Shown here one piece after another: positions 1-64,000 of a stretch of 64,000 bases of DNA. Made by a program: the position numbers and the translations under genes. This DNA is from Neobacillus sp. SuZ13 (lineage in GTDB: Bacteria > Bacillota > Bacilli > Bacillales > Cytobacillaceae). Location: contig NZ_CP126107.1 in assembly GCF_030123365.1 (NCBI RefSeq), positions 5,445,501 through 5,509,500 on the forward strand. The letters run 5' to 3'. Below the pieces are notes generated by a model. That model searched no databases. It saw nothing but the letters and a program-made list of their open reading frames with translations, and had not been told where the DNA came from. How positions within the stretch are numbered: position 1 is the stretch's first letter; the number at the start of each line of letters is the position of its first letter.

Positions 1-26
1 GACCACATCATGAAAGGAATTCATCC

Positions 27-1031
27 ATGAAAAAACGATCTGTACTTCTCTTTAGTTTGTTCTTCCTTCTGCAAATTAATTTATCATCGGCACTTGCAGC
101 TAATAATCCACGAAATCTATATGAGGTGAAATCGGGCGATTATTTATGGAAAATTGCTAAAACCTATGGGACAACTGCCTCAGACCTAAAACTAATCAAC
201 GGATTACAATCGGATTTAATCCTTGTTGGTCAAAAACTAAGGGTTCCGATCATGTATGAAGTAGTTGGAGGCGATACACTTTGGAAACTCTCACAAGCCT
301 TTAATTCAACCGTTTCTTTGATAGCTACTACGAATGGACTCTCCTCCGATCAGATTTATGTAGGGCAAAAATTAAAAATTCCTCCTCAGCAACTGACCAT
401 GGATGGAAAGTTCATAAGGATGAATCGAGAGGAATTTAAAGATTGGATTTTTAACCACAAATTCACTAGAAAAGTGGGCAAAATTCAACAACATCACACC
501 TATCAACCCTCTTATCAGCAATTCAATGGGTCGAATCATTTCGCATTGATGAAGGGGATGGAGGAGTATCATATATCGGGGATGAAATGGAGTGAGATCA
601 GTCAACAATTAACCACCTTTCCGGATGGAACCGTGGTAGTAGGCAGATCTTTTAACAAAGCGCCTGAAGGTTCATTCGGATTACTAAATAAAGAAGCAAT
701 GCACGCAATCGAAGCAGATGCAATCGCCATTGAAAACGTTGGAAACTTTGATGCAGAACATATGACAGCCGAACAAAAAGAAACAATTGTTACAGTTGCG
801 GCACTACTTATGTTGAAATACGGATTAACCCCTTCTGTTGACACGATCACCTATCATCATTGGTGGGATATTAATTCAGGAGAACGAGTGTTAGATTACA
901 GTGAAGGACATGCAGTTAAAACGTGTCCAGGTACTGGATTCTTCGGCGGAAATTCCACCACAGACGCAAAAAACAATTTTTACCCGCTCGTAACACAAAA
1001 AATGCAAGAAATCTTAGCATCGATGCGTTAA
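27..1031 (+). CDS. Secreted LysM N-acetylmuramoyl-L-alanine amidase
   Basis: Predicted cell-wall hydrolase that cuts the bond between N-acetylmuramic acid and L-alanine. Residues 1-25 form a signal peptide (KKR, hydrophobic stretch, SALA cleavage region). Two LysM peptidoglycan-binding repeats follow at about 31-74 and 76-119, each with the GDxLWKxxxxF/YG pattern and an ending like VGQKLxVP/IP. The rest (about 130-334) resembles the zinc amidase_2/PGRP fold: a QHHTYQPSY segment at 155-163, a YHHWWD segment and a C-terminal TCPG segment can supply zinc ligands. An AAAGGA ribosome binding site lies 8-9 bases before the ATG. It appears to be a single gene followed by a hairpin. The family is clear. 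The cellular role (wall turnover, sporulation or germination) cannot be told from sequence. Confidence 0.85.
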   Translation: MKKRSVLLFSLFFLLQINLSSALAANNPRNLYEVKSGDYLWKIAKTYGTTASDLKLINGLQSDLILVGQKLRVPIMYEVVGGDTLWKLSQAFNSTVSLIATTNGLSSDQIYVGQKLKIPPQQLTMDGKFIRMNREEFKDWIFNHKFTRKVGKIQQHHTYQPSYQQFNGSNHFALMKGMEEYHISGMKWSEISQQLTTFPDGTVVVGRSFNKAPEGSFGLLNKEAMHAIEADAIAIENVGNFDAEHMTAEQKETIVTVAALLMLKYGLTPSVDTITYHHWWDINSGERVLDYSEGHAVKTCPGTGFFGGNSTTDAKNNFYPLVTQKMQEILASMR

Positions 1032-1037
1032 GCCACT

Positions 1038-1074
1038 GGGAGGGTTCTCTTGTGCAGTTGTGTGAACCCTTCCC
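1038..1074 (+). terminator. Hairpin after the amidase gene
   Basis: GGGAGGGTTC and GAACCCTTCCC form a near-perfect stem directly after the stop codon. No clean T-run follows, so it may be an imperfect terminator or an mRNA 3' stabiliser. Confidence 0.35.
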
Positions 1075-1206
1075 TGCTCCTCTTCCCGAACCAAAACACC
1101 CACCTTTTGGGCTTATTCCTTTAATAAAATTATCCAATCTAGTTAAATTTTTCTGGTATAATTTATTCTTAGTATAAAATTTTGAACAGGATAAGGAGAG
1201 TGTATT

Positions 1207-1470
1207 TTGGAAGGTACATTTGGATTACTTTTAAACGTAGTCATCACCATTTATTTAATTATTGATTCTCGTAAGCATGGTAAAAGCCCCGTCCTTTGGG
1301 GAATTCTCGGTTTCTTTTTTGGTGCGATTGCCTTAGGGATTTACTTAATTAAAACAAATCGAAAAGTGCTTGGTTGGATTATTACGATTATTAGTATAAT
1401 CGGTTATGTTGTCTTACTCTTAGTCATTTTATTAGGAGTGGCTCTAATCATGGGCGGAGGATTTTCTTAA
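1207..1470 (+). CDS. Small integral membrane protein, function unknown
   Basis: An 87-residue protein made almost entirely of hydrophobic helices, with about three membrane segments (residues 4-20, 27-46 and 54-80) and a short basic loop (DSRKHGKS) after the first. The start is a TTG; it is chosen because an AAGGAGAG ribosome binding site lies 6 bases upstream and no better start exists. A strong terminator follows, so this is a monocistronic unit or the end of one. I do not recognise a named family; many Bacillaceae carry comparable short membrane proteins of unknown role. Confidence 0.6.
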   Translation: MEGTFGLLLNVVITIYLIIDSRKHGKSPVLWGILGFFFGAIALGIYLIKTNRKVLGWIITIISIIGYVVLLLVILLGVALIMGGGFS

Positions 1471-1514
1471 GCAATCTCCCCATAGGTTTATAAAGGGGAA
1501 TATACAAAACTATT

Positions 1515-1550
1515 AAAAACCATGCTGATTAAACAGCATGGTTTTTTGTT
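1515..1550 (+). terminator. Rho-independent terminator
   Basis: The stem AAACCATGCTG / CAGCATGGTTT with an ATTAAA loop and a following T-run closes the small membrane protein gene. Confidence 0.9.
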
Positions 1551-1680
1551 TTGTATCAATCACCTTGTTATTTTTCTATAAAGTAATCCTCCAATTATCT
1601 GAATCTAATAATTAGTTTGTTATTTACAAGATGCGAATAAATGTATATAATCCTATATAAATACTAGGAATTGTTAGGGC

Positions 1681-2454
1681 GTGCGGATTATGAGTATAGG
1701 GATTACATTGATGGGTTTACTTGTAGGTTTTTTGGTAGGATTGACGGGTGTAGGCGGAGCAGCACTCCTAACTCCAGTGCTAATTTTAATAGGGGTTAAT
1801 CCTTCAATTGCTGTAGGTACAGACCTTGTTTATAATTCAATCACAAAGCTATTCGGACTTGTTCAACATTGGCGACAAAAAACAGTTAATCTTCAGATGG
1901 TAAAGTATTTAGCAATGGGAAGTATTCCTAGTGCAGTCATTGCAATTGGTTCCCTTCACTATTTTGAAGCATATTACCACAATCAAGAACAGATTATTAG
2001 GCATTCCCTCGGTTATATACTGATATTTGTTTCACTAGCTATCATTATCAGAACGTTTGTAGAAAAAAAATTAAGACCTAATCGCTGGCAATTAAAACCT
2101 TTAAGTGAAAAGAAGATGCTAACAATCTTAATTGGCTGCGTTTTTGGATTTATCGTCGGACTCACTTCTTTAGGGTCAGGTTCTTTATTTGCTGTGGCAA
2201 TGATCTACCTTTATCGAATGAAGACATCAGAGATGGTTGGTACCGATATTACTCACGCGTTTCTCTTGGTTACAGTAGCAGGGATGCTTCATATCGGTTA
2301 TGGTAATGTTAACTATATGCTTGTGGGTAATTTACTTATGGGCTCCATTCCGGGAGTATTGATTGGCAGCAGCATTTCTGCAAAGGTTCCAACGAGACCG
2401 CTGCGAACCGTTGTTGCTGTACTAATCTTTGTAAGTGGACTGAAGTTAATCTAA
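1681..2454 (+). CDS. TauE/SafE family sulfite/organosulfonate exporter
   Basis: A 257-residue polytopic membrane protein with about eight helices arranged as two related halves, each opening with a glycine-rich segment (GLTGVGGAALLTPVL near residue 22 and GLTSLGSGSLFAVAM near 160). This is the hallmark of the TauE/SafE (DUF81) permeases, which export sulfite, sulfoacetate or similar anions. The substrate cannot be deduced. The GTG at this position and an ATG nine bases further on are both possible starts; neither has a strong ribosome binding site. It is monocistronic, with its own terminator and no sulfur-metabolism genes nearby. Confidence 0.85.
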   Translation: MRIMSIGITLMGLLVGFLVGLTGVGGAALLTPVLILIGVNPSIAVGTDLVYNSITKLFGLVQHWRQKTVNLQMVKYLAMGSIPSAVIAIGSLHYFEAYYHNQEQIIRHSLGYILIFVSLAIIIRTFVEKKLRPNRWQLKPLSEKKMLTILIGCVFGFIVGLTSLGSGSLFAVAMIYLYRMKTSEMVGTDITHAFLLVTVAGMLHIGYGNVNYMLVGNLLMGSIPGVLIGSSISAKVPTRPLRTVVAVLIFVSGLKLI

Positions 2455-2462
2455 TTTTGCAT

Positions 2463-2494
2463 AAAAAAAGTCAGCATATATGCTGACTTTTTTA
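2463..2494 (+). terminator. Rho-independent terminator
   Basis: AAAAAAAGTCAGCA / TGCTGACTTTTTT hairpin immediately after the TauE/SafE gene; the A-run on the other side makes it potentially bidirectional. Confidence 0.9.
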
Positions 2495-2573
2495 TATGAA
2501 CCTAAATATCTATTATTATTATGATGCCTTCTAATGTTTCCTAGAGAAGTCCGAACCGTCCCCAAGGTCCATG

Positions 2574-2619
2574 TAAAAATAAAAAAACCACCTTCAAAAA
2601 ATGGTTACTTTTTTAAAGG
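2574..2619 (-). terminator. Terminator of the rRNA-tRNA operon
   Basis: Read on the minus strand, an 11-bp stem (CCTTTAAAAAA with TTTTTTGAAGG, one G-U pair) is followed by TGG and a long T-run. It lies about 40 bases past tRNA-Asn, the last gene of the operon. Confidence 0.75.
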
Positions 2620-2656
2620 CAGTTATTATTAAGTGAATATCGATTAGTTTAAAAAA

Positions 2657-2731
2657 TGGCTCCGCAGGTAGGACTCGAACCTACGACCGATCGGTTAACA
2701 GCCGATAGCTCTACCACTGAGCTACTGCGGA
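2657..2731 (-). tRNA. tRNA-Asn (GTT)
   Basis: Full cloverleaf with acceptor TCCGCAG/CTGCGGA, anticodon loop CTGTTAA and G73. CCA is encoded. Last gene of the rRNA-tRNA operon. Confidence 0.97.
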
Positions 2732-2741
2732 ATAAACAATA

Positions 2742-2818
<77 letters not shown>

Positions 2819-2822
2819 AATT

Positions 2823-2896
2823 TGGAGCGGGTGATGAGAATCGAACTCACAACATCAGCTTGGAAGGCTGAGGTTTTACCACTAAACTACACCCGC
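2823..2896 (-). tRNA. tRNA-Gly (TCC)
   Basis: Acceptor GCGGGTG/CACCCGC, anticodon loop CTTCCAA, U73 as usual for glycine tRNAs, CCA encoded. One of two Gly isoacceptors in the cluster. Confidence 0.97.
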
Positions 2897-2907
2897 ATTT
2901 TAAAATT

Positions 2908-2981
2908 TGGAGGCAACACCCGGATTTGAACCGGGGATAGAGGTTTTGCAGACCTCGGCCTTACCACTTGGCTATGCTGCC
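2908..2981 (-). tRNA. tRNA-Cys (GCA)
   Basis: Acceptor GGCAGCA/TGTTGCC, anticodon loop CTGCAAA, U73 (the known cysteine identity base), CCA encoded. Confidence 0.97.
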
Positions 2982-2997
2982 TAACTAGTAAAATTAA

Positions 2998-3074
2998 TGG
3001 GGCGGCTGATGGGAATCGAACCCACGAATGTCGGAACCACAATCCGATGCGTTAACCACTTCGCCACAACCGCC
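2998..3074 (-). tRNA. tRNA-His (GTG)
   Basis: Anticodon loop TTGTGGT. An encoded extra G at position -1 can pair with C73, the hallmark of histidine tRNAs. CCA is encoded. Confidence 0.97.
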
Positions 3075-3078
3075 ATAA

Positions 3079-3163
3079 TGGTGGAGGGGGACGGATTCGA
3101 ACCGCCGAACCCTGAGGGAGCGGATTTACAGTCCGCCGCGTTTAGCCACTTCGCTACCCCTCC
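3079..3163 (-). tRNA. tRNA-Tyr (GTA)
   Basis: Class II tRNA with a long variable arm, acceptor GGAGGGG/CCCCTCC, anticodon loop CTGTAAA, A73, CCA encoded. Confidence 0.97.
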
Positions 3164-3177
3164 ATATAAATAAAAAA

Positions 3178-3250
3178 TGGCTCAGGACGGAATCGAACCG
3201 CCGACACAAGGATTTTCAGTCCTTTGCTCTACCGACTGAGCTACTGAGCC
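3178..3250 (-). tRNA. tRNA-Phe (GAA), CCA not encoded
   Basis: Acceptor GGCTCAG/CTGAGCC, anticodon loop CTGAAAA, A73 followed directly by a T-run. The CCA end must be added by the nucleotidyltransferase. Confidence 0.96.
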
Positions 3251-3295
3251 TAAAAATATGTATAAAAAACAGTAGGTTAACTACTGGGATAAAAA

Positions 3296-3372
3296 TGGCG
3301 GTCCGGACGGGACTCGAACCCGCGACCTCCTGCGTGACAGGCAGGCATTCTAACCAACTGAACTACCGGACC
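3296..3372 (-). tRNA. tRNA-Asp (GTC)
   Basis: Acceptor GGTCCGG/CCGGACC, anticodon loop CTGTCAC, G73, CCA encoded. Confidence 0.97.
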
Positions 3373-3375
3373 AAA

Positions 3376-3449
<74 letters not shown>

Positions 3450-3472
3450 ACAATAAAATATGGTGATAAATA

Positions 3473-3565
3473 TGGAGGAGGAAGAGGGATTCGAACCCCC
3501 GCGCGGTATGACCCGCCTGTCGGTTTTCAAGACCGATCCCTTCAGCCAAACTTGGGTATTCCTCC
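3473..3565 (-). tRNA. tRNA-Ser (TGA)
   Basis: Class II tRNA with a long variable arm, acceptor GGAGGAA/TTCCTCC, anticodon loop CTTGAAA. CCA is encoded, but the discriminator reads as U73, where bacterial serine tRNAs normally have G. Confidence 0.95.
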
Positions 3566-3573
3566 GAATAAAG

Positions 3574-3646
3574 TGGAGTCTAGGGGGATCGAACCCCTGA
3601 CCTCCTGCGTGCAAAGCAGGCGCTCTCCCAGCTGAGCTAAGACCCC
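3574..3646 (-). tRNA. tRNA-Ala (TGC), CCA not encoded
   Basis: Acceptor GGGGTCT/AGACTCC contains the G3-U70 wobble pair that AlaRS recognises. Anticodon loop TTTGCAC, A73, then CTT instead of CCA. Confidence 0.96.
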
Positions 3647-3662
3647 GTATTAAAATAAAGAA

Positions 3663-3739
3663 TGGTCGGGAAGACAGGATTCGAACCTGCGACCCCTTGG
3701 TCCCAAACCAAGTGCTCTACCAAGCTGAGCTACTTCCCG
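3663..3739 (-). tRNA. tRNA-Pro (TGG)
   Basis: Acceptor CGGGAAG/CTTCCCG, anticodon loop TTTGGGA, A73, CCA encoded. Confidence 0.97.
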
Positions 3740-3745
3740 TAAAAA

Positions 3746-3819
3746 TGCGCCCTGAGAGATTCGAACTCCCGACCTTTTGATTCGTAGTCAAACACTCTAT
3801 CCAGCTGAGCTAAGGGCGC
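3746..3819 (-). tRNA. tRNA-Arg (ACG), CCA not encoded
   Basis: Acceptor GCGCCCT/AGGGCGC, anticodon loop CTACGAA (A34 expected to be edited to inosine), A73 followed by a T-run. Confidence 0.96.
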
Positions 3820-3841
3820 AAATGAATTAAATTAACTTAAA

Positions 3842-3930
3842 TGGTGCCGAGGACCGGAATCGAACCGGTACGGTAGTCACCTACCGCAGGATTTTAAGTC
3901 CTGTGCGTCTGCCAGTTCCGCCACCCCGGC
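3842..3930 (-). tRNA. tRNA-Leu (TAA)
   Basis: Class II tRNA with a long variable arm, acceptor GCCGGGG/CCTCGGC, anticodon loop CTTAAAA, A73, CCA encoded. Confidence 0.97.
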
Positions 3931-3935
3931 ATTGT

Positions 3936-4010
3936 TGGAGCGGAAGACGGGATTCGAACCCGCGACCCCCACCTTGGCAAGGTGGTGTTCTACCACTGAA
4001 CTACTTCCGC
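3936..4010 (-). tRNA. tRNA-Gly (GCC)
   Basis: Acceptor GCGGAAG/CTTCCGC, anticodon loop TTGCCAA, U73, CCA encoded. Confidence 0.97.
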
Positions 4011-4026
4011 GTATTAATTTTAAAAG

Positions 4027-4099
4027 TGAGCCATGAAGGACTCGAACCTTCGACCCTCTGATTAAAAGTCAGATGCTCTACCAACTGAGCTAATGGCTC
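4027..4099 (-). tRNA. tRNA-Lys (TTT), CCA not encoded
   Basis: Acceptor GAGCCAT/ATGGCTC, anticodon loop CTTTTAA, A73 followed by CTT rather than CCA. Confidence 0.96.
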
Positions 4100-4109
4100 G
4101 TACTAAAGG

Positions 4110-4182
<73 letters not shown>

Positions 4183-4203
4183 GTAATCTATGAAAGATAA
4201 ATA

Positions 4204-4279
4204 TGGTGGAGGATGACGGGATCGAACCGCCGACCCTCTGCTTGTAAGGCAGATGCTCTCCCAGCTGAGCTAATCCTCC
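4204..4279 (-). tRNA. tRNA-Val (TAC)
   Basis: Acceptor GGAGGAT/ATCCTCC, anticodon loop CTTACAA, A73, CCA encoded. Confidence 0.97.
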
Positions 4280-4284
4280 AGATA

Positions 4285-4359
4285 TGGTGACCCCTACGGG
4301 ATTCGAACCCGTGTTACCTCCGTGAAAGGGAGGTGTCTTAACCACTTGACCAAGGGGCC
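4285..4359 (-). tRNA. tRNA-Glu (TTC)
   Basis: Acceptor GGCCCCT/AGGGGTC, anticodon loop CTTTCAC, A73, CCA encoded. First tRNA after 5S, 37 bases downstream with no terminator between, so the tRNAs are co-transcribed with the rRNAs. Confidence 0.97.
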
Positions 4360-4396
4360 AGATTATATTGACGAAAAAAATAACCCATAAGGGCTT

Positions 4397-4513
<117 letters not shown>

Positions 4514-4591
4514 CTATTTAATTGAGGTTTCATTCCCTCAAAACTAGATAATGCAGAAGAAGTTTGTAAACTTTGAGTTCACCTTAAAAAT

Positions 4592-7524
<2,933 letters not shown>

Positions 7525-7715
7525 TAAAAGGTTTATAACTCTTACTAAATAAGAGAGAAAAACTAAAATGGCGATTACTCGATGTTTACTTTGCTTCTTC
7601 ATTACGATTATCTAGTTTTCAAAGAACGAATGGTTTGAGAGAATTGCACTCTCAAAACTAAACAAACAAAGATCGTGTACAAACTGTTTTGTCTGGCTCA
7701 CAGGTCCAGCTTTAT

Positions 7716-9260
<1,545 letters not shown>

Positions 9261-9397
9261 GTTGATTAGCTCATTTTGTTACGTTGGCTCGTGTTCTTCA
9301 TATTAATAGAAGAAACACGATTAATATTGTTTGTTTGCACGATTTTGTTTGTTTAGTTTTCAAAGAACAATTCATTACGTCAGAAGCGACATTTGTT

Positions 9398-9426
9398 ATT
9401 ATATCAACTCACTATTAAGATGTCAA
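9398..9426 (-). promoter_or_regulatory. rRNA operon A promoter, proximal
   Basis: Consensus sigma-A promoter on the minus strand: TTGACA (9426-9421), 17-base spacer, TATAAT (9403-9398). It is followed by the TGTCGC initiation-region motif shared by the other rRNA promoters here. Confidence 0.93.
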
Positions 9427-9493
9427 TATAATATTTTATTTTTATCAACCACTTTTAGCAATCAAATTTCGTTTGTTAAAAGCGACATTTGTA

Positions 9494-9522
9494 ATTATAT
9501 CGAACCTCTATTTCTATGTCAA
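9494..9522 (-). promoter_or_regulatory. rRNA operon A promoter, middle
   Basis: A second perfect TTGACA-17-TATAAT promoter 96 bases upstream of the first, with the same AAATGTCGC stretch after the -10 box. Confidence 0.92.
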
Positions 9523-9589
9523 TATAATTTTTTATTCCTTTTTCAATCACCTTTAACAATCAAAACTTGCTGTCAAAAGCGACTTCCTT

Positions 9590-9618
9590 ATAGTATCACC
9601 CTCATATTAATTATGCAA
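9590..9618 (-). promoter_or_regulatory. rRNA operon A promoter, distal
   Basis: TTGCAT-17-TACTAT on the minus strand, again 96 bases further upstream and followed by AAGTCGC. It is weaker than the other two by consensus match. Confidence 0.8.
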
Positions 9619-9663
9619 CAAAAAGTTTTTTTTTTAGGAAAGTCTTACGGTTTTCGGTTGAAT

Positions 9664-9696
9664 AAAAAACCAGGAGATGAGCATATCTCCTGGTTC
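9664..9696 (-). terminator. Terminator of the PBP gene
   Basis: Minus-strand stem AACCAGGAGAT / ATCTCCTGGTT with a TTTTTT tail. It separates the PBP transcript from the distal rRNA promoter about 45 bases further on. Confidence 0.9.
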
Positions 9697-9718
9697 TTCA
9701 CTGGTCTTACCCATCCTA

Positions 9719-11902
9719 TTAATGATTCTTCTTTCCTTTACCTTTCCCTTGGTGCTTTTTCTTTGGCTCTTTTTGTTTTTTCTTTTCTTCTTTTTTTGGC
9801 TTCTGTACACCATGATTCTTAGCATTATTAATCGCAGGTTTCGCTTTGTTGATAATAGGTTTTGGTTTTGGCGGCACTTCTGCAGAAGTAACCCCTTTAA
9901 TATACAGTTCATTATTTACTCGGTAGACACTGCTTGGCTGCTGAAAACCCGATGCATCCGTTCCAAATGACTGCATCATGTTTTTGAACATATACTTTGC
10001 AATTGGTGTCGTCGTTGCGTCCATAAAGTTACCAGAACCGTTTTGTGCATATCCGGTCCAGACCGCCATGGTGTATTGAGGTGTATATCCTACGAACCAG
10101 CTATCATTCGTGGCGTTTTCCGGGTATCCAAACTTTCCTCGGGTCGGTGCGTCAAAATTCGTAGTCCCTGTCTTCCCTACCACATATAGTCCGGGAACAT
10201 TAGCCATTGCACCACCCCCATTTGTTACAACGGAGCGTAACATATCAGTCACCATATAGGCCGTATAATCCTGCATTACCCGTTTCGGTTTCTCCTTAAA
10301 ATGAACGACTTTACCATTGGGCAGGACCACTTTTTGGACAAAATGCGGTTTATTGTAGTTCCCATTGTTTCCAAATGCACTGTAGGCCCCTGCCATATTT
10401 AGAGGACTAACGGAATTACTACCAATCGCATAGGATTCATATACTTGGTTATCTTTAAATGTAATACCGAGTTGTTGTGCAAAATTCTTTCCCTTTTCCA
10501 TTCCAACCGCCCTTAGTGTGAGAAGCGCAGGAATATTGTAAGAATTGTTCAGTGCATTCCGTATGGTCAGCATTCCATGATACTTATGATCCCAGTTTGA
10601 AAGCGGCTGTCCCGTTGAATACGCTGTCGGCTGGTCATTAATTAGGTGACCAGTGGACCATTTCAAATATTCAATCGCAGGACCATAGTCAAAAATCGGT
10701 TTAAATGTCGAGCCCGGCTGACGACTGAGATCGACCGCAAAGTTGTTACCCAAAAATTCAGCTTTATATTCGTTTCGCCCGCTGCCAATCGCCCGCACTT
10801 CACCGGTTTTTGTATCCAAAAAGACAAAAGCCCCCTGAAAAGCCGCATTTGGATAGGCAATGATTTCATTGGTGTTCAACATTTTATCTGCATAATTCTG
10901 TGCTTTTGGATCGAGGGTAGTATAGATAGATAATCCATCTTTACTGATGTCGACATCCTTCAGTTTCCTCTTTACCTCTTTTACAACTGCATCCAAAAAC
11001 GCTTCGTAAGGAATAGTTTGTTGGTTGCTTTTTGGGACAAGTCCCTCAGTAACGGGAACTTTTGAAGCTTCCTTATATTGTTTCTCCGTTATATAACCAT
11101 CTCTAAGCATCGATCGCAAGACGATATTACGACGATTCGTGGCCGCTTCTTTGTTTTCCGGCTTGGTTGGATCGTAATTATTGGGACTCTGCGGCAGTCC
11201 GGCTATCAAGGCTGCCTGCGCGAGCGTCATTTTTTTCAAATCCTTTACTTCGATACCATAGTAACTCTTTGCTGCAGCAGCAACTCCGTAAGAGCGGTTT
11301 CCAAGGTAGATTTTGTTTAAGTACATCATTAAAATATCGTGCTTGGAATATTTCTGTTCCAGCTGATAGGCCAATTCCCATTCTTGCACTTTTCGCTTTA
11401 ATGTTTTCTCCGGCGTCAAAAAGGAATTTTTAATCACTTGCTGAGTAATCGTACTTCCGCCCTGTGAGCCGAAATCTCCAGTTACGTTGACAAAAATGGC
11501 CTTAGCCGTCCGTTTAATGTCGATCCCATGATGCTCATAAAAATGGGAATCTTCCGTGGCGATAAACGCTTGCTCCACCACTTTTGGAAGTTGATCATAG
11601 GTAATTTTCGTTCGCTTTTCCTTCCCGTACTCATAAAGAAATTTTCCATTTTTATCATAGAATTTCGTAGAAAGTGGATCCACTAGCTTAGAATCATCCA
11701 AATTAGGCGAATCCTTAATCATAGAAGCGAACGCAATCGCTCCTGCCCCTGTTGAAACAAGTCCAAGCACGAGACAGAGAATGATTATTTTTTTAAACAG
11801 CGACCCTTTTTTCTTGGGTTTCCGATTGCTTCTTTGTTGATTCTGTTTTTCCCTTTCCGCTTGCTTTCGTTCCTCACGAGATTGATAGGTCTCTTCTGAC
11901 AT
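9719..11902 (-). CDS. Class A penicillin-binding protein (PBP1A family)
   Basis: Bifunctional peptidoglycan synthase of 727 residues. After a basic cytoplasmic N-terminus and one membrane anchor (about 37-60) comes a GT51 glycosyltransferase domain, with catalytic Glu in ATEDSHFYEHHG (about residue 117) and the GGSTITQQ motif. A transpeptidase domain follows with SxxK (STFK, about 398), SYN (about 454) and KTGT (about 577). The C-terminal tail is very lysine-rich and low-complexity. The ATG at 11902 is chosen over an upstream TTG because GGGAGAGA precedes it at a proper distance. It is monocistronic, with its own terminator. Which Bacillus paralogue (PonA, PbpF, PbpG type) it matches is not settled by reading alone. 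Confidence 0.93.
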   Translation of the reverse strand: MSEETYQSREERKQAEREKQNQQRSNRKPKKKGSLFKKIIILCLVLGLVSTGAGAIAFASMIKDSPNLDDSKLVDPLSTKFYDKNGKFLYEYGKEKRTKITYDQLPKVVEQAFIATEDSHFYEHHGIDIKRTAKAIFVNVTGDFGSQGGSTITQQVIKNSFLTPEKTLKRKVQEWELAYQLEQKYSKHDILMMYLNKIYLGNRSYGVAAAAKSYYGIEVKDLKKMTLAQAALIAGLPQSPNNYDPTKPENKEAATNRRNIVLRSMLRDGYITEKQYKEASKVPVTEGLVPKSNQQTIPYEAFLDAVVKEVKRKLKDVDISKDGLSIYTTLDPKAQNYADKMLNTNEIIAYPNAAFQGAFVFLDTKTGEVRAIGSGRNEYKAEFLGNNFAVDLSRQPGSTFKPIFDYGPAIEYLKWSTGHLINDQPTAYSTGQPLSNWDHKYHGMLTIRNALNNSYNIPALLTLRAVGMEKGKNFAQQLGITFKDNQVYESYAIGSNSVSPLNMAGAYSAFGNNGNYNKPHFVQKVVLPNGKVVHFKEKPKRVMQDYTAYMVTDMLRSVVTNGGGAMANVPGLYVVGKTGTTNFDAPTRGKFGYPENATNDSWFVGYTPQYTMAVWTGYAQNGSGNFMDATTTPIAKYMFKNMMQSFGTDASGFQQPSSVYRVNNELYIKGVTSAEVPPKPKPIINKAKPAINNAKNHGVQKPKKEEKKKQKEPKKKHQGKGKGKKNH

Positions 11903-12003
11903 TCTTCTTCTCTCCCATGTAAATTTATGGTTTGGCAAAGTTGCTTAATAATGGAGATATTTATTTATCTGCTAATAATAAAGTTTCGTAAGTGGTTTGA
12001 AAT

Positions 12004-12342
12004 TTATGAGGGGAATCTGACATCTTTGTTGATTGTTTCAAAAAACAAAAAAATTCCTCTTCCATTTTTGGAAGAGGATACAGTAAAAACTAAAAGGTAA
12101 ACCAATAAAATGTTGCACAAAAAAGTAGCGGCATATAGGGTCTGGCCAAATAGTGCGAGTCCCAAAATGACAGCTGGAATAAACTTCGTCTGAACGAGAG
12201 CCGCCTTTCTACCCGGATTGCTCCGCGACATGAACGCTTGTTTGCACACTTGAATCACACAAATAATCGATTGTGTAAATAGAATCGCTGCTAAAAATAT
12301 ACTCAAATGAACAAGAATCATTTCATTTTGAAGGATTTCCAT
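12004..12342 (-). CDS. Small membrane protein of unknown function
   Basis: A protein of about 112 residues with roughly three hydrophobic segments (HLSIFLAAILFTQSIICVI, KFIPAVILGLALFGQTLYAA and FLCNILLVYLLVFTV). The ATG at 12342 is preceded closely by GGAAGGTGG. The reading frame stays open upstream to 12450, and that extension encodes a piece of a PspA-like protein (see 12375-12450), so the longer form would be a chimera. I favour the short form. The protein is not recognised; it is divergent from the DUF3231 gene. Confidence 0.5.
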   Translation of the reverse strand: MEILQNEMILVHLSIFLAAILFTQSIICVIQVCKQAFMSRSNPGRKAALVQTKFIPAVILGLALFGQTLYAATFLCNILLVYLLVFTVSSSKNGRGIFLFFETINKDVRFPS

Positions 12343-12374
12343 CCACCTTCCAAACAAACATTTATGACCATGCA

Positions 12375-12450
12375 GATCTGTATTGAAAGAAATTGTTGCT
12401 TTTTGAATTTGTTTCATCAACTGCGCGACATTCGCACGTGATGACAGCAA
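12375..12450 (-). pseudogene. Stray fragment of a pspA-like gene
   Basis: Seventy-six bases encode LSSRANVAQLMKQIQKA then ISFNTD, nearly the same as LASRANVAQSMKQIQKV then VAFNTD inside the intact pspA gene at 13602-14279 (DNA match at 13793-13869). The similarity stops abruptly at both ends. This is a leftover of a duplicated or replaced pspA copy, in frame with the small membrane protein downstream. Confidence 0.8.
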
Positions 12451-12515
12451 TCATACATATTACAGGTAATTTATGGGGAAGGTATCCTATAGCACTGAGA
12501 CGTTGGAGGTTACTT

Positions 12516-13535
12516 ATGGAGGCAAAGGGAACACAGATTAGGTTAACTGCAGGTGAGATGGCCCAACTATGGGCGCAATACTTAAATGATAGTGCAAGCA
12601 TTTGTGTCCTTACGTTTTTTTTAGAAAAAGCGGAGGATGACGAAATGAAGCCTATAATTAAATATGCTCTAGAGCTATCTACATCACACATTCAAACGAT
12701 TACAGCTATTTTGACCGAGGAAAAAAATATAGTTCCGCATGGTTTTACTATAGAAGAAGATGTAGATTTAACAGCACCTAGACTTTTTTCTGATGCATTT
12801 GTGCTCAATTTTATTCACCATATGTCGAAGGTCGGACTTACTTTATATGGAGCGGCTCTAGCATCATCAGTAAGAAATGACATAAAAACTTATTACATGG
12901 ACTGCCTTACGGAAACCATGGAATTATATAAACAATCAACGGAATTATTATTATCCAAAGGGTTGTTGATCAGGTCTCCGAACCTGCCTAATTTAGAGAA
13001 GGTTGAATTTGTAAAAAAGCAATGGTTTATGTTGGATGTGATTGGAGAAAAAAGACCATTAGTCGCATCAGAGGTCGAGAATTTATTTGCGAATATGCAA
13101 AGAAATGCTATCGGAGTTGCTGCGCTTACTGGATTTAGTCAGGTTGCAAAGGACAAGGATGTAAAAAAATTCTTTCTAAAGGGTTTAGAAATTGGGAATA
13201 AACACATTAAATTATTTAGAGCGAAGTTAGAGGAAAGTAAACTTCCTGCACCGATGGGATGGGATGCAGAAATAACAAACAGTACCACACGTACATTTTC
13301 TGATAAACTCATGATGTACTTTACCTCTGGTTTAATTTCTATGAGTGTTGGATATTACGGTACAGGCGTCAGTTTAAGTCCCAGAGGAGATCTGGCTTCA
13401 TTGTATAACAGGCTATCCATAGAGGTTCAAATGTATGCAGAAGATGGAGCCAATATCATGATAAAAAATCACTGGATGGAGCAGCCTCCAATGGCATCCG
13501 ATAGAGATGAGTTAATAAGAAGAAAGAATAAATAG
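12516..13535 (+). CDS. DUF3231 family protein, two-domain
   Basis: A 339-residue cytosolic protein made of two tandem copies of the same roughly 165-residue all-helical domain. LTAGEMAQLW...LELSTSHIQTI in the first half aligns with LVASEVENLF...LEIGNKHIKLF in the second, and FSDAFVLNF...YGAALASS with FSDKLMMYF...YGTGVSLS. DUF3231 proteins occur mainly in spore-forming Bacillaceae and their function is unknown; the helical repeats suggest a four-helix-bundle (ferritin-like) fold, which is inference. GGAGGT lies 6 bases before the ATG. Single gene, converging on the pspA operon with a shared hairpin between. Confidence 0.85.
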   Translation: MEAKGTQIRLTAGEMAQLWAQYLNDSASICVLTFFLEKAEDDEMKPIIKYALELSTSHIQTITAILTEEKNIVPHGFTIEEDVDLTAPRLFSDAFVLNFIHHMSKVGLTLYGAALASSVRNDIKTYYMDCLTETMELYKQSTELLLSKGLLIRSPNLPNLEKVEFVKKQWFMLDVIGEKRPLVASEVENLFANMQRNAIGVAALTGFSQVAKDKDVKKFFLKGLEIGNKHIKLFRAKLEESKLPAPMGWDAEITNSTTRTFSDKLMMYFTSGLISMSVGYYGTGVSLSPRGDLASLYNRLSIEVQMYAEDGANIMIKNHWMEQPPMASDRDELIRRKNK

Positions 13536-13560
13536 CGAAAATATAGCAATCAGATAGAAA

Positions 13561-13591
13561 GAAAAGCACCAGCCTAATTGGCGGTGCTTCT
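13561..13591 (-). terminator. Terminator between DUF3231 gene and pspA
   Basis: AAGCACC / GGTGCTT stem with extra pairs (GCC/GGC) inside. It has T-rich tails on the minus strand (TTTTCTTTC) and CT-rich sequence on the plus strand, so it probably serves both converging genes. Confidence 0.75.
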
Positions 13592-13601
13592 CTTCATTCA
13601 A

Positions 13602-14279
13602 TTAAAATGCTTCCACTTTCTCTTTTTCACCTTTTAACTTTTCGAGTTCCTTTGTGAGCTCTTCCTCGCTCACATAGCTATTGTAGGCCGCATCAAACTG
13701 AGCTAACGGAGCCGCAAACTGATTGCCTGCCTGTACTTCTGCTTCCATCATTAAGATCCGCTCTTCCGCACGAGCCACTCCTCTTGATATATCATCCGTA
13801 TTGAAAGCGACCGTTACTTTTTGAATTTGTTTCATTGACTGAGCGACATTCGCACGTGATGCCAGCAAGATTTTCTTTTGCTGCATTTGGTTGTACGTTT
13901 CTTTGAGCTGGTCCAATTTTTCGATGAGGATTTGCGTTTGTCCCTTAATCGACGCTAATTGGTCCACATATAGCTGCAACTGGTTTTCTTTGCTGAGTTT
14001 TTCTTGCACAGCTAGTTTGGCCATCGACTCATCTCCTTGCTCAAGTGCTAGTTTCGCCTGACGAGTACGCTTGTCCACCAAAGATTTGGTTTCATTGATC
14101 AGCGCTTCTTGTTTTTTCTCTACAAAGATTTGTCGTGCTAACGCATTCTGACCTTTGACAATTTCCTTTTCCATTTCTCTTGAATACTCATTTAGCATCG
14201 CAATCGGATCTTCCATCCCATCTAATAATCCGTTAATGTCCGCCTTTGCAATTGTCTTTAATCTTTTAAAAATACCCAT
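13602..14279 (-). CDS. PspA/IM30 family envelope-stress protein
   Basis: A 225-residue, almost wholly coiled-coil protein starting MGIFKRLKTIAKADINGLLD, the amphipathic N-terminal helix that binds membranes in PspA, LiaH and Vipp1. These proteins assemble into large ring or rod oligomers that shore up a damaged cytoplasmic membrane. Length fits the family. AAGGAGAAGG precedes the ATG. It starts one base after the stop of the upstream membrane protein gene, so the two are translationally close and probably form one operon. A 76-base partial copy lies 1.4 kb away. The neighbouring genes do not include a LiaRS-type two-component system. Confidence 0.92.
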   Translation of the reverse strand: MGIFKRLKTIAKADINGLLDGMEDPIAMLNEYSREMEKEIVKGQNALARQIFVEKKQEALINETKSLVDKRTRQAKLALEQGDESMAKLAVQEKLSKENQLQLYVDQLASIKGQTQILIEKLDQLKETYNQMQQKKILLASRANVAQSMKQIQKVTVAFNTDDISRGVARAEERILMMEAEVQAGNQFAAPLAQFDAAYNSYVSEEELTKELEKLKGEKEKVEAF

Positions 14280-14280
14280 G

Positions 14281-14685
14281 TTATTCCTTCTCCTTTTTAG
14301 TTAAAATATTAATTTCCCATTGATCCAAAACGCTAGCATTTTGGTTTGTGACCGGTATATGCGAACCTACTACAGAGGTGTCAATAAACTGTTTCATAGA
14401 TGAAGTTTTCGATTTCTTTCTAAGCCATCTTACTAAAAGAACTAGAACAGCTAGTCCAATAATAAGGAAGAGCCAAGGGAATCCTCCGCCATGGTGAGCG
14501 CCATGTATCATCTCCTGGCCTCCTCGAAATCCGCCGTGCTGCCCCATTTGACCAGCACCATGTCCATGGGGACCTCTAGCAAAAGCACTGCTCCCACCTA
14601 GAAGAGCATGGAGTAAGTTGATCACCAGTACAGTAGAAGTAACGATGACACTCCAGAAAATACCCTTTTTTACTTTTGAATTCAT
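14281..14685 (-). CDS. His/Gly-rich two-helix membrane protein, partner of PspA
   Basis: A 134-residue protein: membrane helix at about 8-32, an extracytoplasmic-type loop of about 45 residues very rich in Gly and His (GPHGHGAGQMGQHGG and further HG pairs), a second helix at about 70-87 followed by a basic WLRKKSK stretch, and a cytoplasmic tail. AGGAGGTAAT precedes the ATG. It is first gene of an operon with pspA one base downstream. By analogy with LiaI-LiaH it may dock the PspA protein to the membrane, but the sequence is not LiaI-like. The His cluster could bind metal. Both ideas are inference. Confidence 0.7.
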   Translation of the reverse strand: MNSKVKKGIFWSVIVTSTVLVINLLHALLGGSSAFARGPHGHGAGQMGQHGGFRGGQEMIHGAHHGGGFPWLFLIIGLAVLVLLVRWLRKKSKTSSMKQFIDTSVVGSHIPVTNQNASVLDQWEINILTKKEKE

Positions 14686-14986
14686 TTCTTATTACCTCCT
14701 TTCGTTATCTGATGTAATGAATATTAATAGAGAATGGTGAAAACTTGGTGAAAGGAAAAACTATTTTTAAAAAAAATCCACAGATTCTTATGAGCAGTTT
14801 TCGTAGATATAGGGCGACGCCAGATGGTACTGATCTCATCCGAATATCTTAATGTTTGAATATATAAGGATATATACCTAACAATCGTGTCTTTTTTACC
14901 AAAAAAAGGGACAAAAAGAGGGATTGGAGATGCGTTTGAAGAAATTATGATTCTATAACATATTTTTTATTGGGGGAAAGGCCGCC
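14686..14986. other. Intergenic region between divergent units
   Basis: Holds the promoter region of the pspA operon (minus strand) and of the membrane protein at 14987 (plus strand). A direct repeat GGTGAAAACTT/GGTGAAAGG at 14737-14755, close to the start of the pspA operon, could be a regulator site. No gene was seen, and no confident -35/-10 pair. Confidence 0.4.
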
Positions 14987-15529
14987 ATGAGACAAAGCCG
15001 ACAATACAAATCTCCATACGCAGCAATGTTGTGGTCATGTGTTTTACCTGGATTCGGGCAATTTTACAATAAGGATTATATGGTTGGGGCAGTGTTGATT
15101 GGCTTGGAATTTTTAGTGAATCTGAACTCGAATCTAAACCTATCTCTAATCGAATCCTTTATAGGGGATATGCATTCAGCCCATCACATAATTGATTATA
15201 GATGGGCGCTATTTTACCCATCCCTATACGGTTATGCCATTTGGCAAGCATTCAATGCTGCCATAGCCAATAATAATAAGATGATTGGTAAAGATGCGGA
15301 ACAAAGGACATATTTGTCGGGCTTCTTTCTTGGAATGGTATTAGGTATGGATTTCGGATTATTTTGGCACGACTCTACCTTTATCACACACCATACCGTC
15401 ATTAAACTATTAGATTTTCCTGTCTTTAATGGACTTGCTTTTGGAATATTGATAGGAATTTTGGGACATATCATGGAAAATAAGGTTTATCGAAGACAAA
15501 AAGAGCATCTGTTACCAGGTAAAAAATAG
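14987..15529 (+). CDS. TM2-like polytopic membrane protein
   Basis: A 180-residue membrane protein. The opening SPYAAMLWSCVLPGFGQFY, with a following KDYMVGAVLI, resembles the TM2/DUF5683-type motif (PGxGQFYxG) found in small bacterial membrane proteins of unknown function. Four to five further hydrophobic segments follow and the tail is basic (RRQKEHLLPGKK). Start ATG with GGGGGAAAGG upstream. It is followed by 236 bases without a gene and then the oxidoreductase/sigma operon, which has its own promoter, so it is probably a separate unit. Confidence 0.6.
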   Translation: MRQSRQYKSPYAAMLWSCVLPGFGQFYNKDYMVGAVLIGLEFLVNLNSNLNLSLIESFIGDMHSAHHIIDYRWALFYPSLYGYAIWQAFNAAIANNNKMIGKDAEQRTYLSGFFLGMVLGMDFGLFWHDSTFITHHTVIKLLDFPVFNGLAFGILIGILGHIMENKVYRRQKEHLLPGKK

Positions 15530-15705
15530 GGCCCAAAAAGGACAAATGTTTTCATATTGTCTTGCTTCACTATTTAGGAAAGCGGGCTCCATTTACCATT
15601 TCATCGAAAAATGACCTCTTGCGGGCAATCCAAGCGGCCTCCTTTTATCTCTTCTCACGTCTATACTCCCACTTGACTACCGTTCCTTCGCTTTTTCATC
15701 GTTCC

Positions 15706-15732
15706 TGTCACATTTCTTCACCCAATATCGTC
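15706..15732 (+). promoter_or_regulatory. Candidate ECF41-type promoter
   Basis: TGTCACA (15706-15712), exactly 16 bases, then CGTC (15729-15732). This matches the promoter type I recall reported for ECF41 sigma factors and lies 34 bases before the start of the operon that encodes an ECF41 sigma factor. It suggests positive autoregulation. Confidence 0.7.
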
Positions 15733-15765
15733 TTGAGTTTTAAATAACATAATGGAGGTTATCTT

Positions 15766-17076
15766 ATGACTCAAAAATGGGATATTGTCATTGTTGGCGG
15801 TGGGTTAGCAGGTTATATTGCAGCTAATTATTTATCTAAGACCAATTTATCGATATTAATAGTAGAAAAAGGAAAACAAGTGGGTGGAAGGGCTCGTACA
15901 AACAAGATGGACCAACAGTACTTGAATCTTGGCCCGCATGCCCTTTATAAAAAAGGAAAAGCCAAGTCTATTCTCGAAGAATTAGGTATTAATCTTCATG
16001 GAAAATCACCCAAACTAAGCGGTATTTTAATGGAAGACAATATGGAATATGCTGCTCCCCTTGCTCCTTTCGAACTTTTTACAACAAGTCTTCTGAATGG
16101 AAAGGAACGGATTGAGTGGGTCTCAGTTTTGTTGAAGCTGATGAATACTGATCCTGAAAAGTTAGCAGAACTTACCCTCCAACAATGGGTAAAGCAAACA
16201 GCCCACTCTAAAAAAGTGGAATCATTACTATATATACTTGGCAGACTGGCGACCTATTGTCATGCCCCTGAAATGGTAAGTGCAAAAGTAATCGTAGCGA
16301 ATATGAAAAATGCAATGGGCGGCGTCCTTTATCTAGATGGCGGCTGGCAAACCATTATTGACCAGCTCCACAATAAAGCATCCCTCTCAGGTGTTGAGGT
16401 TAAATCACCTACCCTTGTTAAACAAATGAAACCCGCCCAACAGGATCACTTAAAACTAGTTCTTTCAAATGACGAAGAAATTCTCGCGAAGTATGTGATT
16501 TGTACAACCGGCCCCCACGAACTAAATGAAATGCTAGTTGAAACGGAACAAAATCACTTTTTTTCAAAAATAACACCTGTACGAGGGGCCACATTAGACG
16601 TTGCTCTAACCAAGCTGCCTAACCCAAAACGATTGTTCGCCATGGGCATCACTGATCCCCTCTATTATTCCGTGCATTCACCTTATGCCCGTCTCTCTGA
16701 TGATCCAAAGAACGCCGTTCTTCATGTATTTAAGTATCATCATCCAAATGACACACACGATCGAGCAATTGTTAAAAACGAACTTGAAGAATTTTTAGAT
16801 CAACTGCAGCCAGGGTGGCAGCAATATGTGATTACACGACGGTTTATCCCTAACATTATCGTGAACCAACGCTTACCGCTAATTGGAGATGAACAGAAGC
16901 TGCAGCGTTCTAAAACAGAAATTCCGGGATTATATATAGCAGGAGACTGGGCTTCTCCCCACTCCATTTTGGCAGATGGCGCCGTTAGCAGCGGAAAACA
17001 AGCAGCAGCGGAAATCATTTTAAACGAAGAGAGGAAAGATAGTGCAAATTACGAAAGAAGATTACCAACAATTTAA
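15766..17076 (+). CDS. FAD-dependent oxidoreductase (amine oxidase/phytoene desaturase-like)
   Basis: A 436-residue flavoprotein. The N-terminal Rossmann motif VGGGLAGYIAANYLSK followed by EKGKQVGGRART is the dinucleotide-binding signature of the amine-oxidase/phytoene-desaturase superfamily. The C-terminal IPGLYIAGDWASPHSILADG segment is the second FAD-contact motif. Substrate unknown. GGAGG precedes the ATG. The gene overlaps the following sigma-factor gene by 35 bases, so the two are co-expressed. ECF41 sigma genes are commonly linked to single oxidoreductase, epimerase or carboxymuconolactone-decarboxylase genes, so this is the likely target of that sigma factor. Confidence 0.88.
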   Translation: MTQKWDIVIVGGGLAGYIAANYLSKTNLSILIVEKGKQVGGRARTNKMDQQYLNLGPHALYKKGKAKSILEELGINLHGKSPKLSGILMEDNMEYAAPLAPFELFTTSLLNGKERIEWVSVLLKLMNTDPEKLAELTLQQWVKQTAHSKKVESLLYILGRLATYCHAPEMVSAKVIVANMKNAMGGVLYLDGGWQTIIDQLHNKASLSGVEVKSPTLVKQMKPAQQDHLKLVLSNDEEILAKYVICTTGPHELNEMLVETEQNHFFSKITPVRGATLDVALTKLPNPKRLFAMGITDPLYYSVHSPYARLSDDPKNAVLHVFKYHHPNDTHDRAIVKNELEEFLDQLQPGWQQYVITRRFIPNIIVNQRLPLIGDEQKLQRSKTEIPGLYIAGDWASPHSILADGAVSSGKQAAAEIILNEERKDSANYERRLPTI

Positions 17077-17899
17077 ACCATTGTTGTTTTCGTTAGGTTA
17101 TCGGATGTTAGGTTCTGTAGTGGAAGCAGAAGACATGGTCCAAGAAACTTTTCTAAAAGCATACCAAGTAAGCGGGGCGAACATAAATAATAAGAAGGCA
17201 TATCTCTGCAAAATAATGACGAATCTCTGTCTTGATGTAGTAAAGTCTGCCCGGTACAGACGAGAACAATATGTGGGGCCATGGAACCCAGAGCCATTAA
17301 TACCAGAAACATTAACCTTTGATCCCGCGGAAATGATGATACAAAAAGAAGGATTGAGTATCGCCTATTTACGAATGATGGAGCATTTGGCACCAGATGA
17401 ACGGGCAGTCCTCCTTTTAAGGGAGGTATTTGATTTCCCATACGCAGAGATTGCAAACATGATAGAAAAGAAAGAAGATAACTGTAGGAAAATTTTTAGC
17501 AGGGCGAAATCAAAGCTCTCACTTATTGAGGGCGAAAGCCTACACTATGAGAAGAATAAATCAATGGTTAATCGCTTTATTGAAGCGTTTCAATCGCAAA
17601 ATAAAGATGTCCTATTAGAGCTTATCTCTGAAAATGTTACACTATTTTCTGATGGCGGTGGCAAAGTCACGGCTGCCGTCCGTCCAGTCATATCCGTAGC
17701 CAATGTTTTAGCCTTATTATACGGAGTCATCAAAAAGGCACCTAAAGACACTTATTTTGAAGTGAAAAATGTCAATGGCCAACCAGCGATCGTAATCTAC
17801 ATGAATGGCAAAATTCAAAGTATCCTTAGTTTTTATATCCAAAATGAAAAAATAAGCGAAATGTATATAACAATGAATCCTGATAAGTTACCTATTTAA
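17042..17899 (+). CDS. ECF41-type RNA polymerase sigma factor (SigJ-like)
   Basis: A 285-residue sigma-70 family factor: region 2 at about 8-75 (LGYRMLGSVVEAEDMVQETF), region 4 at about 110-165 (LAPDERAVLLLREVFDFPY...), then a SnoaL-like C-terminal extension. All three ECF41 signatures can be read: WNPEP in the linker (family WLPEP), DGGGK in the extension (family DGGGR) and NPDKL at the C-terminus. In this group the fused domain replaces an anti-sigma factor and tunes activity. The start is GTG with AGAGGAAAG upstream, inside the end of the oxidoreductase gene. No anti-sigma gene is present, as expected. The inducing signal is unknown. Confidence 0.93.
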   Translation: MQITKEDYQQFKPLLFSLGYRMLGSVVEAEDMVQETFLKAYQVSGANINNKKAYLCKIMTNLCLDVVKSARYRREQYVGPWNPEPLIPETLTFDPAEMMIQKEGLSIAYLRMMEHLAPDERAVLLLREVFDFPYAEIANMIEKKEDNCRKIFSRAKSKLSLIEGESLHYEKNKSMVNRFIEAFQSQNKDVLLELISENVTLFSDGGGKVTAAVRPVISVANVLALLYGVIKKAPKDTYFEVKNVNGQPAIVIYMNGKIQSILSFYIQNEKISEMYITMNPDKLPI

Positions 17900-17970
17900 T
17901 ACCACAGGGACAGTTCTCATGGTTCAATGAGTTTAGGGCATTCCACCAAAACCGTCCAGAGGGTCACCCA

Positions 17971-18075
17971 ATGGGCGAATTTTTAAGTTTAATGAGCGAA
18001 TCTCGACACTTAATCGGCGAATTCTCAAAGATTATGAGCGAATCTATTAATTCAATGGGCGAATTTAAGAGAAGC
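17971..18075. repeat. Five tandem 21-bp repeats
   Basis: Five exact 21-base units begin at 17971, 17992, 18013, 18034 and 18055. Each starts with a conserved head AT(G/C)(G/A)GCGAAT(T/C) and ends with a variable tail of about 10 bases. The array sits between the converging sigma-factor and RND genes. Because 21 is a multiple of 3, two frames stay open through it; I do not take these as genes. Confidence 0.85.
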
Positions 18076-18110
18076 AACACAATAATGGAGAAAATAAATT
18101 TGCAAACAAT

Positions 18111-18143
18111 AAAAAGGAGAGAAGTGATATACCACTTCCCTCC
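18111..18143 (-). terminator. Terminator of the RND exporter gene
   Basis: Minus-strand stem GGAGGGAAGTG / CACTTCTCTCC followed by TTTTTATTG, 17 bases past the stop codon. Confidence 0.85.
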
Positions 18144-18159
18144 TACAATTTTGAGTTGT

Positions 18160-21100
18160 TTACGCTGTCTCCCTCTCACCATCTACATCCACGCGTTTCT
18201 TGCCAATTCTTCCTTTTATCGACTTCATCACATGGTACGTAGTTGGTACGATCACCAAGGTTAATAAGGTTGATGTTAATAATCCTGAGATAACCACAAT
18301 CGCTAGGGATCTTGAAATCAATCCGCCTTCGCTAGATAGGGCTAACGGCAATAATGCACCAATTGTGGCGAGTGCCGTCATAAGAATCGGACGAAGACGT
18401 GTTTTTCCAGCTTCCAATAACGCTGCTTTGAGCTCCATGCCTTTCTTCTCGTTCTGTTTCACGCGCTCCATTAACACAATCGCATTGGTAACCACAATTC
18501 CGATTAACATTAAGAATCCAACTAACGCCGGCATCCCTAGTGCTTGATTCGTCACATATAATCCTAACAACCCACCCGAAAATAGGAACGGCAGCGACGA
18601 TAGAATCGCCACAGGCATTAACATATTCCCGAACGCGACAAGCATTACGATAAACACGAGCACAACGGCAACCGCCATTGCCAGCATCATATTCGTAAAT
18701 CCTTCATTCATCGCTTGAGCCTGACCCTCTGAACGAACGTTTACGCCACTTGGTAAATCGATAGTTTTCAATCGTTTATCCACCTCAGCTTGAACACCTG
18801 ACGAATTATCCGTCGTGATTCGCCCCGTTACCTGTACATATTGCTGTTGATTTAAGCGGTACAACGCAGACGGACTTGGTGCTTTTTTGAGGGTGGCCAC
18901 TTCGGAGAGACTGACTTGCTGCCCCATCGGATTGGTCAACTTTTGACTCATAATCCCAGCAATAGAATCTACTGAACCTCCATCTAATAACAAATTCACA
19001 CTCGTTGTTTTTCCCTCTACTTGCATATCTCCCACATGGTCACCTGCAATCAGTTCCCGAACAAATCCGGCAACCATAATCGGGCTTACGCCTTTTTCAG
19101 CGGCTTTCGCATCATTGATATCCAATTGAAGCTGTTCCTTCACACCAGACAGATTCGATTCGACATTTTCTAAGCCATCGATATTTTTAATTTTATCCGT
19201 AATCAGCTTCCCTGCGGTCACTAAATCTTCGGCATTGCCGCCTTCAACAATTAAAGCAATACCACTCGTTCCAACAATCCCAACCGGGGCAAGGGCTACC
19301 TGTATCTCACTGTTAAGATTCTCTACTTCAGTTCGTACCCTTTTTTCAAAACTACTAGTCTGTCCCTTTGAAGTATCGTCCTCTAGATCAATCGAAAAAC
19401 GAATATGTTCCCCATTCACAATCGTTTGGGTATATTTAATCTGCTTTTCCTCTTTTAGAATTTTTTCAATATCACTCGCCATCAGGTTTGCTTTTTCCAG
19501 TGAAGTTCCCTCAGGTAAATCGGCAGTTAAGCGATACGAGACCGCTTTTTCCTGCGGCAAAAAGTTCTTCGGAATCATCGGGACTAATGCTAATGATCCA
19601 GCAAACATAACCACCGCCAGCACAATCGTTAAAGCCCGTTTATTTAAGACCCATGAGAGTGTATTCTTATAAGCTTTTTGAAAAAATGTTTCCTTTTCCT
19701 CCTTCGGTTTAATACGAAGTAGGAATAACTTGGCGAGCAATGGCACGACCGTCAACGAAACGATTAGCGAAAACGCCAGCGCCACAATGACCGTAATCCC
19801 AAACGGCGCAAAGAAACGGCCGATAATACCTGGAACAAAGGAAAGCGGGCCGAAAACAGCAATGGTTGTAAGGGTAGAGGACGTAATTGCCCCGCCCACT
19901 TCTTTGGCTGCCGTAAGAACCATTTTTTCATCCCGTTTTGGGCTCGTTAAGGTGCGGCGGTACACATTTTCAATGACAACAATCGAATCATCGATAACAC
20001 GACCCACTGCCACCGCGATTCCCGCTAGAGTCATCATGTTTAAACTATAGCCAAAATATTTCAAGGTAATCATGGATGCTAAAATCGATAACGGAATGGA
20101 AAGAACAGCGACAATTGTTGCCCTGATATTACGAAGGAATAAAAACGTAACCAGCACCGCAAACAAGGTTCCAAGCAGCACTTCCCGCAGCATTCCATCA
20201 ACAGATGTTTTCACTTCTTTAGATGTATCATATAACTTAGTTAAGGTGTATCCAGCAGGAAGGTCTAATTCGTCCAGCTTTTCTTTGGCTTGCCCGACCA
20301 CTTCAACGGTATTAGAACCCGCCTGTGCTTTCATCTCAACCAGAACAGCAGGTTTTTCATTTAATCGAGTATAAACCGTTTCTTTTTTATTGCTATAAGA
20401 AACGTCCGCAATCTCAGCCATCTTTATTTTTTGGATGCCATTTGGTCCTTGCGACAAAATTTGAATATCCTCTACATCACCGACAGAATTCAGCTTATAG
20501 TCAGCTTGCACATTCAAGGTTTTATCGTCGACATTTACTTGGCCTGCTGGAAAGGAAAAATGATGCGCTATAAACGTTTGCTTAACGGTCTCATAAGTAA
20601 CTCCATGCAACTTCATTTTTTCAGGGTCCAGCTTCACCGCGACTTCCTTTTCCGTTTCACCCGAAATATCTATCGTTCCCACTCCATCAATTCCAGTCAA
20701 CGCTGGTTTAATGCGTTCATTGATGTATTCGGTCAGGTCGGATTGATTGGCTGTGTTCGATGACAGTGCAAATGTAAAAACCGGCATCGCAGAAGGACCG
20801 TCCTTGAGGATTTGAGGTTTTTCTGCTCCTGCTGGCAGTTGGATCGAAGCAACCGCGGTCGTAACATCCTTTTCCGCCTCATCCATATCCTTACTCATCT
20901 CAAATTCAAGAATTCCCACGACCATATTACTGTGTGCTTCAATATACAAATTATCTAGTTTCTTTATTCCCGATAACGTGTTTTCTAACGGTTTTCCGAT
21001 ATCCTCTAATCCCTGTTCAGGAGTCGCTCCAAGATATGGAACCTGCACGATGATATAAGGAATATCGACATTTGGCATTGATTCCATCTTCATCGTTTTG

Positions 21101-21189
21101 ACTGAATAAATTCCCCCTGCAATCACCATCAACATGGCGATAAAAATAACCCCCGCATTCTTTAACGAAAACTTAATCCAAGATTTCAT
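18160..21189 (-). CDS. swrC: RND-family exporter, SwrC/AcrB-like
   Basis: A 1009-residue resistance-nodulation-division permease with the usual plan: TM1 (about 10-30), a large extracytoplasmic loop, TM2-6 (about 335-490, including GRVIDDSIVVIENV), a second large loop, and TM8-12 near the C-terminus. The GxxxxDD segment holds the proton-relay aspartates. The sequence resembles Bacillus SwrC (YerP), which exports surfactin-like lipopeptides and is needed for swarming. No membrane-fusion or outer-membrane partner is encoded nearby, as expected for a Gram-positive. The substrate is not deducible; the swrC name rests on overall family likeness. Single gene with its own terminator. Confidence 0.85.
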   Translation of the reverse strand: MKSWIKFSLKNAGVIFIAMLMVIAGGIYSVKTMKMESMPNVDIPYIIVQVPYLGATPEQGLEDIGKPLENTLSGIKKLDNLYIEAHSNMVVGILEFEMSKDMDEAEKDVTTAVASIQLPAGAEKPQILKDGPSAMPVFTFALSSNTANQSDLTEYINERIKPALTGIDGVGTIDISGETEKEVAVKLDPEKMKLHGVTYETVKQTFIAHHFSFPAGQVNVDDKTLNVQADYKLNSVGDVEDIQILSQGPNGIQKIKMAEIADVSYSNKKETVYTRLNEKPAVLVEMKAQAGSNTVEVVGQAKEKLDELDLPAGYTLTKLYDTSKEVKTSVDGMLREVLLGTLFAVLVTFLFLRNIRATIVAVLSIPLSILASMITLKYFGYSLNMMTLAGIAVAVGRVIDDSIVVIENVYRRTLTSPKRDEKMVLTAAKEVGGAITSSTLTTIAVFGPLSFVPGIIGRFFAPFGITVIVALAFSLIVSLTVVPLLAKLFLLRIKPKEEKETFFQKAYKNTLSWVLNKRALTIVLAVVMFAGSLALVPMIPKNFLPQEKAVSYRLTADLPEGTSLEKANLMASDIEKILKEEKQIKYTQTIVNGEHIRFSIDLEDDTSKGQTSSFEKRVRTEVENLNSEIQVALAPVGIVGTSGIALIVEGGNAEDLVTAGKLITDKIKNIDGLENVESNLSGVKEQLQLDINDAKAAEKGVSPIMVAGFVRELIAGDHVGDMQVEGKTTSVNLLLDGGSVDSIAGIMSQKLTNPMGQQVSLSEVATLKKAPSPSALYRLNQQQYVQVTGRITTDNSSGVQAEVDKRLKTIDLPSGVNVRSEGQAQAMNEGFTNMMLAMAVAVVLVFIVMLVAFGNMLMPVAILSSLPFLFSGGLLGLYVTNQALGMPALVGFLMLIGIVVTNAIVLMERVKQNEKKGMELKAALLEAGKTRLRPILMTALATIGALLPLALSSEGGLISRSLAIVVISGLLTSTLLTLVIVPTTYHVMKSIKGRIGKKRVDVDGERETA

Positions 21190-21485
21190 CTCTCTTTTCC
21201 CCTCCGCAATATAAGTACTTTTTCAGTTTAACTACTTTCTCAACCTACTAAACTCCCTTTTTGGTTCTTTTTACCTTTTTTATTATAGGTTTTCCATCTA
21301 GGAGCCAACATCGGGCAGTTGCTGTAATCTCATCTACGACCTAAGACTTAGAAAATTGCTCCGGTGTCAGGCACCGAAATTGATTAAAATGGTAAATTTC
21401 TAGTAAAATTTACTTATACAGAAAGTTTGGTTTGGTTGAACGATTGAAAATGAGCCATAGGGAGAAGGAGTTAGGGAAAAATAGA

Positions 21486-21710
21486 ATGAAGATGTTTAGG
21501 AAGTTGTCCAATGGGGTATTAGCGCTGCTGATTACCATCCTGATTTATGCGTTATTTTTTGCGGTAGTTTCACAGAGTCCTGGGGATGAATCGAATAATG
21601 GTTTGATCGCTATGGCAACCTTTATAGCGATGACTTTTTTTATAAACTTTCCGGTGTGTTGGTGGATTATGAAACGGATCATTAAAGCGAGTCGAAGCAA
21701 GAGGAATTGA
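21486..21710 (+). CDS. Small two-helix membrane protein
   Basis: About 74 residues with two membrane helices (LSNGVLALLITILIYALFFA, and LIAMATFIAMTFFINFPVCW) and a basic C-terminus (KRIIKASRSKRN). The start is uncertain: the frame is open from a TTG at 21432, but the first ATG with any upstream GGAG is 21486. No family was recognised and there is no clear terminator. It lies between the RND gene (divergent) and the second rRNA operon (convergent). Confidence 0.5.
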   Translation: MKMFRKLSNGVLALLITILIYALFFAVVSQSPGDESNNGLIAMATFIAMTFFINFPVCWWIMKRIIKASRSKRN

Positions 21711-21896
21711 TTAGGATCTTACCAGCACATCTTTTTATCGACATTTGCGAAAGTACTGTACTTAATTAAGTAACCAGCGACAGTAAAATAAGCGGAGGTT
21801 TTCCGATTATCCAAAATAAAATCCTCCATTTTCACGTTTTTCGAGTCAATAGGCGGAATCTCTCCGTCTATTTAAGCCAGTTTTAGTGCTATTTAC

Positions 21897-21970
21897 AAAT
21901 TAAGCGAAATTTTTCCGTCTATTTATCAGACCGGTGTTAACCTGTTTCCCCAACCGATAAGTGCGGACCC
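21897..21970 (+). repeat. Dispersed repeat, copy 1
   Basis: A stretch of about 75 bases beginning AAATTAAGCG and ending AACCGATAAGTGCGGACC closely matches the reverse complement of 48154-48234. A related shorter motif (GGCGGAATCTCTCCGTCTATTTA) precedes it at 21851-21873 in two blocks. No coding content. Confidence 0.75.
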
Positions 21971-22012
21971 CCATGATAAATGCGGGCACAATTAAGCCCC
22001 ATACAAATTTTC

Positions 22013-22052
22013 ACACAAAAAAAGACAACCATCTCTGATTGTCTTTTTTTGT
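22013..22052 (-). terminator. Terminator of rRNA operon B
   Basis: ACAAAAAAAGACAA / TTGTCTTTTTTTGT hairpin abutting the 3' end of 5S. It is symmetric, so it may also stop plus-strand transcription. In operon A the tRNA genes take its place. Confidence 0.92.
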
Positions 22053-22169
<117 letters not shown>

Positions 22170-22247
22170 CTATTTAATTGAGGTTTCATTCCCTCAAAAC
22201 TAGATAATGCAGAAGAAGTTTGTAAACTCAGAGTTCACCTTAAAAAT

Positions 22248-25180
<2,933 letters not shown>

Positions 25181-25372
25181 TAAAAGGTTTATAACTCTTA
25201 CTTACATAAGAGAGAAAAACTAAAATGGCGATTACTCGATGTTTACTTTGCTTCTTCATTACGATTATCTAGTTTTCAAAGAACGAATGGTTTGAGAGAA
25301 TTGCACTCTCAAAACTAAACAAACAAAGATCGTGTACAAACTGTTTTGTCTGGCTCATAGGTCCAGCTTTAT

Positions 25373-26917
<1,545 letters not shown>

Positions 26918-27054
26918 GTTGATTAGCTCATTTTGTTACGTTGGCTCGTGTTCTTCATATTAATAGAAGAAACACGATTAATATTGTTTGTTTGCACGAT
27001 TTTGTTTGTTTAGTTTTCAAAGAACAATTCAATATGTCAGAAGCGACATTTTTT

Positions 27055-27083
27055 ATTATATCGAAACTCTATCATTATGTCAA
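27055..27083 (-). promoter_or_regulatory. rRNA operon B promoter, proximal
   Basis: Perfect TTGACA-17-TATAAT on the minus strand followed by AAAAAATGTCGC, the same module as in operon A. Confidence 0.92.
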
Positions 27084-27151
27084 TATAATAATTTAACTTT
27101 TTTTCGCCATCACTTTTAACTCATTAATCCGTCGTTAAAAGCAACTTTTAA

Positions 27152-27180
27152 ATCATAACACCATCTATTTAATTATGCAA
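27152..27180 (-). promoter_or_regulatory. rRNA operon B promoter, distal
   Basis: TTGCAT-17-TATGAT on the minus strand, 97 bases upstream of the proximal promoter. It matches the distal promoter of operon A; the middle promoter of operon A has no equivalent here. Confidence 0.8.
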
Positions 27181-27209
27181 CAAAAAGTTTTTCTTTTTTC
27201 CTGGTCACA

Positions 27210-27246
27210 AAAAAGAGAGGTTTCTAAATAGATAGAAACACTCCCT
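27210..27246 (-). terminator. Terminator of the His/Asp-rich gene
   Basis: Minus-strand stem GAGTGTTTCTA / TAGAAACCTCTC followed by a T-run, just past the stop codon. Confidence 0.7.
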
Positions 27247-27253
27247 TTTACAA

Positions 27254-27544
27254 TTACGAACATGTACATTTAAACATGCATCCAAGATTTCTGCATCGTT
27301 TATATTCTTTATGATCGTCTTTTTTATTATCGTGATTATCGTGATTTTCGTTAGATGGCCACCATATGACGGACTCTCTCTCTTTATGATCCTTCTTGCA
27401 GTGGCAATTACTTTTGTCTTTTTCCTTATCATCCCACCAATTGCCGTGATCGTCTAGATTGTCGTGTTGATCATGTTGTTCATGATCTTGGTTGTCATTT
27501 TTATGACTCTTGCTGTGTTTTTGACGATGTTTCTTCTTTCCCAT
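27254..27544 (-). CDS. His/Asp/Lys-rich small hydrophilic protein
   Basis: A 96-residue protein of extreme composition: His, Asp, Asn, Lys and Glu make up most of it, with pairs such as HDQHDN, DHGNWWDD and HDNHDN, two tryptophan pairs, and five cysteines towards the C-terminus (CHCKK, CRNLGCMFKCTC). No signal peptide or membrane segment. AAGGAGGAAAG lies ahead of the ATG and a terminator follows, so it is a credible gene. His- and Cys-rich proteins of this kind are seen among spore-coat and metal-binding proteins of Bacillus; either role is inference. Confidence 0.65.
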   Translation of the reverse strand: MGKKKHRQKHSKSHKNDNQDHEQHDQHDNLDDHGNWWDDKEKDKSNCHCKKDHKERESVIWWPSNENHDNHDNKKDDHKEYKRCRNLGCMFKCTCS

Positions 27545-27705
27545 GTCCCACTTTCCTCCTTAAAACAGATTTATTTATAATTAGTTTATTTAGAGTAAGA
27601 AAAATGGGTTGTACGAACACCCAGCCTGTATTTTTTTCTTATAGTAAGTTCACATTCCCCTTCCCCTGGGCCATGATAGCGTATTCATTCATAAAATCAC
27701 CTTTT

Positions 27706-27719
27706 TGTAAAGGCTTTCA
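27706..27719 (+). promoter_or_regulatory. cre-like site upstream of ldh
   Basis: TGTAAAGGCTTTCA matches the CcpA cre consensus (TGWAARCGYTWWCW) at all but one position. Confidence 0.4.
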
Positions 27720-27748
27720 GTAAAAGCTTCATTTTTCTGTCACATTTA

Positions 27749-27766
27749 TTGTGAAATATTTCACAA
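27749..27766 (+). promoter_or_regulatory. Rex (NADH-sensing) operator
   Basis: TTGTGAAATATTTCACAA is a perfect 18-bp palindrome matching the Rex consensus. It lies about 100 bases before the lactate dehydrogenase gene, with a -10-like TATACT shortly after it. Rex represses fermentation genes until the NADH/NAD ratio rises. Confidence 0.9.
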
Positions 27767-27820
27767 ACAGATGTTATACTAACATCATCAAGTTATTAAT
27801 TACCAAATAATCACTACTAG

Positions 27821-28810
<990 letters not shown>

Positions 28811-28858
28811 GAAATACTTTAAGCACTCCATTTTTTCGATGGAAAGTTGAAATCACTA

Positions 28859-30100
28859 ATGAAAGCAGATGAAGATATGGAAACGATCAATCATACAAAA
28901 AAAGGTTATTTTATGATGGCGGTATTGTGGCTGGCTTATGTAACCTTTGCCATGAACTGGGTGGCGGGCTCTTCATTGACCCCACAAATAACCGAAACGT
29001 TTTTCGGTGGGCCGGTGGATCCTATTATATCTCAATTAGTGAATTATTCGATTACGACCGCACGTGTCTTTGCGAACATTTTAGCAGCAATGGTACTAAT
29101 GAAATTAGGACCGAAAAAAGCTGCAGGGATGGCAATTGGGCTATTAATGATGGGACTTGTTGCGATCTATCTGCCTAATTACTGGGCCTATACTGCAGCG
29201 CGGATGGTCATGGCCGTTGGTGGCTCGATGGTGATTGTCTATATGAACCCCATTGTGGCACACTATGTCAAAAATTCAAATGTAAAACTGCGCATTAATG
29301 CGGCCAATACCGTAGCCTATAATGTGGGTGCCTTTATTGTCGCCGTCTTGTTTACAGTTTTTGCGAAGCAAATGGTGGCCAACTGGCGTTTAACATTAAC
29401 ATTCTTTGCCTCATTAACGATTTTGTTTTTTATCGGCTGGCTTTGGAAAGCGGAAACCTTTGAAACAAAGGAAACCGGTGGTAAAGCTGAAAAGTATGGT
29501 TATAAAGACGCTCTTAAGGACGGATTTCTTTGGCGCTATGGCTTGGCGTTTGCTTCCTTTTTAACACTGTATGTATTATCACTAGTGAGCTTTAAAGTGA
29601 TATTTGATCAATATACCTTGTTAAACGGCTCGGTTACGAACTTGTTAATCTCAGGCTTTGGCATACTCGGTACATTCGCAGGGATTCGCATCGGGAATAA
29701 AGGGGTAGCGCGGAAACCGATTCTCCTGTTTTCAGGAATCGTCATGGTTGGAGCCTTTGCTCTAGCGCTCGTTTTTGCGAATAAAATTCCGTTACTTTCC
29801 TACACTCTCATTTCAATCTCTGGATTTGCAATGTATATCCAGTATCCAATCTTTTTGAATCTTCCCCATGAGTTAAAAGGGATGACGCCACAAAGATTGA
29901 CGATCATGTTCGGCCTATTCTGGGCAATCGCCTATGCGGGCCAAACCATTGCGACGATTGTGTGGAGCTTTATATTAGGTGCCTCCGGATATACGGCTGC
30001 CATGATCTTCTTTATTGCTGTCTCTAGTTTGTACATCTTTTTGGTGGCGACCTTCCCGGAAACACGGCAACGGGAAGTGGGTTTGAGGAAGGTAGCGTAA
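28859..30100 (+). CDS. MFS transporter co-directional with ldh
   Basis: A protein of about 413 residues with 12 predicted membrane helices in two halves and a basic cytoplasmic loop in the middle (KETGGKAEKYGYKDALKDG). It belongs to the major facilitator superfamily. It lies 48 bases after ldh with no terminator, so it may be carried on the same Rex-controlled transcript. In Bacillus subtilis that place is taken by lactate permease LctP, an unrelated family. A role in lactate or pyruvate movement is therefore plausible but unproven. The start is uncertain: TTG 28847, ATG 28859 or ATG 28877; GGAAAG at 28839 fits 28859 best. Confidence 0.75.
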   Translation: MKADEDMETINHTKKGYFMMAVLWLAYVTFAMNWVAGSSLTPQITETFFGGPVDPIISQLVNYSITTARVFANILAAMVLMKLGPKKAAGMAIGLLMMGLVAIYLPNYWAYTAARMVMAVGGSMVIVYMNPIVAHYVKNSNVKLRINAANTVAYNVGAFIVAVLFTVFAKQMVANWRLTLTFFASLTILFFIGWLWKAETFETKETGGKAEKYGYKDALKDGFLWRYGLAFASFLTLYVLSLVSFKVIFDQYTLLNGSVTNLLISGFGILGTFAGIRIGNKGVARKPILLFSGIVMVGAFALALVFANKIPLLSYTLISISGFAMYIQYPIFLNLPHELKGMTPQRLTIMFGLFWAIAYAGQTIATIVWSFILGASGYTAAMIFFIAVSSLYIFLVATFPETRQREVGLRKVA

Positions 30101-30120
30101 ATTTTATAGGGTTGGTTCGA

Positions 30121-30165
30121 AGCCGGTGAAGGTTACTTATTCACCGGCCTCGTACAGTTCTTTTA
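30121..30165 (+). terminator. Hairpin after the ldh-MFS unit
   Basis: GCCGGTGAA / TTCACCGGC stem with a loose T-rich tail (TTCTTTTATT) a few bases later, between converging genes. Confidence 0.55.
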
Positions 30166-30189
30166 TTAAGTAACTACAACTGTCCACCA

Positions 30190-30867
30190 TCACTTCAAAA
30201 GATGAACAATTTCAGCTGCTTTTTCTAACGAAACACGCTGAAACACACTATTTTCTTTTCGAACGGCTGATCCGAAATGATAGAAACCGGTACCGACAAG
30301 TTCATGGACTTCAAGGATATTTTCCTTTGTCAGCCCGCTCCCGATTAGTATATCCGTAGTCTTACATCGATTCTTCATCTTTACTAGCATCTCAAGCCGT
30401 GTAGGCCAGTCTCCATATCCGCCCGATGTTAAAATCGTATTGATTGCTTGATATTGATCCAATTTTTCTGCTGCTTCGAGTAGATTCTTTGAACTATCGA
30501 TGGCGCGATGGAAGGTTACCTCCATATCGCCTGTTTCCGTTAAGAGCTCTTCAAGCTGACCGAAACCGATATTCCCTTCCAGATCCAGCATTCCCATTAC
30601 GACCCCATTTGCCCCTAGCGACCGAATAATACGAATATCATTTTTCATGATCGCGAGGTCGTCTTTCGAATAGCAAAATGATTGACTATGCGGTCGTAAC
30701 ATGACATTTACCGGAATATCAACACTGGAAACTACTTTTTCAATCAAGCCATAACTCGGTGTTAAGCCGCCCTCTGTTAAGCCCGAAACAAGTTCAATTC
30801 GGTCTGCTCCTGATTTTTGAATTAATACAGCATCCTCAACCGTGACAGCAATATATTCAAGTAGCAT
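30190..30867 (-). CDS. cutC: CutC family protein
   Basis: A 225-residue TIM-barrel protein of the CutC family. Characteristic segments are GADRIELVSGLTEGGLTPS, VMLRPHSQSFCYS, VVMGMLDLEGNI, TFHRAIDSS, ILTSGGYGD and LIGSGLTKENI. The family was named for copper tolerance in E. coli, but that role has been questioned and the reaction is unknown. It is slightly shorter than many CutC proteins (about 240-250). GGGGGAAAT precedes the ATG. It lies alone between a converging MFS gene and the YARHG gene on the same strand. Confidence 0.9.
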   Translation of the reverse strand: MLLEYIAVTVEDAVLIQKSGADRIELVSGLTEGGLTPSYGLIEKVVSSVDIPVNVMLRPHSQSFCYSKDDLAIMKNDIRIIRSLGANGVVMGMLDLEGNIGFGQLEELLTETGDMEVTFHRAIDSSKNLLEAAEKLDQYQAINTILTSGGYGDWPTRLEMLVKMKNRCKTTDILIGSGLTKENILEVHELVGTGFYHFGSAVRKENSVFQRVSLEKAAEIVHLLK

Positions 30868-30945
30868 GACATTTCCCCCTGGTTTACTTTTGGCTTAATT
30901 CTACCAAAAAAGATGCAGGAAAACATTTTCACGACATCTTACGAG

Positions 30946-31560
30946 CTAAAGACTGTCCTCTCTTGCTTTTATGAAGTTTACATTTTCCTTCTCTATTTCA
31001 TTTAAAGAGCCATCAAAAGATTGGTCTGGTTGATACCAGGATTTACTCGAAAAATAGGTTTGCAAATCCTCCGATTTAAAAACATATCCATGACGCGCGT
31101 AGATCTCATTTCTGGCTAAACGCAGCTGCCCTTTTGTAAGATTAGCAACATCTTCTTCACTCATCACACTTTTATCACTCGCCGGTAAAAAATAATCTGA
31201 AGAGGAAATATCATGACTATTCTCTTCAGTTGAATTGTGATCAGGACTAGCTTGATCTTTATTTTCTACAACTTTATCTTTTGATTGATCAATTGTTTTT
31301 GTAACTGTTACATTCGATTTAGGTTCAGGCTTAGAAAAGTCTTTAACGATTAAGGTAACACTTATGACAATCAGCAAACCTATAAGTGATCCAACCACAA
31401 CTAATAATTTCTTTTTTGAACGATTTTTCTTTATATCAATGCGCGTTTCTTGAGTGGAGGTCATGTTCTTTTGATCTACTGCAACAACCCTCGAACCGCA
31501 GTTTGGACAGAATTTACTAGATTCATTTACTTTTTCACCACAATTTGTGCATAAATCCAT
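30946..31560 (-). CDS. Zinc-ribbon, membrane-anchored YARHG-domain protein
   Basis: A 204-residue protein with three parts. An N-terminal zinc ribbon (CTNCGEK...FCPNCGS, residues 4-22) is followed by one membrane helix (about 50-72) after a basic KKNRSKKK stretch, then a Ser/Asp/Asn-rich linker. A C-terminal YARHG domain (LARNEIYARHGYVFKSEDLQ, about 148-167, ending near the C-terminus) would lie outside the membrane and is thought to be extracellular and possibly wall-related. GGGAG precedes the ATG. Single gene. Confidence 0.85.
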   Translation of the reverse strand: MDLCTNCGEKVNESSKFCPNCGSRVVAVDQKNMTSTQETRIDIKKNRSKKKLLVVVGSLIGLLIVISVTLIVKDFSKPEPKSNVTVTKTIDQSKDKVVENKDQASPDHNSTEENSHDISSSDYFLPASDKSVMSEEDVANLTKGQLRLARNEIYARHGYVFKSEDLQTYFSSKSWYQPDQSFDGSLNEIEKENVNFIKAREDSL

Positions 31561-31874
31561 TTAAACACTCCCTTTATAATGAATATTCCTTAGTAAAGGA
31601 CATCCAAAATTCTAAACATGCAATCATACATATTATAGGGGGTAATTATTTCAAACAGATTATTCTGATGTGACAGCAGCATTTCATTTTAAGAGGCTTT
31701 TTAGGATCCAGTTAATTGCTCCTATCTAATTGAAAGGGGTCAAACTACTAAAAAAAAGCGAATTAGAACACATATTTACATGTGTCTAATCCGCTTTCTT
31801 CTATCTCTATATCTATTCCACTGGCTTTTTAATAGGATTTTCACCTTAGTAACCACTGGTATCCTGGTCTCACC
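31561..31874. other. Intergenic region with terminator and short repeat
   Basis: Contains the terminator of the sigma-54 activator gene (31750-31801) and, at 31620-31639, a 20-base stretch that matches 12447-12466 at 19 positions. No coding frame was seen. Confidence 0.5.
31750..31801 (-). terminator. Terminator of the CelR/LevR-like gene
   Basis: Long stem (AAGCGGATTAGACACAT with ATGTGTTCTAATTCGCTT on the minus strand) followed by a run of seven T. Confidence 0.8.
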
Positions 31875-34610
31875 TCACAAATTCATTAACATTTGATAAA
31901 TAAAACACATGGAATCATCACTAAGATTTATTTTATAGGCTAATTCTAGGGGGACAAAAATTTCCTTTAATACATGTAATCCCTTTGCATGGGTAATCAT
32001 AAAACGATCCCTTTTTTGAAAGACTGCAGTAACTTTGTTGTTAATGGTGTTTTCAATTACATTTGCAATATGAAAGGTCATGCCTACTAATTTATCCATA
32101 TCAAAGGAAACGTCCAATTCATGATTCACGCGCTGCAAAAACACCTCAAATAGTGGTTGAAATTCATTTGTCTTAATATATTGTAACTTTTGAGATAGAC
32201 TATCAAGAATTTGTTCTAAAGAAAGTTGATCCTCATGTACTTCCCCGGTTGGCCCCGGAACAAAAATCGATTGATTGGTTTGTAATACTTGATTGATTTT
32301 ATCGTAATGATTATACATAATAAGATCACTTAACGGCATAAATGGTATCCCATATATTTTCGGATCAATAGTCCCTACAATTAATAAAATCCTTTTCTTT
32401 TTAGAAATGGTCGAAATTCGTTTTTCCATTTCCAACCGATTGCTAATAGAAAGAGGAATTACCTCCGTATTGTGACCAGAGATATCAATATTATCTTCTA
32501 TTAGGCTTTTAATTCTCATTGCACTACCTTCACCTGTTGTACAAACTGTCAAAATCGCAGTTTCCTTATTAGATGCAAGATAGTCATATCTTTTCGACCC
32601 ATAGCTCAACGATAAGGGTAGTTGATTCGAAATTGACTGGTATATTTTCTCAATATTATGTTCAATTTCTGCCTTTCTAGCAATATCTAAAGCAACAACA
32701 GTCGTAATCATATCAATCGTTTTAATGTTGGCTCCTAACTCTTCCGCAATTAGTTCACCATACATAGCAAGCGAACCCATATCAACAAGTAATAAAACTC
32801 CTGATGGACTTTGATTAGTCTTAATAAGTTGCTTTAACTCTGTATACCCAGTTTGAGCACTTTTTTCAAGAGGCATATCATAAGCCAAAATATGATCAAT
32901 CCCAAGTAAACGGTTGACCACTTCAGCCATGGAAGATGCAGTACTCTTTCCATGCATAGCAATAATAATCGTGGGAGGGGCACTTTGGTTCTTTTCTTCC
33001 ATTTTTTCAAAACTTAAGAACATCGTGATAAAACTAATTTCATCCGCAGGAACTTTTACCTGATATTGCTCTTCCAACCTTTTACAGAATTCCTTAGCGA
33101 GGTTATATTCCAAGGGATACGTTCTTTGAATATCTAAAAGGTTATGATTAACAATTTCCCCTCCTTCTTTCAGTCTTACAATCGATGAATGAAGATGAAA
33201 ACAGAGACCATAAAATATTCTTGCAGGAAAGTTTGTCCCAGTCTTGCTTGAAACTTCTAATAGTAATTTTTCCACCAAATTAATGAGTTTTTGGTCCACA
33301 AATTTTGTTAGATTTGTTTCAACACCTTCAAATTTTCCGACAAACCTTTTAAAATAATTCTCGATTTCCAAATTCATGATTAATTGAATATCTGGGTTTG
33401 AATAGTTTTTCTTTTCTAATTCACTTACCCTTGCCTCAATTTTCTCATAAAAATTGGCCTTTTCCTTTCCTACCTCATTTTTTCGATGAATGTGATCAAA
33501 AGAAAAGGAGAAGATTTCTTGGTCAGCCAATAACTCTTCAAAATCATCAATAAAATCACGGTAATGGATCATCCCTTTTTTAACATGGGATGGTAAATGC
33601 GCTAATTCAACATCAATATCGCTTCCACCATTTGAAATACAATCGAAAAAGGCATTGGCACATATTAATTGAATATCACTTTTTAATTGACCAACATTAC
33701 CTGGACAAGGATAGGCTAATAAGTTCTTCATGCTTTCACGTTTTACATGAATAGCCCGATTAACCCGTTTCACCTCCTGCTTAAAAAATATGTTGATTAA
33801 TTCAAATCTCTCTCTTGGTCCCCTCTCACGTAAAGCAGGAATCGAAATAGTCATCGGAATCCGTCTGGAAAAGGTCTGTAATAACGCACTATCTACATTT
33901 TCTGTAGTGGCACAAATAATTAACAAGTTGACTTTATGTTTGACCGTTGCTTCACCAAGCTTTGAATATTCGCCTTTATCGATTAAATAAAACAATAGCT
34001 CTTGGCCCTCTGGTGGAAGGCGATGAATTTCATCTAAAAATAAAATCCCATTATTAGCTTTTTCTACAACCCCATTAAAGTTTTCACTGGCTCCTGTAAA
34101 AGCACCTTTTTTGTATCCAAATAACTGACCTAATAGAAACTGTGAATTATTCGCATAATCCGCACAATTAAACGAAACAAAAGCAGCATTCTCTTGAATA
34201 AAATGGTTCTCAATCGCAAATCGATACATTAATTCTGCAAATAGAGTTTTTCCTACCCCGGTTGGGCCTAATAATAAAGTATGCAAACCATTAGGTGGAT
34301 AAGAAATGGCAACCTTTGCCTGCTGAATACATTTTTTTAGAATTCCATCAATCCCAATCAGTTGATCAAAGCTTGATTGCGATTGAATCGTTTGTTGATG
34401 GGAAACCAATTTAAAATAAACAGGTCTCCCCTCCGATTTTGATAATATGTCCTCTTTATATAATTTGTTCAGAATATTACTTGCATTGGAGCGCTGAATC
34501 AAGAATTTCTCGGCAATTTCATTGGTTGTTATTCCAGGGTAATCAGGGGTTGTTAGGTGTTTATTTGCCTCGTCTTTTATATACTGTATGATTTCGTCTT
34601 CTATTTTCAT
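31875..34610 (-). CDS. celR: Sigma-54-dependent PTS operon activator (CelR/LevR family)
   Basis: A 911-residue transcription activator, divergent from the beta-glucoside PTS operon. Domains in order: winged-helix DNA-binding region (1-70); AAA+ sigma-54 interaction domain (about 80-330) with Walker A GPTGVGKT, the sigma-54 loop KGAFTGA, Walker B GILFLDEI and the arginine fingers; a PRD (about 430-545); an EIIA-Man-like domain (about 555-680, IIIAMHGKST); an EIIB-Gat-like segment (about 690-790, TVCTTGEGSAMRIK); and a second, partial PRD to the C-terminus. PTS-dependent phosphorylation of PRD and EIIA histidines should set its activity. GGGGGAAAA precedes the ATG. Confidence 0.92.
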   Translation of the reverse strand: MKIEDEIIQYIKDEANKHLTTPDYPGITTNEIAEKFLIQRSNASNILNKLYKEDILSKSEGRPVYFKLVSHQQTIQSQSSFDQLIGIDGILKKCIQQAKVAISYPPNGLHTLLLGPTGVGKTLFAELMYRFAIENHFIQENAAFVSFNCADYANNSQFLLGQLFGYKKGAFTGASENFNGVVEKANNGILFLDEIHRLPPEGQELLFYLIDKGEYSKLGEATVKHKVNLLIICATTENVDSALLQTFSRRIPMTISIPALRERGPRERFELINIFFKQEVKRVNRAIHVKRESMKNLLAYPCPGNVGQLKSDIQLICANAFFDCISNGGSDIDVELAHLPSHVKKGMIHYRDFIDDFEELLADQEIFSFSFDHIHRKNEVGKEKANFYEKIEARVSELEKKNYSNPDIQLIMNLEIENYFKRFVGKFEGVETNLTKFVDQKLINLVEKLLLEVSSKTGTNFPARIFYGLCFHLHSSIVRLKEGGEIVNHNLLDIQRTYPLEYNLAKEFCKRLEEQYQVKVPADEISFITMFLSFEKMEEKNQSAPPTIIIAMHGKSTASSMAEVVNRLLGIDHILAYDMPLEKSAQTGYTELKQLIKTNQSPSGVLLLVDMGSLAMYGELIAEELGANIKTIDMITTVVALDIARKAEIEHNIEKIYQSISNQLPLSLSYGSKRYDYLASNKETAILTVCTTGEGSAMRIKSLIEDNIDISGHNTEVIPLSISNRLEMEKRISTISKKKRILLIVGTIDPKIYGIPFMPLSDLIMYNHYDKINQVLQTNQSIFVPGPTGEVHEDQLSLEQILDSLSQKLQYIKTNEFQPLFEVFLQRVNHELDVSFDMDKLVGMTFHIANVIENTINNKVTAVFQKRDRFMITHAKGLHVLKEIFVPLELAYKINLSDDSMCFIYQMLMNL

Positions 34611-34671
34611 GCTGTTTTCCCCCTTTTCATAATCAGTATAGAGACCCCTTCACTATTTGTCTAATATATTT

Positions 34672-34728
34672 TATACACTAATAAATACAGTAGTTGATAT
34701 TGTGGATTAGTGTATATGTTAGTGTATA
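34672..34728 (+). promoter_or_regulatory. Candidate enhancer (UAS) for the sigma-54 activator
   Basis: The 10-mer TTAGTGTATA occurs at 34707-34716 and 34719-34728 and inverted (TATACACTAA) at 34672-34681. These lie about 60-120 bases upstream of the -24/-12 promoter, a usual distance for activator sites. Confidence 0.65.
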
Positions 34729-34757
34729 ATCTCTTCTGTATTCTGTATAAATTCACA

Positions 34758-34771
34758 TTAAACCGCTTACA
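34758..34771 (-). promoter_or_regulatory. cre-like site in the PTS operon promoter region
   Basis: On the minus strand TGTAAGCGGTTTAA resembles the CcpA cre with two mismatches. It lies between the enhancer and the sigma-54 promoter, where CcpA would block activation. Confidence 0.35.
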
Positions 34772-34790
34772 AGATAACTATTTTAAAGTT

Positions 34791-34807
34791 TGGCATGGTT
34801 CTTGCAT
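34791..34807 (+). promoter_or_regulatory. Sigma-54 (-24/-12) promoter of the PTS operon
   Basis: TGGCAT, five bases, TTGCAT: the GG of the -24 element and GC of the -12 element are at the fixed spacing required by sigma-54 (SigL). It lies 44 bases before the EIIA start codon. Confidence 0.9.
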
Positions 34808-34850
34808 TATATTAAGGTGTAAAGCACAAGAAAAAAGGAGTTTGGAGTCT

Positions 34851-35174
34851 ATGTTAAATGAAATTATGGCCATTATCACCCATGCTGGTGATGCCAAAAG
34901 CGATGCTTTCGAAGCATTAGAGAATGCAAGAGAGGGGGATTTTGATATAGCTAAAAAATTATTGGACAAATCAAGAACCACCATGATCGAAGCCCATAAA
35001 GCGCAAACACAATTATTACAAAAGGAAGCACAAGGAGACGATATGAAGATATCGATCCTTCTCATTCATGCCCAGGATCATTTAATGACAGCGAAACTTG
35101 CACAAGAATTAATCGAGCAATTAATCGAGCAAACTAAAGAAATTCAAGAATTAAAGAAAATCAATGGATTATAA
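34851..35174 (+). CDS. PTS lactose/cellobiose-type EIIA component
   Basis: A 107-residue helical protein of the EIIA-Lac family that passes phosphate from HPr to EIIB. The phosphorylated histidine lies in LLIHAQDHLMTAKLAQELI (HAQDHLM is the family signature). The ATG at 34851 follows AAAAAAGGAG and a second GGAG; an open stretch upstream overlaps the promoter and is not coding. First gene of EIIA-EIIB-EIIC-glucosidase, 15 bases before EIIB. Confidence 0.93.
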   Translation: MLNEIMAIITHAGDAKSDAFEALENAREGDFDIAKKLLDKSRTTMIEAHKAQTQLLQKEAQGDDMKISILLIHAQDHLMTAKLAQELIEQLIEQTKEIQELKKINGL

Positions 35175-35189
35175 GGAGACGTGAACAAA

Positions 35190-35510
35190 ATGAAAATTTT
35201 ATTATGTTGTGGTGCAGGCGCATCCACTAGTTTAGTAGCTCAAAGTATGATGAACTCACTACCAGAAAATGAAAAGGCAAATTACATTATCAACGCTATC
35301 ACTTACGACCTTTTCCTTGATCATTATAAAAACTACGATGTGGTTTTATTGGGACCGCAAATCCGTTATAAGAAAAAGTCATTAGAGAAGGAAGCATTAG
35401 CGGACAACATTCCGGTAGACGTCATTAATTCAGTTGATTATGCCCTGCAAAATGGGACAAAGATTATTGAACACGCCAAACAGCTTTATAAGAAGGCTCA
35501 TGGGGCATAA
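35190..35510 (+). CDS. PTS lactose/cellobiose-type EIIB component
   Basis: A 106-residue cytosolic phosphocarrier. The active cysteine is in the N-terminal LLCCGAGASTSLVA loop, and LLGPQIRYK is the usual second motif. It transfers phosphate from EIIA to the incoming sugar at EIIC. The ATG at 35190 is preferred over GTG 35181, which sits only two bases behind the AAGGAG ribosome binding site. Second gene of the operon. Confidence 0.93.
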   Translation: MKILLCCGAGASTSLVAQSMMNSLPENEKANYIINAITYDLFLDHYKNYDVVLLGPQIRYKKKSLEKEALADNIPVDVINSVDYALQNGTKIIEHAKQLYKKAHGA

Positions 35511-35536
35511 GCTCCAAATCATAAGGGGTGATTAAG

Positions 35537-36817
35537 TTGAAAAAACTATTTGATTTCTTCCAAGAAAAACTAATGGATGGTTTTGTAGCCGTTGGTGAAA
35601 ACAAATATATGCAGGCGATTCGTAACGGGATGATGATGATCCTACCGTTTATCATCGTAGGAAGTTTATTTACCATTATTTCGAGTTTCCCCTTCAAATG
35701 GTGGACGAACCTGATTGAACCCTATGTTAAATACTTTAACGTAGGTTACGATTTAACATTTGGAATGATTGGTATTATCGCCACTCTTAGTATCGCTTAC
35801 AATCTGGCAAAAGCATTAAAAATTGATGCAATTGGGACGGCCATAACAGCCTTAGTCGGTTTTCTCATCCTGCAAGTGGCGCCGCCTGACTTAAAAATAA
35901 ATACAGCTAATTTCGGTGCATCTGGTCTTTTTACCGCTATTATTGTTGCTTTACTATCAGCTAAGGTAATTGAATTTTTTGTTAAGAAACGCATCACCAT
36001 CAAATTACCCACCGGAGTACCATCCTATGTTTCTGACTCTTTTACCATTTTAATCCCTTCCTTTACCTTGATAATAGGGTTTTGGTTAATAAGAGTTCCA
36101 TTAAACTTTGATATTAATGCGTTGATTGCAAAAATGATTTCGCCGCTTGTATTTGGTTTAGATACATTACCTGGAGTATTAGTCCTTATTTTCTTTACAT
36201 TACTATTATGGATTTGTGGAATTAACGGAGATAGTATATTTGGTGGCATTTACTACCCTGTTATGCTTGGCTTTTTAGCAGAAAACGCAGAGGCAAATGC
36301 TGCAGGAGAAGCGGTCCCTCACGTAATCGCAGACGGTCTTTACTACTTTGGTATGTGGTTTGGAGGTACGGGCGGTACCATTGGTCTCGTGTTGTTAATG
36401 TTATTTTCAAAAAGTAAGACATATCGATCTTTAGGAAAAATTTGTTTACCACCTGGTATCTTTTGTATTAATGAGCCGCTCGTGTTTGGATTCCCAATCA
36501 TGCTAAACCCGATTATCATGATCCCATACATTCTGACACCAATGATTTTGGTTACGATCACCTATTTCTTAATGTCCTTTGGAATTATCGGAAGGCCAAT
36601 TGTATCTGTTCCATGGACTACGCCTCCTATATTCAGTGGTTTCCTAGTAACCGGTGGAGATTGGCGGGCAGCGGTATGGCAGGCAATTGAATTGGTATTA
36701 TCTGTTTTAATTTACTTTCCATTCTTCAAAGTAGCAGAACGAGTAAAAATGAAAGAAGAAAAAGAACTAGAACAGAATGAAAGCCACTTGGAAGGACAGA
36801 TTGCCAATGAAATATAA
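35537..36817 (+). CDS. PTS lactose/cellobiose-type EIIC permease
   Basis: Membrane component of about 426 residues that moves the beta-glucoside across the membrane while it is phosphorylated. Opening KLFDFFQEKLMDGFVAVGEN and the NGMMMILPFIIVGSLF helix are typical of the cellobiose family; ten or so helices follow, with CGINGDSIFGGIYYP near the middle and CINEPLVFGFPIMLNP in the sugar-binding region. The start is taken as TTG 35537, 8 bases after AAGGGG; GTG 35528 overlaps that site. The 3' end overlaps the glucosidase start by 11 bases. Confidence 0.92.
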   Translation: MKKLFDFFQEKLMDGFVAVGENKYMQAIRNGMMMILPFIIVGSLFTIISSFPFKWWTNLIEPYVKYFNVGYDLTFGMIGIIATLSIAYNLAKALKIDAIGTAITALVGFLILQVAPPDLKINTANFGASGLFTAIIVALLSAKVIEFFVKKRITIKLPTGVPSYVSDSFTILIPSFTLIIGFWLIRVPLNFDINALIAKMISPLVFGLDTLPGVLVLIFFTLLLWICGINGDSIFGGIYYPVMLGFLAENAEANAAGEAVPHVIADGLYYFGMWFGGTGGTIGLVLLMLFSKSKTYRSLGKICLPPGIFCINEPLVFGFPIMLNPIIMIPYILTPMILVTITYFLMSFGIIGRPIVSVPWTTPPIFSGFLVTGGDWRAAVWQAIELVLSVLIYFPFFKVAERVKMKEEKELEQNESHLEGQIANEI

Positions 36818-38234
36818 CAACATGACTGGTTTTCCTGATGATTTCTTTTGGAGTGCCTCAACTGCTGCTTATCAAGTAGAAGGGGCTTTTCTTGAGGATG
36901 GAAAATCATTATCCATTGTAGATGTAAATATTAACCCTAACTTTGCTGATACGAGTATTACATCCGATCACTATCATCGGATCAAAGAAGATGTGGCCTT
37001 AATGAAAGAGCTGGGAATGACGGCCTACCGCTTCTCCTTCTCATGGCCACGTATATTACCAAATGGTCGAGGGCCTGTGAACAATGAAGGGATCGACTTT
37101 TACAACCAATTAATTAATGAGTTACTTAAAAACGGAATAACACCCTTAGCTACGATTTACCACTTTGATTTACCTTTGGTGTTACAGCAGGAATACGGCG
37201 GGTGGGCATCAAGAAAAATTTTGGATGACTTTGAGAATTTTTGCCGCGTCCTGTTTGAAAATTTCGGTGACCGTGTAAAATATTGGTTTACGATCAACGA
37301 ACAGAGCAATATGTTTTTACTACCGTACCTTATGCCTGTTAATGAATCCAGCGACATCAGTGCGGAAAAGCAGAAATATGAAATGAATCATATTATGACA
37401 CTTGCCCACGCCAGGGCTATTCAGTTATGCCATCAACTGGTTGAAGGCGGAAAAATAGGTCCAGCTATCGGCCTGGCACCGAATTATCCTGCAAGCTGTA
37501 AGCCGGAAGATATAATGGCTGCCCGTGTTGCTAATGATTTTCGTACCTACCTATTCTTAGATTTGTATTTATACGGAGAATACCGGGAGAATATTTGGCG
37601 ATATATGCTAGAAAACGAATGCGAACCTACGATTCTACCTGGGGACATGGAGCTATTAAAATCAGCCAAATCTGATTTATTAGGGATTAATTATTATCAG
37701 AGCAGAGTAGTGAAATACGCACCTAAAGAGATGGCAAGCCGTGATTTTACAGTGAACAAAGATGGACAGAAAGGTTCCACGGAATTTGAAATCCTTCCAG
37801 GTCTTTATCAAGGTGCAGAGAATCCCTTCCTTGAAAAAACAGAATGGGACTGGGAAATTGACCCTATAGGATTACGGGTCTTATTGAACGAACTTCATGA
37901 TCGTTACCATATCCCAATGATCATTACCGAAAATGGACTGGGCGGAATTGATGAACTTACCGTTGATGGCAAAATTCATGATGCTTACAGAATTGATTAC
38001 CTGCGTAAGCACTTGGAACAGTGCCAGTTGGCTATTAACGATGGGGTTCAATTATTCGGCTATAGCCCATGGTCGTACATGGATTTGCTTAGCACAACGA
38101 GCGGTTTTCGAAAACGATATGGCTTTGTATATGTAAATCGCACAGACGACGAACTAAAAGATCTGAGCAGAATCAAAAAGGACAGTTTTTATTGGTATCA
38201 GAATGTAATCAAAACGAATGGTAAGGAACTTTAA
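36807..38234 (+). CDS. 6-phospho-beta-glucosidase (GH1)
   Basis: A 475-residue glycoside hydrolase family 1 enzyme that splits the phosphorylated disaccharide delivered by the PTS into glucose 6-phosphate and glucose or an aglycone. FPDDFFWSASTAAYQVEGAF at the N-terminus is the GH1 signature. FTINEQ holds the acid/base Glu (about 171) and ITENGLG the nucleophile (about 377). The ATG at 36807 is chosen because GGAAGGA lies 9 bases upstream; an earlier ATG (36777) falls inside EIIC without a site. Last gene of the operon. Confidence 0.94.
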   Translation: MKYNNMTGFPDDFFWSASTAAYQVEGAFLEDGKSLSIVDVNINPNFADTSITSDHYHRIKEDVALMKELGMTAYRFSFSWPRILPNGRGPVNNEGIDFYNQLINELLKNGITPLATIYHFDLPLVLQQEYGGWASRKILDDFENFCRVLFENFGDRVKYWFTINEQSNMFLLPYLMPVNESSDISAEKQKYEMNHIMTLAHARAIQLCHQLVEGGKIGPAIGLAPNYPASCKPEDIMAARVANDFRTYLFLDLYLYGEYRENIWRYMLENECEPTILPGDMELLKSAKSDLLGINYYQSRVVKYAPKEMASRDFTVNKDGQKGSTEFEILPGLYQGAENPFLEKTEWDWEIDPIGLRVLLNELHDRYHIPMIITENGLGGIDELTVDGKIHDAYRIDYLRKHLEQCQLAINDGVQLFGYSPWSYMDLLSTTSGFRKRYGFVYVNRTDDELKDLSRIKKDSFYWYQNVIKTNGKEL

Positions 38235-38506
38235 GACGGACCATAGGGACGGTTCTCTTTGCTTTTTAATGACGCCTGAAGTCATTGTTGAATATTTTGC
38301 TAGCTTTTTCAATTAGATAGGAGAACTTCCAAAATTTCCGATCATTAATATATCATCGTAACCCTCAATTGGATGAAAACTCTTGGGGCTGCTCCATCGA
38401 TCCAGTGGATTAAGAACATTCCTTAACCTATTCTATGATTGTTATCAGTGCTCTATCTACAAAATTTAGAGTAGTTCCACAAAAGTTTCTAACACACTAA
38501 GATTAG

Positions 38507-38545
38507 TAGCACAAACCAGGACCCTGGATTGTGCTACTTTTTTTA
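38507..38545 (+). terminator. Rho-independent terminator
   Basis: GTAGCACAA / TTGTGCTAC stem with a run of seven T. It lies 270 bases past the glucosidase gene; no closer one was seen. Confidence 0.8.
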
Positions 38546-38633
38546 TAATAGAAACGAAGTTTAGTAAATCCACTGGAATAGCCATAAATACTTCTTTTAG
38601 AATATGTTATGAAATAACATGTTAAATCTATCA

Positions 38634-38680
38634 AAAAAGCCTATCAATCTTCGACAAATATCGAGGAGTGGCAGGCTGGG
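38634..38680 (-). terminator. Terminator of the TerD-like gene
   Basis: Minus-strand hairpin with AGCCT / AGGCT base, several G-U pairs, a TCGA core and a TTTTTT tail. Confidence 0.65.
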
Positions 38681-38687
38681 AATTTAG

Positions 38688-39935
38688 TTACTTGTAATCA
38701 TTTATTGGTCCTTGATCCATCAAAACTTCGACCATATTTGAAGACCCCATCCTAAGTTCAGGCCTATGCTCTGAGTTCGGTTTACTATAAAGCTCCAATG
38801 GGCTTATTATAACTCCATCTGGTGTATTATGAAGTATTCCAGGCACACAAGAATAAATTCTATCATTATTATTTGCATTCTTGGCGGTTATGGTAACGGA
38901 GGTTCCACTATGATTATCTATACTCATGGACACCTTGTATCTGTAGAATGAGCCTGTCCCATTTGACTGAGCAGAATAAACTACTGGAACAACTGCGAGT
39001 ATATCATTATTTAACCTTAATTTAATTACTTCTGTCTTAGTGGAATAGCTACTCCTCCCAACATCTCCCATATGTTCCACTGCTCCGTTGCTAAAACTCC
39101 TGAGGGGAGGTGTTCCTTTCGCCCCAAACATAGCTACATCTATCTGCTTACCATTCTTAGTATAGACTAAAGCATATATATCATAATCTGTCCCGGTCTT
39201 CCAAGATACCGTAGCAGTAATTTCTGGTGTTTTTTCTATGATTACTGGCTTTTGGCCTTTGTCGAGACTTATCTTCCCCGTTACCTTTTCGAGGCTTATC
39301 GAGGACAATGTGTTTTGTTTATTTTTATTTTCAGGAATAGTTAGTGTCAGATCAGGTTCTTTTGGGGATTGTTTTTGAATAATTTTAGGATCAGAAGGCT
39401 TGTTTTGCTCATCAGATTCAACCTCAACACCATAATTTTTACATAACCCTTCAAGTCCAGAATCAAACCCACGCCAGATTGATCTTGCCTTTGTCTGACC
39501 GTTCCTTAGATATAATTCTAATACTACGATTCCATTTTCATTTTTGAAGCTAAATGGGGTTAACTGGATATTACTATTATCGGTACATATCTCGGCCTTC
39601 AAATTCCTTACATTTGAAAATCCCATGCTATTATCCTCTGTAAGTGTTATAGCTATTTTAGTAATACCTTCAGGGACTTTACTCATATCAAAATTAATTT
39701 TTTGTACTTTTGTATTACCTACTATCTCAGCTGATAAAAGGGTAGCTACTCCAGAAGAGCTCTTTGGTTGATTATAAAAAATAATCCCGCTATCTCCTTG
39801 TACCTTGCCAGATTCAGTTAAAAGGAAAGCTGTTAAGGATATATCTATTGGATTAGAAATTTCGTAACTAACAGTTACATTACCTTTTGGGGAACTTAAA
39901 ACTGTATTTGCCCCCATCTGAAGAAATTGATTCAT
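38688..39935 (-). CDS. Two-domain TerD family protein
   Basis: A 415-residue cytosolic protein with two TerD-like beta-sandwich domains (about 1-165 and 235-410) joined by a Lys/Pro/Glu-rich linker (SDPKIIQKQSPKEP). The N-terminal copy shows the usual SFDMSKVPEGITKIAITLTE-type core in two blocks and GFSNVRNLKAEI. The C-terminal copy has the DYDIYALVYTKNGK start and a MGDVG acidic loop like the calcium-binding GD motif of TerD. Such proteins belong to the tellurite/phage/general stress system, where they normally sit in a ter operon. Here the gene is alone. AGGAG and GGGAG precede the ATG. Confidence 0.8.
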   Translation of the reverse strand: MNQFLQMGANTVLSSPKGNVTVSYEISNPIDISLTAFLLTESGKVQGDSGIIFYNQPKSSSGVATLLSAEIVGNTKVQKINFDMSKVPEGITKIAITLTEDNSMGFSNVRNLKAEICTDNSNIQLTPFSFKNENGIVVLELYLRNGQTKARSIWRGFDSGLEGLCKNYGVEVESDEQNKPSDPKIIQKQSPKEPDLTLTIPENKNKQNTLSSISLEKVTGKISLDKGQKPVIIEKTPEITATVSWKTGTDYDIYALVYTKNGKQIDVAMFGAKGTPPLRSFSNGAVEHMGDVGRSSYSTKTEVIKLRLNNDILAVVPVVYSAQSNGTGSFYRYKVSMSIDNHSGTSVTITAKNANNNDRIYSCVPGILHNTPDGVIISPLELYSKPNSEHRPELRMGSSNMVEVLMDQGPINDYK

Positions 39936-40176
39936 TTATACCACTCCCTACTCCTCATCCATTAAACCCATTAAAATCCTGATCCCAATCGTGCAAAATT
40001 ATATTTTCCTACTCTAAATAAATAATAATACCAATATTCGACAAAAAATTAAAAAAATCCTGTTTTTAAATAAACTTATACTATTATGGATGGAACGAAT
40101 CATAAAGTGGACCTCAATCGATCATCATATATACCAAAGAGTATGAAACAAAGATAGAGGAGAAATGAGGAGTAAA

Positions 40177-41217
40177 ATGGATTTGCCGATCGAAGAGTTA
40201 AAAAAAATAATCAAGGACTTACCTGAACGTGAAGTTAGATCGTATTTATACCATATTCTCTTGAGTACGAGTTTATTGGATTGTAAAGAATATACAGCTG
40301 TCGAGTTTTCAAATCAAATGAAAGAAATATACAACCATATTTTATATCCAAAGGACCCCATTACCACTTTTAATAGTGAAGGGAATTATCAAAATGTACA
40401 TATCACTTTTGGATACCAGTATTTAAAGCCAATTTTAAAAGAGATGGGGATACATGAAGAAGAGCCAATCATTTCGATTCATGACAACTTTGCCATCGCA
40501 CCAATCATGAATTTACATAATGAGAGTGGTCAAAAAACAAGATATGAATGGATAAAAAGCAGCCTGCGTGGTCTCGAGGAAGAGATGGATGAATATATAG
40601 AAGAAGTTCAAAAGGCTTTCATTCAAATTCACTCTATTCCTAAAGATGTACCCATTACCATCTGGGTTTGTGACAATGCCCATGAACAAACCGGTCTCCT
40701 TTTTGTATTGTTCTTGTTAAAGGAAAGAACAAACAAAATTACCATCTTCAATACAGCAAAGCTTTATCGTGAATTGTTTAAAGCGAAAGCAAAAAGATAT
40801 ACCCCCTTATCTTCTGGGGAGATCCTTTCAGAAGAATTAAGCGCCCTATTCAAATATGGACAGGAAAAGCAACTGTTTTTAACAGAGGTGGAACGTAATC
40901 AATTTGAAAATCAGTGGGTATCTCTATCGGAACACGATGGCACGTTAAGATTATGGAAAAATGGAGAAATAAAGAGTGTTTCAGAAGATTATTTTGATGA
41001 AATTATCATTAAAATGGCCCAAAAAATACAGGGCAAGCGAAAGAAAAAAGTATTTATTCCAGCGATGCGAATAATCGGGGAAGTCTATGGACGTATAGAA
41101 CAATATGTCGGAGATGACTTTTTGGAATACCGGCTTAGAAAATTAATCGAAAAAGGTGCTTTTGAATATGAGGGAAGTTTAGAAGCTATGCGATCCTACA
41201 GTATTAAATTAACTTGA
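40177..41217 (+). CDS. DUF1835/DUF3658-type protein
   Basis: A protein of about 346 residues that I match, from memory of the family, to the DUF1835-containing proteins of Bacillaceae: an N-terminal helical part, ITFGYQYLKPILKE near residue 75, a middle section ending ITIWVCDNAHEQTGLLFVLF, and a C-terminal DUF3658-like part with EVYGRIEQYVGDDFLEYRLR. No signal peptide, membrane segment or known catalytic motif. Two starts are possible, ATG 40165 (2 bases after GAGGAG) and ATG 40177 (4 bases after AGGAG). Single gene; function unknown. Confidence 0.7.
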   Translation: MDLPIEELKKIIKDLPEREVRSYLYHILLSTSLLDCKEYTAVEFSNQMKEIYNHILYPKDPITTFNSEGNYQNVHITFGYQYLKPILKEMGIHEEEPIISIHDNFAIAPIMNLHNESGQKTRYEWIKSSLRGLEEEMDEYIEEVQKAFIQIHSIPKDVPITIWVCDNAHEQTGLLFVLFLLKERTNKITIFNTAKLYRELFKAKAKRYTPLSSGEILSEELSALFKYGQEKQLFLTEVERNQFENQWVSLSEHDGTLRLWKNGEIKSVSEDYFDEIIIKMAQKIQGKRKKKVFIPAMRIIGEVYGRIEQYVGDDFLEYRLRKLIEKGAFEYEGSLEAMRSYSIKLT

Positions 41218-41277
41218 GAAACGAATGGGGGAGCCTGTAGTTTCCTTTCGGATTATTTTCTAATTAATTTCCAGTAA

Positions 41278-41500
41278 ATGTCGTAAGTTTTGTAAAATAC
41301 GTCATAAGTGTCCTGAATTATGTCATAAATCTCAAAAAATATGTCATAAGCGCATCCCGTCCGAAGCGTTTTCCAGTTAATATCCAGCAAATGTCGTAAG
41401 TTCCGTGAAATACGTCATAAGTGTCCTGAAACATGTCATTAATCTCTTAAAATATGTCATAAGTGTCCGAATTTATGTCATAAATCTAAATAGTATGTCC
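41278..41500. repeat. Tandem 21-bp repeats, two blocks
   Basis: Units start at 41278, 41299, 41320 and 41341, then again at 41391, 41412, 41433, 41454 and 41475. The conserved head is A(T/C)GTC(A/G)TAAG; the tail varies. The first three units of each block correspond in order, and each block is preceded by TTAAT(T/A)TCCAG(T/C)AA, so a 113-base segment was itself duplicated. Non-coding, full of stops. Confidence 0.85.
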
Positions 41501-41607
41501 TGTAACCAATTAGAATGCCACCAGAACCAAGTATAAAAAACAAAAATAGTGTCAATTCTTTTAGAAAAACATAAAAAGTTTGCTAGAGGAGTTGGAGTAT
41601 CGGGGAC

Positions 41608-41784
41608 ATGAACAATCTAACAAATATTTATCATGATCTTACTGCCATTAAGTCGTTGGAATTAGAGAAATGCAACCACGAACTGAATAACAATCATAAT
41701 GAAACCATAAAAAAAGCATTAATGGTTTATCGAACAGAACTGCTAGAATGCTTAGAAATGTACAATCGTTATTTAGATAAATAA
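41608..41784 (+). CDS. Small 58-residue protein, unknown
   Basis: A short frame from ATG 41608 to TAA 41784 encoding a hydrophilic, probably two-helix protein: NIYHDLTAIKSLELEKCNHE then TIKKALMVYRTELLECLEMY. The upstream GGAG and GGGG stretches are weak ribosome binding sites. A perfect terminator follows its stop by two bases, which favours a real transcript. No family was recognised; compact helical proteins like this in Bacillus are often regulators or toxin partners, but nothing here shows that. Confidence 0.5.
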   Translation: MNNLTNIYHDLTAIKSLELEKCNHELNNNHNETIKKALMVYRTELLECLEMYNRYLDK

Positions 41785-41785
41785 A

Positions 41786-41822
41786 CATCCCCAGGCTAAC
41801 CAAAGCCTGGGGATGTTTTTAA
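41786..41822 (+). terminator. Strong bidirectional terminator
   Basis: CATCCCCAGGCT / AGCCTGGGGATG, a perfect 12-bp stem with a T-run on the plus strand. It separates the small ORF from the converging DUF4256 gene. Confidence 0.95.
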
Positions 41823-41841
41823 TTTAGCTGGCAGTGCAAAT

Positions 41842-42408
41842 TTAAACCCTTAGCGCGCCGCGGAAACCCCTTGCAGCATAGTAGGATTCTGCTCCATTGT
41901 GGTATACAAAGACAGTATCGTAGCGGCGATCACAAAAGATGGCCCCTCCAAGTTTTCTAATATTAGCAGGTGTCTGCACCCAACTCGACGTTTTCAGATC
42001 GAAATTTCCAAGTGTCTGCAGCTCCCGGTATTGTTCTTCCGTTAAAAGTTCAATGCCCATGGCAGCGGCCAAATCAATTGCGCTATTTTCTGGTTTGTGT
42101 TGTTTCCTTGACTCCAGCGCTTCACGGTCGTAACAAAGACTTCTGCGGCCTTTAGGGCTTTCCGCCGAACAATCATAAAAAATGTATTCGCCTGTCTTTT
42201 TATCATGGCCAATAATATCCGGCTCACCGCCTGTTCCTTCCATTTCACTAAGCGACCACAATTTTTCAGGATTAACTTCAAGCCTAGCTTGTACTTCAGC
42301 CCATTCAAAACCTTCATGTCGGTTCATGTGCTTCTCAAAACGGGCTTTCAACGTTTTTAGTAGTACCTCACGTTGTTCTAGTGACAACTCCATATTTGTC
42401 TTTATCAT
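41842..42408 (-). CDS. DUF4256 domain-containing protein
   Basis: A 188-residue soluble protein of the DUF4256 family. Recognisable segments are LKARFEKHMNRHEGFEWAEV, LWSLSEMEGTGGEPD, IFYDCSAESPKGRRSLCYDR and the C-terminal DTVFVYHNGAESYYAARGFR. The conserved charged and aromatic residues look enzyme-like, but no reaction is known. GGGGGAACTAAT lies before the ATG. Single gene. Confidence 0.88.
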   Translation of the reverse strand: MIKTNMELSLEQREVLLKTLKARFEKHMNRHEGFEWAEVQARLEVNPEKLWSLSEMEGTGGEPDIIGHDKKTGEYIFYDCSAESPKGRRSLCYDREALESRKQHKPENSAIDLAAAMGIELLTEEQYRELQTLGNFDLKTSSWVQTPANIRKLGGAIFCDRRYDTVFVYHNGAESYYAARGFRGALRV

Positions 42409-42764
42409 ATTAGTTCCCCCTTAATTTTACTGATCATTGTAATAAGGACTAGACAGCTCATTCGTTTAATTAATTCCACAAAAAGAGCATTGATCCTTCT
42501 TAAAGATTAACGCTCCGTTACCTAAAATACAAACTCATCTAAATCTGCCGCACTAGAATGGCCTAAAGCCGATCAATCTTAATATGTAGAAGTGAATGTC
42601 TAATTAAATAGAATGAAGCCAAAAGTGGACTATGGATAGGGACCATTTTAGGTTTATACTTCCCTTTTTTAGTATCTACCTTAAATAATCCTCCTTCCGC
42701 TAACATGCACGTTAGCACAAAAAGAAAAAAGAAGCCCTTCTCTTAATAGAAAAGGACTTCACCA
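42409..42764. other. Intergenic region with orphan hairpin
   Basis: On the minus strand GAGCGTTAATC / GATCAATGCTC with a TTTTTG tail (42477-42512) reads as a terminator, but no gene ends near it. The terminator of the DUF3006 gene lies at 42727-42760. No coding frame was seen between, so a short untranslated transcript is possible. Confidence 0.4.
42727..42760 (-). terminator. Terminator of the MBL-DUF3006 unit
   Basis: Minus-strand stem GAAGTCCTTTTCT / AGAGAAGGGCTTC with a six-T tail, beginning 5 bases after the stop. Confidence 0.85.
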
Positions 42765-42980
42765 TTAATCTTCCCACACATCGTCCATAAGCTCTTCAAT
42801 CTCTTGCCTTAGTTTATCAGTTTCGTCCTTTAGGACTTTAACTTTTTCTCCGTTAATTTCAACAACATCACCAACAGCTGCACTTTTAGGGAAAATGGAT
42901 TTAGGAAAATCTTTAGTCTTTCCATCGATTTCAACCACTGCAAACTTTCCTTCAAAACGGTCAATGATACCTTTAACCAT
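42765..42980 (-). CDS. DUF3006 domain-containing protein
   Basis: A 71-residue protein of the DUF3006 family: VKGIIDRFEGKFAVVEIDGK at the N-terminus, FPKSIFPKSAAVGDVVEING in the middle, and an acidic helical tail. Probably a small beta-barrel fold. The family is very often encoded next to ComEC-like MBL-fold hydrolases, as here, where it starts one base after the stop of that gene. It may act as a partner or accessory subunit, which is inference. Confidence 0.88.
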   Translation of the reverse strand: MVKGIIDRFEGKFAVVEIDGKTKDFPKSIFPKSAAVGDVVEINGEKVKVLKDETDKLRQEIEELMDDVWED

Positions 42981-42981
42981 T

Positions 42982-43830
42982 TTATTTCACCGTCTTTACA
43001 CTAATTTTCGAACCGTTAGTAGTAAAAATGATATGTCCACTTTTATCGGTCCGATATGTTTTTACCTTCATTGCATTTAAACGATTAACTACCGTGCTGG
43101 TAGGGTGTCCGTAACTATTTTTCCCTACACTTAGTACTGCATAAGATGGTTTGACAGCTTTTAGAAATGCATCACTGGTCGAAGTTTTTGCACCGTGGTG
43201 ACCTACTTTTAATACATCTGCTTTTAAGGTTTGTTTAGATTTAATCATATCGGTTTCAGACTTAACTTCAGCATCACCCGTGAAAAGGAACGATTTTTTT
43301 CCATAAACCAGTCGTAAGACAGCACTCCAGTCATTCAAATCACTCTTACTATACGCTTTTACTGGAGCAACAAAGGTAGCAGATACACCTTTTAATGGGA
43401 GTTTCACACCTTTTTGAGCAGTCTTAATTTTGACACCTTCACGCTTCACAGCTGTTAAAAACTCTTTGTATGCAATGGATGTATGACTCACTTTTGGAGC
43501 GTATACTGATTTCACTTTAAATGCTTTCAGAACTTCATCCAATCCACCGATATGATCTGCATCTGGATGAGTTGAAATCATTACCTCAATGTCGTTTACT
43601 TTTTGCTTTTTTAAGTATGATACTACATCACTGCCATCTTTATTACCAGCGTCAATAATAATGTCATCACCAGCAGCCGTCTTAATATAAATAGAATCAC
43701 CCTGTCCTACATTTATAAAGTGAACCTTCATATCTTTTGTTGCTGCCTCTGTTGATGAAACACCGTATAATAGACCGACTAATAATGTTAGTGCTGAAAC
43801 GATTTTAATGATTTTTGTTTTCATCATCAT
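42982..43830 (-). CDS. Secreted ComEC-like MBL-fold hydrolase
   Basis: A 282-residue metallo-beta-lactamase-fold protein with a signal peptide (about 1-29, ending STEAA). VHFINVGQGDSIYI, IDAGNKDGSD and the metal-binding STHPDADHIGG motif are those of the hydrolase domain found at the C-terminus of the DNA-uptake channel ComEC. FTGDAEVKSE and VGHHGAKTST complete the metal site. ComEC-type domains are nucleases; a stand-alone secreted copy may degrade extracellular DNA or another phosphodiester. It is the first gene of a two-gene unit with DUF3006. Confidence 0.88.
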   Translation of the reverse strand: MMMKTKIIKIVSALTLLVGLLYGVSSTEAATKDMKVHFINVGQGDSIYIKTAAGDDIIIDAGNKDGSDVVSYLKKQKVNDIEVMISTHPDADHIGGLDEVLKAFKVKSVYAPKVSHTSIAYKEFLTAVKREGVKIKTAQKGVKLPLKGVSATFVAPVKAYSKSDLNDWSAVLRLVYGKKSFLFTGDAEVKSETDMIKSKQTLKADVLKVGHHGAKTSTSDAFLKAVKPSYAVLSVGKNSYGHPTSTVVNRLNAMKVKTYRTDKSGHIIFTTNGSKISVKTVK

Positions 43831-44161
43831 GCCTTCTTTCTAATAAATTCTAGGTGAAAATAAAGTACTTTATGCTTAGAAAGTTGATTTCATTTCTAGT
43901 ATGTTCTATTTGATGACAACATTATTTTAGCCAGCACCCCTACTATTGTAAGGTGAAATGATGATTCAATCATTGGTAATTTATTGTCATTTATGGAATA
44001 AGTAACTATCCATGTCAGCCATTCATACAGGACTTCACGAAAATGGTTCATGGGCGGTTGAAAAACAAAAAATCCGGCTAGGCTGCCGGATCTTAAAAGT
44101 TCAATAAACATCTTATGTAAAATTGTTATCCATTCAAGGAGGCATTTCTCTGAAATAATCC
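43831..44161. other. Intergenic region, no gene
   Basis: Contains the upstream region of the MBL gene and the terminator of the VOC gene (44073-44097). A frame of 89 codons runs through the terminator and lacks a ribosome binding site, so I do not call it. Confidence 0.5.
44073..44097 (-). terminator. Terminator of the VOC gene
   Basis: Minus-strand stem GATCCGGCAGC / GCCGGATTTTTT with T-run. Confidence 0.85.
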
Positions 44162-45079
44162 TCATTCTCCCTTGTATGCTTCCCGTAATTCCGCAAGATC
44201 AAATTTCTTCATTTTAAGAAATGCTTCCGTTAGGCGCGCAAGTTGCTCTGGAGTGCCTTTGCCCATCATCTCGTCCATCTCAGTCGGCACAATCTGCCAA
44301 GATAAACCAACTCTATCTTTCAGCCAGCCGCATTGCTCAGCTTCAGGAACAGCAGAGAGCCTTTCCCAGTAGTAATCAATCTCTTCTTGTGTGTCGCAGT
44401 AAACCATAAATGAGAATGCCTCGTTAAAATTGAATTTGTGCTCATGTGCGCTATCCATTGCGGAAAACCACTGATTTTCTAAGCTAAAATCAGCGAACAT
44501 GATGGTTCCTTCTTTGTCCGGCTCCATGCCTTTAGGATATCGGACGATAAGTCCCTGCTTAGCGTTCTTAAATATCGATAAATAAAAATTAATTGCCTCT
44601 TCCGCGTTGCCGCAATTATCTCCGACAAACAAAAGTGACGGTACTAATGGAGGCCGCTCTTCCCCTTCTGGATTGGTAAGCATTAACTGCCAGGACAAAC
44701 CAAACCTATCCTGAATCCAGCCAAATTTCTCACTGAACGGATACTTATCTAGTGGCATTAAGGCTGTGCCGCCTTCGGACAATTTGTTCCAAACCTCATC
44801 TAATTTTTCTCCCGCGTCCTTATCTCGCGATGGGTCAAAATTTACGATGAAAGATACCGATGGATTGAGTTTGAAATGAGGCCCTGCGCTAATTGCCATG
44901 AACTTCTGTCCCCAAACTTCAAACGAGACAATATCAGAGTCGCCTGATGGAGTATCGTGGATGGTGGTTATATTCGTAATTCTCGAGTCTGGGAATATGG
45001 AAGTGTAAAATTCGGCTGCTTCTTTTGCCTCCTTGTCATACCATAAATGCGGAACGATTTTTTGATTGGTTACCGTCAT
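44162..45079 (-). CDS. VOC family protein, double PhnB-like
   Basis: A 305-residue protein made of two PhnB/3-demethylubiquinone-methyltransferase-like vicinal-oxygen-chelate modules (about 1-135 and 145-300). Both halves share the pattern: [19 protein letters not shown] against [22 protein letters not shown] (in parts), then [15 protein letters not shown] against [15 protein letters not shown]. The fold commonly gives metal-dependent lyases or resistance proteins; substrate unknown. AAGGAGGAA precedes the ATG. Single gene. Confidence 0.88.
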
Positions 45080-45206
45080 CGTTCTTCCTCCTTAATTTTA
45101 TTTAATCCAAAATTCAGTATAAAATGGTTATCATTCCTATTCATTTTTACCATTTTCATCCTGTTGTTAAACCTTTCAAAAGCTGCTACCGCTCCCTCCA
45201 TGTTAA

Positions 45207-46202
45207 CTACCCAACATTTGAATAAACTATTTGATTTCTTCCATTATCCTTTGCCTCATAAAGCAGTTTATCTGCCATTTTTACTAACTGATCTGGACTT
45301 TCACCGTTTTGTTTACAACTTCCAAAACTCATGGTTAAAGAAAAGGGTTCTCCTTCACAGTAAAAAGTATGGTTAGCAACTGATTGTTTGATTTGAACTA
45401 GGATCCTGTTCACTTCAAATTGTTCCTTGGTATAAAGAATGATAGCAAACTCTTCTCCACCATATTGGAAAACTTTCCCATGATTTACTGGAATAACAGA
45501 AGTAAAAATCGCCCCAATTTGACGTAACACTTTATCTCCCATCACATGTCCATATTTATCATTAATACATTTAAACTTATCAATATCAGTAAGAGTAAGG
45601 TAAAATTCTAAATCATTCACTAAATCTTCTCGCAAACATTCCTGAAATGAACGGTGATTTAGTAAATTCGTAAGATAATCACGAGTTGCAACTTCGACTA
45701 ACAAGTTTTTTTCTGAATAATGCTTCCTTTCTCTTGAAACAATAATTCCGCCTAAACCACCGATCAGGAACAAAAAGAGTACATGGCAGAAATAATTGAT
45801 GATACTATCAAAAGAGGAGATATCTGAGACTTGTTTGAAAAAAATGATAGAATACACCGAGATAAATAGAATAGCAGCAATGATACCACCTAGAAATCTC
45901 CAATAAACAGCAATATGTAAAATAATTAAATACGCCAATGGAAACAGCGGGCTTTCGATTCCTCCCGTTAATGGAACAAGGGCAGAAAAAGCAATAAAGT
46001 CAAAGAACGGTCCACATTTAGCCATAAATGTGTACGCCCTCGACCCTTCAGGTGACTTATGTAAATAATAATCTGAAACACCCATATAGATGAATCCAAA
46101 AACAACCAAAGAGACAAATAAGGTAAGTTTTATATGATCTGGATTTTCAACATATTGAAAAGTGAAGACAGCAATTGACACTACTAAAAAAAACCAGCGC
46201 AA
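45207..46202 (-). CDS. Membrane-bound diguanylate cyclase (GGDEF)
   Basis: A 331-residue protein: five or six membrane helices (1-160) followed by a GGDEF domain (about 170-331) with RDYLTNLLNHRSF, DIDKFKCINDKYGH and the active-site YGGEEF. The intact GGEEF suggests it makes cyclic di-GMP. The RxxD inhibitory site normally found five residues before it is absent (HGKVFQYGGEEF), so product feedback at that site is unlikely. The start is a TTG with no clear ribosome binding site, followed by an eight-T tract. The N-terminus may be wrongly placed, or altered by slippage in that tract. Confidence 0.85.
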   Translation of the reverse strand: MRWFFLVVSIAVFTFQYVENPDHIKLTLFVSLVVFGFIYMGVSDYYLHKSPEGSRAYTFMAKCGPFFDFIAFSALVPLTGGIESPLFPLAYLIILHIAVYWRFLGGIIAAILFISVYSIIFFKQVSDISSFDSIINYFCHVLFLFLIGGLGGIIVSRERKHYSEKNLLVEVATRDYLTNLLNHRSFQECLREDLVNDLEFYLTLTDIDKFKCINDKYGHVMGDKVLRQIGAIFTSVIPVNHGKVFQYGGEEFAIILYTKEQFEVNRILVQIKQSVANHTFYCEGEPFSLTMSFGSCKQNGESPDQLVKMADKLLYEAKDNGRNQIVYSNVG

Positions 46203-46368
46203 AGAAGAAAATATAATTTCAAGTGCATGGTCTGCGTGATAAGTCTTTTAATAAAAATTTCACTTCATCCACATCCTGCTAAACATTTTCTTTTTTCTTA
46301 ATTATAAAGCAAAAGATGGAGTAATCTACTAAAATTTATTAAATATTTTGAATTTAAGACAAGAATGC

Positions 46369-46396
46369 CCTCCCTGATCGGGAAGGCTTTTTTATC
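46369..46396 (+). terminator. Plus-strand terminator-like hairpin
   Basis: GCCTTCCCGATC-type stem (GCCCTCCCTGATCGGGAAGGC) with TTTTTT after it on the plus strand, although no plus-strand gene precedes it. Confidence 0.55.
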
Positions 46397-46430
46397 GTTA
46401 CACATCCTGTAGCTAAGGTTCCAAGTCAAT

Positions 46431-46932
46431 TTAATTCATTGAGCTATTCGGTACACCTAAAGTTTTTTCCATTACAACAGTTTTCACTAAAAACCCATTT
46501 GGATTCGTTACAACTTCCTCTTTAGAAATTAAATAACCCAGAGACCGGGTACAAACTAATATTTTTAGGTAATGACACTCGAACACGGCAAGCCATTTTT
46601 CTTTTAGAATTGTCATAAGCATATTGTTCAAGCCAAGATAACATAGCCTTTGCTATTCCTTTACCTCTTGCTGAGGGTATCACAGATACTCGCGAAAAAT
46701 ATAAAATACCCTCTTTCATGGTAAACCTGCAGGAGCCTAGAGGCCTCCCATTTATCGAACATAGCAAAGCTTTCTCTGAATTACTCTTAACCATAATTTG
46801 TAATGCTTCTAACGATTCATTAATGGCACTCGAAGGAACTTCAAGTGATCGATATTCTTCAAATGCTTCTAGCATAATCCGGTATACAACAGGAACATCC
46901 ATTTCTTTTGCGATTTTAATCTCCATTTTCAT
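46431..46932 (-). pseudogene. Frameshifted GNAT acetyltransferase
   Basis: The N-terminal 120 or so residues form a GNAT domain (IAKEMDVPVVYRIMLEAFEE, ISRVS-type strand, and acetyl-CoA loop ARGKGIAKAMLSWLEQYA). Then the frame ends early as LYPVSGLFNF. In the next frame the expected end is intact: SLGYLISKEEVV...KTVVMEKTLG. Deleting one base from the CCC at 46547-46549 restores LYRSLGYLIS. So the gene is either truly frameshifted or carries a sequencing error at that point. Substrate unknown. Confidence 0.85.
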
Positions 46933-46945
46933 AACCCCTACTTAA

Positions 46946-47518
46946 GCTAAAGTTAGAAACTGTGTTTCTTATATTCAATTTTAAAAAAGTAACTGTTTTT
47001 CGACATCAACTATGTTAGATATCTTAACAAAGTAATTAACCAATCCTTAAGTAGGTCTTGTACTAGTTCACGTTTTCTAGAAAAAAACAGAAAAAAAATG
47101 TTGTTTATGCTACTACCGTCATTATTCGACACTCATTCGACTAAATACCATATAGGCTATACTATTCAAACGTTTGATTGAAAAAGCTCTAAGTATTGAT
47201 TTATAAGAATCCCCCCTGCAATGTACGTACAAAGATTGTCGAAGAACTAATATATTTCGCAGGAAATAACCCATCTTTTTACAAAATAAGATGGGCTTCT
47301 CGTAAACTTTCAGTATTCTATTTAATTCCCGCCAATTCGAACCTATACAAACGTTTAATTAAAATTCACCTCAACCCGTGCCATTCCTATATATATCCGA
47401 TCAAACGGATGAAAAGAATGTCGATGGATGACCATATTCAAATCATTTAACTTATAAATGTAATGACTTTTTAGCATTCTAATCATAGGACATTTAAAAC
47501 TATAATAAGGGTGATTAG
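46946..47518. other. Intergenic region, 570 bases
   Basis: Upstream region of the DUF421 gene. A perfect palindrome TCAAACGTTTGA lies at 47166-47177 and a related ACAAACGTTTAAT near 47348. TATAAT at 47501-47506 may be the -10 box of the DUF421 gene, without a good -35. An 84-codon frame from TTG 47196 lacks a ribosome binding site and is not called. Confidence 0.4.
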
Positions 47519-48133
47519 GTGGATCTTTCATTTATTTGGCAATCTTTCGTTTTAATTTTGGCCGGTATTTTACTAATCAGAATTTCCGGTCGTAAATCAA
47601 TCGCACAGATGACACTTTCGCAAACTATCCTTATGCTATCGATTGGTACAATCATTGTTCAGCCGATTGTTGAAAAAAGTATGGTAAAGGCAATTGGAGG
47701 TGCAGCGGTTTTTGTGGCAACAGTCTTGGTTGTTGATTATTTACAACTCAAATTCAATGCCATTGAAAAATTTATCACGGGTAAAGCCAAAGTGGTGATT
47801 GCGAATGGGGAAATCAATCAGCAAAATTTAAAAAAGCTCCGCCTAACTGTCGATCAATTAGAAATGAGAATGCGAAATGTAGGGATATCTAAAATCGGAG
47901 ATGTGAAATATGCAACGATTGAACCGAATGGATTACTTGGGTACGAATTGAATGATGATGCTAAGCCTTTAACTACGGGAGAGTTTAAACAACTAATGAA
48001 CACCTTTTTTGCTAAATCCCTAGATTCAAACCAGATGATATCTCCTAAGAATCAAGAGGCCACAAGCAGCCCATCAAGCATTTTTGAGGAACTTGAGGGT
48101 AAGCATAAAATTAATCCTGAATATTTACAGTAA
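47519..48133 (+). CDS. DUF421 family membrane protein (YetF-like)
   Basis: A 204-residue protein: three membrane helices in the first 85 residues, with the family signature RISGRKSIAQMTLSQTILML, then a cytoplasmic domain that includes KAKVVIANGEINQQNLKKLR and KIGDVKYATIEPNGLLGYE. DUF421 (YetF/YdfR/YrbG) proteins are linked in Bacillus to spores and membrane function, role unknown. The start is GTG 47519, with AAGGGTGA 8 bases upstream. The tail from about 170 is Ser/Gln-rich and probably unstructured. Confidence 0.88.
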   Translation: MDLSFIWQSFVLILAGILLIRISGRKSIAQMTLSQTILMLSIGTIIVQPIVEKSMVKAIGGAAVFVATVLVVDYLQLKFNAIEKFITGKAKVVIANGEINQQNLKKLRLTVDQLEMRMRNVGISKIGDVKYATIEPNGLLGYELNDDAKPLTTGEFKQLMNTFFAKSLDSNQMISPKNQEATSSPSSIFEELEGKHKINPEYLQ

Positions 48134-48153
48134 GCCAAAAAGATTTTCAAGAG

Positions 48154-48234
48154 AGTCCGTACTTATCGGTTGAGGGATCAGGTTAAGCACCTGTCCTGAT
48201 AAATAGCCGGAGAAATTCCGCTTATTTTCTTTTA
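48154..48234 (-). repeat. Dispersed repeat, copy 2
   Basis: Reverse complement of this stretch (starting AAATAAGCGGAATTTCTCCG, ending AACCGATAAGTACGGAC) matches 21897-21970 along its whole length with scattered changes. Located between the DUF421 gene and the SIS gene. Confidence 0.75.
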
Positions 48235-48246
48235 TGTTACAAAAAA

Positions 48247-48271
48247 GCAAGATACTGGTATTAACCAGTAT
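48247..48271 (-). terminator. Terminator of the distal SIS gene
   Basis: AAGATACTGGT / ACCAGTATCTT stem; on the minus strand it is followed by GCTTTTTTG. Confidence 0.85.
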
Positions 48272-48298
48272 CTTAAATAATTATACAAACATATCAGA

Positions 48299-49267
48299 TT
48301 AGTATTCTAATTTCCACATGTATCTTCTTTTTGTGAGTGGATGATTTCTAACTATAGCTAATTGTTCTGCATACACACGTAATACACCTGAAATTAAGAT
48401 TGGGTTAAAGTAATCCACCACTTCTTTTTCAATGGCAGAACCTAAGCCAAAGTCTTTTGCATCTACGACAGTCGTTTTAGCATCGAATCTATTTAGGAAC
48501 TCAAGTGCGCGGGAATCCATCTCCCTTGTTCTTCCATCATTCATCAATAAAATGAATGGCACATCTTTGTCTACGATTTCGAATGGACCATGGAAGAATT
48601 CTCCATCGTGGAACGTTCCAGAGTTAATCCATTGCATTTCCATTAGTAAACAGATGGAGAAAGAGTAGGCTACTTCATGAGTTGCACCGCTGCTCATTAC
48701 ATAAATGACTTGATCATCTTTATAAGCATCTGCGAATGCGACTGCTTGTGGAACCACAGAGGATACAGCCTTTTCGATTAAGTCATAGATTTTAGAGAAT
48801 CCATCTAACATTTTGTTGTAGTGCTCATATCCCTCAAATTGATTTAGGATTTCAACCGCTAGGCCTAATACCTTGGTCATTTTCTCCATTTTTGCAGCAT
48901 AATTAGCTGCCCAGCCGTGGTAAACTACATAATCCGCATCTTTTGTAATGGCAGAACCATTTTCATACGTAACAGAAATTACATGTGCACCTAATTCCTT
49001 TGCTTTTGTAGTAGCAGCAACAGTTTCTGGAGTAGATCCTCCTAATGAACAAGTAATAACAATGCTGGTGTCATCCACGGATACTGGAGTAGCATAATTG
49101 AACTCATTTGCAGTGAATAAACTTACACGAAGTTGTTTCGCATTAGCATCAAGGAAATATTTTGCAGGATATAATTCTGCTTTTGAAGCACCACATCCTA
49201 CAAAAAAAACACTCTTTATTTCCGGTTGTTTTTCCTTAATTTCTGAGATGATATAATTTAATTCCAT
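48299..49267 (-). CDS. SIS-domain fructosamine-6-phosphate deglycase paralogue
   Basis: A 322-residue sugar isomerase (SIS) protein with two phosphosugar-binding halves. FVGCGASKAELYPAKYFLD and VITCSLGGSTPETV are the first SIS site, VIYVMSSGATHEVA the second, and TFHDGEFFHGPFEI a catalytic-side loop typical of FrlB/AgaS-like deglycases. It is closely similar to the protein at 50413-51381 and diverges from the GntR gene between them, with operator palindromes upstream of its start. It would cleave a 6-phosphofructosyl amino acid to glucose 6-phosphate and amine. Separate transcription suggests a second, differently tuned copy. Confidence 0.85.
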   Translation of the reverse strand: MELNYIISEIKEKQPEIKSVFFVGCGASKAELYPAKYFLDANAKQLRVSLFTANEFNYATPVSVDDTSIVITCSLGGSTPETVAATTKAKELGAHVISVTYENGSAITKDADYVVYHGWAANYAAKMEKMTKVLGLAVEILNQFEGYEHYNKMLDGFSKIYDLIEKAVSSVVPQAVAFADAYKDDQVIYVMSSGATHEVAYSFSICLLMEMQWINSGTFHDGEFFHGPFEIVDKDVPFILLMNDGRTREMDSRALEFLNRFDAKTTVVDAKDFGLGSAIEKEVVDYFNPILISGVLRVYAEQLAIVRNHPLTKRRYMWKLEY

Positions 49268-49285
49268 TTTCCATCCTCCATTAAG

Positions 49286-49326
49286 TTATATTATATAATA
49301 TGACGTTATATAACATTATATTAATG
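49286..49326 (-). promoter_or_regulatory. GntR operator, SIS gene side
   Basis: GTTATATAAC (49305-49314), followed by ATTATATTAATG, is identical over 22 bases to the site before the ABC binding-protein gene. A further TATTATATAATA palindrome lies next to it. Confidence 0.8.
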
Positions 49327-49442
49327 CCCAAGTTTATAAATGTCAACAATAATTCTGAAAATTAGAATATAAAATTGGAAGGATATATTTTAAGAATATT
49401 AAGAAATAACAAATCAAATTTATACCATTAAAAACATTTTTG

Positions 49443-49460
49443 TTATATAATATTATATAA
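49443..49460 (+). promoter_or_regulatory. GntR operator, regulator gene side
   Basis: TTATATAATATTATATAA is a perfect 18-bp palindrome 29 bases before the gntR start codon, consistent with autoregulation. Confidence 0.75.
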
Positions 49461-49489
49461 TGACTTATCGTTTGAAAGGAACATATATA

Positions 49490-50218
49490 ATGAAATTAAA
49501 CAATTCCATTTCAACACCTTTATATGACCAATTAAAACAAATAATTAAGGATTCTATTTTGCAGGAAGTTTATAAACAAGGTGAGAGGCTTCCTAACGAA
49601 ACAGAATTATGTGAGATCTATGGTGTCAGCCGAATAACAGTTAGAAGAGCTATTCAGGATTTGACGGAAGAAGGACTTTTAGAGCGCAGACAAGGAAAAG
49701 GTACATTTGTCATGCGGACTAAACTGGCAAGGGAACTAGTTTCAGTTGATGGCTTTACTGACTTTAACAAGCAACTAGGAAAAAATCCTTCAAAGCGGAT
49801 TCTTGTTTGCGAGGAAATTAAAGCTAATCCTATCATTGCGGAATCCCTGAAAATTCCCATTGACACACCTGTATTAAGACTCGTCCGATTAATGTTTATT
49901 AATGACTACCCTTTTACCATTGATGAAACACATTACTCCTTAGAACGCTTCCCTGATTTAGCCAGTCACTTTCTTGAGAATGTTTCTACCTATGATGTCC
50001 TGAAAAAAATATATAACGTTAATCTGAATTCCAGTTCTACCCATAAAATCATTACAGTTGTCCCGGCTACAGGTCATGAAGCAGCATCTTTAGATTGTGA
50101 AATTGGTGATACATTATTTAATATCGATAAAATCGTTTACGATGAAAACAAAGTCCCTATTCATACTTCTAACTTTAAAACACGGACGGAATTAATTGCT
50201 TTAACCATCACAACTTAA
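49490..50218 (+). CDS. frlR: GntR/HutC family transcriptional regulator (FrlR-like)
   Basis: A 242-residue repressor. The N-terminal winged helix (about 1-75: TPLYDQLKQIIKDSI, LPNETELCEIYGVSRITVRR, GLLERRQGKGTFV) is the GntR DNA-binding domain, and the C-terminal half is a UTRA/HutC ligand domain. ATG 49490 is chosen because AAAGGA lies 10 bases upstream; the earlier ATG 49460 lies in the operator. It sits between two deglycase genes and is flanked by TTATATAA-type palindromes that recur before the ABC operon. A phosphorylated Amadori compound is the likely ligand. A terminator follows. Confidence 0.88.
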   Translation: MKLNNSISTPLYDQLKQIIKDSILQEVYKQGERLPNETELCEIYGVSRITVRRAIQDLTEEGLLERRQGKGTFVMRTKLARELVSVDGFTDFNKQLGKNPSKRILVCEEIKANPIIAESLKIPIDTPVLRLVRLMFINDYPFTIDETHYSLERFPDLASHFLENVSTYDVLKKIYNVNLNSSSTHKIITVVPATGHEAASLDCEIGDTLFNIDKIVYDENKVPIHTSNFKTRTELIALTITT

Positions 50219-50230
50219 ATGGATCTGTAT

Positions 50231-50262
50231 ACTTCTCTGTCAATGGCAGAGAAGTTTTTTTA
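50231..50262 (+). terminator. Terminator of gntR
   Basis: ACTTCTCTG / CAGAGAAGT stem with seven T. Confidence 0.93.
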
Positions 50263-50280
50263 TTACCAAGGCTTTAAGCT

Positions 50281-50306
50281 TGCCAGTTGATTTCCGCTCC
50301 AGCCAA
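50281..50306. repeat. Remnant of a GC-rich repeat end
   Basis: GCCAGTTGATTTCCGCTCCAG matches in two blocks the left end of the element at 61254-61618, but the rest of the element is missing here. Confidence 0.55.
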
Positions 50307-50363
50307 CATGTGGCGCAAAATCAAAAATCACAGCAATTACCAAAAAAAAATATAAACATGAAC

Positions 50364-50397
50364 AAAACAGGTATCGTTTAATACGATACCTGTTTTG
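50364..50397 (-). terminator. Terminator of the fructosamine operon
   Basis: AACAGGTATCG / CGATACCTGTT stem, T-rich on the minus side, between gntR and the operon's last gene. Confidence 0.88.
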
Positions 50398-50412
50398 CTC
50401 ATGTTATTTAGA

Positions 50413-51381
50413 TTAATATTCAAGTTTCCACATATATCTTCTTTTGGTTAGTGGATGGTTACGGGCAATTGCCAATTGTTCAGCATAAACACGGATTACT
50501 CCTGTGATCAGCATTGGGTTGAAGTAATCGACTACTTCTTTAGCAATGACAGAGCCTAAGCCGAAGTCCTTCGCATCGACCACTGTTGTTTTTGCATCAA
50601 AGCGATTGAGGAACTCAAGTGCTCTTGAATCCATTGCTCTTGTGCGGCCATCATTCATCAATAATAGGAATGGTACGCCTTTGTCCACGATTTCAAATGG
50701 TCCGTGGAAGAATTCACCGTCATGGAAGCTTCCGGAGTTGATCCATTGCATTTCCATCAGTAGGCAGATAGAGAAGGCATAAGCTACTTCATGAGTTGCT
50801 CCGCTAGACATTGCATAAATGACTGGCTCATCTTTATAAGAATCAGCAAATGCCTTTGCTTGTGGAAGAACAGTCGCTACAGATGATTCAATTAGATTGT
50901 AAATTTTTGCGAAGCCATCCTGCATTTTGTTGTAGTGCTCATAGCCTTCATATTCGTTAAGAATTTCAACCGCAAGGCCTAACACCATTGTCATTTTTTC
51001 CATTTTTGCTGCATAGTTTGCTTCCCAGCCATGGTAAACAACATAGTCTGCATCTTTCGTGAGGGCAGAATCTTCAACATGTGTAACTGCGATTACGTGT
51101 GCACCTAATTCTTTTGCTTTCGCAGTCGCTGTTACGGTCTCTGGAGTAGTTCCGCCTAAAGAACATGTAATGACGATACTAGTTTCATCAACAGAAACTG
51201 GCGTTGCATAGTTAAATTCATTTGCTGTATATAGGCTTGTACGAAGATGTCTCGCATTTCCTTCAAAGAAATACTTTGCAGGATATAAATCGGACTTTGA
51301 TGCACCGCATCCTACAAAAAATACACTCTTGATATTTGGCTGTTTTTCCTTAATTTCTCTTATGATGTAATTTAATGACAC
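50413..51381 (-). CDS. frlB: Fructosamine-6-phosphate deglycase (SIS domain)
   Basis: A 322-residue SIS protein, last gene of the ABC-kinase-deglycase operon. It has the same motifs as its paralogue at 48299-49267 (FVGCGASKSDLYPAKYFFE, SLGGTTPETV, AMSSGATHEVA, FHDGEFFHGPFEI). The start is GTG 51381, six bases after GGAGGAG; a TTG further up overlaps that site, and the chosen start gives the same length as the paralogue. It should convert the 6-phosphofructosyl amino acid formed by the PfkB kinase into glucose 6-phosphate and free amino acid. Confidence 0.9.
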   Translation of the reverse strand: MSLNYIIREIKEKQPNIKSVFFVGCGASKSDLYPAKYFFEGNARHLRTSLYTANEFNYATPVSVDETSIVITCSLGGTTPETVTATAKAKELGAHVIAVTHVEDSALTKDADYVVYHGWEANYAAKMEKMTMVLGLAVEILNEYEGYEHYNKMQDGFAKIYNLIESSVATVLPQAKAFADSYKDEPVIYAMSSGATHEVAYAFSICLLMEMQWINSGSFHDGEFFHGPFEIVDKGVPFLLLMNDGRTRAMDSRALEFLNRFDAKTTVVDAKDFGLGSVIAKEVVDYFNPMLITGVIRVYAEQLAIARNHPLTKRRYMWKLEY

Positions 51382-51434
51382 TTGTTTCTCCTCCAATAAT
51401 CTTTTTTATACAAAAACTTTACATTAATGGTTCA

Positions 51435-52280
51435 TCACACATATAACTTTCCGTATCCAAAGGAACCGTCAACCAGGCATTGCTGGGATGAGAAATCAGC
51501 TGCTTTCTCCAGGCTCTTTATAATGATTTGATCTTGGTTTAAAATTCCTTCTTTGATTTGGCTTAAGTAGTTCATCATAAAGCAAGTGATGAAAGAATCG
51601 CCTGCTCCCATTGTGTCAATTGCTTTAACATGCTTTGGTTCCTGCACGTAGAATTTGGCACCATCAAATAATAGAGCTCCTTTTTCACCCATGGTGCATA
51701 GCACCAATTTGCAGCCCATCTTTGTCACCTTTAACATAAGATTAAGCATCGCATCTGTCTTTAGATGACTGCAGGAAAAATAGGCATAATCCACAAATGG
51801 AACAATTTCATTTACTTGATTTTCGGTAAAATCGGAAGAAAAGTCGAAGCCGATGGGAACACCTAACTCTTTAATCCTTGGTAATTCCGGTTCTGTAAAT
51901 CCATAAAGGCCCGTGTGCACTAAATCAAATTCTTTGATATAGTTTAAATCTTCAGCTGTTAAATTTAATCCATGTTCTCTTAATACACCACAGCGGTTGC
52001 TTCCTAAAAACACCCGATCACCGTCTTTTAAGGTAACTCTTGCACAGCCGTTCTCTCCTTCATAAACCTTACAATGACTGATATCCAATTCAATTTGCCG
52101 GATACTTTCCTGTACATGTGCTGCTTCTTGGTCCGTACCAAATGCTCCTAGAAAAGCCGCATCCACTCCAAGCCTTTTGGCATAAACGGCAAAATTCAAT
52201 GCATTTCCTCCTGGATACATGGTACGAATGTGTTCATATTTATCTACGACATTGTCACCTAATCCAATTACTTTCATCAT
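51435..52280 (-). CDS. frlD: Fructosamine kinase, PfkB family (FrlD-like)
   Basis: A 281-residue sugar kinase of the PfkB/ribokinase family. The N-terminal GLGDNVVDKYEHIRTMYPGG and GNALNFAVYAKRLG mark the FrlD-type substrate pocket. DTMGAGDSFITCFMMNYL is the ATP/catalytic signature, with the catalytic Asp in GAGD. It would phosphorylate the imported fructosyl amino acid at C6. GAGG lies ahead of the ATG. It begins 10 bases after the ATPase gene and precedes the deglycase, an order matching the pathway. Confidence 0.9.
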   Translation of the reverse strand: MMKVIGLGDNVVDKYEHIRTMYPGGNALNFAVYAKRLGVDAAFLGAFGTDQEAAHVQESIRQIELDISHCKVYEGENGCARVTLKDGDRVFLGSNRCGVLREHGLNLTAEDLNYIKEFDLVHTGLYGFTEPELPRIKELGVPIGFDFSSDFTENQVNEIVPFVDYAYFSCSHLKTDAMLNLMLKVTKMGCKLVLCTMGEKGALLFDGAKFYVQEPKHVKAIDTMGAGDSFITCFMMNYLSQIKEGILNQDQIIIKSLEKAADFSSQQCLVDGSFGYGKLYV

Positions 52281-52290
52281 TAAACCTCAC

Positions 52291-53013
52291 TTATAACACC
52301 TTTGATAAGAAATCAATCGTCCTGGGGTGCTTTGGATTTTCGAAAAATTCCTTCGGGGTATTTTCTTCCAAAATCTTTCCTTGATCAATGAACAGAATAC
52401 GATCGCCCACTTCTTTTGCAAATCCCATTTCATGTGTGACTACGACCATGGTCATTCCTTCTTTGGCAAGGTCTTTCATAACAGCCAAAACCTCTCCAAC
52501 CATTTCAGGGTCCAAAGCAGATGTAGGTTCATCAAATAACATAACCTCAGGCTTCATCGCAAGCGCTCTCGCGATAGCAATCCGCTGCTGCTGGCCCCCG
52601 GACAATGAAGATGGATAAGCATCAATCTTTTCCAGCAGGCCTACCTTTTTTAATAGTTCTACCGCTAAGTCCTTTGCTTCAGCAGGCTTCATTTTCTTTA
52701 CTTTTATTGGAGCATGGCAAATATTTTGACGAACCGTTTTGTGAGGAAATAGGTTAAATTGCTGGAACACCATCCCCATTTTTTCTCTCACTTTGTCAAT
52801 GTTGATATTTTTAGCTGTAATGTCTTTCTCATCTATTAAAATACTTCCACCTGTTGGAGTTTCCAAAAGATTAAGACATCTTAGGAAAGTACTTTTACCT
52901 GAGCCTGACGGACCAATTACAACGACTACTTCACCCTTATTAATCGTGACATCGATCCCTCTTAAAACTTCATTTTTTCCAAACTTCTTGTGCAAATCCT
53001 TAACGATGATCAC
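52291..53013 (-). CDS. Polar amino-acid ABC transporter ATPase (GlnQ-like)
   Basis: A 240-residue ABC ATPase: Walker [11 protein letters not shown]-loop FQQFNLFPH, signature LSGGQQQR, Walker [14 protein letters not shown] and H-loop [12 protein letters not shown]. The sequence is that of polar amino-acid uptake ATPases. It uses a GTG start that overlaps the end of the permease gene. It is part of the fructosamine operon, so it probably energises uptake of an amino acid carrying a sugar adduct. Confidence 0.95.
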
Positions 53014-53662
53014 TAGTCTTCAACCTCCTTTCCACAACTCCTAGTAATCTCGACAAAGTAAATGTCAGTACTAGATAGCCAAAAGAGGCAACGAGGATTG
53101 GTTCCAAACCTAATGCCGTATTTCCTCTAACGATGGTTGTTTTATACATAAGCTCTGCCACACCGATAACAGATACTATAGAAGAATCCTTGATACTTCC
53201 AATAAACTGATTGCCCAGGGCAGGTAAAATATTTTTAAATGCCTGAGGCATGATAATATCGAACATTGCGAGCCTTTGATTCATCCCCAAACTTCTTGCG
53301 GCCTCCATTTGACCCTTGCTAACTGCTTCAATACCAGAGCGAATCGTTTCAGAAATATAAGCAGCTGCATTAAGCGATAAGGCGATCGCACCTACCGCCA
53401 AATCAGGAATATCACTGCCGCTAAATAAAGCAGGTACTCCAATATAGATAATATAAATTTGGGCAAGAAGCGGTGTGCCTCTAATAAATTCTACATAGAT
53501 GTCCCCAATAAATTTCACGGTTTTAAATCTGGAGCGTCTTAAAAGGGTTAAGGCAACACCCAGGATACTTCCTAAAACTACCGCAATCAGCGCAAGGATG
53601 ATCGTTATGTAGATCCCTGTTAAAAAGAATTGATAATACGTTCCAAGGAATGAAAAATTCAA
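53000..53662 (-). CDS. Polar amino-acid ABC transporter permease
   Basis: A permease of about 220 residues with five or so membrane helices and the HisMQ-type cytoplasmic loop ([20 protein letters not shown], carrying the EAA motif). TTG 53662 is taken as start because GGGGGGAG lies four bases upstream; the open frame further up contains the intercistronic hairpin and is not coding. The 3' end overlaps the ATPase gene by 14 bases. A single permease gene implies a homodimer. Confidence 0.9.
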
Positions 53663-53701
53663 TTGACTCCCCCCTTTGAATCTGGCTTCACGAGTGCCGA
53701 A

Positions 53702-53751
53702 CCGATAGGGTACATGTGTTAGCAAAAACGATTATCCTTGTATCCTATCGG
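53702..53751 (-). promoter_or_regulatory. Intercistronic hairpin after the binding-protein gene
   Basis: CCGATAGGGTACA / TGTATCCTATCGG is a 13-bp stem with one mismatch, between the binding-protein and permease genes. It has no T-run, so it probably shields the upstream mRNA and lowers downstream expression rather than terminating. Confidence 0.7.
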
Positions 53752-53761
53752 GGCAGCCATA

Positions 53762-54580
53762 TTAATTTTGTTTTACTTTCGTCATTGCGTCTGTTAACCA
53801 CTTTTCATAATCAGGTTTTGTTCTTTCAATCGTCTTATTAATTGTATCCATAACTTCCTTATCTGTACCATTAGGCATGGCAATCGCAGCTCCAGCTGTA
53901 TCGTCATCAAATAGAAGTTCAGTTAGCGCTAATTTAGGGTTACTCTTAACAAGAAGTGTAGCAGTTGGGCGATCTACTAGGACTGCGTCGACTTTGTTAG
54001 CTGCTAAATCCATCGCTAATTCAGTTGATTTTCCTAATAATTTTAACTCCGCATTTGGAAATTCCTTTTCAACGATTTGCTGTTGTACAGAAGATTTAAT
54101 CGCAGCAATTTTTGCTTTCTTCAAATCGTCATTTGATGTAAACTTGTCCAATTCTTTTTTACGGACTACCATTACGTGTCTATCCTTATAGTACACATTA
54201 GTGAAGTCTGCATTTTTTTCTCTTTCCTCGGTTGGACTGATAGCCGAAACAATCATGTCAATTTTTCCTGCTTGAAGAGCGACTAATAAACCATCGAAAT
54301 CCATATCTTTAATTTCATATTTAACACCTAAATCTTTTGTTACTTCGTCGATTAATTTAATATCAGAACCAATAATTTTATCCTCTCCACCATCAACCGC
54401 ATGGAACTCATAAGGAGGTGTAGCAGCCATCAAACCAACAACAATTTTCCCTTTTTCCTGTAGTCCTTCAAGTCCTTCCTTTGCCTTTGCTTTTTCAGTG
54501 GTTCCACAGCCTGCCAATGAAATAGTAAGAACTCCAGCTAATGCCATCCCTGTTATTGATTTCAAGATTCCTTTTTTCAT
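53762..54580 (-). CDS. Polar amino-acid ABC substrate-binding lipoprotein
   Basis: A 272-residue solute-binding protein. MKKGILKSITGMALAGVL and the lipobox LAGC (Cys 25) show a lipid-anchored protein. The rest is a periplasmic-binding-protein type II (SBP_bac_3) fold: KIVVGLMAATPPYEF, LVALQAGKIDMIVSA, TEEREKNADFTNVYY, and VDAVLVDRPTATLLV. First gene of the operon, behind a GntR operator. In Bacillus subtilis the frl importer is of a different (sugar-type) class, so this operon pairs frl enzymes with an amino-acid-type importer. Confidence 0.93.
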   Translation of the reverse strand: MKKGILKSITGMALAGVLTISLAGCGTTEKAKAKEGLEGLQEKGKIVVGLMAATPPYEFHAVDGGEDKIIGSDIKLIDEVTKDLGVKYEIKDMDFDGLLVALQAGKIDMIVSAISPTEEREKNADFTNVYYKDRHVMVVRKKELDKFTSNDDLKKAKIAAIKSSVQQQIVEKEFPNAELKLLGKSTELAMDLAANKVDAVLVDRPTATLLVKSNPKLALTELLFDDDTAGAAIAMPNGTDKEVMDTINKTIERTKPDYEKWLTDAMTKVKQN

Positions 54581-54658
54581 ATTCCTCTTCCTCCTTAGTA
54601 TTCCACTTCAATTTTTTTACTATTATAAAATATTAATATATTCGCAAAAACTGATAAC

Positions 54659-54680
54659 GTTATATAACATTATATTAATG
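54659..54680 (-). promoter_or_regulatory. GntR operator, ABC operon side
   Basis: GTTATATAAC plus ATTATATTAATG, identical to 49305-49326, about 80 bases before the binding-protein start codon. Confidence 0.8.
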
Positions 54681-54732
54681 ACTCCATCGAATAAAGTCAA
54701 CTAAAATTCTGAAAATTATCAATTAAAAGTTA

Positions 54733-54746
54733 TGTAAGCGTTTGAA
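54733..54746. promoter_or_regulatory. cre-like site
   Basis: TGTAAGCGTTTGAA resembles the CcpA cre with two mismatches in its right half. It lies upstream of the ABC operon. Confidence 0.35.
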
Positions 54747-54878
54747 TCAATATGTGTTTTCTCCCGAAAAAACATAATAAGTGCTCAAACAAAACTTCGA
54801 TTGTAAGGGATAATCATAAATTCTTTGGATATAGAGAAAATATTAGTAAAATATATTATTTCTTACTTAATAACAAGA

Positions 54879-54932
54879 AAAAAAGGTTCAGTCCCCCGCT
54901 ACAATAACTAGCAGGGGACTGAACCTTTTTTT
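54879..54932 (-). terminator. Terminator of the M20-hydrolase operon
   Basis: AAAAAGGTTCAGTCCCC / GGGGACTGAACCTTTTT: a long stem with both A- and T-runs, probably active in both directions; it overlaps the last stop codon. Confidence 0.93.
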
Positions 54933-56160
54933 AGAGGATATCTACTTTTTCACAGCTTAATTTTAATACACTATTAAGCAAAACATTAGCACCTTTAGCG
55001 CAGTCTTCATATGAAGTTAATTCATCTTCACGATGACTGTAGCCATTTACACTTGGTACAAAAATCATTGCCGTTGGTATATAAGAGGCGATAAATTGGG
55101 CATCATGGCCAGCGCCGCTATACATTCGATTTTCTTGATAGCCTAACTCTTTGCAAGTAGATTCAACAGCATTGATTACTTCTTCATTAAAGTCTACTGT
55201 ATCTCGATCCCATAGAAGGGTTGATTTGATTGAACATTCATTTAAATTTTTTGGTAAATGCTCCACGATTCTACTTACTTCGGCAATAACCTCAGGAACC
55301 TGATGTCTTGCCTCTAAAGTAAAGGTTACCTCTGAAGGAATAACGGTATGGATATTTGGATAGGCATTGATCCTTCCGATTGTGTAAACAAGATCCGAAT
55401 CCAGTCTTTGTAGTTGTTTTTGCATATCTGCAATCATATTTGCAGCAGTGAACATTGGATCTTTGCGCATGCTAATCGGTGTGGTACCTGCATGATTGGA
55501 TTCTCCATAGACAGTGATTTCATAGCACACCATTCCTAGTACACCTACTACCACACCTATATCTAAGTTTTTCCTTTCAAGTACAGGTCCTTGTTCAATA
55601 TGCAATTCGATATAAGCGCTAGCTTCTTTTAACCGATTCTTCTCAGAGCCTTCGAAACCGCTTTCATTTAATGCTTGAGCAAATGTAATGCCATTTTTAT
55701 CTGTTGAAGCGAGCATTTTTGTTTTATCAAACTTTCCGGATAACACACCGGAAGCCATAAGAGATGGCTCAAACCGAGCTCCTTCTTCATTTGTAAAATT
55801 GACAATTGTAATTGGATAATCTAACTCGATATTTTCATCTTTTATCGTATAGACCGTCTCTAAAGCAGTTAGGACACCTAGCACACCATCGAAACGCCCG
55901 CCTTTGACAACAGAGTCTAAATGAGAACCAATTACAATAGGCGGCAAGTTTCGTTTTCCTGGTAAGGTCGCATACATGGTCCCCATATCATCGTAAGTTA
56001 CGGTCATTCCTATTTCTTCACATAGTGTTTGGAATTTCTTACGTGCTGCGATATCTTCAGCAGATAATGATAGCCTTGTTACTCCGTTGTTATCTGTTTT
56101 GCCAAACAAACTAAATAAATCGATTAATTTTTCAAGTCGGTTCGCATTACACTTTATCAC
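54931..56160 (-). CDS. M20 family N-carbamoyl-amino-acid/allantoate-type amidohydrolase
   Basis: A 409-residue zinc hydrolase of the M20 peptidase family, of the allantoate amidohydrolase/N-carbamoyl-L-amino-acid hydrolase/beta-ureidopropionase group. IGSHLDSVVKGGRFDGVLGV holds the first metal ligands, NFTNEEGARFEPSLMASGVL the catalytic and bridging Glu residues, ELHIEQGPVLE the next ligand, and GAGHDAQFIA the C-terminal histidine. It would release ammonia and CO2 from a ureido group. It is last of a four-gene operon with an SSF symporter. Context (transaminase, MmsA-like dehydrogenase) favours N-carbamoyl-beta-alanine or a relative, but allantoate cannot be excluded. Confidence 0.88.
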   Translation of the reverse strand: MIKCNANRLEKLIDLFSLFGKTDNNGVTRLSLSAEDIAARKKFQTLCEEIGMTVTYDDMGTMYATLPGKRNLPPIVIGSHLDSVVKGGRFDGVLGVLTALETVYTIKDENIELDYPITIVNFTNEEGARFEPSLMASGVLSGKFDKTKMLASTDKNGITFAQALNESGFEGSEKNRLKEASAYIELHIEQGPVLERKNLDIGVVVGVLGMVCYEITVYGESNHAGTTPISMRKDPMFTAANMIADMQKQLQRLDSDLVYTIGRINAYPNIHTVIPSEVTFTLEARHQVPEVIAEVSRIVEHLPKNLNECSIKSTLLWDRDTVDFNEEVINAVESTCKELGYQENRMYSGAGHDAQFIASYIPTAMIFVPSVNGYSHREDELTSYEDCAKGANVLLNSVLKLSCEKVDIL

Positions 56161-56177
56161 AAGGATTCCTCCTTTAA

Positions 56178-57662
56178 TTATTTTGCCATTTCTTCTACTA
56201 CCTTGGAACTTTCTCTTGCTACAAATGTGTTAGTTAGTAAACTTACACTTACTCCTATGAAAATATTAATAGCAATGGCTACAAAACCAATGTTGATATC
56301 ATTAATGACACTTGGAATATTTGGGAAAATATTGACTAATTTAAATGCAGTGACTGAATTAAATAATACGATGGAAACACCTGTTATAATGCCGGCAATC
56401 GCTCCGTACGCATTCATGAACTTTGTATTAAAGAATCCGAAAATCAGCGCAGGCACTAATTGGGTAATTAAACCATATGACATGATGTTTAGAATAGCCA
56501 AAGCTTCTCCGCCGAAAATACTGAAAATATAAGCAGTTAAAATAATGAATAAAACAAATAATTTAGATACGGTTAGTTGCTGACGATCGCTTGAATTTGG
56601 CTTAATTAACTTATAAAAACCTGTCATTAACCCGACTGCACCAGACATGACCATCACGGATACCGGTACTAACGCCGTAAGTACGCCAGCCCCGCCAACA
56701 ATTCCCACAAACCAAGGATCGAATGTTTGCATCGTGAGACGTAACAGTGAAAGGTCACCATCAGCACCTTCTAAACCAGGTACTTGAATAATCGCTGAAA
56801 ATCCAATAAAGAAAGCAAATAAAATTAAAATCGTATACAACGGCAGCGTGATCGCGTTTTTCTTTAATGCACGCTCACTTCTAGCAGATAAGACTACACT
56901 AAACGACTGTGGTAATAGGTAAAAACCAAATGCATTTAATACGATGGTAGAAATAAACCATGACTTACTGAAGCCTTCAGATGCGAAGGTTAATACTTCC
57001 GGTTTAGCGGTTTGAAGGGCTTCGAATAAAGGCTTGATTCCGCCAAAATAGTGATAAGGAATATAGATACCTAAGAATACAATCACAAATAAAATCATGA
57101 TATCTTTTAATACGGCATTCCAAGCAGATCCATGGATACCAGAGACCGTAACATAAATCGTCACAATCGCTGCACCGATTGTAGAAGCCATTAATGGTGA
57201 AATAGTTCCATAAGAAGCTTCTGATACGATGATTCCTAATCCTTTTAATTGGATGACGATATATGGGATGAGCGCGATTAAACCGATGAAAGCGACGACC
57301 AAACCAAGTGCTTTACTGTTATAAGTTTTCATAAAATATTGAGGCTGTGAAATAACCCCATGCTTGTTCGCAAAACGCCAAATTTTAGGAACCATCCAAT
57401 AAGAAAGCACATAAGCCAAGCAAATATAGGCTGGAACATAGTAAGCTGCTGCACCTTTTGAATAAGCCCAGCCGCTGCCCCCTAAAAAGGTAAAGGTTGT
57501 GTAAACTTCACCTGCAATGAGCAGGAATACGAAGAGTGTGCCGAATCCTTTATTCCCAACCGCGAATTCATTGACGTTCATTTCTTTTCCACGGGTTGCT
57601 CGAATTCCTAAGTATAAAGCGACGATAGCTACAAGAAAGATAATGACCAAAGCACTGTTCAT
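56178..57662 (-). CDS. Sodium:solute symporter (SSF family)
   Basis: A 494-residue membrane protein with 13 or so helices of the SSF (LeuT-fold) family, which couples solute uptake to sodium. The second helix LLIAGEVYTTFTFLGGSGWAY-type stretch (with GGSGWAYSKG) and the loop MVPKIWRFANKHGVISQPQY fit the family. The substrate is unknown; operon context suggests a ureide, carbamoyl amino acid or nucleobase derivative. The start codon overlaps the DUF3311 stop (TAATG), and the M20 hydrolase gene follows 17 bases later. Confidence 0.9.
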   Translation of the reverse strand: MNSALVIIFLVAIVALYLGIRATRGKEMNVNEFAVGNKGFGTLFVFLLIAGEVYTTFTFLGGSGWAYSKGAAAYYVPAYICLAYVLSYWMVPKIWRFANKHGVISQPQYFMKTYNSKALGLVVAFIGLIALIPYIVIQLKGLGIIVSEASYGTISPLMASTIGAAIVTIYVTVSGIHGSAWNAVLKDIMILFVIVFLGIYIPYHYFGGIKPLFEALQTAKPEVLTFASEGFSKSWFISTIVLNAFGFYLLPQSFSVVLSARSERALKKNAITLPLYTILILFAFFIGFSAIIQVPGLEGADGDLSLLRLTMQTFDPWFVGIVGGAGVLTALVPVSVMVMSGAVGLMTGFYKLIKPNSSDRQQLTVSKLFVLFIILTAYIFSIFGGEALAILNIMSYGLITQLVPALIFGFFNTKFMNAYGAIAGIITGVSIVLFNSVTAFKLVNIFPNIPSVINDINIGFVAIAINIFIGVSVSLLTNTFVARESSKVVEEMAK

Positions 57663-57862
57663 TACACTTCACTTCCTTTATTTGCAGGATCTAATTTATA
57701 CACGATGAGCAGAACAACCGATGATAGAATCATCCATAATACAATCCAAAATAGTAAGAATGGTAACCCTAATATATACGGTTCAATACGATCAGCTACT
57801 GGCAAAAGGACACACATTCCAATGAAAGGAATAATCAGTAAAAGCTGCGCATACTTTCTCAC
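57662..57862 (-). CDS. DUF3311 small membrane protein
   Basis: A 66-residue protein with two membrane helices (LLLIIPFIGMCVLLP and PFLLFWIVLWMILSSVVLLI). DUF3311 proteins are typically encoded right before SSF symporters, as here, and may assist them. Start GTG, overlapping the amidohydrolase stop (GTGA); stop overlapping the symporter start (TAATG). Tight coupling on both sides indicates fixed co-expression. Confidence 0.9.
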   Translation of the reverse strand: MRKYAQLLLIIPFIGMCVLLPVADRIEPYILGLPFLLFWIVLWMILSSVVLLIVYKLDPANKGSEV

Positions 57863-59487
57863 TTAATTCCCACTCCATTCCTATTCTTGTTTTTTTCATA
57901 AACCATTTCACCATCTAGCATCGTTGCATCCACTTTAATTTCGGTTATCTTTTCGATAGGACTGTTTAATAGAGAAGTATCTAATATCACTAAATCTGCC
58001 AATTTACCTTCTTCAATGCTGCCTTTACTCTTTTCATCAAAGCTTGCATAGGCCGCGTTATACGTATACATTCGGATCGCATTCATTAGTGACACTTTTT
58101 GTTGCTGTCCAAAAGCAGTACCTTGTCGGGTCAACCTGGCAACGGCCGTGTAAATGCCTACGAATGGGTTAACGGTTGTTATCGGTGCATCAGAGCCTGC
58201 GGCGGTGATGATGCCTTGGTCCATTAAGTCCTTCGCTGCATACATATAATCAGTTCGTTCACCATAATTGCGGATATAACTTTCCCCAAATTCATATGGG
58301 AAGGAAGGATTGAGAATTGGAATAACATTTAGTGCCCTAGCTTTTTCTTGCAAGTCGGGCGGACATATTCCTAAATGCTCTACACGATGGCGATGATCAT
58401 CATGCGGATGTTCATCTAATAATCGTTCAATCACACCCAAATATTGCTCAATCGCCTTATCTCCCTGGGCATGTACGGTAATTTGATAGTCATTTTGATG
58501 GGCTTCGGAGAGGATGGAATACAGTTCATCTTCTGTATACATCAAGTAACCGTAATTGTCCCCATCACTGGTATAAGGCTCACGCGTAGCGATGGTCGGT
58601 CCTGTACTGCTGCCATCAGTAAATAGTTTGGCAGGTCCAATTTTGAAAAAGTCATTGCCAGTATGAGTCATGACACCAGCCTTTATCATGTTTTTCGTAA
58701 AGTTTTCGCAATCGTTTAGACTAGCAATCACGGCATAAGTCCTGACTTTTAGCTGCTTTTTATTTGAAGCCTTTTGCATGATTCTAAAGGTGTTTTCGTC
58801 AAATCCTCCTGCATCATGGACACTTGTAATTCCATAAGCAAATAATTGTTCTTGCGCTTTTGTCAGCGCATCAAACAATTCTTCATCACTATAAGTCACA
58901 TATTGATTAAATTGTAAAAAGGCATTTTCGATAAGGCGGCCTGTAAAACTGCCGTTGTTGTCTTTTTCTATGGTTCCGCCTTGAGGATCAGGTGTAGCGG
59001 CATCAATATCGGCTAACTTTAAGGCAGCTGAATTAACAATGCCGATATGCCCGCAGGTACGGGTAATGACGATCGGGTGTTCTTCTGTTAGTTGATCAAG
59101 TTCCTGAATGGTGGGATAACGTTGTTCTTCTACCATTAACTCATTGAATCCAAAAACGCGTATTACTTGTCCACTTTTCGCCTTTTGAACAATGCCTGCT
59201 AGTTTTTCTAATAGCTCTTGAATCGAATGAATCGAGGGTTCTTTACAGTTGAGGTGCATTAATGTATTGCCGTATAAAAATAGATGCATATGAGCATCAA
59301 TCAGACCTGGTAAAACAGTCCTTCCATGCAAATCAATGACTTTTGTTGAGGAGGTAATACGTTTTTTAATTTCTTCTGTTGTTCCTACTGCTGCAATTTT
59401 GTTATCTTCTATCAAACATGCTTCAAAAACTTCGTTTCTACTATTCACTGAAATGACTTCACCGTTTAATAGAGCTGTCTGATTCAT
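57859..59487 (-). CDS. Amidohydrolase family protein (YtcJ-like)
   Basis: A 542-residue metal-dependent amidohydrolase of the amidohydrolase-3 group. VLPGLIDAHMHLFLYG gives the first HxH metal site, HAQGDKAIEQYLGVIERLL and HRVEHLGICPPD further ligands, and AAGSDAPITTVNPFVGIYTA the conserved Asp. Substrates in this group range from formamides to cyclic amides. First gene of the four-gene operon with DUF3311, SSF symporter and M20 hydrolase, divergent from pucR, so a cyclic or N-acyl nitrogen compound is the likely input. An upstream inverted repeat is the probable PucR site. Confidence 0.87.
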   Translation of the reverse strand: MNQTALLNGEVISVNSRNEVFEACLIEDNKIAAVGTTEEIKKRITSSTKVIDLHGRTVLPGLIDAHMHLFLYGNTLMHLNCKEPSIHSIQELLEKLAGIVQKAKSGQVIRVFGFNELMVEEQRYPTIQELDQLTEEHPIVITRTCGHIGIVNSAALKLADIDAATPDPQGGTIEKDNNGSFTGRLIENAFLQFNQYVTYSDEELFDALTKAQEQLFAYGITSVHDAGGFDENTFRIMQKASNKKQLKVRTYAVIASLNDCENFTKNMIKAGVMTHTGNDFFKIGPAKLFTDGSSTGPTIATREPYTSDGDNYGYLMYTEDELYSILSEAHQNDYQITVHAQGDKAIEQYLGVIERLLDEHPHDDHRHRVEHLGICPPDLQEKARALNVIPILNPSFPYEFGESYIRNYGERTDYMYAAKDLMDQGIITAAGSDAPITTVNPFVGIYTAVARLTRQGTAFGQQQKVSLMNAIRMYTYNAAYASFDEKSKGSIEEGKLADLVILDTSLLNSPIEKITEIKVDATMLDGEMVYEKNKNRNGVGIK

Positions 59488-59562
59488 TGGTTCACTCCTT
59501 TTTTTTAATTTTTAGATAATAACAAAAATAAATATAACATAGCTTTTTAGCCGCTCGGTATG

Positions 59563-59605
59563 AACATAATGTAAAGAAGTTTTCTTAACCGTTTTACATT
59601 ATGTT
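59563..59605. promoter_or_regulatory. PucR-box inverted repeat between divergent genes
   Basis: AACATAATGTAAA (59563-59575) and TTTACATTATGTT (59593-59605) form a perfect 13-bp inverted repeat between the amidohydrolase operon and pucR. CGTTTTACATTATGT recurs before the aminotransferase gene. Confidence 0.8.
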
Positions 59606-59616
59606 ATATTATTCTT

Positions 59617-59630
59617 TGTAAGCGCTCTTT
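59617..59630 (+). promoter_or_regulatory. cre-like site before pucR
   Basis: TGTAAGCGCTCTTT matches the CcpA cre consensus at 12 of 14 positions, 18 bases before the pucR start codon. Confidence 0.4.
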
Positions 59631-59647
59631 TTTAGGGGAGGTTTAAA

Positions 59648-61231
59648 ATGTCTTATTCGCTAACGGTTCAAGATTTATTTGATAAAAAACATTTTCAAAA
59701 CGTGGAAATGATAGCAGGTCATGGCGGGGTTTCGAATACAATCAAGTGGGTTCATATACTAGAATCGAAAGAGATCACTAGTTTAATAAAGGGCAACGAA
59801 TTAATTTTAACGACTGGAATTCAACTCATAGAGGAAAAGACTCTATTCAATTTTGTAAAACAACTGATTGAAAAAGAAGCAGCCGGATTATGTATTGAAT
59901 TTGGTGAACATATTCAATCCGTACCACATCAAGTAATCGAACTGGCTAATTTACATCTTTTCCCCATTCTTGTGTTTAGCGAAGTCGTTCCCTTTATTGA
60001 AATAACACAAGAAATACATAGTATATTAATTAATCAACAGTATGAAATGATCAAACGGTTGGAGAATTATTCTCAAGAAATCAACAAATTAACCTTAAAA
60101 ATCACTCATTATGAACATATTTTATTGAGACTTAATAGATTTTTAAACATGAATGTTGCCTTTATCATAAACGGTCAGCAGCCATTTTTTATTCCAAATG
60201 AAAAACACCAGGTATATAAGAACTTAAGAGACAATTATGAAACAAAGGGGAGTTCAAGGCATTTTGCCAAATGTGAAGTAAATATATTAGAAGAACGTTA
60301 TGGGGAAGTCTGTATTTTCACCGAGGATCGCACGATCAATGAATTTGAATTGTTAGTATTAGATCGAACGGTTATTGCCCTATCACAATATTTGTTACGC
60401 AGTTTATATATAGAAGAGAAACAAAATATGCACTCTCGCATGTTATTAGAGGCTTGGTTAGGTGGAACGGTTGAAGATTCCGTAATCGCTTCATTCCTAA
60501 AGGAACAGAGTTTTCACCATTTATTAAATTGCTCTTACTTTGTATTAATCGATCAGATAAAGAAATCAAAAAAAGAAAATGATTTAAATTATTACAAATT
60601 ATACTCCCGGAATGTTTTTGAAAAAAAAGGATTTGTCTTATTTCTATTAGAAGAAAAACAACGGCTCATTTATATTATTGCGGATATCTATGGACATGAT
60701 CTAAAACACCGGATTATCGAATGCATTGAGAAAATCAAGGACTTTAGAAAGAATCATAAATATATAGATATGTCTGTCACTACGGCGGTCGGGCAGATTG
60801 TAAAACAATATAAATTAGTCCATCAAAGTTACGAAACGGCACAGGATACCATGTTAATCCGAAGTAATGCTGCCCATCTTTCTTATTTTTATGAAGATCT
60901 GTACTTACATCAATTAGTTCTTCAGCTGCAAAAAAATAAAGCCATTATGGATTTAGCCAAAAGATATTTAGAGCCCCTTTTTGAATACGATGCTAAAAAT
61001 AATGGGAATTTGATTACAACATTACAGGTTTATCTACAGAATAATTGTCAGAAAAATGAGACTGCTGAGAAGCTATTTATTGTTCGTCAAACCTTATATC
61101 ATCGTTTGTCTAAAATTGAAAGCTTAATAGGCAGTGATTATATGCTTCCGCCTAAGCGGCTTGTTGTTGAATTAATGCTGCTCGCTACTCAATTTAATTT
61201 CCAGTCTGCAGATGTAGAGAATCTCTCTTAA
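59648..61231 (+). CDS. PucR family transcriptional regulator
   Basis: A 527-residue regulator. Residues 1-125 are the PucR N-terminal domain (TVQDLFDKKHFQNVEMIAG, IKGNELILTTGIQL, EKEAAGLCIEFGEH). The middle resembles the CdaR GGDEF-like domain, and the C-terminus (NNCQKNETAEKLFIVRQTLY, HRLSKIESLIG) is the HTH_30 DNA-binding domain. PucR proteins control purine, allantoin or amino-acid-like nitrogen catabolism. AGGGGAGG precedes the ATG. It is divergent from the amidohydrolase operon, with a shared inverted repeat between, and a copy of that motif lies before the aminotransferase. Confidence 0.93.
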   Translation: MSYSLTVQDLFDKKHFQNVEMIAGHGGVSNTIKWVHILESKEITSLIKGNELILTTGIQLIEEKTLFNFVKQLIEKEAAGLCIEFGEHIQSVPHQVIELANLHLFPILVFSEVVPFIEITQEIHSILINQQYEMIKRLENYSQEINKLTLKITHYEHILLRLNRFLNMNVAFIINGQQPFFIPNEKHQVYKNLRDNYETKGSSRHFAKCEVNILEERYGEVCIFTEDRTINEFELLVLDRTVIALSQYLLRSLYIEEKQNMHSRMLLEAWLGGTVEDSVIASFLKEQSFHHLLNCSYFVLIDQIKKSKKENDLNYYKLYSRNVFEKKGFVLFLLEEKQRLIYIIADIYGHDLKHRIIECIEKIKDFRKNHKYIDMSVTTAVGQIVKQYKLVHQSYETAQDTMLIRSNAAHLSYFYEDLYLHQLVLQLQKNKAIMDLAKRYLEPLFEYDAKNNGNLITTLQVYLQNNCQKNETAEKLFIVRQTLYHRLSKIESLIGSDYMLPPKRLVVELMLLATQFNFQSADVENLS

Positions 61232-61248
61232 GAAAGAGGGATTTTTTT
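61220..61248 (+). terminator. Terminator of pucR
   Basis: AATCTCTCTT / AAGAGGGATT stem with seven T, overlapping the stop codon. Confidence 0.85.
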
Positions 61249-61253
61249 CGTAC

Positions 61254-61618
61254 AGGCTCTGTTAAAGTTGCCTGTTGATTTCCGCTCCAGGCACGAGCGG
61301 TTCGCGGGCGGTCCGGCGAGCCTGTCCAGCGACAGCGCCTAGCCCCTCGAGGTCGCTTCGGTCCTGTCGCTGAAGTCAAAGAACGACTTCAACGTCAAGC
61401 CCTCCAGCGCTTGTCGGGGCTGAACAAGGCGCTTCCGCTTTTCCTTCTCCTCGTGGCTGCGCTCCTGCGGGGTCTCCCCTGCCCCGTCCTCCCGCAGGAC
61501 ATTGAATTTACTTCCTCGAATCCGCCCACGCACGAAGGAAATGCGATAGCATTTTCGAGGAGTCTTCGTGCCTTCCGCTCCAATCAACAGGGTGCCAAAT
61601 AAACACTTTGACACAGCC
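61254..61618. repeat. GC-rich inverted-repeat element
   Basis: A block of about 365 bases, clearly richer in G and C than its surroundings. CCTGTTGATT (61271) and AATCAACAGG (61582) are exact inverted ends, extended by GGCTCTGTTAAAGTTG and CACTTTGACACAGCC. TCCGCTCC flanks both inner ends. I recall elements with these ends as dispersed repeats in Bacillaceae. Frames inside it look accidental. Confidence 0.75.
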
Positions 61619-61660
61619 TTTTAAAAAAAAGTTGTCAATATGTGAAACATCTTTCGAAAA

Positions 61661-61675
61661 CGTTTTACATTATGT
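61661..61675 (+). promoter_or_regulatory. Third PucR-box copy
   Basis: CGTTTTACATTATGT, exactly as at 59590-59604, 71 bases before the aminotransferase start codon. Confidence 0.75.
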
Positions 61676-61745
61676 CTGATGATAATAGGAGCGTAACCCT
61701 TCACAATAAAGACAGACGAAACAAATTGTAAAGGAGTGACTCAGG

Positions 61746-63098
61746 ATGGGTAATGTTCAAACGGGTGAAAATTTAGTCACGAAAGATGAGAAATATCTTT
61801 GGCATTCAATGAAGCCGTATAACCCGCAAGCTACTTCTATCATTCAAAAAGCGGAAGGTGCTTGGCTGACAGATATTGAGGGCAAACGTTATTTAGATGC
61901 CATGTCGGGGTTATGGTGTGTAAATGTTGGTTATGGAAGAGAAGAAATAGCAAAAGCGGCCTATGACCAACTTCTAGAGAACAACTATACACCATTAACA
62001 AATGGGCATCCTACAGCGATTTTACTTGCTGAAAAAATCAGCGAATTATTAGGTGGAGATTATGTAGTATTTTTCTCCAATAGCGGCTCTGAGGCAAATG
62101 AAACAGCATTTAAAATCGTTCGGCAGTATTACCAGCAAAAAGGTCAAGGCAGCCGTTATAAAATTGTATCTCGTTATCGCGCCTATCACGGGAATTCCAT
62201 GGGAGCACTTGCGGCAACAGGGCAAGCAGAACGGAAATATAAATACGAACCATTAGCACCTGGATTTATTCATGTAAAAGCGCCCGATCAATATCGCTCC
62301 AATGAAGATGGATTTAAGAATCCAAGCGATTTACCTTCTGTTAAAGCAGTAGACGAAATCATGACATGGGAACATTCAGAAACCATTGCGGCGATGATAT
62401 TGGAGCCGATTATTACAGGCGGCGGGGTTATTATGCCTCCGGATGATTACTTAAAGGGTGTAAAAGAAGTTTGCGAGAAGCATGGTGCCTTATTAATTGT
62501 CGATGAAGTCATTTGTGGCTTCGGACGGACAGGAAAAGCCTTTGGCCATCAACATTATGGGGTTCAGCCAGACATTATTACCATGGCAAAGGGACTTACC
62601 AGCGCGTACATGCCACTTTCAGCAACGGCAGTAAAGAGAGAAATTTATGAGGAGTTTACGAAAAACGGCAATTATGACTTTTTCCGGCATATCAATACAT
62701 TTGGAGGCTCTCCAGCAGCATGCGCAGTGGCGTTAAAAAATCTAGAAATTATGGAACGCGAAAACTTATTTGAACAATCTACTGAAATGGGTGCGATTTT
62801 AATAGAAGAATTAAAAGCTAGAATTTCGCAGCATTCTCATGTTGGTGATATTCGCGGAAAAGGATTGCTTGTTGGAATCGAGCTAGTCGAAGACCGTGAG
62901 ACAAAAGATCCTTTAGCTGTAGAAAAGGTCAATCAAGTGATTGCTAAGTGCAAAGAGCAAGGATTAATTATTGGAAAAAATGGTGTAACTGTTGCAGGAT
63001 ATAACAACGTGTTAACCTTATCTCCACCATTAAATATTACGTTAGAGGAAAAGGATTTTATTCTAGCAAAATTAGTTCAAGCAATTGAATCATTATAA
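61746..63098 (+). CDS. Class III omega-amino acid aminotransferase
   Basis: A 450-residue PLP-dependent class III transaminase. SGLWCVNVGYGREEIAKAAY is the N-terminal signature, FFSNSGSEANETAFKIVRQY the phosphate-binding region, LLIVDEVICGFGRTGK the conserved Asp motif, and ITMAKGLTSAYMP contains the Schiff-base lysine. The family moves the terminal amino group of beta-alanine, GABA or similar to pyruvate or 2-oxoglutarate. Next to an MmsA-like semialdehyde dehydrogenase, beta-alanine or 3-aminoisobutyrate is the most likely substrate. AAAGGAGTGAC precedes the ATG, and a PucR-box lies upstream. Confidence 0.92.
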   Translation: MGNVQTGENLVTKDEKYLWHSMKPYNPQATSIIQKAEGAWLTDIEGKRYLDAMSGLWCVNVGYGREEIAKAAYDQLLENNYTPLTNGHPTAILLAEKISELLGGDYVVFFSNSGSEANETAFKIVRQYYQQKGQGSRYKIVSRYRAYHGNSMGALAATGQAERKYKYEPLAPGFIHVKAPDQYRSNEDGFKNPSDLPSVKAVDEIMTWEHSETIAAMILEPIITGGGVIMPPDDYLKGVKEVCEKHGALLIVDEVICGFGRTGKAFGHQHYGVQPDIITMAKGLTSAYMPLSATAVKREIYEEFTKNGNYDFFRHINTFGGSPAACAVALKNLEIMERENLFEQSTEMGAILIEELKARISQHSHVGDIRGKGLLVGIELVEDRETKDPLAVEKVNQVIAKCKEQGLIIGKNGVTVAGYNNVLTLSPPLNITLEEKDFILAKLVQAIESL

Positions 63099-63146
63099 CC
63101 AAACGAATCAAGGAATAGCTTTTTAAATCGAAAGGAGAACGGATAG

Positions 63147-64000
63147 ATGACAAACATTACTGATGTGAAAGAACTTACACATTTTATTGATGGAAAAATG
63201 ATCAAAGGTGAGAGCGGCCGTTTTTCAGATGTGTTCAATCCGGCAACGGGCGAAATCATTGCGAAAGTACCATTAGCTTCCTCCAATGAAGTGAAAGATG
63301 CTATAAAAAAAGCAGAAGCCGCCTTTCCGGCATGGCGTGATCTCTCCGTAGCAAAGCGTGCAGAAGTTGTCCTGAATTTCCGAAACCTACTAATGGAAAA
63401 TAAGGATAAAGTAATCCAATTAATTTGCACCGAAAGCGGGAAAACAGAAGAAGACGCAATGGGTGAAATTACTCGTGGATTAGAATCAGTAGATTTAGCA
63501 ATTAATGCGCCACATTTTATGAAGGGTGAATATTCAGTGAATGTAGGCGGACAAATTAATGCCTATTCAGCTAAATATCCACTTGGTGTAGTGGCCGCCA
63601 TCTCTCCTTTTAATTTTCCAATCATGGTGCCATTAGCGCAAACAAGCATGGCAGTAGCCGTTGGAAATGCGGTGATTTTAAAGTCGTCTGAGCGTGTACC
63701 TATGACCGCTTTATATATTTGTGAATTATGGAAAGAAGCAGGACTTCCAGATGGTATTTGGACAGTAATCAATGGTGATAAAGAGGCAGTAAATGAACTA
63801 CTAGAAAACCCAGCAGTCCAGGCCATTTCCTTCGTTGGGTCTACACCAGTAGCACACTATATTTATGAAACTAGCGCTAAATATGGCAAACGTGTGGTTG
63901 CCCTAGGCGGCGGAAAAAATAATATGGTCGTTATGCCAGATGCTGATTTAGAACAAGTAGCGAATGCTTTCATCAGTGCAGGATATGGTGCGGCTTCACA
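63147..64000 (+). CDS. mmsA: MmsA-type (methyl)malonate-semialdehyde dehydrogenase, partial
   Basis: The first 284 residues of an aldehyde dehydrogenase, cut by the window edge. FIDGKMIKGESGRFSDVFNP and PFNFPIMVPLAQTSMAVAVG (with proline-rich ISPFNFPIM, typical of the CoA-acylating MmsA group) and ISFVGSTPVAHYIYE fit methylmalonate-semialdehyde dehydrogenase. LGGGKNNMVVMPDAD replaces the usual LGG-KNH motif. The catalytic Cys lies just past the edge. It would turn malonate semialdehyde into acetyl-CoA and CO2. AAAGGAGAACGG precedes the ATG; it follows the aminotransferase by 48 bases on the same transcript. Confidence 0.87.
   Translation, partial: MTNITDVKELTHFIDGKMIKGESGRFSDVFNPATGEIIAKVPLASSNEVKDAIKKAEAAFPAWRDLSVAKRAEVVLNFRNLLMENKDKVIQLICTESGKTEEDAMGEITRGLESVDLAINAPHFMKGEYSVNVGGQINAYSAKYPLGVVAAISPFNFPIMVPLAQTSMAVAVGNAVILKSSERVPMTALYICELWKEAGLPDGIWTVINGDKEAVNELLENPAVQAISFVGSTPVAHYIYETSAKYGKRVVALGGGKNNMVVMPDADLEQVANAFISAGYGAAS

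Follow-up and report, generated by a model that had tools for sequence, protein, structure and literature searches.

Heated food, plants and soil commonly contain fructosamines, whose uptake decides which organisms can use them. In E. coli, frlABCDR comprises the kinase FrlD, the deglycase FrlB and the regulator FrlR, and uptake is via FrlA, which we take to be a secondary amino-acid permease. The fra system of Salmonella degrades fructose-asparagine by the same kinase/deglycase logic, with a single deglycase and a DcuC-like importer. OccJ and NocT of Agrobacterium are presumably opine-binding proteins, and we know of no kinase/deglycase pathway in these opine systems. The B. subtilis genes frlBONMD-frlP and FrlR, as described in the available part of PMC12632257, combine one FrlB-type deglycase, a FrlD-type kinase and a FrlR-type repressor with the sugar-type ABC importer FrlONM, which works with FrlP/MsmX. 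The gfrABCDEF systems of Salmonella and Enterococcus faecium serve glycated lysines via PTS import with phosphorylation and have two SIS deglycases, described as homologues of different enzymes, and no kinase (PMC12675984, PMC12735817). For Intestinimonas AF211, the available part of PMC4697335 describes a kinase, a deglycase and a fructoselysine ABC importer of four genes (AF_00949-00955).

Here, we analyse a locus in a window of 64,000 nucleotides from Neobacillus sp. SuZ13, which shares deglycase, kinase, repressor and ABC import with the B. subtilis system. We consider it likely that positions 48299-54580 hold a regulon for the catabolism of fructosamines (Amadori products) under the control of FrlR, with a PAAT importer, i.e., one of the amino-acid type, that replaces the importers known for such systems. 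One operon on the minus strand comprises the genes of a PAAT-type substrate-binding lipoprotein (SBP, 53762..54580), a permease (53000..53725), an ATPase (52291..53013), a predicted fructosamine 6-kinase of the FrlD-like PfkB type (51435..52280) and, at its end, the predicted SIS-type fructosamine-6-phosphate deglycase frlB1 (50413..51396). The gene of a FrlR-like GntR/UTRA repressor on the plus strand (49460..50218) is convergent with the operon and divergent from frlB2 (48299..49267, minus strand), a second predicted deglycase gene with its own operator-bearing promoter. Comparison with related loci puts the probable start of the regulator at 49490 (MKLNNS, shared with loci L072 and L055) and that of the permease near 53662 (giving 220 aa, like its counterpart in L072). 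The regulator reaches 269.4 bits against NF008491, the model that we take to stand for FrlR, and thus lies just over the cut-off of 269; it is 70% identical to the regulator of a sugar-type frl locus in the same genome.

The best NCBIfam match of the kinase is fructoselysine 6-kinase (223 bits, cut-off 247), and both SIS proteins match FrlB best, with 94 and 105 bits against a curated cut-off of 430. Since SIS proteins and kinase score under these equivalog cut-offs of the E. coli type, the exact substrate may differ from that of E. coli. The phmmer match to the solved structure 3eua reaches 260 bits. The nearest solved deglycase relatives carry no functional name except for one "putative fructose-aminoacid-6-phosphate deglycase". 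The residue pair E215/H231, presumably corresponding to E488/H504 of GlmS, is kept in all 75 aligned deglycase rows (73 of them distinct); the FraB papers searched yielded no mention of catalytic residues. We regard it as very improbable that the SIS proteins work on other amino-sugar phosphates, in the manner of a glucosamine 6-phosphate deaminase or transaminase, and that the locus does not serve fructosamines at all. The SIS fold is indeed common to GlmS and NagB-II, whose profiles also match frlB2 with 85 and 47 bits, but FrlB and FrlD are the top matches of the SIS proteins and the adjoining kinase, the regulator is of the FrlR type at the cut-off, relatives add a frlC-like epimerase gene, and the kinase mostly accompanies ABC importers and is missing with PTS.

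Profile scans find the PAAT component set to be complete. The SBP, with a lipobox LAGC read off its sequence, matches SBP_bac_3 with 96.9 bits (cut-off 26.4), the permease, 94% identical in Gottfriedia, matches HEQRo_perm_3TM above the cut-off, and the GlnQ/HisP-like ATPase has GlnQ as its best profile match. As there is only one permease gene, the permease presumably forms a homodimer. The sugar-type set FrlONM, i.e., SBP_bac_1 and two permeases, is not what the operon encodes. With an importer of the SBP_bac_3 type, the locus is therefore frl-like in its working, but no member of the B. subtilis-type operon. Likewise, it combines ABC import with a kinase where gfr employs a PTS, and an ABC importer where E. 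coli has FrlA; among the ten proteins scanned between 47519 and 57662, we found ABC genes and no mannose-family PTS genes. The gene families thus bear out the original prediction of frl-type enzymes next to an amino-acid-type instead of a sugar-type importer, which is not the usual companion of these well-known enzymes. Most likely, the cluster imports sugar-bound amino acids, early products of the Maillard reaction, and cleaves them to release the sugar and the amino acid. Our search of the literature on fructosamines, Amadori products, fructoselysine and fructose-asparagine found no report of an amino-acid ABC importer with frl enzymes; an earlier mention is possible.

Genes of the FrlB clade (E <= 1e-88) occur in six of 397 genomes of the order and those of the SBP clade (E <= 1e-50) in the same six, in each case within one neighbourhood. 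The six are not independent, as they include the genome of the window and three of them share one family code (f15), and the counts rest on at most 5 or 6 candidates per genome. A chance neighbourhood of importer and frl enzymes is ruled out by these identical sets of genomes. They also speak against an importer that moves free amino acids and shares the operon by happenstance, e.g., for co-import of the amine product. Such a transporter would be in line with the closest solved SBPs among the matches listed, whose titles name amino-acid binding proteins or their ancestors; we hold it to be improbable, as other loci of the FrlB clade have mostly a sugar ABC importer or a PTS at this place, the 11 PAAT loci showed no other importer class of our reference set, and the SBP clade linked to frl genes bears a mark of its own, T54 (see below).

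A census of 68 named loci found with FrlB comprises 11 loci with a PAAT importer of the window type, 3 with a distant PAAT, 24 with a sugar ABC importer, 21 with a mannose-type PTS, one with both of the latter, and 8 with no importer seen. Clade members adjoining mannose-type PTS genes are found in Enterococcus, Listeria and Clostridium. With a threshold of 80 bits or more, frlD is present in 10 of 11 PAAT, 1 of 3 distant PAAT, 21 of 24 sugar-ABC and none of 21 PTS loci. The absence of the kinase beside the PTS is as expected if the PTS phosphorylates during import and the SIS enzyme cleaves fructosamine 6-phosphates. One deglycase clade hence adjoins three unrelated kinds of importer, and the kinase is retained or lost largely according to the chemistry of import. 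A frlC-like epimerase gene, known from E. coli frl, is present in 9 of the 11 PAAT loci and absent from the window operon; in L072, the only one scanned, its best match is fructoselysine 3-epimerase, below the cut-off. Other transporter-like genes occur outside the operon, e.g., in L072. A PAAT importer represents a further fructosamine route. Knowing it would make the use of Amadori products easier to annotate in Bacillaceae and Clostridium, whose importers of this kind would otherwise pass for glutamine or arginine transporters.

In the order of Intestinimonas, two genomes (L168, L175) show the matching seven-gene order, and the SBP of L175, the one scanned, is PotD-like. No window-type PAAT set was recognised in 15 frlD neighbourhoods from 394 genomes of this order. 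By analogy, the Intestinimonas importer is perhaps not a PAAT. We therefore do not take it as a precedent for PAAT import; the wording in the available part of PMC4697335 is just "ABC transporter".

With respect to the ligand, the SBP model (pLDDT 84.6) structurally matches SBPs of many different ligands. OccJ (Z 23.4, 2.1 A) and NocT (Z 21.9, 2.2 A) show the lowest rmsd among the 50 matches listed; they share the fold and score highly, but are 18% identical and have other ligands. Their scores are equalled by that of 4i62 (Z 24.0), whose title is that of an amino-acid ABC binding protein, and fold and conformation of the model fail to decide the ligand. In the pocket, S115, R120 and D203 are retained, and T54 stands where most relatives have an aromatic clamp: all 12 aligned sequences carry T54, while F or Y occupies this position in 9 of 10 SBP paralogues of the same genome and in 5 of 5 solved relatives among the matches listed. 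The exceptions are T in one paralogue of the genome and N in one frl-linked copy. Judged by these residues, a pocket that keeps the alpha-amino-acid contacts would fit N-epsilon-fructosyllysine at least as well as fructosyl-glutamine or opine-like ligands. The lipoprotein would then capture a glycated amino acid by gripping its amino-acid end via the family's carboxylate and amine contacts R120, S115 and D203, and the sugar part would fill the space opened by T54. That N-epsilon-fructosyllysine is the preferred substrate is a guess, which we place a little short of an even chance.

The same regulon might instead, like that of B. subtilis, serve alpha-glycated substrates (fructosyl-valine, -arginine or -glutamine), or else adducts of the opine kind, with an importer that takes the secondary alpha-amine. 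This is a real possibility, although we rather doubt it. B. subtilis FrlB and FrlD favour alpha-glycated amino acids, according to the available part of PMC12632257, and the low rmsd of OccJ and NocT points the same way, but the fold gives no ligand, as 4i62 illustrates. Moreover, the genome already holds two sugar-type fructosamine loci, L009 and L055, the latter a version like that of B. subtilis, so that a third locus of equal specificity would be redundant. The PTS-linked copies of the relatives, furthermore, are similar to gfr systems, whose published substrates are lysine adducts (PMC12675984). With three fructosamine-type loci in one genome, a partition of substrates is testable.

The regulation of the locus appears to be common to its three transcripts. 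The operator candidate ACGTTATATAACATTATATTAATG (49303..49326, plus strand) overlaps the -10 of the frlB2 promoter (TTGACA-17-TAATAT, 49346..49318, minus strand), an identical candidate of 24 bases (54657..54680, plus strand) overlaps the -10 of the operon promoter (TTGACT-17-TAATAT, 54700..54672, minus strand), and GTTATATAATATTATATAA (49442..49460, plus strand) lies upstream of the regulator gene; promoter-like matches as such are no commoner across the region than in shuffles. With at most one mismatch, the operator 19-mer occurs at three places in the 6.1-Mb genome, every one a promoter of this locus, and 8 of the 10 relatives that were scanned have the composite TTGAC[AT]-(16-18)-operator. 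Scans of Clostridium PAAT loci did not find the operator, and scans of those of the Sporolactobacillus type gave no more than one match, with three mismatches. Terminator-like hairpins follow the operon (20 pairs, 50357..50403, minus strand) and the regulator gene (50231..50255, plus strand). In the regulon that we favour, a phosphorylated intermediate would release FrlR from a single type of operator, which lies across the -10 in the promoters of both the operon and frlB2 and is present ahead of frlR as well. This common operator is a direct handle on the regulon.

It also changes the picture of frlB2. A second, similar deglycase gene beyond the regulator had been correctly predicted, and frlB2 is 84% identical to frlB1 over 322 residues. 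To say that it stands alone is misleading, given the operator it has in common with operon and regulator, and its supposed origin by recent duplication is ruled out: the AU test rejects frlB1 and frlB2 as sisters (p 7.8e-5), their dS is about 1.5, and Gottfriedia acidiceleris has the same two-copy layout, with its own pair likewise rejected as sisters (p 2e-40). The dN/dS of frlB2 is 0.03-0.07 over its seven pairings. Support for a clade of the frlB2 copies of the window, Gottfriedia and Bacillus sp. AFS088145 is 65/24, and 90/83 with Robertmurraya added; frlB2 may thus be one lineage or a mixture. It is an old paralogue and probably a co-regulated copy. Most simply, it would be retained as an independently transcribed deglycase, so that the supply of deglycase keeps up with an intermediate that may be toxic; for Salmonella FraB, published abstracts report that the 6-phosphate intermediate becomes toxic once the deglycase is lost.

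A split of specificity between the copies beyond such buffering, e.g., for fructosyl- and glucosyl-amine 6-phosphates or for different amino acids, seems rather unlikely to us. The copies are old, separately maintained and under purifying selection, and seven positions differ consistently between four rows of the frlB1 group and four of the frlB2 group, among them S/T223 between the catalytic-type residues. Two deglycases are also employed by gfr systems (PMC12675984), and several related loci have a second SIS gene. However, frlB1 and frlB2 remain highly similar with an unchanged E/H pair, and the second frlB-like genes elsewhere, Gottfriedia apart, are merely about 36-48% identical to those of the window, so that these cases look different. 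Taking import and buffering together, one may speculate, with considerable doubt, that the importer class tells which nitrogen is glycated: a clamp-less PAAT SBP gripping the free alpha-amino-acid end would give N-epsilon-fructosyllysine a new ABC route, separate from a sugar-type route for alpha-glycated amino acids in the same genome, and the old second deglycase, driven by FrlR from a promoter of its own, would buffer the toxic 6-phosphate.

Finally, the identities to the window genome differ between proteins. For GlmS, Neobacillus sp. Marseille-Q6967 reaches 93%, Neobacillus sp. PS3-12 84%, and Gottfriedia acidiceleris and AFS088145 each 72%; the values for FrlD are 83%, 70%, 83% and 84% in the same order, and those for the SBP are 63% in PS3-12 and 83% in Gottfriedia. 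This discordance with GlmS, a single housekeeping protein, suggests that the locus may have moved between the lineage of the window and Gottfriedia, in either direction.

The pairing of a polar-amino-acid-type ABC importer (PAAT) with a predicted fructosamine deglycase is real and conserved. Within the order, the FrlB clade (E <= 1e-88) was found in 6 of 397 genomes and the clade of the importer's binding protein (SBP; E <= 1e-50) in the same six, and in all six (the window, L041, L065, L067, L068 and L069) both genes share one neighbourhood. In the window, part of a genome of 6,085,354 bases on a single contig, the operon runs on the minus strand from 54580 down to 50413 in the order SBP, permease, ATPase, kinase and frlB1, with a strong terminator-like hairpin at its 3' side. 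The regulator gene lies on the plus strand, faces the operon and has a terminator-like hairpin of its own; divergent from it is the second deglycase gene, frlB2 (49267-48299, minus strand). Among solved structures, frlB1 comes closest to 9otj (titled 'SIS domain protein') and its kin, to 3fkj, and to 3eua, which is titled putative fructose-aminoacid-6-phosphate deglycase. Next upstream of the operon, at 54931-57662, we observe a hydantoinase/carbamoylase-family amidohydrolase and a sodium-solute symporter, probably a separate unit; a strong terminator-like hairpin (54882-54928) lies between this pair and the SBP operon.

The order SBP-permease-ATPase-frlD-(frlC)-frlB is shared by the Gottfriedia, Neobacillus and Niallia loci. 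The epimerase-type, frlC-like gene sits between SBP and permease in the Mesobacillus locus, while frlC and frlB are separated by a GntR gene in Clostridium magnum and C. thailandense, and in Sporolactobacillus-type loci the ATPase gene is directly followed by frlB. A frlC-like gene is present in 9 of 11 named PAAT loci; the window and L074 (Neobacillus sp. Marseille-Q6967) lack it. The one such protein scanned, from Gottfriedia acidiceleris, has fructoselysine 3-epimerase as its best match, at 110 bits versus a cut-off of 305. In Bacillus sp. AFS088145 (L070, approximately 8100-8990) the gene appears as two separate frames and is probably broken or misread. Together with its absence from the window, this hints at an ongoing loss of frlC in loci of this kind.

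The original prediction took frlB2 for a recent duplicate, but it is an old copy. In a tree of 25 rows, one group (support 96/98) unites frlB1 with Neobacillus PS3-12 and with the frlB1 copies from Gottfriedia and AFS088145, and another (support 90/83) unites frlB2 with Robertmurraya and the frlB2 copies of the same two organisms. A tree constrained to join the window's two genes is worse by 49 log-likelihood units (p-AU 7.8e-5), and one that joins the Gottfriedia copies by 126. The two window genes are 79% identical in nucleotides, with dS near saturation (about 1.5) and dN/dS of 0.06. Gottfriedia acidiceleris has the same layout of operon, regulator and second copy, and in AFS088145 contig ends lie between the two copies. 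E215 and H231 are conserved in 75 of 75 rows; their spacing of 16 residues is the same as in GlmS.

An identical 24-mer, of which shuffled sequences lead one to expect none, occurs upstream of both frlB2 and the SBP gene. The 19-mer GTTATATAAYATTATATWA, with at most one mismatch, is found in three places in the whole genome (one of them counted on the other strand too), all of them promoters of this locus: upstream of frlB2, of frlR and of the SBP gene. Its copies at the promoters of frlB2 and of the operon overlap the TAATAT element in TTGAC[AT]-17-TAATAT. Promoter-like matches overall are not commoner than in shuffles, and it is therefore the operator, together with its conservation, that carries the weight. 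The composite of promoter and operator was detected in 8 of 10 relatives scanned, including Robertmurraya korlensis. There (L073, 3510-9984), a frlB2-like gene lies inside a mannose-type PTS locus, and the composite precedes both this gene and a HAD-like gene; the stretch examined showed no FrlR-like gene. In the PAAT loci scanned from Clostridium or of Sporolactobacillus type (L081, L082, L041, L069 and L099), the operator is absent save for a match with three mismatches in L041, and the GntR genes of such loci are 33-40% identical to the window regulator. We infer that FrlR binds the candidate operator, and frlB2 is probably co-regulated with the operon.

Loss of FraB in Salmonella is reported to let a toxic 6-phosphate accumulate. 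With an FrlR-type promoter of its own, frlB2 would match cleavage to phosphorylation, and its role may thus be that of a deglycase kept in step with toxic 6-phosphate formation; the main rival to such a role is a split of specificity between the two deglycases.

Two further fructosamine-type loci exist in this genome. L055 (at 1.02 Mb; 7487-13556) represents a frl locus of the B. subtilis type, with a sugar-type SBP_bac_1 importer and genes that are frlB-like and frlD-like. Its FrlR-like regulator shares 70% identity with that of the window, and the regulator gene is preceded by a site similar to the window operator, with two mismatches; cross-talk of both regulators is possible. L009 (at 5.25 Mb) comprises a sugar-type importer, a frlC-like gene, a frlD-like kinase, an MFS-like gene and three SIS genes, which are consecutive (5472-8563, near 5.246 Mb); it is the genome's second multi-deglycase locus of fructosamine type.

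LAO/GlnBP-type proteins bind the carboxylate of their ligand by R and S/T and the amine by D, while two aromatics clamp the side chain. T54, F95, S115, R120 and D203 of the SBP are invariant in 12 of 12 aligned sequences; in an additional frl-linked copy, position 54 is N. Position 54 is F or Y in the five solved relatives shown and in 9 of the genome's 10 SBP paralogues, the tenth having T. One of the two aromatic clamps is lost in the window SBP, which would fit, without proving it, a ligand such as N-epsilon-fructosyllysine, an amino acid whose side chain bears a bulky sugar. In a structural search, the SBP model falls among binders of amino acids and related compounds, OccJ and NocT ranking high among the matches listed. 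L068 carries two frl-linked SBP copies (5515 and 10183), the second with N for T at the clamp.

A single scan of named genomes yielded 68 loci, including two distant ones (L135 and L136; 39 and 36% identical), and importer class was assigned from BLAST matches to reference genes at any position within the retrieved stretch. One deglycase clade is combined with three importer classes: PAAT (this one in 11 loci, a distant one in 3), sugar ABC (24) and mannose-type PTS (21), plus one locus with sugar ABC and PTS and eight without a recognised importer, among which L077 and L080 are contig ends. The PTS IIC and IID reference proteins were confirmed by Pfam. At a threshold of at least 80 bits, 10 of 11 PAAT loci have the kinase gene frlD (L099, the one without, is on a contig of 6.4 kb), as do 21 of 24 sugar-ABC loci and 1 of 3 distant-PAAT loci (with weaker kinase matches in the other two), versus 0 of 21 PTS loci. 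Fisher tests, uncorrected for kinship and excluding the mixed and the eight unclassified loci, give p = 6e-11 for all ABC versus PTS and 2e-7 for PAAT versus PTS. Such a pattern is expected on chemical grounds if PTS import phosphorylates the substrate and an ABC importer needs a kinase. Clostridium magnum carries both a PAAT-type (L081) and a PTS-type locus (L109) with deglycases of this clade.

The distant PAAT loci (L104, L107 and L110) belong to Blautia and Hungatella, near the same FrlB clade, and perhaps reflect an independent recruitment. Their SBP is approximately 27% identical and has N at the amine-contact position. More distant deglycase/kinase loci carry DcuC (L042), dipeptide-type SBP_bac_5 (L166) or PotD-like (L175) importers. 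In three genomes of the window's genus (L042-L044), a more distant frlB-frlD-GntR set stands beside an amidohydrolase-like gene and a permease, of the DcuC family in the one scanned (L042). Finally, L168 and L175, from the order of Faecalibacterium, show a seven-gene cluster of ATPase, two permease-like genes, SBP, SIS, frlC-like and frlD-like genes; in L175 the SBP is PotD-like and the frlC-like gene scores above the NCBIfam cut-off. In gene number and kind, the cluster resembles the Intestinimonas fructoselysine cluster described in PMC4697335.
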